DNA of 64,000 nucleotides. Origin: Halarcobacter anaerophilus. GTDB lineage: Bacteria > Campylobacterota > Campylobacteria > Campylobacterales > Arcobacteraceae. Below the pieces are notes generated by a model. That model searched no databases, was not told the origin of the DNA, and saw nothing but the letters and a program-made list of their open reading frames with translations. The position numbers and the translations under genes are program-made. The DNA lies in the NCBI RefSeq assembly GCF_006459125.1, contig NZ_CP041070.1:1984001-2048000 (forward strand). The letters run 5' to 3'. Shown piece after piece: positions 1 through 64,000 of this stretch (position 1 is its first letter; every line of letters begins with the position of its first letter).

Positions 1-1248
1 AAGAGAGTTTTTTCTAAATCCAGCAGGAAGTGCAAGAGCACTTAAATCAAGCAGATTCATAAAGTTTGTGTAGTATCCAAGATTTGTATTTAGCTTTATT
101 GGATCTGCATTTACCTCAGCAATTTTATATATCGTTCCGGTAGTCGGAGTTAAGATAAATTCAAACTTTTTTAAAACTTTGTCCACATATTTTCTATTTT
201 TTTTCAAAGTGTACTCTGATTCAAAATAGTTTACGGCATCGATTTTTTCACCGCTTTTTATAATAGTTCTAACAGTAGGATTTACAACTTCTTCATTTTT
301 TGTAATCACATCTTTTATTGCAATAAATCTTTCAGTTACCCAAGGTCCGCTGTAAAGTAGATTTGCACTCTCTATAAAAGGAGCAAAATCTATTTCCACT
401 GCTTTTCCTCCAAGAGATTCAAACTTTTTAGCTGCTTCAAAATATAACTTTTTAGCCTCTTCATCGCCAAAAAACTCCAACTGCTCTTTTTTTGGAATTG
501 CAAAAGTGAAGTTTTCTTTTGATTTTTTATTTGTTGGAATATAAACTCTGCTGTAAATATCCTCTTCGTCATATTTGTTTGCTATCTCAAAAACAGTTTT
601 TGCCTCAGTCAAAGATTTTGTAAAAATCGTAACGCAGTCCAAACTTCTGCAAGCAGGAACCACACCGCTTGTACTAACAACTCCTTTAGAGGCTTTTACT
701 CCAATTAAGTTATTAAAAGCAGCAGGAACTCTTCCTGAACCTGCTGTATCGGTTCCTAAAGAGAAACTTGCCATTTCAAGAGCAACACTTACGGCACTTC
801 CAGAACTAGAACCTCCTGAGATATATTCAGGATTTATTGAGTTTTTGCACTCACCGTAATCACTTCTAGTTCCAACAAGTCCCGTTGCAAACTGGTCCAA
901 ATTTGTTTTTCCTACTGGAATTGCTCCTGCATCAATCAAGCTTTGTACTACAAAAGCAGACTTTTTGGGAGTATATTTATACTCCTTGCAAGCAGCAGTT
1001 GTGGGAATATCTTTTAAATCAATATTATCTTTTATTGCAAAAGGGATACCGTAAAGAGGAAGTTCTTCTATATTTTTATTTTTTAGATTCTCTAAATAAG
1101 GAGAAAGTTGCTCATCACTTAAAGTATAAATCCAAATATTATAATCTTTTGTTTGTTCAATTTTCTCTTTAATAGAAGATAAAACCTCTTCTACGTTAAG
1201 CTCTTTTTTTAGATATTTTTCTCTTAATTTTTGAATATTTAGATTCAT
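1..1248 (-). CDS. atzF: allophanate hydrolase, amidase domain (cut by window edge)
   Basis: Only the first 416 codons are present and the frame is open to base 1. The product starts MNLNIQKLREKYLKKEL and shows the amidase-signature serine cluster GGSSSGSAVSVAL, the conserved GTDTAGSGRVPA and, at the cut, the ALALPAGFR segment typical of AtzF/DUR2 amidase domains. Family role: hydrolysis of allophanate to ammonia and CO2, the last step of urea or guanidine degradation through carboxylation. Its ATG overlaps the TGA of the carboxylase gene by four bases (ATGA), so the two are translationally coupled. Whether a C-terminal decarboxylase domain follows cannot be seen. Confidence 0.93.
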   Translation of the reverse strand, partial: MNLNIQKLREKYLKKELNVEEVLSSIKEKIEQTKDYNIWIYTLSDEQLSPYLENLKNKNIEELPLYGIPFAIKDNIDLKDIPTTAACKEYKYTPKKSAFVVQSLIDAGAIPVGKTNLDQFATGLVGTRSDYGECKNSINPEYISGGSSSGSAVSVALEMASFSLGTDTAGSGRVPAAFNNLIGVKASKGVVSTSGVVPACRSLDCVTIFTKSLTEAKTVFEIANKYDEEDIYSRVYIPTNKKSKENFTFAIPKKEQLEFFGDEEAKKLYFEAAKKFESLGGKAVEIDFAPFIESANLLYSGPWVTERFIAIKDVITKNEEVVNPTVRTIIKSGEKIDAVNYFESEYTLKKNRKYVDKVLKKFEFILTPTTGTIYKIAEVNADPIKLNTNLGYYTNFMNLLDLSALALPAGFRKNSL

Positions 1249-4200
1249 TTTTTATCCTTTTTTATTACAACTAAGATATCTCCGCTTTCTATATTATCAC
1301 CCTCTTTATACAAAATTTTAGATACGGTTCCTGAAACTTCAGTTTCAATTTCAACTTCCATTTTCATACTTTCAAGTACAACTAAAACTTCCCCTGCTTT
1401 TACTTTCTGCCCTACTTTAACCTCAATTTTCCAAATATTTCCGGACATGATAGATTCAACGGCTTCTTCATCGTCTGCTAATATAATTTCATCTTTTATC
1501 TCATGATGCAGCTCTTCAACTTTGAAACTGTCTAAACCTTTTGCTTTCCACATTGCTTTTTCATCATTAAAGGCTTTTTGTCTCTTTTTATTAAACTCTT
1601 CAATCTCATCTGATTTTGATTTTAAGAACTCTTTATACTCTTTAAGATTAAAACTTCCCTCTTCTATTTTTAAAGGATATTTTCCAAATAAAAATTTACT
1701 TCTAATATCCATTAATTCATCATGGCTTACAGGATAAAATTTAACAACATCAAAAAATCTAAGCAACCAAGGTTTTTCAAACTCTTTTGTTTTTTTAAAG
1801 CTATTCCACATTTGTAAGGTTCTTCCGAAAAGTTGATAACCTCCAGGTCCTTCCATTCCGTAAACACACATATAAGCTCCACCGATACCTACTGCATTTT
1901 GAGGAGTCCATGTTCTAGCTGGATTGTATTTTGTTGTTACGAATCTATGGGTTGGATCAAGCGGTGTTGCAACAGGAGCACCTAAATAAACATCACCTAA
2001 TCCCATAACAAGGTAATCTGCATCAAAAATAGTGTCATAAACTTTTTGTGTATCTTTAACACCATTAATTCTTCTGATAAATTCAATATTGCTTGGACAC
2101 CAAGGAGCATCTTTTCTAACACCTTGATGATACTTTTTAATTGCTAATTGAATCCCTTCGTCATTCCAAGATAGAGGTAACCAAACAGTTCTTGATTCAA
2201 CTTCTAATTCCTCAATACCTGTTAAAGAACTTAATGCCTCATCAAGCAAAATTAACAACTCTTCTCTTTTTATCTCTTTTGGATTAAAATGAATTTGCAA
2301 AGATCTGATTCCCGGAGTCACATCCACAAGACCATTAATCTCTTTTTCTCTGTAAAACTTCATAAGAGCATGAATAAAAAATCTAAGTTCAATATCAAGT
2401 TTTAGTTCACCCGCTTCAATCAAAATAAATTTATCCCCGCAAACTCTTACATTTACATCAATATCAAGCTCTTCAAATCTAGCTTTTTTTATAATAGGTG
2501 TTTCATTTATAATATTTTTTTCAATAGATTCATAATCTTTGATATCAGGCAGACTTGTATTCTCTTCTAATGCTTTTTCATAAGCTTTAGTAAGTTTATC
2601 CGCTTGCTCTATACTTAAAGGTATAAATTTTATTTTGTCTCCTGCTTTTAACTGCCCTACTTTATATAATTCGCTTGAAATAACCGTTGCAGGACAAACA
2701 AAACCACCTAAACTAGGACCGTCAGGTCCTAAGATAATCGGCATATCTCCCGTAAAATCAATTGTTCCAAAAGCATAAGCATTATCATGAATATTTGAAG
2801 GATGCAGTCCTGCATCACCTCCGTCTTCTCTAGCCCATTTTGGAGCAGGACCTATAAGTCTAACTCCTGTTCTACTAGAGTTAAAATGAACTTCCCATGA
2901 AGCATTAAAAAACTCTTTTATATCTTCATTTGTAAAAAAATCAGGACTTCCGTGAGGTCCGTAAACTACACCTATTTCCCACTCATTACAAAGTTTTGTT
3001 TCTAAATTTAAAGGTTCAAATTCATCTTTAATAGCAGGTGAAAAACTTAATACATCTCCCGCTTTTAAAGCACGTCCACCGTGACCTCCAAACTCACCTA
3101 AGGTAAAGGTAGAAGAACTTCCTAAAAATTCAGCCTCATCAAATCCACCTTGAACAGCAAAATAAGTTCTATTCCCGTTTCCTGTAACTTTTTTAAACTC
3201 TAAAATATCTCCTGCTTCTACAAAAATCGGTTTATACATTTCTATAGTTTCACCGTTTAATTTTGCCTGCATATCAGCCCCGCCAAAGGCAATAACTGTT
3301 TCTTGTCTGAATTTAAAAGTTGCCCCTATAAAAGTCATCTCTATAAAAGATGCTTTAACGCTGTTATTTAAAAGTCTGTTTAAAAGTCTCGGAGTTAAAC
3401 TATCCATAGCTCCAGAAGGCGGGATTCCCACATTCCAAAAACCTTGTCTTCCCGGATAGTCTTGGATTGTCGTCATTGTTCCGGATTTTAAAATATCTAC
3501 TTTATACGGTTTATAATCAAAACTATCTAATACTTTTGTATAAAAAGAGGCATCTTTAAAAAAGTTTTGCTTGCTAATCTCACCAAGATATGTCAAGTTT
3601 GACTCTATTCCGTAGATTTTACTCTTTTCCAAAATCTCTTGAAGTTTTAAAATATTCTCTTCTCTACTGCTGCTTACGGTAATTAGTTTTGCCAATAAAG
3701 GATCATAAAAAGGACTTACTTCACAACCGTCTTCAATCCATGTATCACATCTGACATTTTCGGGAAACTCAACTTTTGTAATAAGCCCCGTACTTGGCTG
3801 AAAGTTTTTACTTGCATCTTCTGCATAAACCCTAACTTCTATTGCATGACCTTTTGGATTATGTTTATACTCCAAAAGAGGAGTATTGTCTTCTGCCGCA
3901 ATTTTAATCATCCACTCAACCAAATCAACACCGCAAACCTCTTCGGTGATACCGTGTTCAACTTGAAGTCTTGTATTTACTTCAAGAAAATAGAAATTTT
4001 GAGTTTGCGTATCATAAATATATTCTACTGTTCCCGCACTTTTATAGTTTACTGCCTTTGCTAATTTAAAAGAGGCTTCAAAAAGTTGTTCTCTTACTTC
4101 ATCACTTAAGTTTGGAGCAGGAGTCTCTTCTATTACTTTTTGGTTTCTTCTTTGAATTGAGCAGTCTCTCTCACCTAAAGTTTTAACATTACCAAGTCCG

Positions 4201-4844
4201 TCACCGAAGATTTGAACTTCTATATGTCTTGCAGTTTGGATATATTTTTCTAAAAATACTCCGCTGTTACTAAAATTTGAACCTGCAAGTTTAATTACAC
4301 TGTCATAAGCATCAATCAATTCATCTTCACTAAAGCAGAGTTTCATTCCTATTCCTCCGCCTCCTGCCGTACTTTTAAGCATTACGGGGTATCCAATAGA
4401 ATTTGCAGTCTCTTTTGCTTCATCTAAACTATTTAAAAGTTCACTTCCTTCCAATAATGGAACACTGTTATCTTTGGCAATTTGTCGAGCTGTATGTTTT
4501 AGTCCAAAATCCTCAATATGTTTTGAAGTAGGACCTATAAAAACAATACCGTTTTTTTCACACTCTCTAACAAACTCTACATTTTCGCTTAGAAAACCGT
4601 ATCCCGGATGAATAGCATCTACTTCATACTCTTTACAAATATCTATAATTTTTTTATGATTCAAATAAGTTTCAGATAAACTGCTTCCGTTTAAAGAGAC
4701 GGAAATATCTGCATTCATTACAAAAGATGCATCTTTGTCTGCTTCACTATAAACAGCTACAGACTCGATATTCATCTTTTTTAATGTTCTTATAACTCTG
4801 TTTGCAATCTCTGCTCTGTTTGCAATTAAAACTCTTTTAAACAC
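1245..4844 (-). CDS. urea/guanidine carboxylase (biotin-dependent)
   Basis: About 1199 residues. The order is a biotin-carboxylase ATP-grasp module (roughly 1-450, opening FKRVLIANRAEIANR), KipA-like and KipI-like carboxyltransferase halves (about 450-1010), and a C-terminal biotinyl domain with ESMKMEVE, biotin lysine about residue 1161. It uses ATP and bicarbonate to carboxylate urea or guanidine. I chose the GTG at 4844 because AAGGAAA lies five bases upstream and FKRVLIANR is the usual family start. An in-frame TTG at 4868 lacks a ribosome site and would overlap the upstream gene. The guanidine riboswitch and the two DUF1989 neighbours favour guanidine as substrate; this is inference from context, since active-site residues alone did not let me separate the two. 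Confidence 0.94.
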   Translation of the reverse strand: MFKRVLIANRAEIANRVIRTLKKMNIESVAVYSEADKDASFVMNADISVSLNGSSLSETYLNHKKIIDICKEYEVDAIHPGYGFLSENVEFVRECEKNGIVFIGPTSKHIEDFGLKHTARQIAKDNSVPLLEGSELLNSLDEAKETANSIGYPVMLKSTAGGGGIGMKLCFSEDELIDAYDSVIKLAGSNFSNSGVFLEKYIQTARHIEVQIFGDGLGNVKTLGERDCSIQRRNQKVIEETPAPNLSDEVREQLFEASFKLAKAVNYKSAGTVEYIYDTQTQNFYFLEVNTRLQVEHGITEEVCGVDLVEWMIKIAAEDNTPLLEYKHNPKGHAIEVRVYAEDASKNFQPSTGLITKVEFPENVRCDTWIEDGCEVSPFYDPLLAKLITVSSSREENILKLQEILEKSKIYGIESNLTYLGEISKQNFFKDASFYTKVLDSFDYKPYKVDILKSGTMTTIQDYPGRQGFWNVGIPPSGAMDSLTPRLLNRLLNNSVKASFIEMTFIGATFKFRQETVIAFGGADMQAKLNGETIEMYKPIFVEAGDILEFKKVTGNGNRTYFAVQGGFDEAEFLGSSSTFTLGEFGGHGGRALKAGDVLSFSPAIKDEFEPLNLETKLCNEWEIGVVYGPHGSPDFFTNEDIKEFFNASWEVHFNSSRTGVRLIGPAPKWAREDGGDAGLHPSNIHDNAYAFGTIDFTGDMPIILGPDGPSLGGFVCPATVISSELYKVGQLKAGDKIKFIPLSIEQADKLTKAYEKALEENTSLPDIKDYESIEKNIINETPIIKKARFEELDIDVNVRVCGDKFILIEAGELKLDIELRFFIHALMKFYREKEINGLVDVTPGIRSLQIHFNPKEIKREELLILLDEALSSLTGIEELEVESRTVWLPLSWNDEGIQLAIKKYHQGVRKDAPWCPSNIEFIRRINGVKDTQKVYDTIFDADYLVMGLGDVYLGAPVATPLDPTHRFVTTKYNPARTWTPQNAVGIGGAYMCVYGMEGPGGYQLFGRTLQMWNSFKKTKEFEKPWLLRFFDVVKFYPVSHDELMDIRSKFLFGKYPLKIEEGSFNLKEYKEFLKSKSDEIEEFNKKRQKAFNDEKAMWKAKGLDSFKVEELHHEIKDEIILADDEEAVESIMSGNIWKIEVKVGQKVKAGEVLVVLESMKMEVEIETEVSGTVSKILYKEGDNIESGDILVVIKKDKK

Positions 4845-4855
4845 TATGCCTTTCC

Positions 4856-5476
4856 TTAATCTTCCCAAACAATCAATTGAATTGGTGTCGGGTTATATCC
4901 GTTACAAGGGTTATTTAGCTGAGGACAGTTTGAAATTAAAACCAAAGTATCCGTTACAGCTTTCATCTCCACATAATCTCCAGGTTTTGAAATCCCGTCA
5001 ACAATAGCCAAATGTCCGTTTTCTTCAACAGGCACATTCATAAAAAAGTTGATATTGTTTGTAATATCTTTTGGATTCATCTCAAGTTGGGCAACGATTG
5101 TTAAAAAGTTGTCTCTACAAGAGTGCATATATTTTTTATCAAGTCCAAATCTAACAGAGTTACTCTCAGCACTGCAATGTCCGCCTAAAGTGTCATGATT
5201 TCCGCAAGTATCGTCTACTACTTCCATTAAAACATTATCATCAGTACTTAAAAGTTTTGTTCCTGTTGTAACAAAAATACTTCCTTGTTCTCTTATTGTG
5301 TCATTTGCACTATATCTATCATTTATATTATTTGCATTGTAAAATAGTGTATCGACTGCCTGACACCCTTCTAAATCTACGATTCTAAAAGTCTGACCTT
5401 TTTTTATCACTCTTCCCCAAGGAAGACCTGAAGGTAATTTTTCATTATAAATTGCATTTTCTATATTTTTTGACAT
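4856..5476 (-). CDS. urea amidolyase-associated protein 2 (DUF1989); probable carboxyguanidine deiminase subunit
   Basis: 206 residues, DUF1989 family (UAAP2 type). The central DTCGNHDTLGGHC segment, rich in His, Cys and Asp, looks like a metal or active-site cluster, and SCRDNFL follows. It is a paralogue of the next upstream gene (shared RGQT/KGQT and FYNA segments). UAAP1 and UAAP2 next to a carboxylase and allophanate hydrolase have been characterised in other bacteria as the two subunits of carboxyguanidine deiminase (CgdAB), which turns carboxyguanidine into allophanate. It lies 11 bases upstream of the carboxylase GTG and 10 bases after the other subunit. Confidence 0.9.
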   Translation of the reverse strand: MSKNIENAIYNEKLPSGLPWGRVIKKGQTFRIVDLEGCQAVDTLFYNANNINDRYSANDTIREQGSIFVTTGTKLLSTDDNVLMEVVDDTCGNHDTLGGHCSAESNSVRFGLDKKYMHSCRDNFLTIVAQLEMNPKDITNNINFFMNVPVEENGHLAIVDGISKPGDYVEMKAVTDTLVLISNCPQLNNPCNGYNPTPIQLIVWED

Positions 5477-5486
5477 CTTTTAATCC

Positions 5487-6209
5487 TTACACAAAATATC
5501 TGTTAGTATTTTTGAAGCCTCTTTTTGCTTCATCTGAATAATCTTTATAATCTTCGTCTTTAATCTCAACACTTTCAAAAATAGAGATTTCAACATCACT
5601 TGGCTTATAAACTCCGCTTTTATCCATAGCATGAGGAGTATTAGATAAAACAAGTAAAATATCCATATGAGCAGTCAAATCTATATATTCACCCTCTTTG
5701 GCACATCTTTGGTTTAATACCAAGTTTGAGCCCTCTTTTACGTCAACTTTTCTAAAAAGATTAAGTGCTTGAATCAAATCTTTCTTACCCATTCCATATT
5801 TTCCAAGTTCAATTAAGAAGTTCTCTTTATCTGATTTATGGTATCCGTTTCTACAACTTTGATAAGTTGCTTCTCCTCCGAAATTCTCTTTAATAACTCT
5901 TTCATTACTGATTCCGCCTAATACGTCAAGTAGACCCTCAGTCGTATCATCTGTAATTGCAAAAAGAACTCTTCCCATCTCTGAAAAAAGAACTTTTCCT
6001 TTTCCTAAAAATGCATTCCATTGAATTTTAACAGTATCTGCACTGTTAAATCTTTCAGCTACGTTTGAAGCGTTGTAGAACATTGCACTTAAACTTGCAT
6101 TTTCTCCTAAAGCTTTCAGTCTTACTGTTTGCCCTCTTTTTATAATTTTAGACCATTTTACACTTGAAGGTAAAATCTCTTTTAATACTACATTCTCACT
6201 TTTTATCAT
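5487..6209 (-). CDS. urea amidolyase-associated protein 1 (DUF1989); probable carboxyguanidine deiminase subunit
   Basis: 240 residues, DUF1989 family (UAAP1 type), with KRGQTVRLKALG near the N-terminus, LSAMFYNASN, DDTTEGLLDVLGG and YQSCRNGYHKSD. It is the first catabolic gene after the importer. The 97-base gap before it contains a hairpin followed by a short U run (6223-6250). A ribosome site AAAGGAAAG precedes the ATG. Family knowledge makes it the partner of the UAAP2 protein in a heteromeric carboxyguanidine deiminase. The tail (about 215-240) is lysine/aspartate-rich and probably surface exposed. Confidence 0.9.
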   Translation of the reverse strand: MIKSENVVLKEILPSSVKWSKIIKRGQTVRLKALGENASLSAMFYNASNVAERFNSADTVKIQWNAFLGKGKVLFSEMGRVLFAITDDTTEGLLDVLGGISNERVIKENFGGEATYQSCRNGYHKSDKENFLIELGKYGMGKKDLIQALNLFRKVDVKEGSNLVLNQRCAKEGEYIDLTAHMDILLVLSNTPHAMDKSGVYKPSDVEISIFESVEIKDEDYKDYSDEAKRGFKNTNRYFV

Positions 6210-6222
6210 ATTTTCTTTCCTT

Positions 6223-6250
6223 TAAAAATGTCCCGCCTTTAAAAGGGACA
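6223..6250 (-). terminator. intercistronic hairpin with U run, importer/catabolic boundary
   Basis: On the minus strand TGTCCC (6245-6250) pairs with GGGACA (6229-6234) around a 10-base loop, followed by TTTTT and then the UAAP1 ribosome site. The shape is a weak intrinsic terminator. It lies between the ABC-transporter genes and the enzyme genes, so it may lower expression of the latter or stabilise the upstream mRNA 3' end. Confidence 0.5.
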
Positions 6251-6306
6251 CAATATCAATCATTACTTTTATAACCGTGAATAAATCACACTTGAAGAAG
6301 CAAACT

Positions 6307-7050
6307 CTAAAGAGAGATATTTCTACCTCTTTTATTGCTTGAATCTATATCATTTACAATTGTTGAGCCGTATCTATTCGGATATTTTTCATCAACTTTT
6401 ACTTTATCAAAGACTAAAACTCTTGTTCCTAATTTAAAAGCTTCACTAATATCGTGAGTTACCATTACAACAGCAAAGTTTAACTTTGAGTGAATATCTA
6501 AAAGCAACTCATGCATGTCCAGACTAATCCCCGGATCCAATGCTCCAAAAGGTTCATCTAACAGAAGAAGTTTTGGTTTTTTGACCAAGGATTGTGCTAT
6601 TGACAATCTTTGTTTCATCCCACCGCTTAATTCATGTGGAAATTTGTTTCTTGCATCTTGCAATCCCACGGCTTTTAAAATTTCATCCGCTGTCTCTACG
6701 GCTTTTTTCTTTTGCTCTCCGAAAAGTTTTCCAAAAAATTTCGACTTTTCAAATTCTAAACCTATAATTACATTATCAATTACATTTAAGTGATTAAGAG
6801 TTGAGTATCGTTGAAATACGATTCCTCTCTCATCACTTGGCTCTTTTGGATAATCTTCCCCTTCAAAAAGAAGTTCACCTTTTGAAGGTTCTTCAACTCC
6901 CAAAAGCATTCTTAAAAAAGTTGTTTTACCGCATCCCGAAGGTCCGACAAGAGTACAGAATTCACCCTCTTTCATAGAAAAATTCAGATTTTCTAAAATA
7001 ATACTGTCCCCGTATGTTTTCCATATATTTTTTGCTTTAACTAAATTCAT
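6307..7050 (-). CDS. ABC transporter ATP-binding protein (NitT/TauT type), probable guanidine/urea-derivative import
   Basis: 247 residues with Walker A GPSGCGKTT, Q-loop FQRYST, signature LSGGMKQRLS, Walker B LLLLDEPFGALD and switch VTHD. It is a cytoplasmic ATPase energising import with the permease and binding protein upstream. The ATG at 7050 is chosen because AAGGAG lies six bases before it; the GTG at 7056 abuts that site and is unlikely. It follows the permease by two bases. The riboswitch and operon context imply a guanidine-type substrate, but the fold is shared with nitrate, sulfonate and taurine systems. Confidence 0.93.
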   Translation of the reverse strand: MNLVKAKNIWKTYGDSIILENLNFSMKEGEFCTLVGPSGCGKTTFLRMLLGVEEPSKGELLFEGEDYPKEPSDERGIVFQRYSTLNHLNVIDNVIIGLEFEKSKFFGKLFGEQKKKAVETADEILKAVGLQDARNKFPHELSGGMKQRLSIAQSLVKKPKLLLLDEPFGALDPGISLDMHELLLDIHSKLNFAVVMVTHDISEAFKLGTRVLVFDKVKVDEKYPNRYGSTIVNDIDSSNKRGRNISL

Positions 7051-7052
7051 AA

Positions 7053-7865
7053 TCACTCCTTACCAAACCAAGGGAAAAGTTTATAATTAAGCTTGTTAAG
7101 GAGATAATCCATTAAAAAGGCAATTAAAGTAATCCATATAACATAAGGAATGATTACATCCATTGCCAAATATCTTCTTACTAAAAAGATTCTATATCCT
7201 AATCCTTCAGTTGAAGCAATAGCTTCAGCCGAGATTAGAAATATCCAAGCTGTACCTAAAGTAATTCTAATTGCATCAACTAACCTCGGTAATATTTGAG
7301 GAATAATAATTCTTACAATTATTTGCCAACTGTTTGCACCCAATGTTTGAACTTTAATTATTTGTTCAATAGGAATTTCACGTACTCTTTGATAAATTTC
7401 CCTTATCATAATTGGAGCAACTCCAAAAATAATCAATACAATTTTAGACAATTCCCCCAATCCAAATATTATAAATAGTATCGGTAATATTGCCATCGTC
7501 GGTATTAATGAAAATGTCCATACCAAAGGTGAAAGCAGAGAATTCATATAAGGAATCATTCCTAAAACAATTCCGAATACCAGAGCAATAACAGCACTTA
7601 CGGTTACTCCAATAACTAATCTTTTTAAACTTGATGTTGTATCATTTAATAATACATATTCTCCTGTTCTTTTACTTGGTTCAAAAATATATTTATGCAT
7701 AGTAGTTGCACATTTTTCAAAAGACGGTAAAATCTTTTGATTTGGGTTTTCTTTTGTCATTTCATTAGATGAAAAGGTATAAATTAAAATTATTAGTAAA
7801 AAAGGCAACAAATTTAAAAAAAGATTTGTTGGTTTAGCCGGTATCTGATTAATAACTCTTCTCAT
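7053..7865 (-). CDS. ABC transporter permease (NitT/TauT type)
   Basis: 270 residues, inner membrane. There are about six hydrophobic segments; the first is near residues 15-33, and the remainder lie in the binding-protein-dependent permease domain (about 75-265). The EAA-like loop is around 165-185 (QTLGANSWQIIVRIIIP). It is 14 bases downstream of the binding-protein gene and two bases before the ATPase start, so the three are one transcription unit below the guanidine riboswitch. Substrate is inferred from context only. Confidence 0.92.
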   Translation of the reverse strand: MRRVINQIPAKPTNLFLNLLPFLLIILIYTFSSNEMTKENPNQKILPSFEKCATTMHKYIFEPSKRTGEYVLLNDTTSSLKRLVIGVTVSAVIALVFGIVLGMIPYMNSLLSPLVWTFSLIPTMAILPILFIIFGLGELSKIVLIIFGVAPIMIREIYQRVREIPIEQIIKVQTLGANSWQIIVRIIIPQILPRLVDAIRITLGTAWIFLISAEAIASTEGLGYRIFLVRRYLAMDVIIPYVIWITLIAFLMDYLLNKLNYKLFPWFGKE

Positions 7866-7879
7866 ATTTTTCCTTTGTA

Positions 7880-8959
7880 TTATAAGCTGTTGCTTTCTGC
7901 CATTTTCATATATGTATCATCAAATCTAAGTTTTATATTATTTTTATCTCCAACAACTTTTCCGTTTGGAAACTCTATTCCGACAAAACTATAATCACTT
8001 GCTCCTTCACCATATAATCCATGATTAAATGAGAACTCAGCCATAAATTTCATAGTGTCTCTAATCTTTTGTCCTCTATAGTATTCAACTGCCTCTTTTG
8101 CAGTATAAAAGAAATGAGTAGTCTTAACTTGATCCAAAAATCCTTCCAAATCAGTCCCGCTGTCTTTTGCCATCATTGTCATATACTCTTTTGATTTTGG
8201 TGTATTTTTTGTCATTAAATCCATAATCTCATACCAAGCACCAACCAAAGATTTACCAAAAGCAGGATTATCTTTTAATGTTTTTGTATTAACTACAAAT
8301 AAATCCATAATCTCACCTGGAATTTGGCTACTATTAAATATATTATTTGCTTTTGGCATTTTTTCAATTTCACTTACTTGGGGTTTCCATGCTGTAACAG
8401 TTGTCACATCATCAGTACCGTATGCTGCAACCATATCGGAATCACTTGTATTTTCTATTGTTATATCCCTTTCACTCATTCCGTTTAATTCCAAAGCTCT
8501 TGCTAGTAAATAATGAGAAACAGATAGTTCAATAAGATTTATCTTTTCACCTTTTATCTCTTTAACTGTTTTAGCTGTTTTTGAAATAATCGCATCATTT
8601 CCGTTTGAATAATCGCCTAAAATAAGTGCTGTTGAATCAATTCCTCCGGCAGCAGGAATACTAAGAGCATCAAAACTAGCCATTGCACAGCCATCAAATT
8701 TTCCTGCGTTATATTGATTTATTGATTCAATATAGTCGTTTATTTGAACAACATCAATATTAATCCCGTATTTTTTAGCCCATTTATCCAGTATCTTTTG
8801 TGAATCAATTACAGGCCAAGGCATAAATCCGACATAAATACTCCATGCTATTTTAAAATCTTTTTTTGTTTTGGCAAAAAGAGAAGAAGTAGATAATCCT
8901 ACAAGTAGAACTATCAAAGACAGGATTTTAATCGGTTTTGTAAAGTTAGATGATTTCAT
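7880..8959 (-). CDS. ABC transporter substrate-binding protein (NitT/TauT type)
   Basis: 359 residues from the ATG at 8959, which has AGGAGA eight bases upstream; the longer reading from 9007 runs into the riboswitch and lacks a ribosome site. There is a clear Sec signal peptide, ending about LFA at residue 29, so the mature protein is periplasmic. The body (FKIAWSIYVGFMPW, GTDDVTTVTAWKP) is typical of NMT1/SsuA-like binding proteins. As first gene after the riboswitch it probably determines import specificity, most likely guanidine. Confidence 0.92.
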   Translation of the reverse strand: MKSSNFTKPIKILSLIVLLVGLSTSSLFAKTKKDFKIAWSIYVGFMPWPVIDSQKILDKWAKKYGINIDVVQINDYIESINQYNAGKFDGCAMASFDALSIPAAGGIDSTALILGDYSNGNDAIISKTAKTVKEIKGEKINLIELSVSHYLLARALELNGMSERDITIENTSDSDMVAAYGTDDVTTVTAWKPQVSEIEKMPKANNIFNSSQIPGEIMDLFVVNTKTLKDNPAFGKSLVGAWYEIMDLMTKNTPKSKEYMTMMAKDSGTDLEGFLDQVKTTHFFYTAKEAVEYYRGQKIRDTMKFMAEFSFNHGLYGEGASDYSFVGIEFPNGKVVGDKNNIKLRFDDTYMKMAESNSL

Positions 8960-8980
8960 CTTAGTCTCTCCTAAATAGAA

Positions 8981-9032
8981 TTTAAAACACACTAGGAGGC
9001 ATTTCACCTCCCGGGCTTTTATCCCTCCGTGT
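8981..9032 (-). terminator. riboswitch expression platform (putative switch terminator)
   Basis: ACACGGAGG (minus strand, 9024-9032) can pair with CCTCC-TA-GTGT (8989-8999, two-base bulge), followed by GTTTTAAA. This stem uses the conserved ACGGAGG aptamer block and the 3' strand of P1, so it cannot form with the ligand-bound aptamer. The U run is only four bases, so the off state may be a weak terminator. Confidence 0.5.
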
Positions 9033-9126
9033 AACTCCTATTTAAGAGTCGGTAGCTCTCGGACCAGTCATCTTTATTAGATCGGAACCCTAGCCGCCTT
9101 TCGCAGTCTATCGAGGCAAAATGCCT
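8997..9126 (-). promoter_or_regulatory. guanidine-I riboswitch (ykkC aptamer)
   Basis: Minus-strand RNA carries the family's conserved blocks in order: GGCTAGGGTTCCG, ACTGGTCCGAGAGCTAC and ACGGAGGGATAAAAGCCCGG. P1 is formed by AGGCATTT (9119-9126) pairing with AAATGCCT (8997-9004). It lies about 38 bases upstream of the binding-protein ATG. The class binds free guanidine and switches on guanidine export or degradation genes, which matches the importer, carboxylase, UAAP1/2 and allophanate hydrolase downstream. Confidence 0.95.
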
Positions 9127-9150
9127 CTCTAATATGTTTTGTTATGAACC

Positions 9151-9156
9151 ATTATA
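9151..9156 (-). promoter_or_regulatory. -10 box of the guanidine operon promoter
   Basis: TATAAT on the minus strand lies 25 bases upstream of the aptamer, the right distance for a transcript starting just before P1. A weak TTAACT lies about 16 bases further upstream; -35 elements are often poor in this phylum. Confidence 0.55.
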
Positions 9157-9245
9157 AAAGAAAAAAATTCAAAGTTAAAGGGAGTTACTGTATATCTTTT
9201 ATACAATTTAACTCTTAAGCCTTTATAACTAAAGTTTTAATTTAT

Positions 9246-9274
9246 TTTAGCACTTAGACTTGACAAGTGCTAAA
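9246..9274 (+). promoter_or_regulatory. CIRCE-like HrcA operator
   Basis: A perfect 10-base inverted repeat with a nine-base spacer: TTAGCACTT-N9-AAGTGCTAA. The CIRCE consensus is TTAGCACTC-N9-GAGTGCTAA, so it differs only by a symmetrical change at the innermost position of each arm. It covers the -35 box of the promoter of the 184-residue protein at 9318, as expected for a repressor site. Confidence 0.75.
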
Positions 9275-9288
9275 TTTATTGCTATAAT
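9260..9288 (+). promoter_or_regulatory. sigma-70 promoter with CIRCE overlap
   Basis: TTGACA (9260-9265), a 17-base spacer and TATAAT (9283-9288), all consensus. It lies 30 bases upstream of the ATG at 9318, and its -35 box falls inside the CIRCE-like repeat. Confidence 0.85.
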
Positions 9289-9317
9289 TTTTATAACTTA
9301 TGTAAAGGAGTACTGTA

Positions 9318-9872
9318 ATGAAAGATTTAAATAACAAGTCAAGCTATAAAAATTCAGAATCTATCATTAGTTACTACGTAAAAAATTTAAATGATGATAT
9401 GAAAAAGTATTTAAAAAGAAGTTCTATTATAGATTTGATTACTAAATATGAGTTATATTACCATATCTCTTTAGGAAATTATGCTTTTGAAACTATTTTG
9501 GATTTAGAAGAGACTACAAAAAAACTTCAAGAACTTAATCTTTATGTTACACCTGACATGGCACTTTTTAATATATATAAAATAATTGAAGAAAAAATAG
9601 GTGAAAAAGATTTAGAAAAGAATCTTGAAGAATATATAAGAAAAAGAGCGGCATTACACGCTTTAAGTGATTTTGTAAGAGCAGATAAAGAGTTAGTCGG
9701 AGCAAAATATTATGAAAAAAGTAAAAAAGAGATTATTTTAAATGATAAATTCTTTAGTGAAAATATGAAAATCAATTTTGAATCAAACTACCAAAAAACT
9801 TATGAACACTATAGTATGTTAATAAACGATAAATTTGTAGAAAATATTCAAAATAGAATCTTGGAACAATAA
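9318..9872 (+). CDS. hypothetical protein under a CIRCE-like promoter
   Basis: 184 residues, soluble, predicted mostly alpha-helical, rich in Lys, Glu, Asn and Tyr; no signal peptide or membrane segment. I recognise no family. The ATG at 9318 has AAAGGAG about eight bases upstream. The consensus promoter and CIRCE-like operator suggest strong, heat-shock-inducible expression under HrcA, so a role in protein quality control or stress is possible but unproven. It is a single gene, divergent from the guanidine operon and convergent with recQ. Confidence 0.85.
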   Translation: MKDLNNKSSYKNSESIISYYVKNLNDDMKKYLKRSSIIDLITKYELYYHISLGNYAFETILDLEETTKKLQELNLYVTPDMALFNIYKIIEEKIGEKDLEKNLEEYIRKRAALHALSDFVRADKELVGAKYYEKSKKEIILNDKFFSENMKINFESNYQKTYEHYSMLINDKFVENIQNRILEQ

Positions 9873-9879
9873 TAAAATC

Positions 9880-9912
9880 AAAGAGAGAGGTATTTTAAAT
9901 ATCACTCTCTTT
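9880..9912. terminator. putative bidirectional terminator, orf9318/recQ
   Basis: AAAGAGAG (9880-9887) pairs with CTCTCTTT (9905-9912), with further pairing inside and T runs leaving on both strands. It lies between the convergent 9318 gene and recQ and overlaps the recQ stop region. Confidence 0.5.
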
Positions 9913-12006
9913 TGCTAAATATTCATATAAATATAAATATTGTCTCAACTCTTTTGCACTTTGAAGTTTTAAACCGCTTTCAATCCATTTTTTAATCTCT
10001 TCGGGAATTTCAAGAGGTTTTAAAAGCTCTTCTTTTTTCTCTTTTGTAAGTTTTTTATGTTCATATAACAAAGTTAAATGAGAAAGTATAGAAGTTATTG
10101 CCAAAGCTCTAATTTCGGAAATCTCTTCCAAACTTTTGCCCTCATTTATAAGCTCTAAGGTATCTAAATATGTTTTTGTAAGTTTTTTTAAAGGTGTATG
10201 ATTTTCTAACTCTTTGGAAAATTCCTCTTTTAATGCTTTTGACAACTCTAAAAATTCTTCACCGTATTTTTCAAATTTTACAAGCCCTACTCCGTTTATA
10301 TCAATCATTTGCTCTTTTGTTACAGGAAGTTTTGAAGCAAACTCTTTTAAACTCTTATCTGAAAATACCATATAAGCAGGAACTTCAATATCTAAAGCTA
10401 TTTTTCGTCTTAACTCTTTAAACCTTTCATACAACTGTTCATCAAAAGTCAGTTCTTCTTGCTCTTCTTCTACTTTTTTGGCAATTCCCAATTTATCGCT
10501 GTCTATAAAAAGTTTCTCTTCTGCTTTTAATATTTTAAAACCCAAATTTGTTATTTTTAAGGCTCTAAACTCCCCGAAACTCAAAGCTTTTATATCAATA
10601 AGTCTATCAACTATTGCTATCCACTCATTTTTGCTTTTATTAATTCCTATACCGTATACGCTTAATTTATCATGACCGAATTCTAAAAGCTTTTTGTTCT
10701 TTGAAGCTCTTAATATATCTATAATATGATTAAAGCCAAACCTTTGTTCACTTCTGTAAACTGCACTTAACAATTTTTGTGCATCTACGCTTACATCAAT
10801 TTGTTCAACTTCACCTTTTGTACAATTATCACACAAAGTTTTACAATCATCAACCTTATCTTCGAAATATTCGGCAATAAGTCTATGCCGGCAACTGTTA
10901 CTTACGCAATACCTGTACATAGCTTCTAGTTTTTCCAAACCTATTTGTTTGTAGGAGCTGTCTATTGCCTCTTGAATTTGTATTTTTCTTTTTACCTCAT
11001 CTGATTTTGAGTATAAAAGATAAGTATAAGACATCTCACCGTCTCTTCCTGCTCTACCTATTTCCTGATAATAGTTTTCCAAAGTTTTCGGCAGGCTTGT
11101 ATGAATTACAAATCTGATATTTGATTTATCTATACCCATTCCAAAAGCAATCGTTGCAACAACTATATCTATTTTTTCATATACAAAATCTTCAAATACC
11201 CGGTTTTTTACTTCACTGCTTAAACCTGCATGATAAGCTTTTGCACTAAAACCTTTTTCGCATAAAAAATCAGCCAGGCTCTCTGCTTCTTTTCTGGTAA
11301 ACGTGTAAATAATTCCGCACAAATTTTTATGTTTTTTTAAAAAATTCAGAATTTGAGGTTTTCCGTTTGATATTCTGGGCTCAACTTTAATTTCAAGATT
11401 ATCTCTGATAGTTTTTGCTCTGAAATGTTTTGCATTTTGAAGTTTTAAGCTTTGATCTATATCTGTTTCAACTCTTTTTGTAGCAGTTGCAGTAAAAGCG
11501 GCAATTGAAGTATTTGGGAAAAGTCTTTTTAAAATATTTAAATTTCTATATTCTGCTCTAAATTCATGTCCCCAACCGCTTACGCAGTGAGCTTCATCTA
11601 TTACAAAATAGTTTATCTCTACTCTTTGTAAAACTCCTACAAACTCATTTGAAGTAAATCTTTCGGGAGCTACGTAAATAAATTTTAATTCACCCTTTAA
11701 AAGCATTTGCAGAGTTTGAGTATTCTCTTCATTGTTTGAAGCAGAACTTATCATTGCTGCATTTATGTTTAAATCATTTAAAGCTTTCACTTGATCTTGC
11801 ATAAGTGCAATAAGAGGAGAAATAACAACCGTAATTCCACTCATAAGCAAAGCAGGAAGCTGATAACACAAAGACTTACCGCCGCCTGTCGGCAAAATAG
11901 TCAAAACATCCTGCTTTGATAAAATCGTATCTACAACATCCTCTTGAAAGCTTCTGAAACTTTCATGACCAAAAACATTTTTTAATACTTCAAATTTATT
12001 ATTCAT
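9895..12006 (-). CDS. recQ: ATP-dependent DNA helicase RecQ
   Basis: 703 residues. Walker A PTGGGKS at 39-45, DEAH motif VIDEAHC about 137-143, and the SF2 motif VI region YYQEIGRAGRDG. A zinc-binding Cys cluster (CRHR...CKTLCDNC) and RQC winged helix follow, then an HRDC domain (about 525-595). The C-terminal 100 residues resemble a helix-turn-helix extension (GKSLEEISEIRALAITSILSH) found in many bacterial RecQs, making it about 90 residues longer than the E. coli protein. It unwinds DNA 3' to 5' in recombination and fork repair. It has no close operon partner. Confidence 0.95.
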   Translation of the reverse strand: MNNKFEVLKNVFGHESFRSFQEDVVDTILSKQDVLTILPTGGGKSLCYQLPALLMSGITVVISPLIALMQDQVKALNDLNINAAMISSASNNEENTQTLQMLLKGELKFIYVAPERFTSNEFVGVLQRVEINYFVIDEAHCVSGWGHEFRAEYRNLNILKRLFPNTSIAAFTATATKRVETDIDQSLKLQNAKHFRAKTIRDNLEIKVEPRISNGKPQILNFLKKHKNLCGIIYTFTRKEAESLADFLCEKGFSAKAYHAGLSSEVKNRVFEDFVYEKIDIVVATIAFGMGIDKSNIRFVIHTSLPKTLENYYQEIGRAGRDGEMSYTYLLYSKSDEVKRKIQIQEAIDSSYKQIGLEKLEAMYRYCVSNSCRHRLIAEYFEDKVDDCKTLCDNCTKGEVEQIDVSVDAQKLLSAVYRSEQRFGFNHIIDILRASKNKKLLEFGHDKLSVYGIGINKSKNEWIAIVDRLIDIKALSFGEFRALKITNLGFKILKAEEKLFIDSDKLGIAKKVEEEQEELTFDEQLYERFKELRRKIALDIEVPAYMVFSDKSLKEFASKLPVTKEQMIDINGVGLVKFEKYGEEFLELSKALKEEFSKELENHTPLKKLTKTYLDTLELINEGKSLEEISEIRALAITSILSHLTLLYEHKKLTKEKKEELLKPLEIPEEIKKWIESGLKLQSAKELRQYLYLYEYLAKESDI

Positions 12007-12097
12007 TAAAAGATAGTATCATAACTTGAATAAGTTAAGTGTAAAAATATAATTTTACCTATAATTTTTAAAATTATAATACTTCTTTTCTTTTATC

Positions 12098-12700
12098 TTA
12101 TATAAGTTCAAAGGTTTTTAAAACTGTTCTTGTTCCGCCCGATGCAATTGACTGTTCTGCTCTAAAAGTAAGGTTAGAAATATCTTTTAACAAGCTATCT
12201 ATCAAATCATCATAACTATGATTGGGATAATCGCTTTGCAAAGCAAGTTTATTAAAATCCGTATCTTTTATTCCTCTTTGACTCCACTGTTTTAAAGAGT
12301 TATGAGATATTGAATATGCAAAATTTTCAAGTCTGTTATCACTCTCTTTCGCATTTAAAACTACACCTTTGTTTATTTTTGAGTTTAGAACTTCAATAAA
12401 CTCTTCATCCAAAGATTCCGAGTCAATGACAATAGGCATATCTTCAACCAAATCCAAATCCGAAAGTCGTGAAACTTTCAAAGCAATACAGTTTTTATCC
12501 ATAAAATCTAAAAACTGTACAGGCAGAGAGTACTTAAACCTTCTAAATTTTTTGCACAACTCTAAAGTCTTTTCCAAAGCATCTTTTGAACTTGGGTTTA
12601 TAACAAAATACTCTACTCTTGTATCTTCGATAAAATCGTCAAGTCCGTTTAGAAACTCTTTATCAATACCTGACAACTCAATATTCATATCTAAAATCAT
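12098..12700 (-). CDS. hypothetical protein, weak TatD-like resemblance
   Basis: 200 residues, acidic, soluble, no signal peptide. The C-terminal half, with FAYSIS, a helix, LALQSDYPN and LTFRAEQSIASGGTRTVLKTF, recalls the end of TatD-type metal hydrolases (LLLETDxP followed by a C-terminal helix), but the histidines expected for metal binding are not evident. It could be a degenerate member or unrelated. ATG at 12700 has AAGG seven bases upstream. It stands alone, upstream of recQ on the same strand (91 bases apart). Confidence 0.75.
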   Translation of the reverse strand: MILDMNIELSGIDKEFLNGLDDFIEDTRVEYFVINPSSKDALEKTLELCKKFRRFKYSLPVQFLDFMDKNCIALKVSRLSDLDLVEDMPIVIDSESLDEEFIEVLNSKINKGVVLNAKESDNRLENFAYSISHNSLKQWSQRGIKDTDFNKLALQSDYPNHSYDDLIDSLLKDISNLTFRAEQSIASGGTRTVLKTFELI

Positions 12701-12894
12701 CTCACAGCCTTAATAAATTGATTAAACAATTTTCATGCAATTTTTATTCCAAGTATAAGAATATAAATCAAGAATTAAGACTTTTGATAAATTGGATAAT
12801 TTTTTTCTTTTAGTAATTTTTATTAATATAAGTTTAATATTATTTCTATATACTTTCAATACAAAAAAAATAAATACTTAAAAAAGGAAATAAA

Positions 12895-13491
12895 ATGTTA
12901 GTAACAAAAAAAGCTCCGGATTTCACAGCAACAGCTGTACTTGCAGACGGTCAAATCGTTGAGGATTTTAATTTATATAAAAATATCGGTAAAAAAGGTG
13001 CGGTACTTTTCTTCTGGCCTTTAGATTTTACTTTTGTTTGTCCTTCTGAAATTATTGCATTTTCAAAAAGAGTTGAAGAGTTTGAAGCAAGAGGAATCCA
13101 AGTAATCGGTTGTTCGATAGATTCAGAATTTTCTCACTTTGCTTGGAGAGAAACAGCAGTTGAAAACGGTGGTATAGGAAGAGTTAAATTCCCGATGGTA
13201 GCAGATATCACTAAACAAATTTCAAGAGATTACGATGTATTATTCGGAGATTCAGTTGCACTTAGAGGTTCATTCTTAATTGATAAAGACGGAACTGTAA
13301 GACATGCAGTTATCAATGACTTACCTTTAGGAAGAAATATTGATGAAATGATTAGAATGGTTGATACTATGTTATTTACAAATGAACACGGTGAAGTTTG
13401 TCCTGCTGGATGGAACAAAGGTGACGAAGGTATGAAAGATACTAAAGAAGGTGTTGCTTCATATCTTGCTAAACACGAAGCTGATTTATAA
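12895..13491 (+). CDS. 2-Cys peroxiredoxin (AhpC/TSA family)
   Basis: 198 residues, cytosolic. Peroxidatic Cys49 lies in DFTFVCPSE and resolving Cys169 in GEVCPAGW, both present, with the C-terminal tail YLAKHEADL of typical 2-Cys enzymes. It reduces hydrogen peroxide and organic peroxides using a thioredoxin-type donor. A good ribosome site AAAAGGAAA precedes the ATG, and a strong terminator follows directly. It is monocistronic; codon use looks like a highly expressed gene. Confidence 0.96.
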   Translation: MLVTKKAPDFTATAVLADGQIVEDFNLYKNIGKKGAVLFFWPLDFTFVCPSEIIAFSKRVEEFEARGIQVIGCSIDSEFSHFAWRETAVENGGIGRVKFPMVADITKQISRDYDVLFGDSVALRGSFLIDKDGTVRHAVINDLPLGRNIDEMIRMVDTMLFTNEHGEVCPAGWNKGDEGMKDTKEGVASYLAKHEADL

Positions 13492-13507
13492 AAATAGATT
13501 TAAATCT

Positions 13508-13535
13508 AAAAGACAAGGGATTCCTTGTCTTTTTT
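13508..13535. terminator. bidirectional intrinsic terminator
   Basis: AAAAGACAAGG and CCTTGTCTTTT form a perfect stem around a four-base loop and run into T5-T6 on the plus strand and T4 on the minus strand. It serves the peroxiredoxin gene and the convergent LysE gene, whose stop lies inside it. Confidence 0.9.
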
Positions 13536-14154
13536 AATCTATAGCCAACTTTATTCCCAAAGCTGCCAACAATGTCCCTGCCACTCTGTCTATATATTTT
13601 TTAAATCGTAAATAAACTTTTTGAGATTTTTTTGTTGATAATAAAACTACAACAATACAATACCAAGAGGCATCTATAAAAAAAGCAAGCAGACATAATA
13701 ATATCTCCCCGTAATCAGGCATACTCTTAGGTAATAAAGCAGCAAAAATAGTTCCTAAGATAATTGCGGTTTTTGGATTGCTTATTTGGGTTATAAATCC
13801 AAATAATACTGCTTTGAAAAAACTTTTTGACTTTTTTTCTAACTTCATATCAAGAGACAAAGATTCAGCTGAATGTTTCCATATTTTATAAGCTAAATAA
13901 AGAAGATAAAGTCCACCTAAAACTTTAAAAACCTCATATAAAAAAGGAACAACTTTAAAAAGAGTATATAACCCAAGAATCGCTAGTAAAGTAAAAAACA
14001 CGGCACCTAAACCCAATCCTACAGCTACACCGATTCCTTCTCTAAAAGGTTTGGAAACAGCAGTTTTTGCAACAAGAATAAAACTAGGACCCGGACTCAT
14101 AGTTCCAAACATAAAAACAACGGCAATTGCCAATAAAAAAGAGTATTCACCCAT
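13534..14154 (-). CDS. LysE/RhtB family amino-acid exporter
   Basis: 206 residues with five or six hydrophobic segments and the family N-terminus: MFGTMSPGPSFILV (SPGP motif) and later QISNPKTAIILG. Inner-membrane exporter of amino acids or related metabolites; the substrate is not predictable. ATG at 14154 is chosen for the AAAGG seven bases upstream; a TTG at 14187 has no ribosome site and adds a non-family leader. It is divergent from the TetR gene (142 bases apart), so the regulator might act on it. Confidence 0.92.
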   Translation of the reverse strand: MGEYSFLLAIAVVFMFGTMSPGPSFILVAKTAVSKPFREGIGVAVGLGLGAVFFTLLAILGLYTLFKVVPFLYEVFKVLGGLYLLYLAYKIWKHSAESLSLDMKLEKKSKSFFKAVLFGFITQISNPKTAIILGTIFAALLPKSMPDYGEILLCLLAFFIDASWYCIVVVLLSTKKSQKVYLRFKKYIDRVAGTLLAALGIKLAID

Positions 14155-14295
14155 AAAATAACCTTTGAAAAAAAGATTATACTGCAATTTCTATGATAAA
14201 TTTGTAAAAAAAACTCTAAACCTATTATTTAAAATTTAATAGCCTTACTTATAAAATGTTATCATTTTAAATAAAAAATTTGATAAAGGAAATTA

Positions 14296-14889
14296 ATGGC
14301 AAAAAAAATAAATCAAAAAATATATAAAATAAAAAAAGAATTAATTCTCCAAGAAGCAACTATAATATTTGAAGAAAAAGGGTATGAAAATATGAAAATC
14401 TCAACATTGGCTAAAACTGCCGGAGTTTCTCAAAGTACAATATACTCAATGTTTAAAAATAAAGAAAGACTTTATATAGAATATATAAAATATCAAATAA
14501 AAAAATTTTTAGAAGATTTAAATACTCGAATTATTCCAACACATACACCTTTTGATAAATTATATAATTTCACGGCATTAAAATTTGAATATTATATAAA
14601 AAAAGATAAAGCAATCGAATTTAATATAAAAAATAACCCCTTATTTTTCAATACTTTATATAAAGATTTTTCTAGTCCTTTTGAAGATGTATATAAATTT
14701 TTAATCAATACTTTTAAAGAAATTGATTCAAATCTCAATGATGAAAGAGCGACAAAATTAGCGTACTCTTTCAATGCTTTTAGTGATGGGTATATCGCAC
14801 TTTGGCTGGAAAAACAAAATATTAATCTTTTAAATTTAACAGAAGAAATTTGTGAAAGTTTTTTTTCAATTACAAATTTTATAAAATAA
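14296..14889 (+). CDS. TetR/AcrR family transcriptional regulator
   Basis: 197 residues. N-terminal helix-turn-helix (about 15-62) with ISTLAKTAGVSQSTIYSMFKNK, the standard TetR recognition region, then a helical ligand domain rich in Lys and aromatic residues. It is the first gene of the plus-strand lipid/stress cluster, 94 bases before the helical-protein gene at 14984, and divergent from the LysE exporter. Either could be its target; TetR proteins next to lipid genes often sense fatty acids or acyl-CoA. Ribosome site AAAGGAA. Confidence 0.9.
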   Translation: MAKKINQKIYKIKKELILQEATIIFEEKGYENMKISTLAKTAGVSQSTIYSMFKNKERLYIEYIKYQIKKFLEDLNTRIIPTHTPFDKLYNFTALKFEYYIKKDKAIEFNIKNNPLFFNTLYKDFSSPFEDVYKFLINTFKEIDSNLNDERATKLAYSFNAFSDGYIALWLEKQNINLLNLTEEICESFFSITNFIK

Positions 14890-14983
14890 TTTCTTGGATA
14901 CTTATTTTCATATATAGTAACTTAATTACTTTTTAAGTTTTTGATTACTAAAATTATTTAAATAATAATCTTAAGGATCATAA

Positions 14984-15445
14984 ATGTCTGAAAAAATATT
15001 AGAAAAATTAAAAACAGATTTAGAAACAGCAAAAGAAACCAATGATTTGACACTAAGTAATATTGGACAAATTGTAAAAGAAGCTACGTCTAAAATTGTT
15101 CAAGAATTAAAATTCAATAAAGAGATGTCTGAAGATCTTGCCGATGATGTCATGTGCACCGTAACGGCTACCTTAAAAGAGTTAGGAGAAGATACAAAAG
15201 AAAATATTAAAGTGAGTAGTGAAGCAGTAATTGATGGAGTAAATGAAACCCTTAAAAAGCAATATCATGAAAAAAACCAAAAACTACAAGAGATACATAA
15301 TACTTTATCAAAAGAGATAAAAAAAGATATGGCAGAAACTATCGATAATGTAGAAGAAGTCAGTGAATTATCCTTCGATGTTTTGAAAAAGGCAGTTAGC
15401 AATGCTATAAAAGCGGCTAAAGAAGTTTTAGAAGATAAAAAATAG
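14984..15445 (+). CDS. Ala/Lys/Glu-rich helical protein (DUF6781-like)
   Basis: 153 residues, no signal peptide or membrane segment, predicted almost wholly helical. It shares a repeated pattern with the 386-residue protein at 18009: a K-rich helix, then SKIVQEL/KAVFEAV, then VTATLKEL/VTVTVEEL and AVIDGVNE/AVNGTIDGI. I believe both belong to the DUF6781 family, whose function is unknown; the composition resembles phasins and apolipoprotein-like surface-binding helices. It ends four bases before the ABC1 kinase ATG, so the two are co-translated. Confidence 0.85.
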   Translation: MSEKILEKLKTDLETAKETNDLTLSNIGQIVKEATSKIVQELKFNKEMSEDLADDVMCTVTATLKELGEDTKENIKVSSEAVIDGVNETLKKQYHEKNQKLQEIHNTLSKEIKKDMAETIDNVEEVSELSFDVLKKAVSNAIKAAKEVLEDKK

Positions 15446-15449
15446 TAAA

Positions 15450-17111
15450 ATGATTAAAATATCTCAAGCTATTAATAATACAAAAAGATTTACACAAATT
15501 CTCAGTATTTTATCAAAAAATGGTTTTGATGATATTTTAAGAAAATTAGAAAAACAAGGAGATTTCCAAATCCCTGTTTTTCATTCAAAAAATAATTATT
15601 CTTTAAGTAAAAACCAAAGAATAAGATATACTATAGAAGAACTTGGTTCAACATATATAAAATTAGCACAAATGTTATCAACAAGACCTGATCTTATCTC
15701 TTTAGAACTTGCACAAGAGTTTGAAAAACTTCAAGATAAAGTTACCCCTGTTGATATAAAATTTATCACCCCGATTTTCAAAGAAGAGTTCGGCAAAGAA
15801 CTTAATGAAATTTTTGCCCAGCCTTTGAAACTTTTAGCCACCGCTTCTATAGGACAAGTTTATAAGGGAAAACTTCTAAGCGGTGAAGAGGTGGTAGTAA
15901 AAGTTTTAAAACCCAATATAAAAGAGATAATTAAAGATGATTTAGAAATCTTAAAACAATTGGCTTTTCTTTTTGATGATTATTTTAAAAATTATGGAAT
16001 ACATTCTATTTATACTATCGTTAAAGAGTTTGAAAACAGTATAAAAAATGAATTGAATTTTAAACTTGAGGCTATGAATATAAATAGATTCAACTCTTTT
16101 TTTCAAAATGACAAAAGAATCAAAGTACCCAAAGTTTATAAAGAGTACTCAAGCAGCAAAATCATAACTATGGACTTTATCGAAGGGATAAAAGTTTCAA
16201 AAATAGAGCAACTTAAACAACAAAATATAGATACTAAAAATGTAGCAAAAAACGGTTTTGCTCTTCTTTGCGAACAAATATTTGAAAATAGATTTTTTCA
16301 TGCAGATCCTCATCCCGGGAATATATTAGTAACTTATGATAATAAGATCTCATTTATCGATTTTGGAATTATGGGCACTATTACAAAAGAGGAACAAAAA
16401 GTTCTTATAGAACTTATCAGCAATATATCTTCAAAAGATAGTGAAAAAGTATGTTTATCTATTTTAAATATGACAAATCACCCTTTTGAACTAGAAATAA
16501 ATGAATTTGTAAAAGATATGAGTGTTATCATCAATGGATATATGTATAGTGATTTAAAAGATATAAATATAAAAGATTTATTCAATGATGTTACTATTGT
16601 AATTGCTAAATACAATATATCTTTTAAAAATAGTTATTATCTTTTTTTTAAATCCTTATCTACTATAGAAGGGGTCGGTAGAATGTTGGATCCTGATTTT
16701 AATGCCGTAAAAAATATAAAACCGATAGTGATAAAATTTTACAAAAACCAGTTTTCAACAAAAAACTTATTTGAGAAAATAAAAAAGTTGCCAAAAGAGA
16801 TGATTGAGTTTTTGGATTATACGCCCAAAGATTTAAAAGAGATTTTTAAACTTATGAAAAATGGAAAATTCAAGGTGGAACTTGAACATGCAGGTTTACA
16901 AAAAATGGAAGAATCCATAGAAAAATCTTTTAACCGCCTGACGGTTTCTATTATAATAGCTTCAATTCTTATCGGGTCATCTTTGCTTTTATTGGCAAAA
17001 ACACCACCTTTGGTTTATGATATACCCTTATTCGGTATAGCAGGGTTTAGTACGGCGGTTATTATGGGACTTGTATTGGCATATTCAATTTATAAAGGGG
17101 GCAAGTTATAA
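15450..17111 (+). CDS. ABC1/UbiB-family atypical kinase
   Basis: 553 residues. Family order is visible: N-terminal GSTYIKLAQMLSTRPDL (the KxGQ helix, here KLAQ), alanine-rich loop ATASIGQVYKG replacing the usual P-loop, catalytic HADPHPGNIL, metal-binding IDFG, and two membrane segments at the C-terminus (about 497-550). UbiB/AarF/COQ8 proteins are membrane-bound ATPases that support isoprenoid-quinone or other lipid metabolism. It sits between helical-protein genes and upstream of a patatin phospholipase and an Mla-type transporter, so a lipid-handling role is more likely here than ubiquinone synthesis. Confidence 0.93.
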   Translation: MIKISQAINNTKRFTQILSILSKNGFDDILRKLEKQGDFQIPVFHSKNNYSLSKNQRIRYTIEELGSTYIKLAQMLSTRPDLISLELAQEFEKLQDKVTPVDIKFITPIFKEEFGKELNEIFAQPLKLLATASIGQVYKGKLLSGEEVVVKVLKPNIKEIIKDDLEILKQLAFLFDDYFKNYGIHSIYTIVKEFENSIKNELNFKLEAMNINRFNSFFQNDKRIKVPKVYKEYSSSKIITMDFIEGIKVSKIEQLKQQNIDTKNVAKNGFALLCEQIFENRFFHADPHPGNILVTYDNKISFIDFGIMGTITKEEQKVLIELISNISSKDSEKVCLSILNMTNHPFELEINEFVKDMSVIINGYMYSDLKDINIKDLFNDVTIVIAKYNISFKNSYYLFFKSLSTIEGVGRMLDPDFNAVKNIKPIVIKFYKNQFSTKNLFEKIKKLPKEMIEFLDYTPKDLKEIFKLMKNGKFKVELEHAGLQKMEESIEKSFNRLTVSIIIASILIGSSLLLLAKTPPLVYDIPLFGIAGFSTAVIMGLVLAYSIYKGGKL

Positions 17112-17201
17112 TTGTTGCTAAAAATAATATTTTTTGGGATATCAAAAGTTAATGAATTCGATTAAATGTTTATTAAAAAATACCCTTAAAAAAGGAAAAT
17201 A

Positions 17202-17924
17202 GTGAGAAAAGATTCACTTTTTTATCAGCCGAGTATAAATGTCTTAAAGAAAAGTCCTCTATTTCAAGGTATTAATTCACAAAGGATGGAAGAGATTTTA
17301 AGCCATTTTACACCCTTGACTCTGCTTAAAAAAAATATTATACACCCTTGGCAGACAAAAGATTATTTATTTCTTATTATTAAAGGAAGAGTGAAAGTTT
17401 CACAGGTCAATTTAGAATCAGGGCGTGAATATCTTTTATATATTCTAAATGAGGGAGATGTTTTTGATATTATTTCTTTATTTGAGAAAAAAGAAAATGA
17501 AGTTATTATAGAAGCAATCGATGAACTTCAACTTTTAAAAACTTCTACAGATATTGCGCGAAATTGGCTTGATTTACATCCTGAATTTAATAAGAATTTT
17601 TTACCGTATTTGGGAACAAAAATGAGATTAATTGAAAATTCTGCTATAGATTTGACATTATATGATACGATGACAAGATTATCCAGATTGATTTTAAGAT
17701 ACGTAGATGAAAAAAATTGCAAAAAAAAGCAAGAATATGAGGTAACTTTGATAAATGACCTTTCCCATGAGAGTTTGGCCCAAATGATAGGTTCGGTACG
17801 AAAAGTTGTCAATTTACATATTCAAGAATTAAAAAAAGAGGGGATTATTAATTCTAAAAGGGGGAAGCTTTCTATTATAAATCTGCAAAAACTGACTGAA
17901 AAAGCTAAGCTTGAGAATATTTAG
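17202..17924 (+). CDS. Crp/Fnr family transcriptional regulator
   Basis: 240 residues from a GTG start with AAAGGAAA six bases upstream. Cyclic-nucleotide-binding beta-roll (about 15-125, IIKGRVKVSQ...LNEGDVFDI), dimer helix and C-terminal helix-turn-helix (LSHESLAQMIGSVRKVVNLHIQELK). There is no N-terminal cysteine cluster, so it is not an oxygen-sensing FNR; the effector is unknown. A 16-base palindrome directly after its stop codon (17926-17941), upstream of the next gene, is a candidate operator. Confidence 0.93.
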   Translation: MRKDSLFYQPSINVLKKSPLFQGINSQRMEEILSHFTPLTLLKKNIIHPWQTKDYLFLIIKGRVKVSQVNLESGREYLLYILNEGDVFDIISLFEKKENEVIIEAIDELQLLKTSTDIARNWLDLHPEFNKNFLPYLGTKMRLIENSAIDLTLYDTMTRLSRLILRYVDEKNCKKKQEYEVTLINDLSHESLAQMIGSVRKVVNLHIQELKKEGIINSKRGKLSIINLQKLTEKAKLENI

Positions 17925-17925
17925 A

Positions 17926-17941
17926 TGTTACATAAGTAACA
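17926..17941. promoter_or_regulatory. candidate Crp/Fnr-type operator palindrome
   Basis: TGTTAC-ATAA-GTAACA, a perfect inverted repeat with six-base arms, the architecture of Crp/Fnr-family sites. It lies 68 bases upstream of the helical-protein gene and immediately after the regulator gene. Confidence 0.45.
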
Positions 17942-18008
17942 GACATAAAGTTTTAAATTGGATAAATTATTTTGTCAAATGATTAAACTTTAAACAAGGA
18001 TAAATAAA

Positions 18009-19169
18009 ATGTTAGAAACAATGAAAAAAAAGATATCAGAGGATATCAAAAAGATAAAAGAAACTGGTGAAATAACGGCAGAAAAAATAAAATCAGTAGT
18101 TGAAAAAGCAGTTTTTGAAGCAGTTCAAAATACCAAAGATGGAGCTACGCAGATTAATACTATTGCCAAAGAAGCTGTAACTGTTACTGTAGAAGAGCTT
18201 AAAAATAACGGTATCGAAAAAAAAGAGCTTATAGAAGCTGCGGTAAATGGAACTATCGATGGTATAAGTAAAAAAAGTAAAAAAACTATTGATGAAATCG
18301 ATATGGAGTTATTAAAAATAAAATATAAACTTCAAGAACAAAAAGAGAGTTTTGTTGCGGAATTAAAAGATGCGTTCGATGGGGCAAAAGAAGCAGCTTC
18401 TAATTTTTCGGAAGAAACAAAAGATGAGATAGAAGATTCAGTAACCCATGTCAAGTTAAAAAGTATTGAGATTTTAGGCTTGTTAGAAGAAACGCTCAAG
18501 CATAGTGTAAAAGCTATAATTGATGAAGGAAAAGATATCGAAGCAAAAGTTGCCCATCTTACAAAAGAAGCTACCGAAAATGCATTAAAAACAGGACAAT
18601 TAAGTACGCAAAAAATCAAAGAAGTTACCCAAGCAGTAGTTGTAGCCGCTGCAGAAGCTGCACAAGAGGCTGAAAAAAGTGTAAAAGAAACAACTAAAGG
18701 TGCTGTTGAAGGGGCAAAAGAAGGTATTTTAAACAGTATTGAAGAAGCAAAAACAAAACTCTCCAAGAGTAAAGATGATGCAGAAGATTTTGTGGAAGAG
18801 AATGTGAAATATGCAATCGAAAACTTTGAAGCCATTGAAGATGCTTTTATCGAAGCACTTAGTAATGCAATAAATAAAGTGGAAGATAGTGCAAAAAGGG
18901 TAATTAAAGATACTATTGTAGATCTTAAAAAACATACTTCTCAATTAAAAAAAACAACTTCAGATGCAACGGAGACGGCTATTAATTATTTAAAAGAAAA
19001 AGGTTCACAAGCTGCTTATAGCACAAAAGAGAAAGTTTTGGATATTGCCGAAAATACCTACAGTGAGATAGAACTTTTATCGGAAAAAATGATTAAAGTT
19101 ACTAAAGGTGCATTCTCGGGGATGATTAATGGTGCCCAAAAAGCGATGGAAAAAGAAGATGAAAAATAA
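18009..19169 (+). CDS. long Ala/Lys/Glu-rich helical protein with internal repeats (DUF6781-like)
   Basis: 386 residues, soluble, nearly all predicted amphipathic helix, without Cys, Trp or Pro-rich breaks. An N-terminal unit (about 15-85: TGEITAEKIKSVVEKAVFEAV ... AVNGTIDGI, broken here for length) recurs around 195-240 (TGQLSTQKIKEVTQAVVVAAA ... AVEGAKEGI), and it matches the smaller protein at 14984. The family is of unknown function. The sequence resembles phasins, LEA proteins and apolipoproteins in composition only. A candidate Crp/Fnr-type palindrome lies upstream. Confidence 0.87.
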   Translation: MLETMKKKISEDIKKIKETGEITAEKIKSVVEKAVFEAVQNTKDGATQINTIAKEAVTVTVEELKNNGIEKKELIEAAVNGTIDGISKKSKKTIDEIDMELLKIKYKLQEQKESFVAELKDAFDGAKEAASNFSEETKDEIEDSVTHVKLKSIEILGLLEETLKHSVKAIIDEGKDIEAKVAHLTKEATENALKTGQLSTQKIKEVTQAVVVAAAEAAQEAEKSVKETTKGAVEGAKEGILNSIEEAKTKLSKSKDDAEDFVEENVKYAIENFEAIEDAFIEALSNAINKVEDSAKRVIKDTIVDLKKHTSQLKKTTSDATETAINYLKEKGSQAAYSTKEKVLDIAENTYSEIELLSEKMIKVTKGAFSGMINGAQKAMEKEDEK

Positions 19170-19313
19170 AAGATTTTTCTACCATCTAGTAGATCATACA
19201 GTCATTATTTAGTGGCAACGACAATAGAAATATATGATTTGAATGATAGAATCGTGATGTTTTTTATTTTAATTTTGAATATAAATTTAATTTGTAAAGG
19301 TAGAGAGTTTTAA

Positions 19314-20618
19314 ATGTTATTGTATAAAAAATTACTGTATATACTTAAGATAATAAGATTAAACCCCTTATATTTATCAGCCGCAAGAATTACCATCGGG
19401 TTTTTTATTATTATAGGAGTATGGACTTTTATAATAATGATCTATCATTCTAAACAAATATCAACGAGTATAGAAAATATTATAAATAAAGAATCGATGA
19501 AATATTCTAAGATTTTACAAAATGTAGATTTTAAAGTTCAAAATGAAGAGTATTGGAAGCTTATTGAAACTACTAAAACAGATTTAAAAAAGAATAATAT
19601 TGTAGTACTAAACTTGTATGATGAAAATCAAAAGTTATTACTTTCAATAAATGATATTGCACCATTTAATCAAATAAATTCTATATTAGAACTAGATAAT
19701 ATCGCTTTAGATCAAGAGGGATATATGATAATACCTGTTGAGGAAAATTTGGTTTATTTAAGCTTTCATAAAAAACAACTTATTAATAATAAAATATACT
19801 ATTCAAATATTTTGAAAGAACTTGATACCCAAACGGTAAATTTAGTACAAAAAGATATTTTTACAACAATAACGATTGTTTTTTTCAGTGTTAGTTTTGT
19901 ATTTTTAGCTATCTTTCCTATTATTTTTAGCCAGTATAATGAATTGTTGGCTAAAAAAAATGAACTCTTAAAAAGTAATATCATATCAATAGTATCTTTA
20001 GGAAATGCAATTGCAAAAAGAGACAGTGATACAAATGAACATAACTATAGAGTTACTTATTACAGTATAAAAATAGCCGAAGAGTTGAATTTATCTAAAG
20101 AGCAAATTCAATCTTTAATAAAAGGTGCTTTTTTACATGATGTGGGGAAAATTGCAATTAGTGACAATATACTTTTAAAACCCGGTAAATTAACAAAAGA
20201 AGAGTTTGAAATTATGAAAACACATGTTATTCACGGTATTGAAATTGTAAAAGACGATATTTGGCTACGTGATGCAACAAAAGTGATACAAAACCACCAT
20301 GAAAGAATTGACGGCAGCGGTTATCCAAACGGTTTGAAAGGAGGTGATATTCCAATTGAAGCTAGAGTTTTTATGGTTGCAGATGTATTTGATGCTTTAA
20401 CTTCAAAAAGACCTTATAAAGAACCTTTCGATTTAGAAGAGAGTTTTTTTATAATACAAAATGAGACAAATAAACACTTTGACAAAGAAGTTGTTTCTGC
20501 TTTTAAAAAAATTTATAAAATTCTATATTATAATACAAAAAAAGCGACAGAAAAAGAATTAAAAAAAATTCTTAGTGAGAATGTTAATTATTATTTTGAT
20601 GTAAAATTTACAGACTAA
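19314..20618 (+). CDS. membrane-anchored HD-GYP domain protein (c-di-GMP phosphodiesterase)
   Basis: 434 residues. Two membrane segments (about 20-45 and 180-203) flank a periplasmic sensor domain of some 135 residues. The cytoplasmic HD-GYP domain has FLHDVGKI, HHERIDGSGYPNGL and VADVFDALTSKRPY, so all catalytic motifs are intact. It should hydrolyse cyclic di-GMP in response to an envelope signal. It is part of the plus-strand run of lipid-related genes, 144 bases after the helical-protein gene. ATG at 19314; a weak AAAGG lies about 15 bases upstream. Confidence 0.92.
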   Translation: MLLYKKLLYILKIIRLNPLYLSAARITIGFFIIIGVWTFIIMIYHSKQISTSIENIINKESMKYSKILQNVDFKVQNEEYWKLIETTKTDLKKNNIVVLNLYDENQKLLLSINDIAPFNQINSILELDNIALDQEGYMIIPVEENLVYLSFHKKQLINNKIYYSNILKELDTQTVNLVQKDIFTTITIVFFSVSFVFLAIFPIIFSQYNELLAKKNELLKSNIISIVSLGNAIAKRDSDTNEHNYRVTYYSIKIAEELNLSKEQIQSLIKGAFLHDVGKIAISDNILLKPGKLTKEEFEIMKTHVIHGIEIVKDDIWLRDATKVIQNHHERIDGSGYPNGLKGGDIPIEARVFMVADVFDALTSKRPYKEPFDLEESFFIIQNETNKHFDKEVVSAFKKIYKILYYNTKKATEKELKKILSENVNYYFDVKFTD

Positions 20619-20695
20619 TATAACTAATATGAGATAAAGAGAATATTTTGAAAATAAAAAATAATAAAATATAAAATTTAATGGAGGAAATTTAA

Positions 20696-21481
20696 ATGAA
20701 ATGGCATTATGAAAAAGATATAGCATATGAAAATATTGATATAAATAAGGTAAAAGATAATATTTATCTTTTTAAAACAATGATAATTGCATCTTTTATT
20801 GAAATTACTTCTCATATTTATGAAAGAAATCTCAATGAACACTATAAAAATGACGAAGAAACTACACAATGGCTTCAACAAACTTGGGAACCTGAAGAAG
20901 TGCAGCATGGAGAATCCATAAAACGATATATCAATACTATTTGGCCTGAGTTTGATTGGGAGAAACATTATAATCTATTTACAAATGATTATCTTCCTTT
21001 ATGCAAAGTAGAAGCCTTAGAGCCTACAAAAGCGGGAGAAATGATAGCTCGAATGGTAGTTGAAACGGGAACTTCTACTTTTTATAAAACACTCGTAAAT
21101 TATGCAAAAGAGTTAAAAGAACCGGTGCTTGAAGATTTGGCTTCAAAAATCTCAAAAGATGAAGTTTATCATTTTGAAATGTTTGAAAAAGTATTTAAAA
21201 AATATAAAGATGAAGAGAAATTAACGAGAAATGATATTACTAAAGTTTTATATACCAGACTTAACGTAATAAACAATGAAGATATAAAAATAGCCTTTGA
21301 AGCTATTCAAAGTGAACAAAGTTATGATGAATATATCAATCAAACTAAACAATTTGCAAAAAAGTATTATCCATATAAAATGGCTACAAAAATGTTTATT
21401 AGACCCTTAGGATTACATAAAAGTATGGAAAGTGCCATTGCTACAATTATATCACCGGCTTTTAAAATATTAGGAATTTAA
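20696..21481 (+). CDS. ferritin-like diiron protein, acyl-ACP desaturase-like
   Basis: 261 residues, no signal peptide. Two diiron half-motifs are spaced as in the acyl-ACP desaturase/ferritin-like four-helix bundle: EEVQHGE (about residue 66-72) and KDEVYHFE (about 158-165), with further Glu at SFIEIT and ARMVVETGT. Family members introduce double bonds into acyl-ACP or oxidise similar substrates. Its position just before a patatin phospholipase agrees with acyl-chain modification, but the substrate is unknown and an iron-oxidase role is possible. Strong ribosome site GGAGG. Confidence 0.82.
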   Translation: MKWHYEKDIAYENIDINKVKDNIYLFKTMIIASFIEITSHIYERNLNEHYKNDEETTQWLQQTWEPEEVQHGESIKRYINTIWPEFDWEKHYNLFTNDYLPLCKVEALEPTKAGEMIARMVVETGTSTFYKTLVNYAKELKEPVLEDLASKISKDEVYHFEMFEKVFKKYKDEEKLTRNDITKVLYTRLNVINNEDIKIAFEAIQSEQSYDEYINQTKQFAKKYYPYKMATKMFIRPLGLHKSMESAIATIISPAFKILGI

Positions 21482-21559
21482 GATATTTATTTATATTACC
21501 TAAAAGTAATAAATTATTTTAATTATTACAATGGTAATTTAAATTTAAAGGATATATTT

Positions 21560-22498
21560 TTGAAAATAAATAATAAAAAAACAATATCTTTGGTTTTAGG
21601 GAGTGGAGGAGCAAGAGGATATGCCCATATAGGAGTTATTGAAACCATTGAAAAAAAAGGATACACAATAAAATCTATAGCAGGTTCCTCTATGGGAGCT
21701 TTAATAGGAGGTCTTTATGCTGTTGGGAAACTAAAAGAGTATAAACAATGGGTATTAAATTTAAATTATTATGATATTTATAAATTATTGAGTATTTCAT
21801 CGGTTGAAGGGGGGTTAGTAGATGCAGAAAAAGTATTTGATAAAATCAAAACTTTTATTGGAGATATTAATATTGAAGATTTACCCATAAAATATAAAGC
21901 TGTAGCTACAAGCTTAAATACTCAAGAAACAATTGTTTTTGAAAAAGGCAAACTTATAGATGCAATAAGAGCATCTGTTGCTATTCCTACTATTTTTATT
22001 CCCATATATAAAGATGATAAAATTTTAGTTGATGGAGGAGTTTTAAATCCCTTACCCATAAATCTAACTTCAAAAGACAAAACAGATTTAAAAATAGCTG
22101 TTAATTTAGATGCAAATATTAAAAATAAATATATTATAGATATTCCAATAGAACAATTAACAAGAGAAGAGGTTTTATATAATGAATTTAATAATTTGCT
22201 AAACAAAGCTGAAACCTTATTGCCTAAAGAATTATTGACTATTGTATATAAATATCGACTAAATTGGATAAGCAAAAAAAAAGAAAAAAAGAAAGCTCTA
22301 ATCAAATGTGATATCTCTTCTATTTTACGAATGACGTTAAATACTGCACGAACTGTTTTATCCAAGTATTATATACAAAACAATAAAGTAGATATACTTA
22401 TAGAAATTTCAAAGGAAAGTTGTTCTTTTTATGAATTTACAAAAGCCTATGAAATGATAGAAATTGGAAAAATGGCAGCTAATGAGGCTGTAAAGTGA
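21560..22498 (+). CDS. patatin-like phospholipase
   Basis: 312 residues. Oxyanion loop GSGGARGYAH near the N-terminus, nucleophile Ser in GSSMG (about residue 49) and catalytic Asp in DGGVLNPLP (about 159): a complete Ser-Asp dyad. It starts TTG with AAAGGATA upstream. No signal peptide, so it is a cytoplasmic or peripheral membrane acyl hydrolase, related to RssA and patatins. It overlaps the YjdF-family gene by four bases (GTGA), and so is coupled to it. Confidence 0.93.
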   Translation: MKINNKKTISLVLGSGGARGYAHIGVIETIEKKGYTIKSIAGSSMGALIGGLYAVGKLKEYKQWVLNLNYYDIYKLLSISSVEGGLVDAEKVFDKIKTFIGDINIEDLPIKYKAVATSLNTQETIVFEKGKLIDAIRASVAIPTIFIPIYKDDKILVDGGVLNPLPINLTSKDKTDLKIAVNLDANIKNKYIIDIPIEQLTREEVLYNEFNNLLNKAETLLPKELLTIVYKYRLNWISKKKEKKKALIKCDISSILRMTLNTARTVLSKYYIQNNKVDILIEISKESCSFYEFTKAYEMIEIGKMAANEAVK

Positions 22499-23097
22499 GT
22501 TATTTTCCTCATATATTAGCCTTTGTTTTTTTCATATTCTTTGTATTATCAGCATTGAATCCTCTTGATAAAACTGTATGGATAGTAGAAATTATACCCA
22601 TCCTTAGTATATATTTATTATTAATAATGACTTATAAAAAGTTTAAGTTTTCAAATACTTCTTATACCTTAATATTTATAGGATTATTTTGGCATACTAT
22701 AGGTGCACACTATACTTTTGCAGAAGTACCTTTTGATTTTATAACCAATTTATTTAACTTCGAAAGAAACAATTTTGATAGAATAGGACATATAGTAGTT
22801 GGATTTTATGCCTATCCCGTTGCAGAATTTTTAATTAGAAAAAAATATGCAAATAAAGTGATTGCCTCTTTTTTTGCTCTGTTTTTTATAACAAGTATTG
22901 CAGCAGCTTATGAAATAGTCGAATGGGGATATGCAGTTATTGAAGGAGGTGATGCAGGCATAGAGTTTTTAGGTTCGCAAGGTGATGCTTGGGATGCACA
23001 AAAAGATATGCTTTGTGATATTGTAGGAGCGATAATTGTTTTATGTTTACTTTGGATATATAAATTAAAAGAAAGAGAAAAGAATCATGATAATTGA
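22495..23097 (+). CDS. YjdF (DUF2238) family membrane protein
   Basis: 200 residues with about six hydrophobic segments. The conserved core IGHIVVGFYAYPVAEFLIRK and the later EWGYAVIEGGDAGIEFLGSQGDAWDAQKDM, here split by position around 95-115 and 140-172, identify the DUF2238/YjdF inner-membrane family, whose function is unknown; it has acidic and His residues in the loops. GTG start overlapping the patatin stop; it overlaps the next gene by 11 bases. Confidence 0.88.
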   Translation: MSYFPHILAFVFFIFFVLSALNPLDKTVWIVEIIPILSIYLLLIMTYKKFKFSNTSYTLIFIGLFWHTIGAHYTFAEVPFDFITNLFNFERNNFDRIGHIVVGFYAYPVAEFLIRKKYANKVIASFFALFFITSIAAAYEIVEWGYAVIEGGDAGIEFLGSQGDAWDAQKDMLCDIVGAIIVLCLLWIYKLKEREKNHDN

Positions 23098-23857
23098 GCA
23101 AAAAAATGTATTTTCCATATTAGCATATCTAGTTATAATAATAATCGGATTAAAACTAAGTAGTAGTATAATTTTACCTTTTTTAATAGCATTTTTTCTA
23201 TTTATTATATTTTTACCTCTCATTAAGATATTAAATAAATATTCTGTACCTAATTCAATTAGTACATTAATAATACTATTAATTATTATATTTATAATAT
23301 TTTTATTCAGTTCATATTTTATATCTGCAAATGAAGATATTATACGAAATCTTAATTTTTATCAAAATAAATACCAAGAAATAATTTATAAAATTATCTT
23401 ATTTTTTGAGCATTTAAATATATCTTTTGAATGGAGTAGCTTAATAAAAGCTGTTGAACCGGGCAAGATCATTCGATATATAACCAATTTTTTTAGTAAT
23501 ATGGGAAATATTATTTTGGACATATCTTTAACTATATTATTACTAATGTTTTTATTATTTGAGTCAAATACAGTTTTAAAAAAAACATCTTATTTTATAA
23601 AAACAAAAGAGGGAGAAAATAAAATAGATACTTTTTTTAAAAATATCAATAGATATTTTTTAATTAAAACATTTACATCCTTACTTACAGGTTTTCTTAT
23701 TTGGATAATATTATCTTATTTTGAACTTCCTCATGCTTTTTTCTTTGCCTTAATTACTTTTTTATTAAATTATATTCCAAGTATAGGCTCTTTTATAGCT
23801 GCATTTTTTGCTATATTTGCCTCTTTATTACAATTAAAAGATAAATTTGTTGAATAA
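23087..23857 (+). CDS. AI-2E family permease, C-terminally short
   Basis: 256 residues, very hydrophobic, about six membrane segments. The N-terminal pair of helices, the long middle region (SLIKAVEPGKIIRYITNF) and the LLNYIPSIGSFIAAFFA segment are those of AI-2E/PurR-type permeases. Full members have about 340-370 residues and two or more further helices after this point; here the frame stops right after ASLLQLKDKFVE and only 36 bases separate it from the next gene, so the missing end has been deleted, not frameshifted. It may still be expressed (overlapping YjdF), but transport function is doubtful. Confidence 0.8.
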   Translation: MIIEQKNVFSILAYLVIIIIGLKLSSSIILPFLIAFFLFIIFLPLIKILNKYSVPNSISTLIILLIIIFIIFLFSSYFISANEDIIRNLNFYQNKYQEIIYKIILFFEHLNISFEWSSLIKAVEPGKIIRYITNFFSNMGNIILDISLTILLLMFLLFESNTVLKKTSYFIKTKEGENKIDTFFKNINRYFLIKTFTSLLTGFLIWIILSYFELPHAFFFALITFLLNYIPSIGSFIAAFFAIFASLLQLKDKFVE

Positions 23858-23893
23858 AATTTAAAACAATCATATTATTAAGAAAGGTATTTA

Positions 23894-25015
23894 TTGAATA
23901 ATTCATTTTTAAAAACAGATTCCAAAGATGATATATTAACTCTAATATTTAACGGTGAACTTACCTTATATAAAATCAACAGCTATCAGATATTGCTAAA
24001 CCAAATAAATTTTTCTAAGTTTAACACTATAGTAATTGATCTAAAAAATTTGAATTTTATGGACACTGCTTCTGCAATTTTCATTGATGATTTATCCAAG
24101 GAAATGTTAAAAAAGAACAAAAAAACACAAATAGATATTAATAATAAAGATATATCAGATACTTTAAAACTTGTTCAAAATACAAGGAAAAACGATTTTT
24201 CACAATCTTCTGTCAAAAAAAAAGATATCCTAAAAAATATTGGTGAAACTGCATACAAATATTATTTGACTTTTTTATCTTTTTTATCTTTTTTGGGCAA
24301 ATTATTTATACATTTACTTTATATTTTAAAAAATCCAAAAAACATAAGATACAAAGAGATTTTATTTGAGATAAATGAAAGTGCTATTAAAGCTTTTTTT
24401 ATAATTGCTTTAAGCAGCTTTCTTGTTGGAATCGTAATTGCCTATCAATCAGCCAATCAGTTAAGTTTATACGGTGCAAACATTTTTATAGTAGATATGA
24501 TAGGGCTTTCTATGTTAAGGGAGTTGTCTCCTGTTATTACAGCTGTGATAATAGCAGGACGAAGTGGTTCCTCTTTTACTGCTCAAATAGGAGCTATGAA
24601 AATTACACAAGAGTTGGATGCAATGCGTTCAATGGGCTTTGAACCATATTTGTTTTTAGTTTTGCCAAAACTCATAGCACTTATTATTATGATGCCAATA
24701 TTGATTTTTATATCTGATTTTACAGCTGTACTTGGAGGAATGTTAATCGCAAATTTGGATTTGGGAATAAGTTTTAATCTGTTTTTGGACAGATTTAGCA
24801 AAGTTATAGAGATAAGACATTTTTTAGTTGGAATTGGGAAAGGACCCTTTTTTGCTGTTTTAATTGCTTCTATTGCAATTTATAGAGGCTTAATGGTAAA
24901 AAATGACACCCAAAGTATAGGGTATAATACTACAAAAAGTGTCGTTGAATCAATTTTTGCTGTTATTATCTGTGATGCAATTTTTTCTATTATTTTCACA
25001 AATTTAGGTATCTAA
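23894..25015 (+). CDS. MlaE-type lipid ABC transporter permease with N-terminal STAS domain
   Basis: 373 residues. The first 100 form a STAS (MlaB-like) domain (IVIDLKNLNFMDTASAIF), fused to a MlaE permease (about 150-373) with GIVIAYQSANQL, MLRELSPVITAVIIAGRSGSSF and GAMKITQELDAMRSMGFEP. The TTG start at 23894 has AAAGG six bases upstream and is needed to include the whole STAS strand. It moves phospholipid or other lipids between inner membrane and envelope with the three genes that follow; it overlaps the ATPase gene by one base (TAATG). Confidence 0.94.
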   Translation: MNNSFLKTDSKDDILTLIFNGELTLYKINSYQILLNQINFSKFNTIVIDLKNLNFMDTASAIFIDDLSKEMLKKNKKTQIDINNKDISDTLKLVQNTRKNDFSQSSVKKKDILKNIGETAYKYYLTFLSFLSFLGKLFIHLLYILKNPKNIRYKEILFEINESAIKAFFIIALSSFLVGIVIAYQSANQLSLYGANIFIVDMIGLSMLRELSPVITAVIIAGRSGSSFTAQIGAMKITQELDAMRSMGFEPYLFLVLPKLIALIIMMPILIFISDFTAVLGGMLIANLDLGISFNLFLDRFSKVIEIRHFLVGIGKGPFFAVLIASIAIYRGLMVKNDTQSIGYNTTKSVVESIFAVIICDAIFSIIFTNLGI

Positions 25016-25752
25016 TGAAAGAGATTATAAAAGTAAAAGGGATAAAAACTGTTTTTGGAGACAAAATTGTCCATGATGGTTTGAATCTAAGTGTAAACAA
25101 AGGTGAAATTTATGGGATTTTAGGTCCAAGTGGCTGTGGAAAAACAACTTTGCTTCGACAAATAGTTATGTTGGAGCAGTTTCAAGAGGGAACCATAGAA
25201 ATATTAGAAAAAGATTTAAACTATATTAGTCTAAAAGATGCCCAACTTTTGAGACAATGTTGGGGTGTACTTTTTCAATTTGGAGCTTTATTCTCATCTT
25301 TGACTATTGGTGAGAATATTGCTCTACCCCTTAAAGAATATACAGATTTAAATGATAAAATAATAAAAGAGATAATTGAATTTAAAATACATATTGTAGG
25401 ATTAAAATTTTCTGATATTTCACTATATCCTTCTCAAATAAGCGGTGGTATGAAAAAAAAAGCAGGACTGGCAAGAGCTTTGGCACTTGATCCAAAACTT
25501 CTATTTTTGGATGAACCCACAAGCGGGCTAGATCCTATTTCTGCGAGGGATTTTGATAAATTAATCTTAAACTTAAGGGATTTATTGGGATTAACTATAG
25601 TTATGGTATCACATGATTTAAAGTCTATTCACGATACATCAGACAGATTTGCAGTTATTGATAATAAAAAAATTATTTATGAAGGATCATTTGATAATAT
25701 AGATTCAATTGATAATAGATTTATAAATAACTTTTTTCAAAAAGGTATTTAA
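25015..25752 (+). CDS. MlaF-type lipid ABC transporter ATPase
   Basis: 245 residues with Walker A GPSGCGKTT, FQFGALFSSLT after the Q-loop (typical of Mla/Mce ATPases), signature QISGGMKKKAGLARA, Walker B LLFLDEPTSGLDP and switch VSHD. It is the cytoplasmic motor of the lipid transporter. The MCE-protein ATG directly abuts its stop codon. Confidence 0.95.
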   Translation: MKEIIKVKGIKTVFGDKIVHDGLNLSVNKGEIYGILGPSGCGKTTLLRQIVMLEQFQEGTIEILEKDLNYISLKDAQLLRQCWGVLFQFGALFSSLTIGENIALPLKEYTDLNDKIIKEIIEFKIHIVGLKFSDISLYPSQISGGMKKKAGLARALALDPKLLFLDEPTSGLDPISARDFDKLILNLRDLLGLTIVMVSHDLKSIHDTSDRFAVIDNKKIIYEGSFDNIDSIDNRFINNFFQKGI

Positions 25753-26712
25753 ATGAACAATAAAGTTAATTATACATTAGTAGGTTTTTTAGTAATTATA
25801 GGATTTATATTGATCTTTATATTTTCTTACTGGTTATTAAAACCAAAACAAGAAAATGAAACAAAAAAATATCTTATTCGTTTTGATGAATCAGTTTTAG
25901 GATTAAATATCGATTCAGCTGTAAAATATAGAGGTATTGATGTAGGAAAAGTTTCTAATATTAGAATTAATCCAAAAAATACTGAACAAGTAGAAGTATT
26001 AATAACTATTTTAAAAACTACCCCTATAAAAGAAAAAACTGTTGCCAAACTGACTTCACAAGGTATTACCGGACTAAGCTACATCAACCTTAATTTGGGG
26101 GATAACAATGCACCTTTTTTAAAAACTAAAAAAGGGGAAGAATATCCAATTATAAAAACTGTACCTTCTTTATTTGAAAATATTGAAAAATCTATGAGTA
26201 CTATTTCTGATAAAGTTTCAAAGGTTTTATCAAAAACAGAACACCTGCTTGATGATAAAAATCAAAAACAAATTTCACTTATCTTAAAAGAAACAACAAT
26301 CTTTATGACAAGAATGGGCAAACTACTTGATGACAAAAGCATAAAGCATTTTCATCATATTTTAGAAAATCTAGACAATATAACAAAAAAAACAGATAAG
26401 TTAATACCAAAAATTGATAATCTAATGACAAACACTACAAATTTTGAAAAAAGTTTGATAAAAGATGCAGATTCTATTGCAAAAAGTTTTATAGCTTTAA
26501 GAGCCGCTATGAATGAACTTCAAAAGGCTATCGCAAACGGAGATTTTAATTTTAAAGAGATGACAAAAGATACAATACCAACTCTAAACAGTACTTTAAT
26601 ACAAATGGAAAATCTTATGATAAAAATGGAAGAATCGCTTAAAGATTACAATAGAAGCCCAGCTGATATTATTTTTAAAACAGAAGAGATTAAAAAAGGT
26701 CCAGGAGAATAA
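25753..26712 (+). CDS. MlaD family protein (MCE domain)
   Basis: 319 residues. One N-terminal membrane anchor (about 8-30) and an MCE domain (about 37-125; VKYRGIDVGKVSNIRINP, LTSQGITGLSYINL), followed by a long helical region (about 140-300) rich in Lys and Asp. MCE proteins form periplasmic hexameric rings that carry lipids; the helical tail may form a needle or tunnel. It lies between the ATPase and the lipoprotein of the same operon. Confidence 0.94.
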   Translation: MNNKVNYTLVGFLVIIGFILIFIFSYWLLKPKQENETKKYLIRFDESVLGLNIDSAVKYRGIDVGKVSNIRINPKNTEQVEVLITILKTTPIKEKTVAKLTSQGITGLSYINLNLGDNNAPFLKTKKGEEYPIIKTVPSLFENIEKSMSTISDKVSKVLSKTEHLLDDKNQKQISLILKETTIFMTRMGKLLDDKSIKHFHHILENLDNITKKTDKLIPKIDNLMTNTTNFEKSLIKDADSIAKSFIALRAAMNELQKAIANGDFNFKEMTKDTIPTLNSTLIQMENLMIKMEESLKDYNRSPADIIFKTEEIKKGPGE

Positions 26713-26715
26713 ACA

Positions 26716-27333
26716 ATGATAAAAAATATAAATCTGCTTTTCTTAATGGTATTATTGACAGGATGCAGTATAAAACAACCTTATATTACAGAATATAATA
26801 TGGAAATAAAAAAATTTCAAAAAATTCAAAGTTCTCAAATATGCAAAGAAAAAACTTTAAAAATAAATCAAGCTTTTAGCGACAATACTCTTATGAGTAC
26901 AAAAATGAATTATATTGTTGGAAAACATAAACAATACTCTTTTTCAAAAGCCAGATGGAGTATACCCGTTAATCAAATGGTTACTTTTCATTTAAATAAT
27001 ATGATAAATCAATTAGATATTTTTAAAAGTGTGCAAAGCTATAAATCAGTAGCAAAAGATGATTATATTTTACAAAGTGATATTATAGATTTTAAACAAT
27101 ATTTCAGTGAAGATTTAAATTCATCTTATGTAAAAGCAGTTATCCATATATCTTTAATAGATAATCAAACTAATAATATTATAGATTCTAAGACCTTTTC
27201 ATCTAAAATAGAAAGTGAAACTTTAGATTCATATGGAGGAGTAAAATCTTTAAATAAAGCCTTGTTTGATATACTAAAAGACACCTCTTTTTGGCTTAAA
27301 GATATTTGTAATAATAAAAAACTAAAGAATTAA
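26716..27333 (+). CDS. ABC-type transport auxiliary lipoprotein
   Basis: 205 residues. Signal peptide with lipobox LLTGC, lipidated Cys17. The rest (NQAFSDNTLMSTKMNYIVG, YILQSDIIDFKQYF) matches the PqiC/YmbA-like lipoproteins that end MCE operons, probably an outer-membrane partner of the MlaD ring. It starts three bases after the MlaD-type gene and closes the plus-strand cluster; no clear terminator is visible in the 100 bases that follow. Confidence 0.88.
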   Translation: MIKNINLLFLMVLLTGCSIKQPYITEYNMEIKKFQKIQSSQICKEKTLKINQAFSDNTLMSTKMNYIVGKHKQYSFSKARWSIPVNQMVTFHLNNMINQLDIFKSVQSYKSVAKDDYILQSDIIDFKQYFSEDLNSSYVKAVIHISLIDNQTNNIIDSKTFSSKIESETLDSYGGVKSLNKALFDILKDTSFWLKDICNNKKLKN

Positions 27334-27435
27334 GTACAAAAGATTTTCAACTATGATAAACGCCTCTATTATAAGCTCTAATTGGATAAAATATGCACCT
27401 TATAATAACTTTCATAATCAAAAGGTTTAATAATA

Positions 27436-29682
27436 ATGAGTGAACACAAAGATTTTTTACGTACAATAGTTGAAGAGGACTTAAAAGAGGGCAAATATAA
27501 AGAGGTTGTCACAAGATTTCCTCCCGAGCCTAATGGATTCCCACATATTGGACATGCCAAATCTATTTATATAAATTTCGGTATTGCACGTGATTATCAT
27601 GGTCACTGTAATCTTAGAATGGATGATACCGACCCTACAAAAGAAGATACAAAATATGTTGAAGCTCTAAAAGATGCCGTAAAATGGCTTGGATTTAACT
27701 GGGGAGAGAATGTATATTTTACTTCCGATTATTTTCCTAAACTATACAATTATGCAGTTCAGCTTATTAAAATGGGGAAAGCATATGTTGACAGTCTAAA
27801 TGAAGAAGAGATAAAAGAGTATAGAGGAACGGTAACGCAACCTGGGTTAAGAAGTAAATATGCAGACCGTTCTATTGAAGAGAATCTAGACCTTTTTGAA
27901 AGAATGAAAAAAGGTGAATTTAAAGACGGAGAACATGTACTTAGAGCAAAAATAGATATGAGTGCCGCAAATATGAAAATGAGAGACCCGCTTTTGTATC
28001 GTATTAGACATGTTCACCATTTCAGAGCAGGAGATGAATGGTTTATTTATCCGATGTATGATTTTGCACATTGTTTATCTGATTATATAGAAGGAGTTAC
28101 CCACTCTATTTGTACCTTAGAATTTGAAAATAACCGTGATATTTACGATTGGGTATTAGATACCCTTGAACTTGAGCCTCCAAGACCCTACCAACATGAA
28201 TTTGCAAGACTTGGAATCAACTACACGGTTATGAGTAAAAGAAAACTTTTGGAACTTGTCGAAGGTAAATACGTTAGCGGTTGGGATGATCCTAGAATGC
28301 CTACAATTGCAGGATATAAAAGAAGAGGATATACTCCTGAATCTATTTTAAACTTCTGCGATCAAATAGGTATTGCAAAAGCAAACTCTATGGTTGATGT
28401 TTCACAACTTGAATTTTGTATTAGAGATGATTTAAATAAAAAAGCACCTCGTGTTATGTGTGTACTTGAACCTTTAAAAGTGACAATTATAAATTATGAA
28501 GGCAGTGAAGAAATTGACGCTTCATACTACCCTCATGACGTACCAAAAGAGGGTTCAAGAAAAGTTCCTTTTTCTAATGAACTTTATATTGAACGTGACG
28601 ATTTTATGGAAAATCCCGTAAAAGGATACAACCGTCTTACACTTGAACAACCTGTACGTCTAAGACATGCTTATATTATTACTTGCAAAGAGCTAATTAA
28701 AGATGCCAAAGGCAATATCATAGAGATAAAAGCCCAATACCACCCCGACTCTAAAAGCGGTAGTGATACCAGCGGTATAAAAGTTAAAAGTGCTATTCAA
28801 TGGGTTGATGCAAAAAAAGCAAAAACTATTGAAGTAAGACTTTATGACAGATTATATAAAAACGAAGCACCGGAAGGATTAGAAGATTTAAATCCCGATT
28901 CTTTGAAAATCATCAAAAATGCACTTGTGGAACCTGCTGTTATAACAGAGAAACCCGATGAAAGATTTCAGTTTGAAAGACAAGGATATTTTTATGCGGA
29001 TCCTGTTGACTACACAGAAGAAAACCCCGTATTTAATAAAATTGTAGGATTAAAAGACTCTTGGACTAAAAAATCAAAAACCGAAAATAAACCTAAACAA
29101 GAAGTTAAGAAAGTACAAATACACGGTGAAGAAGCACCTATGAATGAAACTCAAAAAGCACTTTTTGATAAATATGTAGATGAGCTTAAACTAAATAATG
29201 AGGTAGCAAATATTTTAGCAAGAGATGAGAGTTTATCAAAATTTTACGAAGAAGCTTTAAACGTATTCAACAGTCCCGTACATCTTGCAAATATAGTAGC
29301 AAATGAAGTAGCCAAAGAGCTAAAAGAGAAAGAAATAAATAAGCTGAAATTCAATGCAAAGCAAATTGCCCAACTTATTAAAATGGTTGAGGAAGAGACT
29401 ATTTCAAACAAAATTGCAAAACAAGTATTTGAGCAAATGTCTAAAACAGGAGAGAATCCGACACAAATAGTTGAAGCAAAAGGACTTGTTCAAATAAGCA
29501 ACCCCGCAGTAATTTTACCTATAATTGAGGAAATAATTGCAAAAAATCCTGAAATGAAAGCCAAATATCAAGCAGGTAATGAAAAACTTTTAGGATTTTT
29601 TGTAGGACAAGTACTTAAAACTACAGGCGGAAAGGCAAATCCAAAAGTTGTAAACGAGCTTGTTGCACAAAAGTTAAAATAA
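27436..29682 (+). CDS. glnS: glutamine--tRNA ligase with C-terminal YqeY domain
   Basis: 748 residues. Class I GlnRS: HIGH-type motif PEPNGFPHIGHAK (about 32-43), VMSKRKL as the KMSKS equivalent (about 267), anticodon-binding beta-barrels to about 560, then a GatB/YqeY-like helical domain (about 575-748; EVAKELKEKEINKLKFNAKQ). It charges tRNA-Gln directly; the YqeY part is thought to aid tRNA binding. Such fusions are known from Deinococcus and some other bacteria, whereas Campylobacter and Helicobacter rely on GatCAB, so this marks an acquired or lineage-specific gene. Confidence 0.96.
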   Translation: MSEHKDFLRTIVEEDLKEGKYKEVVTRFPPEPNGFPHIGHAKSIYINFGIARDYHGHCNLRMDDTDPTKEDTKYVEALKDAVKWLGFNWGENVYFTSDYFPKLYNYAVQLIKMGKAYVDSLNEEEIKEYRGTVTQPGLRSKYADRSIEENLDLFERMKKGEFKDGEHVLRAKIDMSAANMKMRDPLLYRIRHVHHFRAGDEWFIYPMYDFAHCLSDYIEGVTHSICTLEFENNRDIYDWVLDTLELEPPRPYQHEFARLGINYTVMSKRKLLELVEGKYVSGWDDPRMPTIAGYKRRGYTPESILNFCDQIGIAKANSMVDVSQLEFCIRDDLNKKAPRVMCVLEPLKVTIINYEGSEEIDASYYPHDVPKEGSRKVPFSNELYIERDDFMENPVKGYNRLTLEQPVRLRHAYIITCKELIKDAKGNIIEIKAQYHPDSKSGSDTSGIKVKSAIQWVDAKKAKTIEVRLYDRLYKNEAPEGLEDLNPDSLKIIKNALVEPAVITEKPDERFQFERQGYFYADPVDYTEENPVFNKIVGLKDSWTKKSKTENKPKQEVKKVQIHGEEAPMNETQKALFDKYVDELKLNNEVANILARDESLSKFYEEALNVFNSPVHLANIVANEVAKELKEKEINKLKFNAKQIAQLIKMVEEETISNKIAKQVFEQMSKTGENPTQIVEAKGLVQISNPAVILPIIEEIIAKNPEMKAKYQAGNEKLLGFFVGQVLKTTGGKANPKVVNELVAQKLK

Positions 29683-29720
29683 GAAGAGAAAAACAGATTA
29701 TTTAAACCAAAGGAGAACTT

Positions 29721-30710
29721 ATGAATGAAACTTCCCGTTTACTAAAAAATTCGTTCTCCAAAAAAAATATTATAATTGCCTTAATAATCTTTACGGCAAT
29801 ATTTCTAGTCTCAACTTATGTTTTTATTCATTTTGATACTTTTGACAAATTTTATGAATATACAAGAGAACATGAAGATTGGGAGTTAGATGAGCTGATA
29901 CTTGGAATATTTGCCTTTTTTATCTCTCTGTCTTTTTCACTTTTTTATCTAAGTTATACTTTTGGAAAAAAAGTTGTTGAATTTACAAAAAATGAGATTG
30001 AACAGCAAAAAAGAGTACAGGCAAGTCAAAAACTTCAATCTATGGGTAGTATGTTAGGAGGACTTGCACACTCTCTTAATAATCATCTTGTGCCTATAAT
30101 TACTCTAAGTAAAATACTTAAAGATGATATTCCAAAAAACAATCCCAGCCATGATGATATCTCAAAAGTATTGGAAGCCAGCTATGGATTAAGAGATATT
30201 TTAAAACAGGTATTAAACTTCACAAGAGCAGATAACTCTAACCTGACAAATAGCTGTCAGATTGACGAAACCCTGGAAAATGCACTAAACCTTGCAAAAA
30301 CTACAGTTCCAAGTTCAATAAAGTTTGAAAGTGAAATTGAAAAAAGCGGCTTGATTATCCCCATTTCAAGAATAAATATTGAAATTATTATATTCAATCT
30401 TATTACCAATGCAATACACGCTTTAGAGAATAAAAAAGCAGGCTTTATAAAAACCACTTTAAAAGTATTGGAAGACAAAAGTAAAATTGTTATAAAAGTA
30501 AGAGACAACGGCTGCGGCATAAGTAAAGAAAAAAGTGACCTGATTTTTGATCCTTTTTTTACCACCAAAGAGCAAGGAAAAGGAACAGGGCTAGGTCTTT
30601 CGGAAACTTTCGGCATAATAAAAAGTGCAAAAGGAACTATCAAAGTAGATTCAAAAGAGAATGAATTTACTGAATTCACACTTGAAATCCCAACAATAAG
30701 AGAGTATTAG
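29721..30710 (+). CDS. sensor histidine kinase
   Basis: 329 residues. Two membrane segments (about 18-37 and 63-85) around a short external loop of some 25 residues; H-box GGLAHSLNNHLVPI (His about 118); N-box NLITNAIHALEN; G1 DNGCGIS; F-box DPFFTTK; G2 GKGTGLGLS. It is a complete kinase of the NtrB-like class that lacks a large sensor domain. The response-regulator ATG directly follows its stop codon. Confidence 0.95.
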   Translation: MNETSRLLKNSFSKKNIIIALIIFTAIFLVSTYVFIHFDTFDKFYEYTREHEDWELDELILGIFAFFISLSFSLFYLSYTFGKKVVEFTKNEIEQQKRVQASQKLQSMGSMLGGLAHSLNNHLVPIITLSKILKDDIPKNNPSHDDISKVLEASYGLRDILKQVLNFTRADNSNLTNSCQIDETLENALNLAKTTVPSSIKFESEIEKSGLIIPISRINIEIIIFNLITNAIHALENKKAGFIKTTLKVLEDKSKIVIKVRDNGCGISKEKSDLIFDPFFTTKEQGKGTGLGLSETFGIIKSAKGTIKVDSKENEFTEFTLEIPTIREY

Positions 30711-31076
30711 ATGAAAAAAGTTTTATTAATAGATGATGATGAATTGGTATTGTATGCACTGAAAAAATATCTTGAGAGAAAAGGTTTTGAAGTTGAAACA
30801 CTATCCTCAGGACAAAAAGCAGTTAAAAAATACGAAAGTTTTAAACCCGATATTATTGTAAGCGATATAATAATGCCTGATATCGAAGGAATAGAACTTA
30901 TAACAACAATAAGAAGTATTGATGCAAATATACCTATTATCGCTATTTCAGGAGGAAGTAGACGCTTAGATACTTCATATTTAATAAGTGCCGAGTTAAT
31001 CGGGGCAAATGCAAGTTTGGAAAAACCCTTTGAAGAAGAAGAGTTGGTTGAGTATATAAACAAACTAACCGCTTAA
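30711..31076 (+). CDS. single-domain response regulator
   Basis: 121 residues, receiver domain only: acidic pair IDDDE at 7-10, phospho-acceptor Asp in IIVSDIIMP (about 52), Thr/Ser switch AISGGS and Lys in SLEKPF. No output domain, so it works by protein contact, as CheY does. Partner of the adjacent histidine kinase; convergent with the DsrE-like gene. Confidence 0.94.
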   Translation: MKKVLLIDDDELVLYALKKYLERKGFEVETLSSGQKAVKKYESFKPDIIVSDIIMPDIEGIELITTIRSIDANIPIIAISGGSRRLDTSYLISAELIGANASLEKPFEEEELVEYINKLTA

Positions 31077-31110
31077 ATAGTCGTTTTAATACTCTTTATC
31101 ATCTCTTCAT

Positions 31111-31608
31111 CTAAAATATCGGAACTAACTTATGCCCTTGAGTTTGCCAGCCGATTAAAGAGATAAAACCATCGCCTACAAGATTCATCTCTTTTGGAAT
31201 TGTACTGTTATCAACATGAAAAACTTTTGTCGCTACTGCACAGACTTCCATTCTTACGCCTAAAGCAGCCAATCTTTTTATTGAATTTTGAATCGATTCC
31301 AAAGACTCTTCATTTTCCATTTCAAAAGCCTCATCTTGTTTTGTACTTAAAAACTTAACCGTCTCTCCTATAAAAACCAAAACCATATTTGGTTTTACTC
31401 CTTGAGAGATTAAGCCTTTATGTGTTCCTTCTATTATATTCAAATAAAATGCTGTTTTTTGAACATTTGTAAAATCAATTAAAAATACGCTTTTTGTCTC
31501 TTTTACACCCTTTAAAGCAGCACTGTCATTAATCTCTTTTGCCTGTAAATTTGCAAACAGTCCAAATGCCAGAAATGATAACATAAATTTGAAAAATAAA
31601 CTTTTCAT
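31111..31608 (-). CDS. DsrE-like protein with signal peptide
   Basis: 165 residues. Signal peptide 1-23 (ending NLQAKE), then a DsrE/DsrF-like sulfur-relay fold (NMVLVFIGETVKFL, LAALGVRMEVCAVA) with one conserved-looking Cys in EVCAVA. Exported DsrE-like proteins are common in sulfur-metabolising epsilon-group bacteria; whether it binds sulfur species is unknown. AAGGAAAACT precedes the start. Convergent with the response-regulator gene. Confidence 0.82.
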   Translation of the reverse strand: MKSLFFKFMLSFLAFGLFANLQAKEINDSAALKGVKETKSVFLIDFTNVQKTAFYLNIIEGTHKGLISQGVKPNMVLVFIGETVKFLSTKQDEAFEMENEESLESIQNSIKRLAALGVRMEVCAVATKVFHVDNSTIPKEMNLVGDGFISLIGWQTQGHKLVPIF

Positions 31609-31727
31609 TAGTTTTCCTTATATTAGATAGATTATAAACTATAATATTTTTTGATAAAGGGAAGCCTGATTTTAGACTATTATTTAATATGAAAATCTAA
31701 AAAAGTTTATTTATGAAACATATATAA

Positions 31728-31847
31728 CTATTTCAATCTATCTTTATGAAAAGGTATCTTATCTTTGTGTCTATATTTCTCTTTAAAATAAATATATGTA
31801 AAAACTAAAAAAAGAGATAATATCGAATATAAAACAATCTCCAACAT
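31728..31847 (-). CDS. 39-residue single-span membrane protein
   Basis: Short frame reading MLEIVLYSILSLFLVFTYIY followed by a basic tail (KEKYRHKDK...KDRLK). There is one membrane span near residues 3-20 with a positive cytoplasmic tail. The ribosome site AAGGAAA is five to six bases upstream, and it lies 19 bases after the 109-residue gene at 32196, so they may be co-transcribed. No family recognised. Confidence 0.6.
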   Translation of the reverse strand: MLEIVLYSILSLFLVFTYIYFKEKYRHKDKIPFHKDRLK

Positions 31848-31866
31848 CTTTTTCCTTTAAACTATT

Positions 31867-32196
31867 CTATTCAACTGTTTTAATATCGACTAACTCTATA
31901 TGAGAACAATCTTTTTTCATAAGTTTTCTTAAATTTGCATCTTCTTCTGCCAATGTAATAAGATCGGCAAAATCATCTTTGTTTACTTCAAACTCATAAA
32001 TCTCTTTTTTAGTCTCTATATTAATTTTAGAACTGCTATTTTTTGAAAATATATCTATGTTTCTAATCCCTTTTGCAAACTCGTTTTTTATCACTCTTGC
32101 CACTTTTTCATTTGAAAGAAGTTTTTCTAAGTCTAATTCTAAATTGAAATCATTTTTGCATAATACTTTATATTTAACCATTATTTTTCCATCCAT
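31867..32196 (-). CDS. hypothetical protein, 109 residues
   Basis: Soluble, charged, mixed alpha/beta pattern (YKVLCKNDFNLELDLEKLL; IETKKEIYEFEVNKDDF). No family recognised. ATG at 32196 has AAGGAAAA six bases upstream; an internal ATG at 32181 is possible. Probably co-transcribed with the small membrane protein downstream. Confidence 0.75.
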   Translation of the reverse strand: MDGKIMVKYKVLCKNDFNLELDLEKLLSNEKVARVIKNEFAKGIRNIDIFSKNSSSKINIETKKEIYEFEVNKDDFADLITLAEEDANLRKLMKKDCSHIELVDIKTVE

Positions 32197-32365
32197 CTAT
32201 TTTCCTTTTCAATTATTTCTAACTAAAGTATTATAACACAATATTACATAATGTTAATATATTACATATTGTAATGTTTAATTTTTAAGAAGATTCTTCT
32301 AAAGTTGTTGATATGGGATATAGCTCAAATTTTAACTTAAAACTAAAACTTTGGCGAAGCAGTAA

Positions 32366-32695
32366 TTAAAGTTTTGACAACATAACTAAAATAAATGGAA
32401 CATGATATTTAGGTGCACCTACTATATCAAATACTTTACATATGGCACCTGCAAAGTTTAAAATATCATCTATTGTATATTCGTGTTCATAGGCTTGGTT
32501 TAGTAACGCTAAAGTCTTTTGAGATACTTTTTCTAAATTATTGCAATCAACATTATCCTCATCAAGACTTTTGACAAATTTACACGCATGAGGAAATGTT
32601 TCAAATAGCTCTTTTAATCCAGCTTCATCAATCTCACCTAAAAGGTGTGGGTATTTGTTGAAAAATTCACTTACCTCCGATAGTTTACAAACCAT
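32366..32695 (-). CDS. hypothetical protein, 109 residues
   Basis: Soluble, helical, acidic, with three Cys residues (positions about 3, 38 and 51) and a hydrophobic C-terminus (YHVPFILVMLSKL). No recognised domain. AAAAGGAT precedes the ATG. It stands alone on the minus strand between two other small unknown genes. Confidence 0.72.
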   Translation of the reverse strand: MVCKLSEVSEFFNKYPHLLGEIDEAGLKELFETFPHACKFVKSLDEDNVDCNNLEKVSQKTLALLNQAYEHEYTIDDILNFAGAICKVFDIVGAPKYHVPFILVMLSKL

Positions 32696-32808
32696 ATGAA
32701 TCCTTTTGTGTTTATTTTTTTATATACAAAAAGTGTACCTTATATCAAAAGAAAAAATAGGTTTTATCTATCTAAAGTCTGAATTTGAAAATAGATGCAA
32801 TAATAAAA

Positions 32809-33210
32809 TTACTTATCCCCGTAATTTGCAAAAGCAGTTTCAATGCTTGGAATATTTTTATAAGTCGTTTTTGTCAGTCTTACGTTTTTAGTTTTAAGAT
32901 CACACACTGCAATTCTAAAACTAGAACCCATAAACGGTTCAACAACACAAATAATTTTATCTTCAATCTGTCGTGTTGCGTAGACAGTGCCTTGTAAAGA
33001 ATTAAAAAAATATTTTGGATAACTTAACGGCGTTATTTCAACAACATCTATACTTTCTTGATCTTCAAGAGTCTGCACTATATCCATAGCATCTTCATAA
33101 CTTTCAAACTGAATACACCAGTCATCAAAATTTTTATTAAAATGTTCTAAATCTTCATCTAGAAATCCACCGGCTAATGATTGTAAAGCAAAAATCGACA
33201 CGAGAAACAC
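32809..33210 (-). CDS. hypothetical protein, possibly exported
   Basis: Up to 133 residues. The N-terminus (VSIFALQSLAGGF) is hydrophobic, but no basic residue precedes it, so export is uncertain. The body is acidic, with VVEITPLSYPKYFFNSLQG and VEPFMGSSFRIAVCDLKT. No ATG is available: GTG at 33210 lies right on the GAGG sequence, while GTG at 33201 has that GAGG eight bases upstream and is the likelier start (130 residues). Confidence 0.68.
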   Translation of the reverse strand: MFLVSIFALQSLAGGFLDEDLEHFNKNFDDWCIQFESYEDAMDIVQTLEDQESIDVVEITPLSYPKYFFNSLQGTVYATRQIEDKIICVVEPFMGSSFRIAVCDLKTKNVRLTKTTYKNIPSIETAFANYGDK

Positions 33211-33355
33211 CTCAAAATATATCTAATTTAAAAGCTAATTCTAACATAATTTATTTTTGACTTAATAAAATTTGTTAAATCATATTTTTTCTATGCTTTT
33301 TAAATTGTTATGTTAAAAATCATATATAAATAAAAATAATGGACAAATATAAAAA

Positions 33356-35050
33356 ATGAAAGAAAATTCCCCAAAAATAATAGAAAATTTTAAAGAACTG
33401 GCTAAATTAAGTGATTACTCATTTGTAGAAAAACTTAACAGTGATCCCGATGCAAAATTCAATGCAGAAAATAAAATGCCAAGAGAGGTGTTTAGTGGGC
33501 ATTATGTAAGCGTAAAACCAACACCAATAAAAGACCCCGTATATATTTCACATAGTAAAAACTTTTTTAAAGAGTTAGGTTTTAGTGAAGCTCTTATAAA
33601 ATCAGATGATTTCATTAAAATGTTTTCAGGAGAGATTTCTAAAGTACCTCAACCTATGAAAGATACAGGTTGGGCAACAGGATATGCCCTATCTATTTAC
33701 GGTACTGAATATTATGCACAATGTCCTTTCCAAACGGGAAATGGATATGGAGACGGTAGAGCAATTTCAATTCTTGAAGCGGTTTTAAACGGTAAAAGAT
33801 GGGAGTTTCAACTAAAAGGTGCAGGAAGAACTCCATATTGCAGAGGTGCCGATGGACGTGCAGTTTTAAGATCAAGTGTAAGGGAGTTTTTAGCCCAAGA
33901 GCATATGAACTCTCTAAACGTTCCGACCTCAAGGTCTTTAACCCTATTTACCTCAAAAAAAGAGCAGGTAAGCAGACCTTGGTTTAGGAATAACTCTTAT
34001 TCAAAAGATCCTGAGCTTATGATAGAAGAAGATGTTGCAATAACTACAAGAGTAGCACCCTCTTTTATCCGTGTCGGACAAGTTGAACTTTTTGGAAGAC
34101 GAGCTAGGAAAAATGAGCACAGTGAAGCTTTAAAAGAGTTAGAAATGATTGTATTACATCTAATTGACAGAGAGTATAGCAAAGAGATAAATCAAGATCT
34201 AAAATTAGAAGAGAAAGTGATACTCTTAGCAAAACAGTTTCAAAATCGTCTTACATCTTTAGTTGCTAACTGGATACGCGTTGGATACTGCCAAGGTAAT
34301 TTTAACAGTGATAACTGTGCTGCTGGAGGTTTTACTCTGGATTTTGGACCTTTTGGATTTATAGATATGTTTGATCCTAGATATCAACCTTGGACGGGAG
34401 GAGGATTACACTTTTCATTTTTCAATCAACCCCAAGCTGCCTTTGAAAACTATCAATCATTTATTAGTGCTTTAAAACCGCTACTTAAATCAACTCCCAA
34501 TAGTTTACAAGAGCTTGAAATTGTAGAAAAAGAATTCCCTAAAACAATGCAAAGAGAGATAGAAAATATGTGGGCTAATAAACTAGGATTGGATGAATTT
34601 GATAGTAATCTATTTAATGAACTAATAAATCTTATGATAGAAACAAAAGTAGACTATACCATATTTTTTAGAGAACTTTCAAATCTACCAAGCAGTATAG
34701 AAGAACTTGAAAAAAGTTTTTATAGCAATAGTTTTGAAAATGAAAATCTTAAATCAAGATGGTCTATTTGGCTAAATAGATGGAAAGAAAAAATAGAAAA
34801 AGAGTCAAAAGAAGAACTCTCTAGAAAGATGAAACTTGTCAATCCAAAATATACTTTAAGAGAGTGGCATTTAGTTCCTGCCTATCAAGAAGCACAAAAT
34901 GGAAACTATAAATTAGTACGTGAGTTACAAGAAGTGATGACAAATCCATATGATGAACAAAGTAAAGAAATAGAAGTGAAATATTATGCAAAAAAACCAT
35001 CAGATTATTTTGGACTTGCCGGGATATCTCATGTTAGTTGTTCTTCATAG
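33356..35050 (+). CDS. selO: SelO/YdiU pseudokinase, protein AMPylator
   Basis: 564 residues. Family features: [22 protein letters not shown]-like [32 protein letters not shown] split around 155-180, [27 protein letters not shown] around 320-345, and the conserved C-terminal SHVSCSS. SelO transfers AMP to Ser, Thr or Tyr of redox-related proteins. The C-terminal Cys is the position of selenocysteine in some homologues. It is monocistronic and convergent with the TPR-methyltransferase gene. Confidence 0.95.
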
Positions 35051-35064
35051 ACAATAAAAAAAGA

Positions 35065-36108
35065 TTACTCAGGAAAAGCTTTTAATATAAAGACAACCCC
35101 TTTTTGACCGATTTTATTTTCCTCTCTTAGGGTAATCTCCTCATTTTCTATAATCTCAAACCCATTATTCTTACATAAAGACTTCACATACTTTATAGTA
35201 TGTGAAACCCTTCCACTTTTTTCTAATTGGCAATTTTCCGTAGTAATTTCCATTAAAGGTTCAATGGTAAAGATAAAATAACCACTATGATTAAGAGACT
35301 TCTTAACAGAAGAAAAGATAGTTTGTAAATCTGTAATATATATAAAAACATCAGGAGCTATAATCAGGTCAAATTCTTGTTCATTTTTTAAAAGAAAAGT
35401 ATCTATATCATTGATATAAAGTTCAGTATATATATCTTTTTTTCTTGTTTCTTTTATCATATTAGAAGATATATCAACACCGACTAAATTGGGAAATACC
35501 TCTATAAGAGTCTTTCCTAATAGTCCCGTACCACATCCCAAATCTAAAATTCTGGAATTTTTTGGAGGATTTAAAGATTTCAACTTCTCTTTTATAATAA
35601 ATGGGACTTTATAGTTTAGAGTATTTACAAGATGATCTTCAAAAAAATCAGCATACCTATCAAAAAGATCTCTAGCATATTCTAAAGAATAGCTGCTTGA
35701 CTCTCCATTCAATGATGATAATAGATGATTTGCTCCCGGATGGTCAGATCTCTTTTGTAGAGTTTTTTGAAGAAACTCCTGCATCTTTTTTTCATTTTTC
35801 ATTTTTCTATAGTATTGTGCCATTGAATAAAGTGCTTCATAAAAGTCAGGATTTATTTTTATTGCTTTTTCTAAATAAAAAAAACAAAGCTCAAATTTGT
35901 TTAGCTTATCATAGGTCATAGCCATATCATAAATACATATATAAAACTCTCTATTTAATTTAATAGCTTTTTTAAAAAAGACAAGCGCCTTTTCATATTC
36001 TTTGTTCTCTTTATATAATAATCCAAGATTATGATACTCTATTGCCAAGTTTTGGTCATACGTCAAATCTTTTTCAAAAGCCTGTTTAATAGTAGGTTGT
36101 GTTTTCAT
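35065..36108 (-). CDS. TPR-repeat SAM-dependent methyltransferase
   Basis: 347 residues. Three TPR units (about 20-125; YHNLGLLYKENKEYEKALVFF is the first) precede a class I methyltransferase domain (about 145-345) with motif I LDLGCGTGLLG, VGVDIS and the acidic DLIIAPDVFIYI. Substrate unknown; TPR-methyltransferase fusions are often involved in protein or small-molecule methylation. No obvious operon partner. Confidence 0.9.
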   Translation of the reverse strand: MKTQPTIKQAFEKDLTYDQNLAIEYHNLGLLYKENKEYEKALVFFKKAIKLNREFYICIYDMAMTYDKLNKFELCFFYLEKAIKINPDFYEALYSMAQYYRKMKNEKKMQEFLQKTLQKRSDHPGANHLLSSLNGESSSYSLEYARDLFDRYADFFEDHLVNTLNYKVPFIIKEKLKSLNPPKNSRILDLGCGTGLLGKTLIEVFPNLVGVDISSNMIKETRKKDIYTELYINDIDTFLLKNEQEFDLIIAPDVFIYITDLQTIFSSVKKSLNHSGYFIFTIEPLMEITTENCQLEKSGRVSHTIKYVKSLCKNNGFEIIENEEITLREENKIGQKGVVFILKAFPE

Positions 36109-36266
36109 ATATGCAGCTCCTAATTGGGACTGAGCTGCAGAAAATATTAATTAAGTGGTTAAGTCAAAAAAGATAAAAATAGGCTCTTAAATGAGTATAT
36201 CATTTAAACTTCAGATAAAAAAAGAATCTTGTATAGATTTTAACACTTTTATATATTCATCTATGA

Positions 36267-36434
36267 TTAATCATTTTTAAATATCTACTTAATAAATATA
36301 TAACTCGCCATAAATATAAAAGTGATAAGGCTTTTTATAATCTTTGTTGCTTTATGGAACCAAACTATCATCAGCATGAGTTTGATTTAAGAGTTTATCT
36401 TACTTATATGGATAGGTTTGGGAAGTTGTATTAG
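36267..36434 (+). pseudogene. possible gene remnant (C-terminal fragment)
   Basis: An open frame of 55 codons with no usable early start; its end reads CFMEPNYHQHEF followed by DLRVYLTYMDRFGKLY and a stop. The mix of aromatic, His and charged residues looks protein-like, not random A+T-rich DNA. No family recognised. It could be what is left of a gene disrupted when the downstream pair arrived. Confidence 0.35.
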
Positions 36435-36487
36435 GATAAGATATAACTATGATAAATCAATAAAAATTTATCAAAGTAATAATTAAG

Positions 36488-36493
36488 TATAAT
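36488..36493 (+). promoter_or_regulatory. -10 box of the ATPase-methylase pair
   Basis: TATAAT 34 bases upstream of the ATPase ATG; no good -35 box. A second TATAAT-like run lies at about 36503. Confidence 0.45.
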
Positions 36494-36526
36494 GAATAAT
36501 TTTATAATATTTTAGGAAATAAAATA

Positions 36527-38380
36527 ATGTCAATAGTTTCATTGAGCTTACCCAAAAATGTTTTACACAATCAATCACAAGTTTTAGAATTTGATAAGAT
36601 AGCAACTTTTATAGGTGGAAATGGTTCAGGTAAATCTACTATTTTAAAATCTATATTTGATGAAAAACTAAAAGGTTCTACATATCAAGATTATAAGATT
36701 GTATGCTTTTCGTCTGGTCAAAATGAAAGTTATTCTAAAAATTTTGGTGATTACTTAAATGCCGAAAGAGCTAAAAGAAATGCATTAAACTTAGATTGCT
36801 TTTATTATGATAAATTATGGTCTATGTTATTAATTTTTTTAGCTACTACAAGTAAACAAGATGGAGAAGTACGTACTTTTTTAAAACAAAAGAATTATAT
36901 TCATGAAAATGATTTTGAAGAGGATGAATCAACAAAACTTTTATTTGATGTAAAAGTGGATGATACATATGCAAATATAGTACAACAATCACTAGAAGAT
37001 GAAGCTAAAGGTAAAACAGATGTTATTACAAATAAAGCTTACTTTAGAACTTTAGATAATTTTATAACTACATTAGTTAAAGAAGATTATGAATTCAAAG
37101 AGTCATTAAAAGAAGAAATTCAATTAGATCAAAATAAACTTTCTAGGGTTTCATTTGAAATAGATGAAGGTGCATCATTTAATCCAAAGGTTATGTTTTT
37201 TACACAAGCGGCAGATAACAACTATTTTATTGTAAAAGAGAGTTTTGAGCTTATATTTGAAAAAGATGAAAAAATTTTACATTTAAGTGATTTAAGTGAT
37301 GGAGAATATCAACTACTTTTTTTATACTCTTTAATAGATTTATTTGATAGTGAAAATACTCTATTTTTACTAGACGAAGCAGACTCACATCTTCACTATA
37401 AAAATATTGAAAAGTTGTGGCAAGTATATTTTCAAGCACAGGGTTCTATTATCACTACTACGCATTTATTAGATTCAATTGTAAAAGCAGGAACTGAAAG
37501 ATTAAAAATGATTGAAAAAGGGAAAATTGAGCCTTCAACTGATCCTTATAAATTACTCCAGAGATTAGACAGTTTATCTGATTTGACAATGATGCAGCAT
37601 AAAATAGCTTCGATGTATAAAAATGTTGTATTGATGGATAATGCTAATGATTGGGAGATATTTAAATTATTAGTTCAAAGAAAACTATCTGATAAAAAAA
37701 CTGCTAAAGAAATTGAAGATAGTTTATCTGAATTTATTTGTTTAAGTGTTTCTTCTAGCTTTCACACTAAAGGTATGGATATAAATGAGTTTGGTGATAA
37801 TAAAATTAGTTGGGTAAGAAGTTTTGAAAAAGCTTTAAATGATTCTTTTGTTAAAGGTATCCCAACAATGACAAAGCATGCTTTTTTAATATGTGATGGA
37901 GATGAATTTCCAAAAAATCTTATTAAAGATGATAATTACCCTTCTGAAATTGATAGTCTTAACTTTACTAAAAAAGAGAAGAGTAGAAGAAAAAAAGAAA
38001 TGGCTAAGCCTACAAGTAATAATAATTTATCTAAAAGAGTATTGTTAACATGGAAAAGAAGAGAAATAAAGCACTATCTTCTTTCTTTCACTGCTTTATC
38101 AACATCAGCTAAAGTTATAAATGATAAATTACCTTATATGTGTTATCTAAAACAAAATGATGAATGTGATTATATAGACAAAGATAAAAAAATATATAAT
38201 GAACAATTATCAAGAATTCCATCTGATATAGTAAAAAATATTATTGATCCTTATATAAATGTAGATAAAAAAGGTTTTTGTTCTATAGAAGCACAAAAAT
38301 ATATAAATAAAATACCTAAAGAGGAAATTAGTGAAGATATTGTTAATATGTATAATTATTTGGTAGGTGAAAATGAATAA
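36527..38380 (+). CDS. AAA (ABC-type) ATPase with TOPRIM-like C-terminal region, putative defence protein
   Basis: 617 residues. Walker A GGNGSGKST at 30-38, signature-like LSDGEYQLLF (about 260-270), Walker B LFLLDEADSHLH (about 278-289) and H-switch TTTHLL: an SMC/ABC-type ATPase as in OLD, RecF and AriA proteins. The C-terminal third has the layout of a TOPRIM/DUF4435 domain: VVLMDNANDWEIFKLL (about 366), AFLICDGDEFP (about 450) and WKRREIKHYLL (about 508). The usual catalytic Glu positions (VEGxxD and rrEIENYL) are changed to Asp/Asn and Lys, so nuclease activity is doubtful. It overlaps the methylase gene by eight bases. Confidence 0.82.
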   Translation: MSIVSLSLPKNVLHNQSQVLEFDKIATFIGGNGSGKSTILKSIFDEKLKGSTYQDYKIVCFSSGQNESYSKNFGDYLNAERAKRNALNLDCFYYDKLWSMLLIFLATTSKQDGEVRTFLKQKNYIHENDFEEDESTKLLFDVKVDDTYANIVQQSLEDEAKGKTDVITNKAYFRTLDNFITTLVKEDYEFKESLKEEIQLDQNKLSRVSFEIDEGASFNPKVMFFTQAADNNYFIVKESFELIFEKDEKILHLSDLSDGEYQLLFLYSLIDLFDSENTLFLLDEADSHLHYKNIEKLWQVYFQAQGSIITTTHLLDSIVKAGTERLKMIEKGKIEPSTDPYKLLQRLDSLSDLTMMQHKIASMYKNVVLMDNANDWEIFKLLVQRKLSDKKTAKEIEDSLSEFICLSVSSSFHTKGMDINEFGDNKISWVRSFEKALNDSFVKGIPTMTKHAFLICDGDEFPKNLIKDDNYPSEIDSLNFTKKEKSRRKKEMAKPTSNNNLSKRVLLTWKRREIKHYLLSFTALSTSAKVINDKLPYMCYLKQNDECDYIDKDKKIYNEQLSRIPSDIVKNIIDPYINVDKKGFCSIEAQKYINKIPKEEISEDIVNMYNYLVGENE

Positions 38381-40283
38381 TATAGAAATGAAATTAAATA
38401 AATTAATCGATACAATACGAAAAGATACTGGTATTAACAGTATTATGGATGCAATGGAACAATTATCTGCTATTTTACTTTTACAATATTTTTATGAAGT
38501 TGTTTTAAAAGATACACACAAAGAAAAAAATAGAAAAACTTTTAAAAATTTGTTTTATAATTGGGACTATTTTAATAATGCTAAAAATAAAACTGATTTC
38601 TTAAAATTTAAAGATATATTACAAACTCTTTTTATAAATGAAAAAAATAGTTATATAAAAAGTGCCACTTGGGATAAAATCAACTCTATTTTAAATGACA
38701 TACCTTTAAGGATACGTTCTGCTAAGATTTTAGAAATTTTATTATCATATATGGAGGATATTGAGTTTGATGAAAGTCTAGCTGAAGTTTATGATAAATT
38801 ACTTCTAAAAATGACAAATGAATCAATTGCTTCAGGGGCTTTCTATACTCCAAAAGCAATTGTAAATGCTATGGTTAAAGTAATTGAACCATCTTATAGA
38901 GACTTAATCTATGATCCCTCTCTAGGTAGTGGTGGATTTCTTATTGAAGCACAAAAAAGTATATTGGATAATAACTGTCAAAAGTCTATACAAGTTTATG
39001 GACAAGATAAATCTCCTTTTGCAATTTTACTTGCTTCGCTAAATTTACAATTAAATAATATGGATATTAATAATATATTAGAAGGTGATCCATTAGTAGA
39101 CTACAATGATTTACAGTTTGATATTATTTTATCAAATGTACCATTTGGAAAAGTTCCGGATAGTACTAAATATAGAGATAATTATGAAGAACATTTTTTA
39201 AATTTTGAAACAATGTTTTTAAAAGATATAATGAAAAAACTTTCTCTGGGTGGTAAATCAGCAGTAATTGTACCAGAGGGACTTTTATTTAATTCAAATA
39301 ATGAGTTCTTAAACCTTAGATATGAACTTTTAACAAAGTATAATTTACATTCTATAGTAAGTTTACCCTCAGGTATTTTTTTACCTTATTCTGCAATTAA
39401 AGTAAGTATTTTATTCTTTGATAATACCAATATAGGAAATGATATTTGGTTTTATGAAGTTCAAACAGATAAGCCTTTAACTAAATCTAATAAAATTAAA
39501 GAACAAGATTTTAAAGAAGTTATAGAGTTGTTCTCACAAAGAGTAGAGAGTGAAAACTCTTGTTTAGTAAAAAAGGAAGATATTTTAAATAAAAAAGGAT
39601 TAAATCTTACGATAGAACTTCCAAGAAAAGAAGATAAACTTAATAGTTTCAAAACCTCCGATGAAATAAAATATATAAAAGATAAAAAAGAGGATTTTGA
39701 AAAATTAGTGTTTGAGTTTACAAATTTAATTGAAGAAAATAAAAAAGCTAACTTTAGAGAAACAATGCTTTTAAAGGAACTATGTACTATAAAATCAGGT
39801 AAACCGCTAATAAAAAATGAAATAAAAACAAAAGGTAAATACCCTGTATACGGGGGGAATGGCATTATGGGGTATTATGATAAATATACGCATGAAGGTG
39901 ATAATATAATTATAGGTAGAGTTGGGGCTTATTGTGGTAATGTGCACTTCATTAAAGGGCCAGTATGGCTTACAAATAATGCTTTTAGTATAATTATAAA
40001 TTCATCAATTGAAATATATTTACCTTATTTAACTCATACATTAAGAAGCCTAAATTTAAATAAATTGGCAAGAGGTTCTGCACAACCTGCTATATCTTAT
40101 GAAAAGATTAAAGATATAGAGATAAGCCTACCATCTTATGAACAACAAGTAGAATTAGCTAATTGGTTTGATGAAATTCAAAATAAAGAAAAAGAAATAG
40201 AAGAATTACTTAAAATACAAAAAAATAAATTTAGTGAATTAAAAAATTATATGATTATAAGTAAATCTATTGGAAATAATTAA
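38373..40283 (+). CDS. fused type I-like N6-adenine DNA methylase and single-TRD specificity protein (HsdM-HsdS)
   Basis: 636 residues. Helical N-terminus (about 1-140), motif X GAFYTPKAIVNAM (about 155), SAM motif I DPSLGSGGF (about 180), VYGQDKSP as acidic motif, and motif IV NVPFG (about 255; usually NPPF/Y). From about 467 one target-recognition domain begins (ELCTIKSGKPL...YPVYGGNGIMGYY), ending with the coiled-coil LPSYEQQVELANWFDEIQ (about 590-630). ATG at 38373 with AGGTGA upstream overlaps the ATPase stop. No HsdR lies nearby; the partner is the AAA/TOPRIM-like protein. Confidence 0.88.
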   Translation: MNNIEMKLNKLIDTIRKDTGINSIMDAMEQLSAILLLQYFYEVVLKDTHKEKNRKTFKNLFYNWDYFNNAKNKTDFLKFKDILQTLFINEKNSYIKSATWDKINSILNDIPLRIRSAKILEILLSYMEDIEFDESLAEVYDKLLLKMTNESIASGAFYTPKAIVNAMVKVIEPSYRDLIYDPSLGSGGFLIEAQKSILDNNCQKSIQVYGQDKSPFAILLASLNLQLNNMDINNILEGDPLVDYNDLQFDIILSNVPFGKVPDSTKYRDNYEEHFLNFETMFLKDIMKKLSLGGKSAVIVPEGLLFNSNNEFLNLRYELLTKYNLHSIVSLPSGIFLPYSAIKVSILFFDNTNIGNDIWFYEVQTDKPLTKSNKIKEQDFKEVIELFSQRVESENSCLVKKEDILNKKGLNLTIELPRKEDKLNSFKTSDEIKYIKDKKEDFEKLVFEFTNLIEENKKANFRETMLLKELCTIKSGKPLIKNEIKTKGKYPVYGGNGIMGYYDKYTHEGDNIIIGRVGAYCGNVHFIKGPVWLTNNAFSIIINSSIEIYLPYLTHTLRSLNLNKLARGSAQPAISYEKIKDIEISLPSYEQQVELANWFDEIQNKEKEIEELLKIQKNKFSELKNYMIISKSIGNN

Positions 40284-40450
40284 TTACAAACTATAGTCTA
40301 AAGTTTATTTATATTTAAATCAAATCAATGAAAATTGGAAAAATATTATGGAAGTTAACGTCTGTAAATGACTATGATATTTTTTTGATTTGAAGTATAA
40401 ATCTTTAAAAATATGTTTAGTGATTTGTTTTGTTTTCTCCGAAAACAAAA

Positions 40451-40501
40451 GTGGCTCCAGCACCTGGGTTCAAACTAGGGACTAAATGATTAACAGCATC
40501 T
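40451..40501 (-). pseudogene. degenerate 3' half of tRNA-Asn(GTT), possible attachment-site relic
   Basis: Forty-two of 46 bases (40451-40496) match the intact tRNA-Asn genes from the encoded CCA end back through the T arm and anticodon loop; the match ends soon after the anticodon stem. Four substitutions, two of them in the T-arm region, would harm the fold, and the 5' half is absent. A 3' half from anticodon loop to CCA is the typical segment duplicated when an element integrates in a tRNA gene. Confidence 0.75.
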
Positions 40502-40524
40502 CTTGGTCGCATTTCCAACTTTAA

Positions 40525-40638
40525 TTAAATCTCTTCAAAGCCTTCTAAATCACACTTCTTACTGATTTTACCCTTTTCAAAAATATTCAAATAATTGTAT
40601 AATTCTTTATAACAAATTGCCAATAGATTACTAAAAAT
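40525..40638 (-). pseudogene. coding remnant (C-terminal fragment)
   Basis: Minus-strand frame of 37 codons without a start; it ends YKELYNYLNIFEKGKIS then KKCDLEGFEEI and a TAA. Its composition is protein-like. A TGA at 40639-40641 interrupts it upstream. No family recognised. Confidence 0.35.
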
Positions 40639-40770
40639 TCAAGCAATAAAGAATGTTAGACTTGGAGAAGAAACAACCTACTTATTTACAACAAGCTCAT
40701 TAAAAAAATTCTTGGAGAAAGAGTAAGATTTAGTGAAATAACTAGTTTAATTTTAAGGAAGAGGATTAGA

Positions 40771-42660
40771 TCAAGGTAATTCCAACCACTCTTCAAAACT
40801 TGCATCACTAGGCATTCTCCAATCAGCTCTAGGGCTTAGGCTAATCGTCCCTACTTTTACTCCGTCGGGCATTGCATTTCTTTTAAATTGTTGGGTAAAA
40901 AATCTTTTGATAAAAATATCAAGCCATTTTTTAATCTCATTTTTTGAATACTCTTTAAAAGCTTCATCTGCTAAGAATAAGATTTTTGAAGGTTTGGCTC
41001 CATATCTTAAAAAGTGGTATAAGAAGAAGTCATGAAGCTCATAGGGACCTATTATACTCTCTGTTTCTTGTGAGATTTTATCGCTATCATGAGGAAGAAG
41101 TTCCGGTGAAATTGGAGTATTTAAAATATCTATTAAGATCTCTTTAATCTCATTTTTATATGTAAAATACTCTACAAGATATGAGATCAGAGTTTTAGGA
41201 ATTCCACTATTTAAAGAGTACATACTCATATGATCTCCGTTATATGTACACCAGCCAAGTGCAATCTCACTTAAATCTCCTGTTCCTATAACTATAGCAC
41301 CCTCTTTATTAGCCAGGTTCATAAGAATTGACGTTCTTGCTCTTGCTTGAACATTTTCATAAGTTACATCGTGAATATTTTTATCATGTCCTAGTGCTTC
41401 AAACTCTTTTAATGAGATATCACTGATTGGTATCTCTTTTATTGTAACGCCCAAAGTCTCGCACAGTTTTATTGCATTTGATTTTGTTCTGCTTGTAGTA
41501 CCGAAGCCTGGCATAGTTATGGCTATAATACCTTTAAAATCGTAATTTAAAATCTCATAAGCTTTATAAGTTGCAAGTAATGCTAAAGTTGAATCTAAAC
41601 CTCCAGATATTCCTATAACTACTTTTTTTGAGTTAATATGCGTTAATCTTTTGATTAATCCATGAGCCTGAATATTCGTAATCTCTTCACATACTTCTTT
41701 TTTAACTTTTTCATCATATGGAACAAAAGGGTGTTTATTTATATATCGATTTAACTTTGATATTTTTATTGCAGAAGCTATTTTTATAACTCTTACTTCA
41801 GTTGGAATACTATCTCCAAAATATGATTCATGATTTCTAAGCCAAATCACTTTTTCAAGGTCAATATCTGCTCTGATTGTCTGATTGTCTAAAGAAAACC
41901 TTTCTGTTTTTGCCAAAATAGAACCATATTCGCATATTAAAGCATCTCCACCAAAGATGGTATCGGAACTTGATTCACCCACACCGCATGAACTGTAAAT
42001 ATATGCACAAACCAATCTTGCACTTTGAGTTTTCACAAGTTCTTGTCTATATGATGATTTTCCGACTAATTCATTGCTAGCGGAAAGATTAAAAATCATA
42101 TTTGCACCGTTTATTGCCATTTGATTACTTGGAGGCAGAATTGACCATAAATCTTCACAAATTTCTATACCAAAAGTTATATCGTTTTCATCACTAAATA
42201 GAAGATCAACCCCGAAAGGTATCTCTTGATTTAACAGTTTTAAGGTTTTTGATTTTATTCTAATTCCTGATTGGAAATATCTTTTTTCATAAAATTCATT
42301 TTTATTTGGAAGATAACTTTTTGGAACTATTCCTAATATTTTACCCCTTTGTATAACAGCCGCACAGTTAAAAAGTCTATGCTCGAAAGAGACTACAATC
42401 CCGACAATAGCTATCAAAGAGTATTTCTCACTTTTTTGCAACAGCTTTTTTAATGCTTTATTTTGAGAATCTAATAAATTTTGATTTAAAAAAAGATCGC
42501 CTGCTGTGTATCCTGTAATACAAAGTTCGGGAAAAAGAACAATTGAACTTTCATTTTTGTTCTCTTCTTCCAAAATTTCAATTATATTTTCAACGTTTTT
42601 ACTTGGATTAGCAATCTGTACTTTAGGAACACTTGTAGCAATTCTATAAAAACCATACAT
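40771..42660 (-). CDS. nadE: glutamine-dependent NAD+ synthase
   Basis: 629 residues. N-terminal nitrilase-like glutaminase domain (about 1-285) with Glu in LFPELCITGY, Lys in PKSYLPNKNEF and Cys in GIEICEDLW; C-terminal synthetase with PP-loop GISGGLDSTLALL (about 345-357) and NKEGAIVIGTGDLSE. It amidates nicotinate adenine dinucleotide to NAD+ using ammonia from glutamine. It is monocistronic. Housekeeping gene located between the tRNA-Asn relic and the intact tRNA-Asn pair. Confidence 0.96.
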   Translation of the reverse strand: MYGFYRIATSVPKVQIANPSKNVENIIEILEEENKNESSIVLFPELCITGYTAGDLFLNQNLLDSQNKALKKLLQKSEKYSLIAIVGIVVSFEHRLFNCAAVIQRGKILGIVPKSYLPNKNEFYEKRYFQSGIRIKSKTLKLLNQEIPFGVDLLFSDENDITFGIEICEDLWSILPPSNQMAINGANMIFNLSASNELVGKSSYRQELVKTQSARLVCAYIYSSCGVGESSSDTIFGGDALICEYGSILAKTERFSLDNQTIRADIDLEKVIWLRNHESYFGDSIPTEVRVIKIASAIKISKLNRYINKHPFVPYDEKVKKEVCEEITNIQAHGLIKRLTHINSKKVVIGISGGLDSTLALLATYKAYEILNYDFKGIIAITMPGFGTTSRTKSNAIKLCETLGVTIKEIPISDISLKEFEALGHDKNIHDVTYENVQARARTSILMNLANKEGAIVIGTGDLSEIALGWCTYNGDHMSMYSLNSGIPKTLISYLVEYFTYKNEIKEILIDILNTPISPELLPHDSDKISQETESIIGPYELHDFFLYHFLRYGAKPSKILFLADEAFKEYSKNEIKKWLDIFIKRFFTQQFKRNAMPDGVKVGTISLSPRADWRMPSDASFEEWLELP

Positions 42661-42819
42661 TTTTTAGATTTTCCTTCTTTTATAGTTTTATTAAAATGAT
42701 TATAGCCTTTGTTATTTTAATTAACTTAAAAAATATCATTTTATAGTTCTTTTATCTGTTAATATGCTGATTTAAGTATGTATTGGTATTTTTTATAACT
42801 TTTCAAAAGGAGAAAAAGG

Positions 42820-42850
42820 CTCCTAAAGGAACCTCTTTAAAATTTAGGAG
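42820..42850 (+). promoter_or_regulatory. Shine-Dalgarno-sequestering hairpin
   Basis: CTCCTAAA (42820-42827) pairs perfectly with TTTAGGAG (42843-42850) across a 15-base loop. The 3' arm contains the first half of the strong ribosome site AGGAGG (42846-42851) that lies four bases before the ATG at 42856, so the hairpin would hide it. Confidence 0.6.
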
Positions 42851-42855
42851 GAGAA

Positions 42856-42915
42856 ATGTTAAAGTTCGCATCTTTAACTAAAAAAAAGGCTTCGCGTTTC
42901 CTTTTTTTATATTAG
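42856..42915 (+). CDS. possible 19-residue basic peptide
   Basis: Frame reads MLKFASLTKKKASRFLFLY, basic and partly hydrophobic, preceded by the best Shine-Dalgarno sequence in the region. Its last codons overlap the terminator-like hairpin, and the stop (42913-42915) lies just beyond the T run, so a transcript ending there would lack it. It may be a leader peptide, a small toxin resembling type I systems, or not translated at all. Confidence 0.35.
   Translation: MLKFASLTKKKASRFLFLY
42881..42908. terminator. A/T-flanked hairpin, probable bidirectional terminator
   Basis: AAAAAAAGG (42881-42889) and CCTTTTTTT (42900-42908) pair around a 10-base loop and end in T runs on both strands. It can end the 67-residue-protein transcript on the minus strand and the micro-ORF transcript on the plus strand. 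Only two G-C pairs, so moderate strength. Confidence 0.6.
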
Positions 42916-42978
42916 AATTATAAGCTATATAAATTAATAAAAATCCAATAATACGTTAATCAATAATTAATACCTAGA

Positions 42979-43182
42979 TTAATCTTTTTTAGGAAATATC
43001 TTCTTTACATAAAAATATATTCCAATAGGAATAACAGCAAAAAGAAGTATAAAAGTAACTAAATTTATTTGACTTTGTATAGAAACAAACATAATAAGAG
43101 CATATACAAGCATCAATATCATTTTATGTTTTTTTTCAAGTTTTATATTTGATAGTTTATTTATAAATCCATTGATATCCAA
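42979..43182 (-). CDS. small hypothetical membrane protein
   Basis: 67 residues with two membrane spans (about 21-37 and 40-58), the short loop SQIN between them, and basic ends (KLEKKHK, KKIFPKKD). No family recognised. It lies between the tRNA-Asn pair and the hairpin region, monocistronic. The ATG is preceded by AAGGATT. Confidence 0.7.
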   Translation of the reverse strand: MDINGFINKLSNIKLEKKHKMILMLVYALIMFVSIQSQINLVTFILLFAVIPIGIYFYVKKIFPKKD

Positions 43183-43301
43183 ATTTGAATCCTTGGTTAA
43201 CTGAAATATTGTATCATTTTTTTATATTGACTAAATAAAATAAAAAGTTTAATTAAATAATTTCAAAAAAGATTGTTCTATTTTGATAAAAACTTGAAAA
43301 G

Positions 43302-43376
43302 TGGCTCCGGCACCTGGGTTCGAACCAGGGACCAAATGATTAACAGTCATCTACTCTACCGCTGAGCTATGCCGGA
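43302..43376 (-). tRNA. tRNA-Asn(GTT)
   Basis: 75 bases including an encoded CCA. Acceptor TCCGGCA/TGCCGGA, D arm GCTCAGCGGTAGAG, anticodon loop CTGTTAA, T loop GTTCGAAC. It is the 3' member of an identical tandem pair 37 bases apart, and the match for the degenerate copy at 40451. Confidence 0.96.
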
Positions 43377-43413
43377 AATTAAGAAATAATGTCATTTAAA
43401 AGTGAAGTCAAAG

Positions 43414-43488
43414 TGGCTCCGGCACCTGGGTTCGAACCAGGGACCAAATGATTAACAGTCATCTACTCTACCGCTGAGCTATGCCGGA
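43414..43488 (-). tRNA. tRNA-Asn(GTT), second copy
   Basis: Identical over all 75 bases to the copy at 43302-43376, with encoded CCA and anticodon GTT. Probably one transcript with it, since only 37 bases separate them. Confidence 0.96.
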
Positions 43489-43562
43489 ATCTGTACTTCC
43501 CTTTAAATGGGTTGGAATTATAGTAAAAATATAATTTTTTGTCAAGAGTTTTTGGGCATTTT

Positions 43563-44480
43563 TTATAAAATTTTATAAAAATTCAATCCCCCGCTGTCAA
43601 CAAGAGAAATTTCACCTTTTTTAAGCAAGTTTTCCAATATATTTTTTGAACTTTCATCAAACATATTTTCAATATCTTCTTTAGTCAGAGGTCTTCTTTT
43701 TAACAAAGATTTAATCTCTTCTTTATTGAAACTTTCTGTCTGTTTGGGTCTGTTTTTATATGCTATATTTACGTTTATTCCTTCAAAAGTATTTGCTACT
43801 TTTTCAAGGAATTCAAAACTTACGGGTTTTACATCATATGCAGGAGGTCTGTCGATCGTTCCGATATCAACTCTATGTGGATTTATTTTTTTTACTGTTT
43901 TATAAAGTAACTCTATTTCTTCGTCTTTGTCATTTAGCGTTTTTACAAACAGTATTTCCAAAACAAATCTGTTTTTTGTCTGCTTTCTAAACTCAATCAT
44001 ACTTTTAATCATTTTATCAATATCAATATTTTCATGAATTCTATCAAGCTTTTTAAAACACTTCTGACTTACACAGTCCAAAGAGAGTTTCACAATATCA
44101 AGTTTAAGTAAGGCATCAAATATTTTTTTATCGTAAATTGTACTTCCGTTTGAAAGTATCATTGTTTTTGTTTTGCCTTTTATCTTGTTTATCTCATCTA
44201 TTAGTTCAGGCAGTTTGGGATATAAAGTAGGTTCCCCGTTTGCCGTTATTGTTATTACATCTATTTTAGGATGTTTTTTTAAAGCCTCTTTTATAGCCGT
44301 AACTACTTCTAATACGCTTGGATAAGTTGTCATTGTATCTACAGTTTTAGCTTTTTCTAATTCGCAATAAAGACAATCAAAATTGCACTGCTTACTGCTA
44401 GGAGAGAGATCTACGCCTAAAGAGATACCAAATCGTCTTGAAGGAACGGGACCAAAAATAATTGAGTTTGAATATGACAT
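43563..44480 (-). CDS. radical SAM protein
   Basis: 305 residues. The iron-sulfur motif CNFDCLYCE (Cys at about 33, 37 and 40) follows the family start SIIFGPVPSRRFGISLGVDL, and ITANGEPTLYP is the GGEP-type SAM motif. This subgroup (COG0731-like) is related to wyosine or metallo-oxidoreductase radical SAM enzymes and its substrate is unknown. The C-terminal 80 residues resemble a small winged-helix domain. It lies 61 bases after hemE, separated by a hairpin. Confidence 0.9.
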   Translation of the reverse strand: MSYSNSIIFGPVPSRRFGISLGVDLSPSSKQCNFDCLYCELEKAKTVDTMTTYPSVLEVVTAIKEALKKHPKIDVITITANGEPTLYPKLPELIDEINKIKGKTKTMILSNGSTIYDKKIFDALLKLDIVKLSLDCVSQKCFKKLDRIHENIDIDKMIKSMIEFRKQTKNRFVLEILFVKTLNDKDEEIELLYKTVKKINPHRVDIGTIDRPPAYDVKPVSFEFLEKVANTFEGINVNIAYKNRPKQTESFNKEEIKSLLKRRPLTKEDIENMFDESSKNILENLLKKGEISLVDSGGLNFYKIL

Positions 44481-44505
44481 GATTTTTCGCTTTAAAATAG
44501 AGTTT

Positions 44506-44527
44506 GAATAGGAAAAATTTCCTATTC
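44506..44527. terminator. intercistronic hairpin between hemE and the radical SAM gene
   Basis: GAATAGGAAA and TTTCCTATTC form a perfect 10-base stem with a two-base centre. T5 follows on the plus strand, where no gene ends; on the minus strand (hemE to radical SAM) only TTCAAAC follows, so it is more likely an mRNA-stabilising or processing hairpin than a terminator. Confidence 0.45.
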
Positions 44528-44541
44528 TTTTTAAGTTTGTA

Positions 44542-45579
44542 TTATTTTGCCGAGACTCTGTGGCACTCTTTTACAAAATGGATTGCATTTTCAACGGGTA
44601 CATCGGGTAAGATTCCATGACCTAAGTTAAAAATATGTCCCTCTCCTTGCATAATATTTTGTAAAGCTTCTACACATTGGGTAGTTTTCTCTTTTGAGTA
44701 TAATCTGCATGGCTCCATATTTCCTTGAAGTACATATTTGTCTCCTAATTTCTCTTTTGCAAGAGCCATAGGAGTTCCCCAGTCTACGCCAAATACATCA
44801 AAGTTTCCGTATACAAGTCCTCTTTCAATAAAAGATGCTACTCCTTTAGGAAACATAATAATCGGTGTTTCAGGATATTTTTCTTTTATATATTCTGCTA
44901 TTTCAACCATATATTTCCAAGAAAATTCATCATATTTTGAAGGTTCGATTGCACTTGCCCAAGAGTCAAAGATTTGAACAACATCAGCTCCTGCTTCAAT
45001 CTGTTTTACCATATAAAATTTTACTACATCCGTAACTTTTCTAAGTATTTTATGAAGAAGTTCGGGATTTGAATACATCATCTTTTTACATACATTGTAT
45101 GTTTTTGTTCCTTGTCCTTCTATCATATAAGTTGCAAGTGTCCAAGGAGCTCCCGTAAAGCCGATAAGTGCTCTATCTTCAGGAAGTTTTTGTTTTAATA
45201 GTTTTATTGTTTCATATACATAAGTTAATCTATCTGCCGCTTCTTCACCGCCTAAAAGTGCGTCAACATCGGCTTCAGTTTTAACCGGTTTTTCAAAAAC
45301 AGGTCCTTCTCCTTTTACAAACTCTAGTTTCATTCCCATTTCGTTTGGTATTACTAGAATATCAGAAAAAAGAATTGCCGCATCTACACCTACTATATCA
45401 AGCGGTTGAATCGTTACTTCACAAGCAAGTTCGGGATTATGGCATAAAGATAAAAAATCCCCTGCTTTTTTTCTTACTTCCATATATTCAGGAAGGTATC
45501 TTCCTGCTTGTCTCATCATCCACACAGGAGTGTAAGGCGTAGGTTTTCTTAAACATGCGTCTACAAAGATTTTTGACAT
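44542..45579 (-). CDS. hemE: uroporphyrinogen decarboxylase
   Basis: 345 residues, cytosolic. N-terminal signature [16 protein letters not shown] (about 17-32) with the active Arg residues, FSDILVIP with the catalytic Asp, [14 protein letters not shown], and [10 protein letters not shown] at the C-terminus. It decarboxylates uroporphyrinogen III to coproporphyrinogen III in haem synthesis. It is in a minus-strand series with the UPF0114 gene (12 bases upstream). Confidence 0.97.
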
Positions 45580-45591
45580 AAATTGTACCTT

Positions 45592-46104
45592 TTAATGTTT
45601 TTGAACTTTACCTAAAAAGTAAAGCCCTACTGCCAATGCAGTAATAGATAGTGCAAAATACATCATTTCAAGAGGAGTCGTAAACTCCGTATGAATTACT
45701 CTTTGAAAAAAGTTTACCACTAATACCATAACTATTACTTTGGCTATTTTATCTTTTAACTGATCTAATGAATGAATTGCTAAAATCGTACTGCCTGTTT
45801 CAACATTATCCGCTGCATCAATTTTGGAAATAAACAATTCATATATCCCAAAAGAGAATATCAGCATAACTACGGCAATCAAATACAAATCAACAGCACC
45901 TATTATATCTGCAACAATATCTTCATGAAAATTCTCAGGATGAGCACCTGTTACTATTGTAGTGTAAACATAAACAGCAACATCAAAAATATCCTTACTT
46001 GCCACAAGAAACAATATTATTGCACCAATCAAACCGAAAATTACGGCTAAAATTGATATAAATCTACTACTCCAAAGTGAATTTTCAAATATTTTTTCCA
46101 ACAT
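45592..46104 (-). CDS. UPF0114/YqhA family membrane protein
   Basis: 170 residues, four hydrophobic segments. N-terminus LEKIFENSLWSSRFISILAV and the internal FSFGIYELFISKID identify UPF0114 (YqhA), of unknown function. Its ATG overlaps the asd stop codon by one base (TAATG), showing translational coupling to asd. Confidence 0.9.
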   Translation of the reverse strand: MLEKIFENSLWSSRFISILAVIFGLIGAIILFLVASKDIFDVAVYVYTTIVTGAHPENFHEDIVADIIGAVDLYLIAVVMLIFSFGIYELFISKIDAADNVETGSTILAIHSLDQLKDKIAKVIVMVLVVNFFQRVIHTEFTTPLEMMYFALSITALAVGLYFLGKVQKH

Positions 46105-47141
46105 TAGATATCATTCTCCATCTCAATCCATTTAAGAGCTATTCTAACTGCATTTGTTGCAGCTCCTACTCTTACTTGGTCTGCTACGTTAAAAAAGTGT
46201 ACAATATTTTGTTGGTATACATCTCTTCTAATTCTACCCACATATGTAATATCAGTATCAGTTGAAATTATAGGCATTGGGTAAGCATTGTTTTGTAGAT
46301 CATCAATTACCTCTACATCTTCAAATTTTTCAAGCACTTCTCTAACTTTGTTTACATCTACCTCAACACTTTCATCAAATGTAACACTGATTGATTCAGA
46401 ATGAGATCTTAAAACGGGAACTCTAACACATGTTGCAGCTACTTGAATCTCTTTGTGCAAGATTTTTTGAGTTTCATTTACCATTTTCATCTCTTCTTTT
46501 GTAAAACCGTTTGGTTGAGGAACATCAATTTGTGGAATTACATTTAAAGCAATTTGATGGGCAAATGCTTTTTTCTCACTCTCATCAAGTCTAAAAGCAA
46601 AGAAATCCTGCATCTGTTTTACAAGCTCTTCCATTCCTGTTTTTCCTGCACCTGAAACTGCTTGATATGTTGATACGTCAACTCTTTTGATACCGTACAA
46701 TTCATCAAGAGGTTTTAGAGATAAAACCATTTGAATAGTAGAGCAGTTTGGATTTGCTATGATTCCTCTTTCTTTCCATGAAGCAATATCTTCAGGATTT
46801 ACTTCAGGTACTACCAAAGGAACATCAGGATCCATTCTAAAATGACTTGTATTGTCAATTACTACCGCACCTGCTTCAACTGCATATTTTGCATACTCTT
46901 CAGATACGCTTCCTCCTGCACTAAAAAATGCAATTTCTACTTCGTTTTCTTCAAAACAAGTTTTAGTCAGCTCTAATACGGTTATCTCTTTACCGTTATA
47001 TTCTACTTTGCTTCCTGCACTTCTTGAACTTGCTAACGGTACTAAATTATTAATAGGAAAATTATACTCTTTTATTACTCTAAAAAGCTCTTCTCCGACA
47101 GCTCCTGTAGCTCCGACTACTGCTACATTAAATTTTCTCAT
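46104..47141 (-). CDS. asd: aspartate-semialdehyde dehydrogenase
   Basis: 345 residues. N-terminal NADP-binding GATGAVGEE, active-site Cys in ANPNCSTIQM (about residue 131) and substrate-binding ATCVRVPVLRSHSESISV. It reduces aspartyl phosphate to the semialdehyde for lysine, diaminopimelate, threonine and methionine. Coupled by one-base overlaps both to gyrA upstream and the UPF0114 gene downstream. Confidence 0.97.
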   Translation of the reverse strand: MRKFNVAVVGATGAVGEELFRVIKEYNFPINNLVPLASSRSAGSKVEYNGKEITVLELTKTCFEENEVEIAFFSAGGSVSEEYAKYAVEAGAVVIDNTSHFRMDPDVPLVVPEVNPEDIASWKERGIIANPNCSTIQMVLSLKPLDELYGIKRVDVSTYQAVSGAGKTGMEELVKQMQDFFAFRLDESEKKAFAHQIALNVIPQIDVPQPNGFTKEEMKMVNETQKILHKEIQVAATCVRVPVLRSHSESISVTFDESVEVDVNKVREVLEKFEDVEVIDDLQNNAYPMPIISTDTDITYVGRIRRDVYQQNIVHFFNVADQVRVGAATNAVRIALKWIEMENDI

Positions 47142-49759
47142 TATTCATTCCCTTTTTCTTCGTTGTTATTCTCTTCGCTTGGTGTATCCAATAAATTAAA
47201 TTCGTGTAAATCTATTCCGTCCATTGTATCTGCATTTTCAATATCAAGTTCATCGTCCTCTTCTTTAGGACATTTTGCGATTGATACTACTTTATCGTTT
47301 TTATCTACATTAACAATAGTTACGCCCGAGGTATTTCTTCCCGCTTTTCTAATTGACTGCATATCAACTCTAATCATTTTTCCTATAGAAGTTAAAGCCA
47401 TAAGGTCTTGATCTTCATCTACTATTACGTTACCTACAACAGTTTTCCCTGTTTTATTTGATAATTTCATAGAAGCAACACCTGACCCTGCACGATTTGT
47501 CAATCTATATGCTTCTACTTCAGTACGTTTTCCTACACCTTTTTCAGATACGGTTAGAAGTTCTTGCTGTTCATTTTCAATAACATCCGCATCTACTACA
47601 TAATCACCTTTAGATTTAAACTTAATACCTCTTACTCCTCTAGTAGTTCTACCTTGCGGTTTAACTCCAAGATATTGTTCTTTACCGTCTTTATCTAATA
47701 CAGGATTACCCTCTTCATCTACTTTCTTTTCCCAAATGTAGAATCTAATTACTTGACCAAGAGCAGTAAATATCATAAAGTATTTTGACTCGGGCAATGT
47801 AATTTGAGCCGTTACGATTTCATCGTCATCATCTAAAACAATAGCTCTTACACCGTTACTTCTTATATTGCTAAACTCATTTAGTGCTGTTCTTTTTACG
47901 ACACCGTTTTTCGTAAAGAAAGCTAAAGATTTTTGTTCATCAAAATCCGTAGTCGGAAGAATTGCCATAATTTTTTCATCAGGTCTTAAATTTATCAAAT
48001 TAACTACGGCTTTACCTTTTGCCGTTCTGCTTCCTTCGGGAATTCTATAAACTTTCAACCAATATAGTTGTCCCATATTCGTAATAAACATCAAAGTATC
48101 GTGGGTATTTGATACGAAGAATTTTTCAATAAAATCATCGTCATGAGTGGTAACTGCAACTTTACCTTTACCTCCACGTCTCTGTTTTTCATAAGATTTA
48201 ATAGGAACTCTTTTTACATATCCGTTATGGGTAATAGTTACTACCATAGGCTCATTTGGAATTAAATCTTCGATATCAATCTCATCATAAGAGTCTTCTA
48301 TCTCTGTTCTTCTTTCATCCGCATATTTATCTTTTATTTCAACTAACTCTTCTTTTATAATATCGTTTAGTTTTTCTTCAGATTTTAAAATAGCTTCAAG
48401 TTCTGCAATAAGAGTTAATAACTCTTGGTACTCAGCTTCTAGTTTATCTCTTTGAAGACCTGTTAATCTTCCAAGTCTCATATCTAAAATTGCTTGAGAT
48501 TGAATTTGAGATAAAGAGAATCTCTCTTCAAGTTTAGCTCTTGCATCGGCATCGTTTTCCGAGCTTCTGATAATCTTAACTACTTCATCGATGTTATCAA
48601 CCGCAATTTTTAAACCTTCTAAAATATGTGCTCTGGCTTTTGCTTTTTCCAAATCAAAAATAGTTCTTCTGATAATTACCGTTTTTCTGTGAGAAACAAA
48701 TACATTTAAAAGATCAGGTAGATTAAATACTTTAGGTTCTTTATTGTAAACGGCTAAAAGAATAATCCCGAATGTTGTCTCCATAGGTGTTGATTTATAA
48801 AGGTTGTTTAATACGATTTCACCCATTGCATCTTTTTTAAGCTCAATTACAACTCTGATACCTTCTCTGTCAGATTCATCTCTAACTTCTGAAATACCCT
48901 CGATTTGTTTATCTTTTGCCAAATTCGCAATTTGTTCTATAAGTCTTGATTTATTTACCTGATACGGTAACTCGTCAAGTACGATAATCTCTTTTTTACC
49001 TTTTGTTTCGATATGGTGTTTAGCTCTTATCTTAACTCTTCCACGACCTGTATTATAAGCATCAATAATACCTCTTCTTCCAAAGATTGTTCCTCCTGTA
49101 GGGAAATCAGGTCCTTGAATAAACTCCATTAACTCATCAGCTGTCGCAGTTGGATTATCAACCATATGTAAAACGGCATCTATAAGTTCTCCTAAATTAT
49201 GAGGAGGAATTTTTGTAGCCATACCAACGGCGATACCTTCACTTCCGTTTAAAAGAAGAGTAGGAACTCTAGTCGGCAAAATATCCGGTTCTTTTAAAGT
49301 ATCGTCGTAATTCGGTACAAAGTTAACTGTATCTTTATCAATATCTCTTAAAACATCTTCAGAAATTCTTGTCATTCTTGCTTCTGTATATCTCATAGCA
49401 GCAGCATTATCACCGTCTATTGACCCGAAGTTTCCTTGTCCGTCAACTAGAGGTGCTCTCATAGAGAAGTTTTGTGCCATTCTTACAAGTGCATCATAAA
49501 CAGAACTATCCCCGTGCGGGTGATACTTACCGATTACATCCCCTACAATCCTTGCAGATTTTTTATAAGGGGCTCTTGCACTCATATTTAAGTCATGCAT
49601 AGCATATAAAATTCTTCTGTGTACAGGTTTTAAACCATCTTTTGCATCAGGTAACGCTCTACCTATAATTACACTCATTGAATAATCTAAATACGAAGCT
49701 TTAATACTGTCTTCTATATTTATATTTATAATATCTTGATTTTCGAAAAGGTTTTCCAT
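47141..49759 (-). CDS. gyrA: DNA gyrase subunit A
   Basis: 872 residues. N-terminal cleavage domain with catalytic Tyr in [12 protein letters not shown], quinolone-resistance region [14 protein letters not shown] with Ser and Asp at the positions of E. coli S83 and D87 (the susceptible state), and C-terminal beta-pinwheel with the GyrA box QRRGGKG. It introduces negative supercoils with GyrB. The C-terminal tail (about 840-872) is strongly acidic. Heads the gyrA-asd-UPF0114 run. Confidence 0.98.
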
Positions 49760-49840
49760 AAAAAAACGCCTTTATTGTAAAATTTAGATATTTTATCTAA
49801 ATGTGGCTTAGTATAAGGCTTAGTAAGAGGATTTTAAGCA

Positions 49841-49880
49841 AAAAAAAAGGGATAAAAGCAAAATTGCTTTTATCCCTTTT
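49841..49880 (-). terminator. strong intrinsic terminator
   Basis: GGGATAAAAGCAA and TTGCTTTTATCCC form a perfect 13-base stem; on the minus strand a run of eight or more T follows. It ends the YdcH-type gene 15 bases upstream and insulates gyrA. Confidence 0.92.
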
Positions 49881-49894
49881 GAATATATGATTTT

Positions 49895-50116
49895 TTATAG
49901 ATTATTATCTTTTTTATACTTAATAATCATATTATATATTTCATCTTTAAGTTTTAATTTCTCTTTTTTCTTACTCTCTATTTCAAACTGATCACCAAGA
50001 TCTTTTGCCAAAGAAGCAATCTCTTCATCTAAAGCGTTGTGTCTTTCAAAAACTTTTGCAAAACGTGCGTCGTCTTGTTTTAATTGTGCAATAACATCTC
50101 TATCTTCATGAAACAT
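49895..50116 (-). CDS. YdcH/DUF465 family protein
   Basis: 73 residues, two predicted helices, highly charged. The N-terminal MFHEDRDVIAQLKQDDARF and the later LKLKDEIYNMI are the DUF465 pattern (YdcH, SlyX-like helical hairpin). Function unknown. Ribosome site GAGAGGA lies upstream and a strong terminator follows, so it is monocistronic. Confidence 0.9.
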   Translation of the reverse strand: MFHEDRDVIAQLKQDDARFAKVFERHNALDEEIASLAKDLGDQFEIESKKKEKLKLKDEIYNMIIKYKKDNNL

Positions 50117-50180
50117 TGTATTGTCCTCTCTTTCTTGATATTAAAAAATTATAACAATACAAGGCTTAATTTGAAATATT

Positions 50181-51362
50181 CTAGGTTCTGTAATCGGCAT
50201 TTATTTCTACATATTTATAGCCTAAATCACAGCCGTATGCAGTAAATTTTCCTTCCCCTGCTCCCAAATCACATATAACTTTATATTTATCATTTTTAAG
50301 CACTTTTGCGGCTTTCTCTTCTTGTGCGGCATCAAAATAGATTTCGCCTTTGTTAAAGACTACTACATCATTATAAGAGATTACAAGTTTTGTTTCATCG
50401 CAAGTAACTCTGCTAGCTCCAATTGTCGAAGCAATTCTCCCGAAATTTGGATCTTCTCCGAAAAGTGCTGTTTTTACCAAAAGTGAATTTGATAAAGCTT
50501 TTGCCGCAATTTCTGCTTCTTTGTCATCTGCTGCATTTATTACTTCAAAAGCAACTGCTTTTTTTGCACCTTCACCGTCTGCTACTATTAACATAGCCAT
50601 ATCATGCATTACAAGTCTTAAAGCCTCTTTAAAAGCCTCTTTGTCGTAAGCATTTGATTTTTTATTCGCTAAAAGTAAAACCGTGTCGTTTGTAGAGGTA
50701 TCTCCGTCTACTGAAATAGCATTAAAGGTCGTATGACTGTTTTGTTCAAGTAACTCTCTCATATCCTCTTTTGGAACTGCGGCATCAGTACAGATAAAAC
50801 AAAGCATAGTCGCAAGATTCGGGTTTATCATTCCGGCACCTTTGGCAACAGAACCTATTTTAAAAGAACTTCCGTCTTCAAGTTTTACTTCATATAGCGA
50901 AGTCTTAGAGTAAGCATCTGTTGTCATAATTGCTTGGCTTAAATTTTCACCGTTTTTAGAGCTTAGATCAAAACTATTTGCTCCTGCAACTATCTTTTCA
51001 ACGGGAAGTGGATTTCCTATAACTCCAGTTGAACTCATAAGAGGATTTGTTAAATCAAAATTTAGTGATGAAAATATTGTATTAATATCTTCAATTCCTT
51101 TTTCACCCGTTAAGGCGTTTGCATTTTTTGAATTAATAAGTACGAAATTTGTTTTAAAACCTTTTTCATATCTTTGATAATGTTTTAAAGGTGCTGCTTG
51201 AAATTTGTTAAGTGTAAAAATAGCTTCCGTCTCACAAAGAGTGTCACTATAGATAAATCCCAAATCAAGTTTTCCGTTTGGTTTTAAACCTGCGCTTATA
51301 CCGTCACAAAAAAAACCGTCAATTTTGTCTAAATATCCTTTAATAGGTAAAATTGTAAACAT
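50181..51362 (-). CDS. argJ: glutamate N-acetyltransferase / ArgJ
   Basis: 393 residues. Autocleavage and nucleophile site in KGAGMINPNLATML (Thr about 190), SSTGVIGNPLP as oxyanion region, and the C-terminal GYKYVEINADYRT with the terminal Thr. It transfers acetyl from N-acetylornithine to glutamate (cyclic arginine pathway), possibly also using acetyl-CoA. It follows the channel gene by 14 bases on the minus strand. Confidence 0.96.
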   Translation of the reverse strand: MFTILPIKGYLDKIDGFFCDGISAGLKPNGKLDLGFIYSDTLCETEAIFTLNKFQAAPLKHYQRYEKGFKTNFVLINSKNANALTGEKGIEDINTIFSSLNFDLTNPLMSSTGVIGNPLPVEKIVAGANSFDLSSKNGENLSQAIMTTDAYSKTSLYEVKLEDGSSFKIGSVAKGAGMINPNLATMLCFICTDAAVPKEDMRELLEQNSHTTFNAISVDGDTSTNDTVLLLANKKSNAYDKEAFKEALRLVMHDMAMLIVADGEGAKKAVAFEVINAADDKEAEIAAKALSNSLLVKTALFGEDPNFGRIASTIGASRVTCDETKLVISYNDVVVFNKGEIYFDAAQEEKAAKVLKNDKYKVICDLGAGEGKFTAYGCDLGYKYVEINADYRT

Positions 51363-51376
51363 AATATATATAATCC

Positions 51377-52498
51377 TTAAAAATCTTTTGGCTTGTTTTT
51401 CAATAAAACAGTTCTTCTGGCTCTTCTTAGTCCTCTTTGATTACCGACTAAAAGAAGTTTACAACCAGGAGTAATGACTGCATTACCTTTTGGCATTTGA
51501 ATAAATCTACCTCTTTTTTCCGTAATTCCAATAACCGAAACTTTGAATCTGTCTCTTAATTTTAGCTCTTTTAACTCTTTATTAACAGCCCATGACTCTT
51601 CACTTATCAATGCTTCTTGCATATCAATCGGAGTATCAGGCTTATATAAAAACTCTTCTAATACATTTTCCATATCAGGTCTGATAGCCATTGCAGAAAC
51701 TCTTTTTGCCATAAGTGACGGAGTTGCAACAACTTTATCCGCACCGAGTTTTTTCAGCCTTAGTTTTTCATTTTGACTCTCTGCATTTGCAATAATCAAA
51801 AAAGGATTTCTTCCAAGCTCTTTTTCATATAATCTAACAGAAGCTATAAGCGTAATATTGTTTGAAATATTTTTTGATAAGGTTATAGCACCTTTTGCCG
51901 AACTTAAGTGTGATTTTAAAAAAGAGGTCTCTTTAAAAGGCTCTTCTCTTACAAAATAGGGATAATTGCACTCTTTTGCAATTTGTTCTATATCTTCACT
52001 TGGGTCAACAACTACAAAAGGAACGTGATTTTGATTAAACTGTCTAGCAAGCTGGGCAGTATACTCATTATGATAGAAAAGCACAAAGTGTTTTCTAAGT
52101 CTTGCAATTTTATAAAGCATATTTCTTTCCTTATAAAGTTCAAATAATCTACCTTTAATAACGGCATCAATCAAGATTGCCGTAGAAAGAGTAAATAAGG
52201 CAAATCCAAAAATAATAAGTGTAATGGTAAAAAATCTTCCGGCAGGTGAGATTGGAGCAACTTCTCCAAAACCGACTGTAGTAAAGGTTATACCTGTTTG
52301 GTAGATTGCGTCTAATATTGGAAAATCATCAATTAATATATAACCCAGAGTTCCTATCATCATTACGACTTGTACAAGAACTAAAGGTACTCTAAAAGGT
52401 TTTAATTGAGCGTAGATTACCGGATTTAAGTCATATTCAGGCTTTGCTGAACGAAATTCCCATCCTAGGGCTTTTTTTATTCTTCTAAAGATGCTCAT
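51377..52498 (-). CDS. potassium channel with RCK (TrkA-N) domain
   Basis: 373 residues. Two membrane helices (about 35-53 and 85-110) flank a pore loop with selectivity filter FTTVGFGE (about 72-79, TVGFG). Next come a cytoplasmic TrkA-N/RCK domain (about 130-250) and an RCK-C domain (about 285-365). Gated K+ channel of the inner membrane. No clear ribosome site precedes the ATG; instead a 9-base hairpin lies just upstream, after rpmB. Confidence 0.93.
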   Translation of the reverse strand: MSIFRRIKKALGWEFRSAKPEYDLNPVIYAQLKPFRVPLVLVQVVMMIGTLGYILIDDFPILDAIYQTGITFTTVGFGEVAPISPAGRFFTITLIIFGFALFTLSTAILIDAVIKGRLFELYKERNMLYKIARLRKHFVLFYHNEYTAQLARQFNQNHVPFVVVDPSEDIEQIAKECNYPYFVREEPFKETSFLKSHLSSAKGAITLSKNISNNITLIASVRLYEKELGRNPFLIIANAESQNEKLRLKKLGADKVVATPSLMAKRVSAMAIRPDMENVLEEFLYKPDTPIDMQEALISEESWAVNKELKELKLRDRFKVSVIGITEKRGRFIQMPKGNAVITPGCKLLLVGNQRGLRRARRTVLLKNKPKDF

Positions 52499-52501
52499 GA
52501 A

Positions 52502-52522
52502 AGCACTTTACACTAAAGTGCT
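52502..52522. terminator. hairpin between rpmB and the K+ channel gene
   Basis: AGCACTTTA and TAAAGTGCT form a perfect nine-base stem with a three-base loop. On the minus strand it is followed by TTTC and, immediately, the channel ATG, so it could attenuate transcription or mask the channel's start. Confidence 0.5.
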
Positions 52523-52525
52523 CTC

Positions 52526-52714
52526 TTATGAGTGTTTTTTAAGAGTTCTTAACTCTTTTGCAGAAATTTTGATTCTTTGAGTAGTACCATCTTCTAATGT
52601 AACTCTAACAGTTCTTAGGTTTGGTAAAAATCTTCTTTTTTTTCTGTTTTTCGCGTGACTTACGTTGTTCCCAACCATAGGTCCTTTTCCTGAAATTGCA
52701 CATCTTCTTGACAT
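52526..52714 (-). CDS. rpmB: 50S ribosomal protein L28
   Basis: 62 residues from the ATG at 52714, with AAGGAAA six bases upstream; a TTG at 52729 adds a non-family leader. [20 protein letters not shown] and [12 protein letters not shown] are diagnostic of L28. Contains one Cys and no zinc ribbon. Confidence 0.97.
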
Positions 52715-52867
52715 TTTAGTTTCCTTCAAATTTTTATAGTGAAAAATATTCGCGTATTATACCTTCTGTTTCTTAAAAAAAAGTTAATTTTAAGCTTTTT
52801 TTCAAAATAAGCTATCTTTATCTTTTATATAATAATATTTAAGATTATTTATCTCAAAAGGATTTTT

Positions 52868-53668
52868 ATGAGAATAATTATACTACTTTTTTTATCTATT
52901 TTATCTTTTGCAGTAGAACTTCAAAAGCCTGAAGTTTACCAAGGAAATGAAAAAATTGATTCTTGGTTAATGAGTGAAAAACTTGACGGTATAAGAGGAT
53001 ATTGGGACGGCAAAGAGTTAAAAAGCAGAAAAGGCAAAAAACTTTATGCTCCTAAATGGTTTATAAAAGATTTTCCGCCTTTTAAACTTGACGGAGAACT
53101 TTGGACAAAAAGAGACGACTTTGAACATATCCAAAGTATAGTAATGGATAAATATCCTTCAATAAAGTGGGAAGAGATTACTTATAATATTTTTGAAGTT
53201 CCAGAGACTAAAGGAGACTTTATTGAAAGATTAAAAAAGCTTGAGAACTGGTTAAAAGAACATCCAAACAGATATATAAAAATAGTAAAACAAAAAAGAG
53301 TAAAAAACAAAAAAAATCTAGATAAATTTTTAGAAGAAATTTTATCGAAAAAAGGAGAAGGGGTAATCTTAAAAGATCCCAAAAAAGATTATCATACTGG
53401 AAGAAGTTCCTCTTTTTTAAAAGTAAAAAAAGCTTTGGATATGGAAGGTGAAGTTATAAAAATAAATATCTCAGAAAAAACAAAAGTTTTAAAAAGCCTG
53501 CAAATAAAACCGGAAAATGGAACAATTTTTAATCTAGGAACCGGATTTACCAACAAACAAAGGAAAAATCCGCCTAAAATAGGAGATATAGTTACTTTTA
53601 AATATTTTGGATTTACAAAAAACGGCAAACCTAAATTTGCCTCTTTTTTACATATTAGAAAAGATTAG
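52868..53668 (+). CDS. ATP-dependent DNA ligase with signal peptide (LigE type)
   Basis: 266 residues. Hydrophobic signal (about 1-15, MRIIILLFLSILSFA) and then a minimal ligase: motif I SEKLDGIRG (AMP-accepting Lys38), motif III FKLDGELW, motif IV GEGVILKDP and motif V FLKVKK, with an OB domain after about 185. No DNA-binding extensions. Matches the Lig E class, proposed to work in the periplasm on DNA during uptake. It is monocistronic; its stop overlaps the convergent glycosyltransferase stop by four bases. Confidence 0.9.
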   Translation: MRIIILLFLSILSFAVELQKPEVYQGNEKIDSWLMSEKLDGIRGYWDGKELKSRKGKKLYAPKWFIKDFPPFKLDGELWTKRDDFEHIQSIVMDKYPSIKWEEITYNIFEVPETKGDFIERLKKLENWLKEHPNRYIKIVKQKRVKNKKNLDKFLEEILSKKGEGVILKDPKKDYHTGRSSSFLKVKKALDMEGEVIKINISEKTKVLKSLQIKPENGTIFNLGTGFTNKQRKNPPKIGDIVTFKYFGFTKNGKPKFASFLHIRKD

Positions 53669-54528
53669 ATAGTCTCTAAAACAGCATTTACCTTTTCTAA
53701 CTGTTTTTCTAAAGTAAACTCTTTTGCTTTTTTTCTATTCTCTTTTTTTATTAGTTTCATATCATCTTTATTTTGCAAAATCGCTTCAAGTTTAAACTGC
53801 ATACTTCTGTCACTTGGAGATTCCATTGTAGAAAAGACATCTATTAACTCTTTTGAATCATTATTAGCAGTAGTAAAAACTACATTTTTACAAAACATTG
53901 CTTTAAGAACATTTGTAGCAAAGCTTTTGTTGTGTGTCGGAAGAAAAAAGATATCTGAGACTAAAAAGAGTTCCTCTTTGTTTTTATAATCTTCCAAAAG
54001 CAGTAGTTTATCCTCTAATTTAAACTTTGTAAGCTGAAATTTTAAACTTGTAATCTGTTTTTTATCTCCTGCAATGATAGAGATAAAATTTTCAGTTGAA
54101 AGTTGCATTATTGTATTTATAAACTCAATTACACCCGAAGCTTTTAAATTTCTTCCTGTGAAAAAAATGATTTTTTTCTTAGGCTCTATTTCAAACTTTT
54201 GACAAAACTCTTTTTTAAGCTCTTTGGGCTTTTTATACTCTATATCGACAAAAGGATAGATAACATCTACTCTGTTTTCATCAAGATTAAATTTACTTAA
54301 AATCTCTTTTTTTAATCTTTTTGAATTTACTATTACTTTTTTTGCATTTTTTATATTTTCAACAGCTTCTTTATCAAAGTTTCCCGTGTGAAAGTAGATT
54401 GAAGCGTACTGCTTTTTCTTTAGCAAGATTTTATCAATCATAGAGCTTTTTTTTACTAAAGAGATATCTTCCTGTTTTAGTAACTGCTCTATTAATTTTG
54501 TTTTTGCTTTGAAATTTATCGTATGCAT
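53665..54528 (-). CDS. glycosyltransferase, probably LPS core
   Basis: 287 residues, GT-B type, with KKIIFFTGRNLKASG and later FLVSDIFFLPTHNKSFATNVLKAM, the GT4-like donor-site region with FATNVLKAM replacing the usual E-x7-E. It is shorter than most GT4 enzymes because the N-terminal domain is reduced. Last gene of the heptose operon, six bases after gmhA, so probably adds a core sugar. Confidence 0.86.
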   Translation of the reverse strand: MHTINFKAKTKLIEQLLKQEDISLVKKSSMIDKILLKKKQYASIYFHTGNFDKEAVENIKNAKKVIVNSKRLKKEILSKFNLDENRVDVIYPFVDIEYKKPKELKKEFCQKFEIEPKKKIIFFTGRNLKASGVIEFINTIMQLSTENFISIIAGDKKQITSLKFQLTKFKLEDKLLLLEDYKNKEELFLVSDIFFLPTHNKSFATNVLKAMFCKNVVFTTANNDSKELIDVFSTMESPSDRSMQFKLEAILQNKDDMKLIKKENRKKAKEFTLEKQLEKVNAVLETI

Positions 54529-54534
54529 ATAAGA

Positions 54535-55101
54535 TTAACTTAACTCATTATCTATTATCTGGCAAATTGTATGCCCAAAAAGTATATGCATCTCTTGAAT
54601 TCTTGGTGTGTCATTTGAGGGAACAACTAAATTTATATCGCAATATTCATTCATCGCTCCACCGTCTCTTCCGCTAAATCCGACTATTTTACAACCTATT
54701 TCTTGTCCGACTTTAAAAGCGTTTATAACATTTTTTGAATTACCCGATGTAGAAATCCCGATAAGTAAATCACCTTTTTGAGCCAAAGATTCTACTTGTC
54801 TGTCAAAAACTCTGTCATATCCGTAATCATTCCCAATAGCAGTAAGAGCCGAAGTATCCGTAGTAAGAGCGAGTCCTGGTAAACCTCTTCTTTCAGTTTT
54901 ATATCTTCCTGTTAGCTCAGCAGCTATATGTTGCGCATCTGCTGCACTTCCGCCGTTTCCAAAAAGTATAACTTTATTTCCATTTTTTAAAGTTTCAACT
55001 GCTAAATTCGCAGCTTTTTGTAAAGGCTCTTCCATAGTTTCAATCACTTTTTGGATAGTTTCCAAATGTCCTAAAAACTCTTTTTGTATTGTATTATTCA
55101 A
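54535..55101 (-). CDS. gmhA: sedoheptulose-7-phosphate isomerase
   Basis: 188 residues, SIS domain with [38 protein letters not shown] and [11 protein letters not shown], hallmark of GmhA. First step of ADP-heptose synthesis. It directly follows hldE with no gap. Confidence 0.96.
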
Positions 55102-56526
55102 TTATTTCACCTTTTGTATTTTTTCAATTGTTTTTGTAGTACTTTTTCCATCTACAAAAGTTACTAACTTTGTCTGTTTTGCTATATCTGAACCGACCAC
55201 TTCTTTTCCTTCATAATCTGCACCTTTTACCAAGATATCAGGTTCAACAAGTTTTATAAGTTCATAAGGCGTATCTTCATCAAATATTACTACAAAATCT
55301 ACACACTCCAAAGCTGATAAAATAAATGCTCTGTCATCTTGTGTATTTATAGGTCTGTCTTCACCTTTTAATCTTTTTACGCTTTGATCGGAATTTAAAC
55401 CTAAAATAAGTACATCTCCAAAAGATTTTGCGGTATTCAAATAGCTTACATGACCTTTATGCAGAATATCAAAACAACCGTTTGTGAAGACTATTTTTTT
55501 ATTCTGTTTTTTTAATCTTTTTGAGAGCTTTTCTATATCTTCAAAGTTTTTGATATGAAGTTCAATAGAACTTTTATGAAGACTTGCTCTATACTCTTCT
55601 ATCTCATCGATTGTTGCCGTGGCACTTCCTATTTTTCCCACAACGATACCTGCTGCTAAATTTGCAAATTCAACTGCTGTATTTATTCCATATCCCAAAG
55701 ACAGAGCAAAACCCAAAGAAGCCAAAACCGTATCACCTGCACCTGTTACGTCATAAACTTCTCTTGCAACAGTCGGTTTAACCGTTACTTTATCTTCTTC
55801 TAGAATTGCAATTCCGTGTTCACTAAGAGTTATAACTGAAACTTCCAAAGATACTTCTTCTTTAAGTTTTATCAGAGCCTCTTTTAAATCAGTATCATTT
55901 TCTATTTTTATATTTGAAGCTAATTCAGCCTCTTTTTTATTTGGTGTTAGAAGATAGGCACCTTTATATTTCGTAAAGTCATTGCCTTTTGGATCTACCA
56001 AAACTTTTTTACTGTTTTTATTTGCATAAGTAATAACTTTATCAAGAAGTTCATTGGTAAGAACACCTTTGTTGTAGTCAGATAAAAGAACTATATCATA
56101 ACTGTTTATTTTCTCTTGAAACTTTTCATATAAAGCTTTTACACTATCAACTGAGATATTGTTTTTACTCTCTTTGTCATATCTTACAACTTGTGAATGA
56201 GAAGCCATAAGTCTTGTTTTTCTTGAAGTTTTTCGTCCTTTTTGCTCTATCAATGAAGCTTTTACTCCTTGCTTTGTAAGCATAGATTTAACCAAAAGAC
56301 CTACTTCATCATCTCCTATTACGGATAAAACTTCAACATGAGCTCCAAGAGAGACTAAATTGCTTATAACATTTCCTGCTCCGCCAAGTAGTGTTGTCTC
56401 TTTTTTTATATCTACAATTTGAACAGGAGCTTCAGGAGAGATTCTTTCACAATTCCCCCAAAGATATTCATCTATCATCAAATCACCAATTACTAAAATA
56501 TTTGGTATCTTTTCAACTTTTATCAT
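55102..56526 (-). CDS. hldE: bifunctional heptose-7-phosphate kinase / heptose-1-phosphate adenylyltransferase
   Basis: 474 residues. Ribokinase-type kinase (about 1-315; GGAGNVISNLVSLGA, DVTGAGDTVLASL with catalytic Asp) fused to a nucleotidyltransferase (about 340-474; FTNGCFDILHKGHVSYL). It makes ADP-D-glycero-manno-heptose with GmhA and HldD. Its start overlaps the RelE-type toxin gene end by 14 bases, so it is now coupled to the toxin-antitoxin pair. Confidence 0.96.
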   Translation of the reverse strand: MIKVEKIPNILVIGDLMIDEYLWGNCERISPEAPVQIVDIKKETTLLGGAGNVISNLVSLGAHVEVLSVIGDDEVGLLVKSMLTKQGVKASLIEQKGRKTSRKTRLMASHSQVVRYDKESKNNISVDSVKALYEKFQEKINSYDIVLLSDYNKGVLTNELLDKVITYANKNSKKVLVDPKGNDFTKYKGAYLLTPNKKEAELASNIKIENDTDLKEALIKLKEEVSLEVSVITLSEHGIAILEEDKVTVKPTVAREVYDVTGAGDTVLASLGFALSLGYGINTAVEFANLAAGIVVGKIGSATATIDEIEEYRASLHKSSIELHIKNFEDIEKLSKRLKKQNKKIVFTNGCFDILHKGHVSYLNTAKSFGDVLILGLNSDQSVKRLKGEDRPINTQDDRAFILSALECVDFVVIFDEDTPYELIKLVEPDILVKGADYEGKEVVGSDIAKQTKLVTFVDGKSTTKTIEKIQKVK

Positions 56527-56812
56527 TTTCTTTTCTTTTCTTCAAATTTTCATATATACTATTATTTTCTCTTTTGCCTACACTCAATACTAAAATAACT
56601 ATTTCTTTATCTTTTACTTCATAAGCAAGTCTATATCCTGCACTTCGTAACTTGATTTTATATACATTTTCATAGCCGCTTAATTTATCTTTTGGAACTT
56701 TTGGATTTTCAAGTCTTTGCTTTAAGTTTTTTTTAAACTGTTCTTTTACTGTTGAATCTAATTTATTCCAATCTTTTAAAGACTCTTTTGTAAATTTTAA
56801 TTTATAAGTCAT
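56513..56812 (-). CDS. RelE/ParE family toxin
   Basis: 99 residues from the ATG at 56812. Typical RelE order: KFTKESLKDWNKLD, then VPKDKLSGYENVYKIKLRSAGYRLAYEV, here spanning about 38-66, and VLSVGKRE at the C-terminus. The basic residues (Lys/Arg) used for mRNA cleavage on the ribosome are present. The start overlaps the antitoxin end by 11 bases, and the end overlaps hldE by 14. Confidence 0.92.
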   Translation of the reverse strand: MTYKLKFTKESLKDWNKLDSTVKEQFKKNLKQRLENPKVPKDKLSGYENVYKIKLRSAGYRLAYEVKDKEIVILVLSVGKRENNSIYENLKKRKENDKS

Positions 56813-57056
56813 CAATATTTACTTCAATTAAATCTTCTTTTTTATATTTTAACCTTTTTTCAACTTCTTGGGCTAAATAATAATCATCTATGATGTCCAT
56901 CATTTTTTCATAAAGTTCACTTGGAACCAGATAAGCACTTGGAACATTATGATTTAAAATAGCTACAGCCTCATCACCTGCATCTTTTAAAAGTTGACTC
57001 GGTGATTTTTTAAGCTCTGTTATACTTGCTGTATAGTTTGAAAGAATAGCTTGCAT
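56802..57056 (-). CDS. Phd/YefM family antitoxin
   Basis: 84 residues. N-terminal DNA-binding part with YTASITELKKSPSQLLKDAG and AILNHNVPSAYLVP; the acidic C-terminus (KKEDLIEVNIDDL) should wrap the toxin. It probably represses its own promoter. It lies 67 bases after hldD. AAGGAAAA precedes the ATG. Confidence 0.92.
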   Translation of the reverse strand: MQAILSNYTASITELKKSPSQLLKDAGDEAVAILNHNVPSAYLVPSELYEKMMDIIDDYYLAQEVEKRLKYKKEDLIEVNIDDL

Positions 57057-57122
57057 ATTTTTCCTTTTTTAGTACTTTATTTAATACTTAATATTATACT
57101 TTTTAAAGTCTCTTTTGTCAAA

Positions 57123-58133
57123 CTACTTTTTTACTTCTGTTTCAAATAATCTTTTTATCTCAGGAATATAAGCTTTAATTCCATCTTCCATTGAAAATCT
57201 CGGTTCATACTCCAGATTCTCTTTTGTAGTCTCTATATTTGCTTGAGTGAAGAACTGATAAGCTCCTATATATGGATTTGGGATGTATTGTTTTCCATTG
57301 TCAAGACTAAGCTCTTTTTGTAGAATATTTACTATATCTTCAAAACTTCTAGCTTTTCCCGTTCCTACATTGTAAACACCACTTTTTTTAGGGGAGCAAG
57401 CTTTGATATTTGCTTGGATTACATCTTCAATATAGATAAAATCTCTTAAAATCTTATCACTACCTTCAAAAAGTTTTGGAGTATTGCCTTTTAGAATTTG
57501 ATGTCCGAATTGTACTACCATAGAAGCGGTTTTATTTTTGAAAAACTCTCTTGGACCGTATACGTTAAAATATTTAAGACCCACAATAGAGATATCTACA
57601 CCGTCTTTTAAATATTTATAAGTTATATTATCCATCATTACTTTTGAAAAACCGTAAGCGTTGTTTGGTTGTTCAAATCCTACTTCAAATCTGTCACTGT
57701 CTCCGTAAGTTGCACCGCTGCTTGCATATATCATATTTGCTTTGTGTTTAATAGCAATTTTCAGTAAATCTTCATAAGCATTTACGTTTGTTTTTACCAT
57801 TAAATCTTGTTCTAAAACAGTAGTATCGGAAATAGCTGCTTGATGGAAAATATAATCAAAAGTATAAGAACTCTCTAACTCTTTTAAAAGTTCTTTGTCG
57901 TTTATATTTCCACTTATAACCACACCTTTAAACCCCAAAAGATTTTTAAAGTGACCAAAGCTTTTTAAGTTTCCGTTTGAAAAAGTCTCACCGCTTCTAA
58001 AACAGTCAAGAGCCACGATATTTGCTTCAGGATAGTTTTCCTGAAAATAAAAACAAAGATTTGAACCTATAAATCCTGCCGCACCTGTAATCAAAATATT
58101 TTTATTGTTAAAATCTATATCTATATATTTCAT
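57123..58133 (-). CDS. hldD: ADP-glyceromanno-heptose 6-epimerase
   Basis: 336 residues, NAD(P)-binding extended SDR: TGAAGFIGSNL near the N-terminus, catalytic YGFSKVMMD (YxxxK about 160-164), KYFNVYGPRE. Converts ADP-D-glycero- to ADP-L-glycero-manno-heptose. First gene of the heptose operon; hldE, gmhA and the glycosyltransferase follow after the toxin-antitoxin insert. Confidence 0.95.
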   Translation of the reverse strand: MKYIDIDFNNKNILITGAAGFIGSNLCFYFQENYPEANIVALDCFRSGETFSNGNLKSFGHFKNLLGFKGVVISGNINDKELLKELESSYTFDYIFHQAAISDTTVLEQDLMVKTNVNAYEDLLKIAIKHKANMIYASSGATYGDSDRFEVGFEQPNNAYGFSKVMMDNITYKYLKDGVDISIVGLKYFNVYGPREFFKNKTASMVVQFGHQILKGNTPKLFEGSDKILRDFIYIEDVIQANIKACSPKKSGVYNVGTGKARSFEDIVNILQKELSLDNGKQYIPNPYIGAYQFFTQANIETTKENLEYEPRFSMEDGIKAYIPEIKRLFETEVKK

Positions 58134-58234
58134 AATATTTACTCACTTATTTTTTAAAAGGTTTTATTTTAACAAAATTTTAATTAGAGTTTGGATGAGT
58201 ACTTTTTTGATTTATTTCATTTTATATTAAAATA

Positions 58235-59572
58235 TTATTTTGCACCAATTTTTGAAAAGACTACATGAATTGTTTTCATAAAAATTACAAAATCCATCCA
58301 TAAAGACCAGTTATTAATATACCATTTATCAAGTTGAACTCTTTCATCAAAAGTTAAATTATTTCTTCCACTTACTTGCCAAAGTCCAGTAATCCCAGGT
58401 TTTACGTCTAAAATAATATCTTGATTGTATTTTCCTATTTTCTCTTTTTCACTAATCATATATGGTCTGGGTCCCATTAAGTTCATATCTCCCCTTAAAA
58501 CATTGAAGAATTGAGGAAATTCATCCAAAGATGTAGCTCTTAATATCTTTCCTATTTTTGTAATTCTTGGGTCATTTTGATACTTATGATATTTTTCGTA
58601 ATATTCAACTTCATTTGGATGTTTGGATAAATACTCTTTTAATATTTCATCTCCATTTTCATACATAGTTCTATATTTATAACAACTAAACTTTTCTCCC
58701 TTTAGTCCTAATCTTTTTTGTTTGAAAAGAACTTTTCCTTCTGAATCTTTTTTTATCAATATAATCATAAAAAGATGTAGCATAAGTCCAAAAGGCAAAA
58801 TACATAAAACTAATATTTTTTCAAAAAAAACTTTGATAAAAATGTTTTTATAACTTAAAAGTCTATTTTCAAGATGTATAGTAGATAATCTAACATTAAA
58901 ATAATCAACAATATCAGCATGGGTAAAGTCAAGATGATAAACATATGGAATAATATATACATTTCTTGTTTTTTTTGAATAAATTTTAATAAGACGCTTA
59001 AACTGTTCTACTTCTAAATTCTTAGAAATAAGAATCACCATTTTAAACTTTTTTTTACAAAGATTATAACCAAAATACCAGTTATCTTTTAGTTCATTTT
59101 CAAGCTCATCCACTAAATCTGAGTTTCCTACAACTTTTACATTTATTCTAAAAAAATTAAATTTGAATAATATTCTTTTTAAGATTCTTTTTGATGTAGG
59201 AATTAAAAAAATAGCTAGTAAATAAAAGATAATAATAAAAGCTCGTGAATACTCTTGCGACATTTTTGTTAAAGTTATAACTGTAAATACAAATACAAAG
59301 GATATAAACAAACCTTTGAAAATTCTTTTTGTATCACTCCAAAAATCATATCTTGTAAAATATATTTTTTCAAACAAAAAAATAATAGAAGTCAAAAAAA
59401 GTATCCAATAATATTTGTGAGCAGAAGTATTTAAAGTAGGGAAAAAATCTGCAAAGAAATTTACTCTTATATAAAATGCCAGTTTTAAGGATAAAAACAT
59501 TACAAATAAATCACTTAAAAAAAGAACAATTATATATATACTATTTGCTACAGCCCATCTATTTTTCATCAT
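58235..59572 (-). CDS. polyprenyl-phosphate sugar-1-phosphate transferase
   Basis: 445 residues. Four N-terminal membrane helices, a soluble middle region, a fifth helix (about 258-280) and the catalytic bacterial-sugar-transferase domain: KQKRLGLKGEKFSCYKYRTM split around 295-315, TSLDEFPQFFNVLRGDMNLMGPRP around 355-378, and LDVKPGITGLWQVSGR around 390. It loads the first sugar phosphate on undecaprenyl phosphate (WbaP/WcaJ type) and starts repeat-unit synthesis. ATG at 59572 has AAAGAG five bases upstream. Confidence 0.94.
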   Translation of the reverse strand: MMKNRWAVANSIYIIVLFLSDLFVMFLSLKLAFYIRVNFFADFFPTLNTSAHKYYWILFLTSIIFLFEKIYFTRYDFWSDTKRIFKGLFISFVFVFTVITLTKMSQEYSRAFIIIFYLLAIFLIPTSKRILKRILFKFNFFRINVKVVGNSDLVDELENELKDNWYFGYNLCKKKFKMVILISKNLEVEQFKRLIKIYSKKTRNVYIIPYVYHLDFTHADIVDYFNVRLSTIHLENRLLSYKNIFIKVFFEKILVLCILPFGLMLHLFMIILIKKDSEGKVLFKQKRLGLKGEKFSCYKYRTMYENGDEILKEYLSKHPNEVEYYEKYHKYQNDPRITKIGKILRATSLDEFPQFFNVLRGDMNLMGPRPYMISEKEKIGKYNQDIILDVKPGITGLWQVSGRNNLTFDERVQLDKWYINNWSLWMDFVIFMKTIHVVFSKIGAK

Positions 59573-59651
59573 CAAAACTCTTTAATTATCATAAATTTTA
59601 AGATATATTATACAATTATATTACTTAAGATTATTGACTAAAATACAGGTA

Positions 59652-60392
59652 CTACTTAATACTTATTTTCTCTTTTAGCATATACCAGATAAATAAACTA
59701 TTTGTCACTAAATATCTTTTCCACATTCTCCTTGGCTCTTGCAAAAATCTATAAAACCATTCTAAACCGGCTTTTTGCATCCATAAAGGAGCTCTTGTAA
59801 CTTTTCCAGCAACTACATCAAAACTTCCACCTACACCCATGATAAAAGGCGTATTTATAATATCTTTATATTTATTTAAAAAAATTTCTTTTGTAGGTGA
59901 ACTAATAGCAACAAAAAGGATATCTGCTTCACTTGAAGCTATTTCGTTGGCTATACTTTCTTCTTCATCTTTTTTAAAATAGCCATTTCGATATCCAGCG
60001 ATAATATCTTTAGAATATTCTTCTGTATATCTATCAACCACACCTTTTACTATCTCTTCTTTTGCTCCAAAGAAAAAAACCTTATATCCTTTTTCATGGG
60101 ATAATTTTACAAGATTTTCCATAAGGTCAATACCTGCAACTCTTTCTTTAAGCGGTTGACCTAAAAACTTACTAGCCCAAACGACAGCTTGTCCATCTGG
60201 ATTTATAATATCACTATTAACTACTGAATCATATAGTTCTTTGTCTTTTTGCATATGTACTAATTTTGCAGCATTTACAACTACATGATGAAGATGTGTT
60301 TTATTTTGTATTGATTCATCTATCATATTAACTGTTTCATCCATAGTATATGTATCTATAGGACAATTAAATATATTTATTCTATTTTTCAT
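59652..60392 (-). CDS. WecG/TagA/CpsF family glycosyltransferase
   Basis: 246 residues. GT26 signature: VVNAAKLVHMQKD, NPDGQAVVWASKFLG with the catalytic Asp, KVFFFGAKEE, GYRNGYF and FIMGVGGSFDVVAGK ... APLWMQKAGLEWFYR. Transfers a sugar such as N-acetylmannosamine derivatives to the lipid-linked primer. Overlaps the deacetylase gene by 11 bases. Confidence 0.94.
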   Translation of the reverse strand: MKNRINIFNCPIDTYTMDETVNMIDESIQNKTHLHHVVVNAAKLVHMQKDKELYDSVVNSDIINPDGQAVVWASKFLGQPLKERVAGIDLMENLVKLSHEKGYKVFFFGAKEEIVKGVVDRYTEEYSKDIIAGYRNGYFKKDEEESIANEIASSEADILFVAISSPTKEIFLNKYKDIINTPFIMGVGGSFDVVAGKVTRAPLWMQKAGLEWFYRFLQEPRRMWKRYLVTNSLFIWYMLKEKISIK

Positions 60393-61380
60393 TAAAAAAC
60401 TCTCTCTTAAATGTTGTAAAATTACTATCTTTGTTTTTTTTGATAAATTCTTCTAATTTCTTCAATGAATACTCTGTCATAGCTTTAGGATGTCCAATTA
60501 TCACAAAATTTTTATTATCAATATTTTTTTTAAAATCAAAAAGAGCTGATTGCAAATATGATATTTTATATCCATCTAAAGAAACTACACTATCTGTCCG
60601 CTTAATTAACATCCTTAATTTATCTAATTTTGACCCTCCTACGGCGTTGCCGTCACCAAAAGATTTATGAAAACTTCCTCCAAATTTCTTATAAAATGCA
60701 AGTTTCCAAAAAAATAAAGGAGAAACTTTGTAACTACTTATTGGTATTTCCGTGAAATATCCCGTTTTATCTTCTTTTAAAGGATTTTCATCGAATTTCC
60801 ATATATCTTTTTTGGGCATATTTGAAAAATCAAAATAATGCGTATTACTATTATTTTTACCATTATTAAAGACCGTACAATCCAACCAAATATTATGTTT
60901 TTTTAAAGCTTTTCCAATATTAAGAAAAGGCTGAATACACCAACCACCAGCACGATAAGTAAAAATTTTATTTCCTGTTATATCAGTTAAAATTTTTTTG
61001 TATTTAAATACGATATTATCAATTTCATTATCATTAAATTCTTGAAGTCTGTACCTTTTTGTATTTATTATCCATTTTTCACCATTAAAGTAACTATCTT
61101 CCCAATGAGGGTGTATATGAAGTTGTATATCATGTCCATTATTAGATAAATTTTTTATTTGAGTTACAATATTTTGATAGTTTTCTTCCAAAATATTATA
61201 TTTCTTTCTGTATTCATCAAGTTTAATAAGATAACCACTATCTACAAAAAAAGATGCCTTGATACCATATTTATTCAAAACTTGAAGAAATCTATTTGTT
61301 GGATATATTATACTTTTTTCTTGGGTTCCACTATATGAACCAAAAAAAAGTTCATAATCTAAAGTAATAAAAATGTTCAT
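60382..61380 (-). CDS. polysaccharide deacetylase-like (NodB homology) protein
   Basis: 332 residues, cytoplasmic (no signal). ITLDYELFFGS gives the N-terminal catalytic Asp, GHDIQLHIHPHW the metal-binding His pair, and FTYRAGGW the following Arg motif, the NodB order. It may remove an acetyl group from a nucleotide sugar or a lipid-linked glycan; the exact substrate is unknown. Overlaps the AAC(3)-like gene stop by four bases. Confidence 0.87.
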   Translation of the reverse strand: MNIFITLDYELFFGSYSGTQEKSIIYPTNRFLQVLNKYGIKASFFVDSGYLIKLDEYRKKYNILEENYQNIVTQIKNLSNNGHDIQLHIHPHWEDSYFNGEKWIINTKRYRLQEFNDNEIDNIVFKYKKILTDITGNKIFTYRAGGWCIQPFLNIGKALKKHNIWLDCTVFNNGKNNSNTHYFDFSNMPKKDIWKFDENPLKEDKTGYFTEIPISSYKVSPLFFWKLAFYKKFGGSFHKSFGDGNAVGGSKLDKLRMLIKRTDSVVSLDGYKISYLQSALFDFKKNIDNKNFVIIGHPKAMTEYSLKKLEEFIKKNKDSNFTTFKREFFNEK

Positions 61381-62315
61381 TTTAATCTTTCCAAAAGTTC
61401 ATTAACTTTTTCTTTTTGTTTTTTCTTAAGTTTAACTTTGCCATATATAGAATCACCTTTCAACAGCATTTGCAATAACGTTATAGTTAAACCTTTTGCA
61501 TCTAACAATGATATTTCAGAATCTCCTAATTTATAAGATTCTATATAACCATTTTTGAGAAGGTATTTTCTTGCTCTTTCACAATCTCTTTTTGCAGATA
61601 AAAAAGGATTATGTGCTTTTACTTCTATAACTAGATTTTTACCATTATTTTCTGAATCAATTTTATAGATATTCTTTAAATAAACATCAAAGGGTAAATA
61701 TTCTTCTAACATATCTTCATATACATGAAAATTTGTCACAGAATTAAGATTTACACCAAACATTAAAATTTTTCCATTATTATTTGTAATTTTACTATAT
61801 GGACTACTGCCAGAAAATGGTGTTTTACCTTTTTCATGATCACTTATGTAATAATTTACATTTTTACCTATTGCTATTACAGAATGAGAAGGGTGAAAAC
61901 TTCTTTTACAATTATCCTTTTTCATTATCATATTTGATATATTCCCCATTGCATTTTTTGCCTCTTGCAAATTAAAACTATCTAAATTTTCAAGGTATTC
62001 TTTTTGGGAACCTAAAAAAGACAAAGCGGGAGCAAGTAAAGTATAAGAGGATAAATCTATCTTAGAGATTATTAAATTCGTAAGTTCTTTTGTCCCACCT
62101 TCTATTTTACCTATATTTGAAGTAGAAGAATGAATAATAATATCACTATTTAAGGTAAATTTATTTAATAGATTATCCACTTCTTTAAGTGAAATTAAAA
62201 CTCTTTTTTTTCGTTCACGATGTTTTCTTAGCTTATTTTTTTCTACTTTATCATCTATTTTTTTCTTTAAAAAATTTGGTAAATACTGTTTTATTTGTTT
62301 AACTAATATTCTCAT
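61377..62315 (-). CDS. AAC(3)-family N-acetyltransferase
   Basis: 312 residues. IIHSSTSNIG, TLLAPALSFLGS, RSFHPSHSVIAIGK, TPFSGSSPYSKI and ILMFGVNLNSVTNFHVYED give the order of the aminoglycoside N(3)-acetyltransferase fold. In a polysaccharide locus such proteins probably acetylate amino sugars; antibiotic resistance is unlikely from context. Basic N-terminus (about 1-45) longer than in AAC(3) enzymes. Confidence 0.85.
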   Translation of the reverse strand: MRILVKQIKQYLPNFLKKKIDDKVEKNKLRKHRERKKRVLISLKEVDNLLNKFTLNSDIIIHSSTSNIGKIEGGTKELTNLIISKIDLSSYTLLAPALSFLGSQKEYLENLDSFNLQEAKNAMGNISNMIMKKDNCKRSFHPSHSVIAIGKNVNYYISDHEKGKTPFSGSSPYSKITNNNGKILMFGVNLNSVTNFHVYEDMLEEYLPFDVYLKNIYKIDSENNGKNLVIEVKAHNPFLSAKRDCERARKYLLKNGYIESYKLGDSEISLLDAKGLTITLLQMLLKGDSIYGKVKLKKKQKEKVNELLERLK

Positions 62316-62324
62316 ATAATTATA

Positions 62325-63416
62325 CTACTTCATAATTTTTTCAAATTTTTCTTTTAATAATCTAGACACATTATTTGCTTCATATTGATTTGCTTTTTTT
62401 ATTGCATTTTGTTTCATAATAACTTTTTTTTCTTCATTAAGATTATAATATTTAAAAATTTTTTCATAAATATCTTTTATATCCCCCACTCTTACTAAAA
62501 ATCCTTCTTTCTCATCTTCCAGATAAGAAGGTACTCCTGCTATATTTGAACCAATGACAGGTACACCACATGACATAGCTTCCAGTCCTACAAGACCTAA
62601 ACTTTCATCTTCTCTTTTTGTGGGGAAGATATATAAATCAAGTAAATTAAAAACTTCTGAAAGTTCAATTTGAGTAAGCTTTTTATATCTTTTAATATTT
62701 TCTTTTACTGTTAGTGTGGACAGTTCTTGCTCAAATTGTTTTTCATGTTGTCCTGTTCCTACAATTATAATTTGTATATCTTTATCAATTTCTTTTTTAA
62801 ATTTTTCAGTTGCTTGCAAAAATTCATGCCATCCTTTATTATTATTAATATGAGAGACATAACCTATTGTAAATAGTTCTTTTAAATTATGTTTTTTTCT
62901 TAAACTTTTCTTATTTTGAGGGTAGAAAATTTTTGTATTTATGCCCCCTGATGGATATATATAAATTTTATCTTCAGATATATTAGGAAATTTATTTATT
63001 AATTTGTTTTTAAAATACTTTGATGGGATTATAACTAAATCTATTTTATTTAAAACTTTTTTTTGTAATTTGAATGTAAAAGTAGATATGCCTAATAAGT
63101 CAGTACCATGAATATTTACTACTATTTTCTTATTTAATAACCTTAATAAATATATCATAGGAACAGAATAAAATCCAAAAAAATGAATATATGCAACATC
63201 GAATTTTTTAAATATCACGTTGCAAAAAAATGAAAGGTACAATCTGATATAGTTAATGATTTTTTTAAACTTATTTTCTGTTCTTCCATATATACTACTT
63301 TGTGCTACAAATTCTACATTTTGTTTTTCTAAAAGTTCTTTTGTATTTTTAATAAAAACACCATATGATGGATATGTTTTAGATGGATACATATTACTTA
63401 TAAGTAAAATTTTCAT
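62325..63416 (-). CDS. glycosyltransferase family 4 protein
   Basis: 363 residues, GT-B fold. N-terminal acceptor domain (LLISNMYPSKTYPSYGVFI), a hydrophobic stretch that suggests membrane contact (about 65-100), and a C-terminal donor domain with IGYVSHINNNKGWHEFL and ESLGLVGLEAMSCGVPVIGSN (E-x7-E, about 272-280). Adds a sugar in repeat-unit assembly. It is one base from the stop of the upstream partial gene. Confidence 0.94.
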   Translation of the reverse strand: MKILLISNMYPSKTYPSYGVFIKNTKELLEKQNVEFVAQSSIYGRTENKFKKIINYIRLYLSFFCNVIFKKFDVAYIHFFGFYSVPMIYLLRLLNKKIVVNIHGTDLLGISTFTFKLQKKVLNKIDLVIIPSKYFKNKLINKFPNISEDKIYIYPSGGINTKIFYPQNKKSLRKKHNLKELFTIGYVSHINNNKGWHEFLQATEKFKKEIDKDIQIIIVGTGQHEKQFEQELSTLTVKENIKRYKKLTQIELSEVFNLLDLYIFPTKREDESLGLVGLEAMSCGVPVIGSNIAGVPSYLEDEKEGFLVRVGDIKDIYEKIFKYYNLNEEKKVIMKQNAIKKANQYEANNVSRLLKEKFEKIMK

Positions 63417-64000
63417 TTATTCACTTTTATAGTTTAAAATATTTGATAAAATATTAATTTCATGATTCATATCATAATAAAAATTAAGCTCTCTTATTGC
63501 TAATACTTTTCCATGTTTGTATGATTTAAAATTTATTATTACACTATTTATATTTTTATTTTTTAAAGCTAATGTCGAAATTCCAAATCGTTGAACATTT
63601 GCAATGTGATGCCTTGTTTTATGTATTTGCTTATCTAATAATTTGAAGTTTAATTTTATTTTTTCATTATCTGCTAAAACTGCATATAAATCCATATTCT
63701 CATAATCTAAATCTGCCCCTGTAGTTACGATGGTAAACCCATTTAATTTTCGTACAAATCTATTAAAGGACACCTTTAATTTAGTTGGGAATTTATATGT
63801 ACTCCAGTATTTTCCATAAGTCCAAATAGAATCATCCAAGTTATCCGTACCGTAATTTTTAGGTTCTATTGTATTTGTTGCTTTAATATTTTTTATTCTT
63901 TTTTGTAAACCATAATTCAAAGTATCTCCAAAATCTTGCTGAAGGAATTTATGCGCGTAAGACTTAAAATATTCATCTCCTGTTACTGTATATACCCATA
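63417..64000 (-). CDS. C-terminal part of a polysaccharide-locus protein (cut by window edge)
   Basis: Frame open through base 64000, so an ATG at 63920 is probably internal. The first visible part (WVYTVTGDEYFKSYAHKFLQ) resembles the helical repeats of alpha/alpha-toroid glycan enzymes such as epimerases and lyases (TGD-x-x-Y-x-x-x-A pattern); a beta-rich C-terminal domain follows (LKVSFNRFVRKLNG, VIINFKSYKHGKV). This is a weak resemblance and I do not assign a function. Neighbours are glycosyltransferases and an AAC(3)-like enzyme. Confidence 0.75.
   Translation of the reverse strand, partial: WVYTVTGDEYFKSYAHKFLQQDFGDTLNYGLQKRIKNIKATNTIEPKNYGTDNLDDSIWTYGKYWSTYKFPTKLKVSFNRFVRKLNGFTIVTTGADLDYENMDLYAVLADNEKIKLNFKLLDKQIHKTRHHIANVQRFGISTLALKNKNINSVIINFKSYKHGKVLAIRELNFYYDMNHEINILSNILNYKSE

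Follow-up and report, generated by a model that had tools for sequence, protein, structure and literature searches.

An OLD/AriA-like ATPase paired with an HsdM-HsdS fusion in Halarcobacter anaerophilus: a candidate guard module related to type I restriction

In Halarcobacter anaerophilus, an OLD/AriA-like ATPase and a fusion of the type I subunits HsdM and HsdS (MS) are encoded by an overlapping gene pair that is real, recurs in a distant bacterium and is uncatalogued, yet follows a familiar theme. This ATPase is usually found next to HsdR. The likeliest single reading of the pair is a guard or decoy role, to which we give a probability of about 0.4. On this reading it would be a compact relative of type I restriction systems that serves as a guard (abortive) module in the manner of PARIS or PrrC.

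The gene pair and its surroundings

The 3.02-Mb genome lies on a single contig, of which positions 1984001-2048000 form the window, i.e. the 64-kb stretch of DNA analysed here. Both genes are on the plus strand with intact frames in the ORF listing (Table 1), the ATPase comprising 617 aa and MS either 638 aa (GTG start at 38367) or 636 aa (ATG start at 38373). The overlap of eight bases reported in the initial annotation is exact with the ATG start and extends to 14 bases with the upstream GTG. Frames as long as these are not expected by chance at the GC content of about 25% found in the pair region. Overlap and orientation suggest that the two genes are co-transcribed; the shared promoter that had been proposed did not stand out, with 42 promoter-like sites where 33.4 ± 6.5 would be expected.

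Table 1. Features of the ATPase-MS locus (window coordinates)
Feature	Position	Strand	Support
ATPase, OLD/AriA-like ABC type, gene 1 of the pair	36527..38380	+	AAA_21 above cut-off; AriA and mad3 best PADLOC models
Walker A, GGNGSGKST	36614..36640	+	G30, N32, G33, G35, K36, S37 invariant in 7 members
ABC signature, LSDGE	37292..37306	+	S257, D258, G259, E260 invariant in 7 members
Walker B with catalytic Glu, TLFLLDEAD	37358..37384	+	D283, E284 invariant in 7 members
TOPRIM-like core, by motif order only: LMDNANDW, CDGD (DxD), RREIKHYLLS	37631..38086	+	
C-terminal tail, near-invariant, EISEDIxNMYN	38324..38380	+	E600-I605, M608, N610 invariant in 7 members
Gene overlap, ATGAATAA, 8 bases	38373..38380	+	Same -8 spacing in the Oceanospirillaceae MAG
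MS, HsdM-HsdS fusion with one target recognition domain (TRD)	38373..40283	+	Pfam; MS of the Oceanospirillaceae MAG; full-length 7EEW match
Altered pocket motif, SGAFYTP (active relatives G-E/Q-F-Y/F-T-P)	38832..38852	+	
SAM-binding motif I, retained, DPSLGSGGF	38913..38939	+	
Altered motif IV, SNVPFG (active relatives NPPF/Y)	39132..39149	+	
Single TRD	39759..40205	+	Methylase_S 78.4 bits
tRNA-Asn relic, 3′ 51 nt, att-like scar	40452..40501	-	90% identity, E 4e-14; repeat family D1

The pair had also been described as flanked by gene debris and a tRNA relic. The first part of this description fell away, as the short flanking ORFs match no Pfam family and decayed coding sequences were rejected as an explanation for them; the second is sound, a partial tRNA-Asn lying downstream of the pair. 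At 43302-43488 the tRNA-Asn gene occurs in two identical copies 112 bases apart, the relic being a third, partial one. The nadE gene beside the relic is conserved in three relatives, but with different neighbours and with no tRNA at its locus there, and the locus is therefore arranged differently in the genome studied here. The pair is unlikely to have come in on an island between tRNA-Asn and its relic, since it sits outside this interval, which contains nadE; the relic is thus no proof of arrival on a tRNA-targeting element. Horizontal acquisition is the simplest reading of the pair.

What a type I operon would further contain, the HsdR translocase/nuclease, does not accompany the pair. Searches by tblastn yielded no hsdR or hsdR relic within the window, and an upstream relic was rejected on the same ground; an EcoAI-type hsdR was not found in the whole genome. 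The one other type I system of the genome is a complete hsdM-S-R set at 1.23 Mb. Three genes, by eye of the DUF3800, Fic and RhuM-like kinds, lie between hsdS and hsdR of this resident operon (locus L024, 6932-15842).

The ATPase family and its neighbours

The ATPase matches Pfam AAA_21 with 34.3 bits (cut-off 27) and has, besides the ABC motifs of Table 1, an H-switch residue, H313, that is invariant in seven family members. Its best PADLOC models are AriA (46.2 bits) and mad3 (46 bits), followed by PtuA and AbiLi, all of them phage-defence ATPases. These models agree with the OLD/AriA-like label of the initial annotation; a role of the pair in defence, also proposed there, is probable. The GajA model reaches 23.4 bits on the ATPase part only, and TIGR04435, a restriction system-associated AAA family ATPase, 28.4 bits against a curated cut-off of 300.

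The seven members are those of the window, of a second genome in the same phylum (G159), of an Oceanospirillaceae MAG and of four plasmids, and the window ATPase is 33-61% identical to the other six. The family is rare: it occurs in 2/298 genomes of the phylum, at one further genome-contig locus and on the four plasmids. Querying the plasmid collection with a second ATPase of the family gave no more plasmid members, and a scan of viral contigs and phage records for the proteins of the pair gave no match.

All seven loci have type I M/S genes behind the ATPase, and hsdR is the gene directly before it at each of the six loci outside the window. The four plasmids share the order hsdR-ATPase-hsdM-hsdS, with a single base between hsdR and ATPase, and G159 has hsdR-ATPase-hsdS-Fic-hsdM. 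In the Oceanospirillaceae MAG, a complete M-S-R set with an EcoR124-like R comes first, and a single base separates its hsdR from an ATPase-MS pair whose proteins are 59% (ATPase) and 48% (MS) identical to those of the window and whose genes likewise overlap by eight bases. The co-occurrence that the initial annotation called for thus exists, although the exact pair was found at these two loci only. The ATPase had been thought to stand in place of HsdR; since it follows hsdR at all other loci, it is rather an add-on to restriction. Proof from other loci that HsdR is the partner would have counted as a refutation in the initial annotation; this applies in part, HsdR being the usual neighbour there and a possible functional partner. 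What emerges is a family of ATPases embedded beside hsdR in type I operons carried by plasmids.

The plasmids have nearly identical hsdR genes (97% for L025 against L028), but the L028 ATPase shares only 43% identity with the others, and their HsdS subunits are different. The plasmid ATPase thus seems to change more quickly than the genes around it, as though it were swapped or under conflict-driven selection. At L026 (8129-9671 and 16500-19894), genes for a Shedu nuclease and an ATP-binding protein lie downstream of the R-ATPase-M-S operon and XRE and PIN genes upstream, an arrangement that amounts to a layered defence cluster.

The C-terminus of the ATPase had been assigned a TOPRIM layout. 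Motif order agrees with this, and D371, D457, D459 and E513 are invariant in the seven members; profile comparison remained non-significant, and Asp371 stands in all seven where the TOPRIM Glu is expected. PADLOC defence models leave the C-terminal 250 residues uncovered, the OLD-like TOPRIM family PF20469 has no match in the ATPase, and the seven C-terminal sequences found no meaningful match in Pfam or PADLOC. Aligned on its own by hhalign, the C-terminus gave non-significant P values of 0.036 with an AAA-TOPRIM family, 0.19 with DUF4435 fusions and 0.10 with OLD, while the positive controls reached 3e-5 (AAA-TOPRIM vs DUF4435) and 1.6e-6 (AAA-TOPRIM vs OLD). Aligned over its full length with an AAA-TOPRIM protein, the ATPase stays collinear with it across the first strand and the DxD motif, but most of the score is due to the ATPase part. 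The RREI(K/E)(H/N)YLLS segment is similar to E(I/V)EN(L/Y)F, a segment seen in DUF4435 fusions. A divergent TOPRIM-like domain is a plausible assignment, made after the sequences had been viewed. AlphaFold2 models of the ATPase and MS have low pLDDT (31 and 36). The EISEDIxNMYN tail is among the best conserved ATPase segments in all seven members and may perhaps be a docking segment that contacts HsdR or M.

The HsdM-HsdS fusion and the reading of the pair

MS combines the HsdM and HsdS parts of a type I system in one protein, with an N6_Mtase domain (176.6 bits) and one Methylase_S domain (residues 465-613), its TRD being 42-44% identical to TRD1 of a Vibrio campbellii plasmid HsdS. The annotation as a fusion with a single recognition domain is confirmed by these Pfam domains, and the single domain implies that MS would dimerise to read a split palindrome. 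MS was found in 1/397 genomes of the phylum. In a tree of M domains, which carries a long-branch warning, MS proteins group with the M subunits of the plasmids and G159, apart from the resident HsdM. The best solved relative is PDB 7EEW (696 bits, profile positions 6-619 of 638), which we take to be the Vibrio vulnificus M-S fusion of Seo et al. 2022 (cited in PMC12429846) and which is reported to be a dimer. This entry also holds phage T7 Ocr; Ocr is present in entries 7bst and 2y7c too, bound to ordinary type I methylases, and therefore its presence in 7EEW does not in itself point to a decoy.

Whether MS methylates is doubtful. Its SAM motif is kept, but two motifs that a study of PacII names as parts of the catalytic pocket (PMC9613975) both deviate. 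The G(E/Q)F(Y/F)TP motif reads GAFYTP in the window, GAFHTP in the Oceanospirillaceae MAG and GAYYSP in 7EEW; motif IV, NPP(F/Y) in type I systems, reads NVPF, GIPF and GVPF, respectively. Both are altered in 3/3 MS proteins against 0/28 N6_Mtase controls (28/28 with NPP[FYW]), a comparison that favours canonical enzymes, the controls being best-scoring loci of related genomes. The window MS keeps the motif IV Asn (Asn257). Active rRNA N6-adenine methylases can have Asn-X-Pro-aromatic, and the window MS may thus not be dead. The other two MS proteins, which have lost this Asn, are more likely to be catalytically dead. Taken together, MS may be a reader or decoy rather than a methylase.

According to the guard reading, the pair would have arrived by horizontal transfer as a compact offshoot of type I restriction operons. 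MS, as a dimer in which each chain contributes one recognition domain, would bind DNA or DNA-mimicking antirestriction proteins and would probably methylate poorly or not at all, while the ATPase would hydrolyse ATP and be kept inactive in a physical complex with MS. The predicted trigger would be a phage antirestriction protein or unmodified target DNA that engages MS and thereby releases or activates the ATPase, whose TOPRIM-like C-terminal domain would then act as a toxic effector, a putative nuclease, on nucleic acid, stopping the infected cell. The probability of about 0.4 refers to this sequence of events as a whole.

We favour the guard reading because the ATPase is linked to type I M/S genes throughout its family and preceded by hsdR everywhere else, because the pair recurs with its overlap in the Oceanospirillaceae MAG, because the best ATPase models are phage-defence ATPases and because the pocket motifs distinguish MS from all controls. 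It is further favoured because the 7EEW entry contains T7 Ocr, the trigger of PARIS (PMC9122126, PMC12409363), and because there are published precedents: PrrC and PARIS as guards of restriction (PMC12707154), OLD-ABC ATPases recurring as BREX and RM-like add-ons (PMC12839542), and TgvAB, which sits inside a type I operon and can act alone (PMC11411939). Against it stand the C-terminus, with its Glu-to-Asp change and no significant TOPRIM, DUF4435 or OLD match, the Asn kept in the window MS, which makes methylation possible, and the finding of the exact pair at only two loci. That MS is a dead SAM-binding methylase used as bait, with the binding of phage DNA mimics switching on the ATPase-effector in a decoy-and-guard pair, is a tentative proposal that we consider somewhat unlikely.

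The retained Asn257 and SAM motif would also suit an MS that is active as an m6A methylase and marks self, with the ATPase as a non-HsdR effector against unmodified DNA, like BREX or MADS. HsdR-less M-S-AAA/TOPRIM operons in two relatives (G003 and G030) and weak similarity to mad3 and MAD2 of MADS lend this some weight, but it has to contend with two altered pocket motifs in every MS protein and with an ATPase family that normally comes with HsdR, and we regard it as unlikely. If, instead, the pair were the orphan remainder of an R-ATPase-MS operon, either lacking any defence role itself or retaining MS as a lone regulatory methylase, the hsdR before the ATPase at all other loci, the scarred surroundings with their tRNA relic and the rarity of both genes in the phylum would be accounted for; yet the long frames are intact at their low GC content, ATPase motifs and overlap are all kept and no trace of hsdR is left in the window, which makes this unlikely as well. 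Borrowing of HsdR in trans from the complete resident system, reminiscent of the MAG pair that follows an hsdR of the different, EcoR124-like family, appears very improbable: the resident HsdM falls into a different, well-separated clade from MS and, to our knowledge, type I subunits do not normally complement one another across families.

Should the guard reading be true, a worn-out restriction methylase would have become a sensor of phage antirestriction proteins, in bacteria a counterpart to decoy immunity. A role would then suggest itself for 7EEW, a solved protein of unclear function, and the system, with two genes in 3.8 kb, would be small enough for direct testing.

Comparison with known systems

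As the initial annotation had stated, no named system consists of just this pair: no catalogued PADLOC or NCBIfam system matches it. A paper on a type I variant of Staphylococcus xylosus describes no such ATPase in that system. MADS (mad1-8) likewise brings ATPases together with an S subunit and a methylase of type I-like character, and its mad3 model scores among the best for the ATPase, but the pair has just two genes and MADS was rejected, MAD2 scoring 55.5 bits against a curated cut-off of 720. Operons in G003 (L056, 6025-13256) and G030 (L057, 8179-13472) that join HsdS and an AAA/TOPRIM ATPase to a methylase of roughly 770 aa with an NPPF motif have no HsdR nearby and form a parallel R-less arrangement with a different ATPase family; their ATPases show clear LLVEGK and DxD motifs, and G003 adds a GHKL-like gene.

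PARIS (AriA/AriB) combines an OLD-type ABC ATPase with a TOPRIM effector, sometimes fused, and guards restriction, a layout and role that the pair may share. It differs in that the partner here is an HsdM-S fusion, the similarity to AriA amounts to just 46 bits, much as to mad3, and the ATPase lacks a significant DUF4435/TOPRIM match. PrrC (EcoprrI), TgvAB and RloF are similar as accessory defence genes within type I hsd operons (PMC12707154, PMC11411939), but belong to other protein families, and the window pair has no hsdR and a fused M and S. For MS alone, a close counterpart is 7EEW, a full-length homologue whose pocket motifs are altered in a like manner and whose entry contains Ocr. Also close are the EcoAI-type (IB) hsdR-ATPase-hsdM-hsdS operons on Vibrio, Salinivibrio and Shewanella plasmids, their ATPases belonging to the same family with 39-42% identity and their M subunits forming one clade with MS; these operons differ in having hsdR, separate M and S subunits and a canonical NPPF motif.
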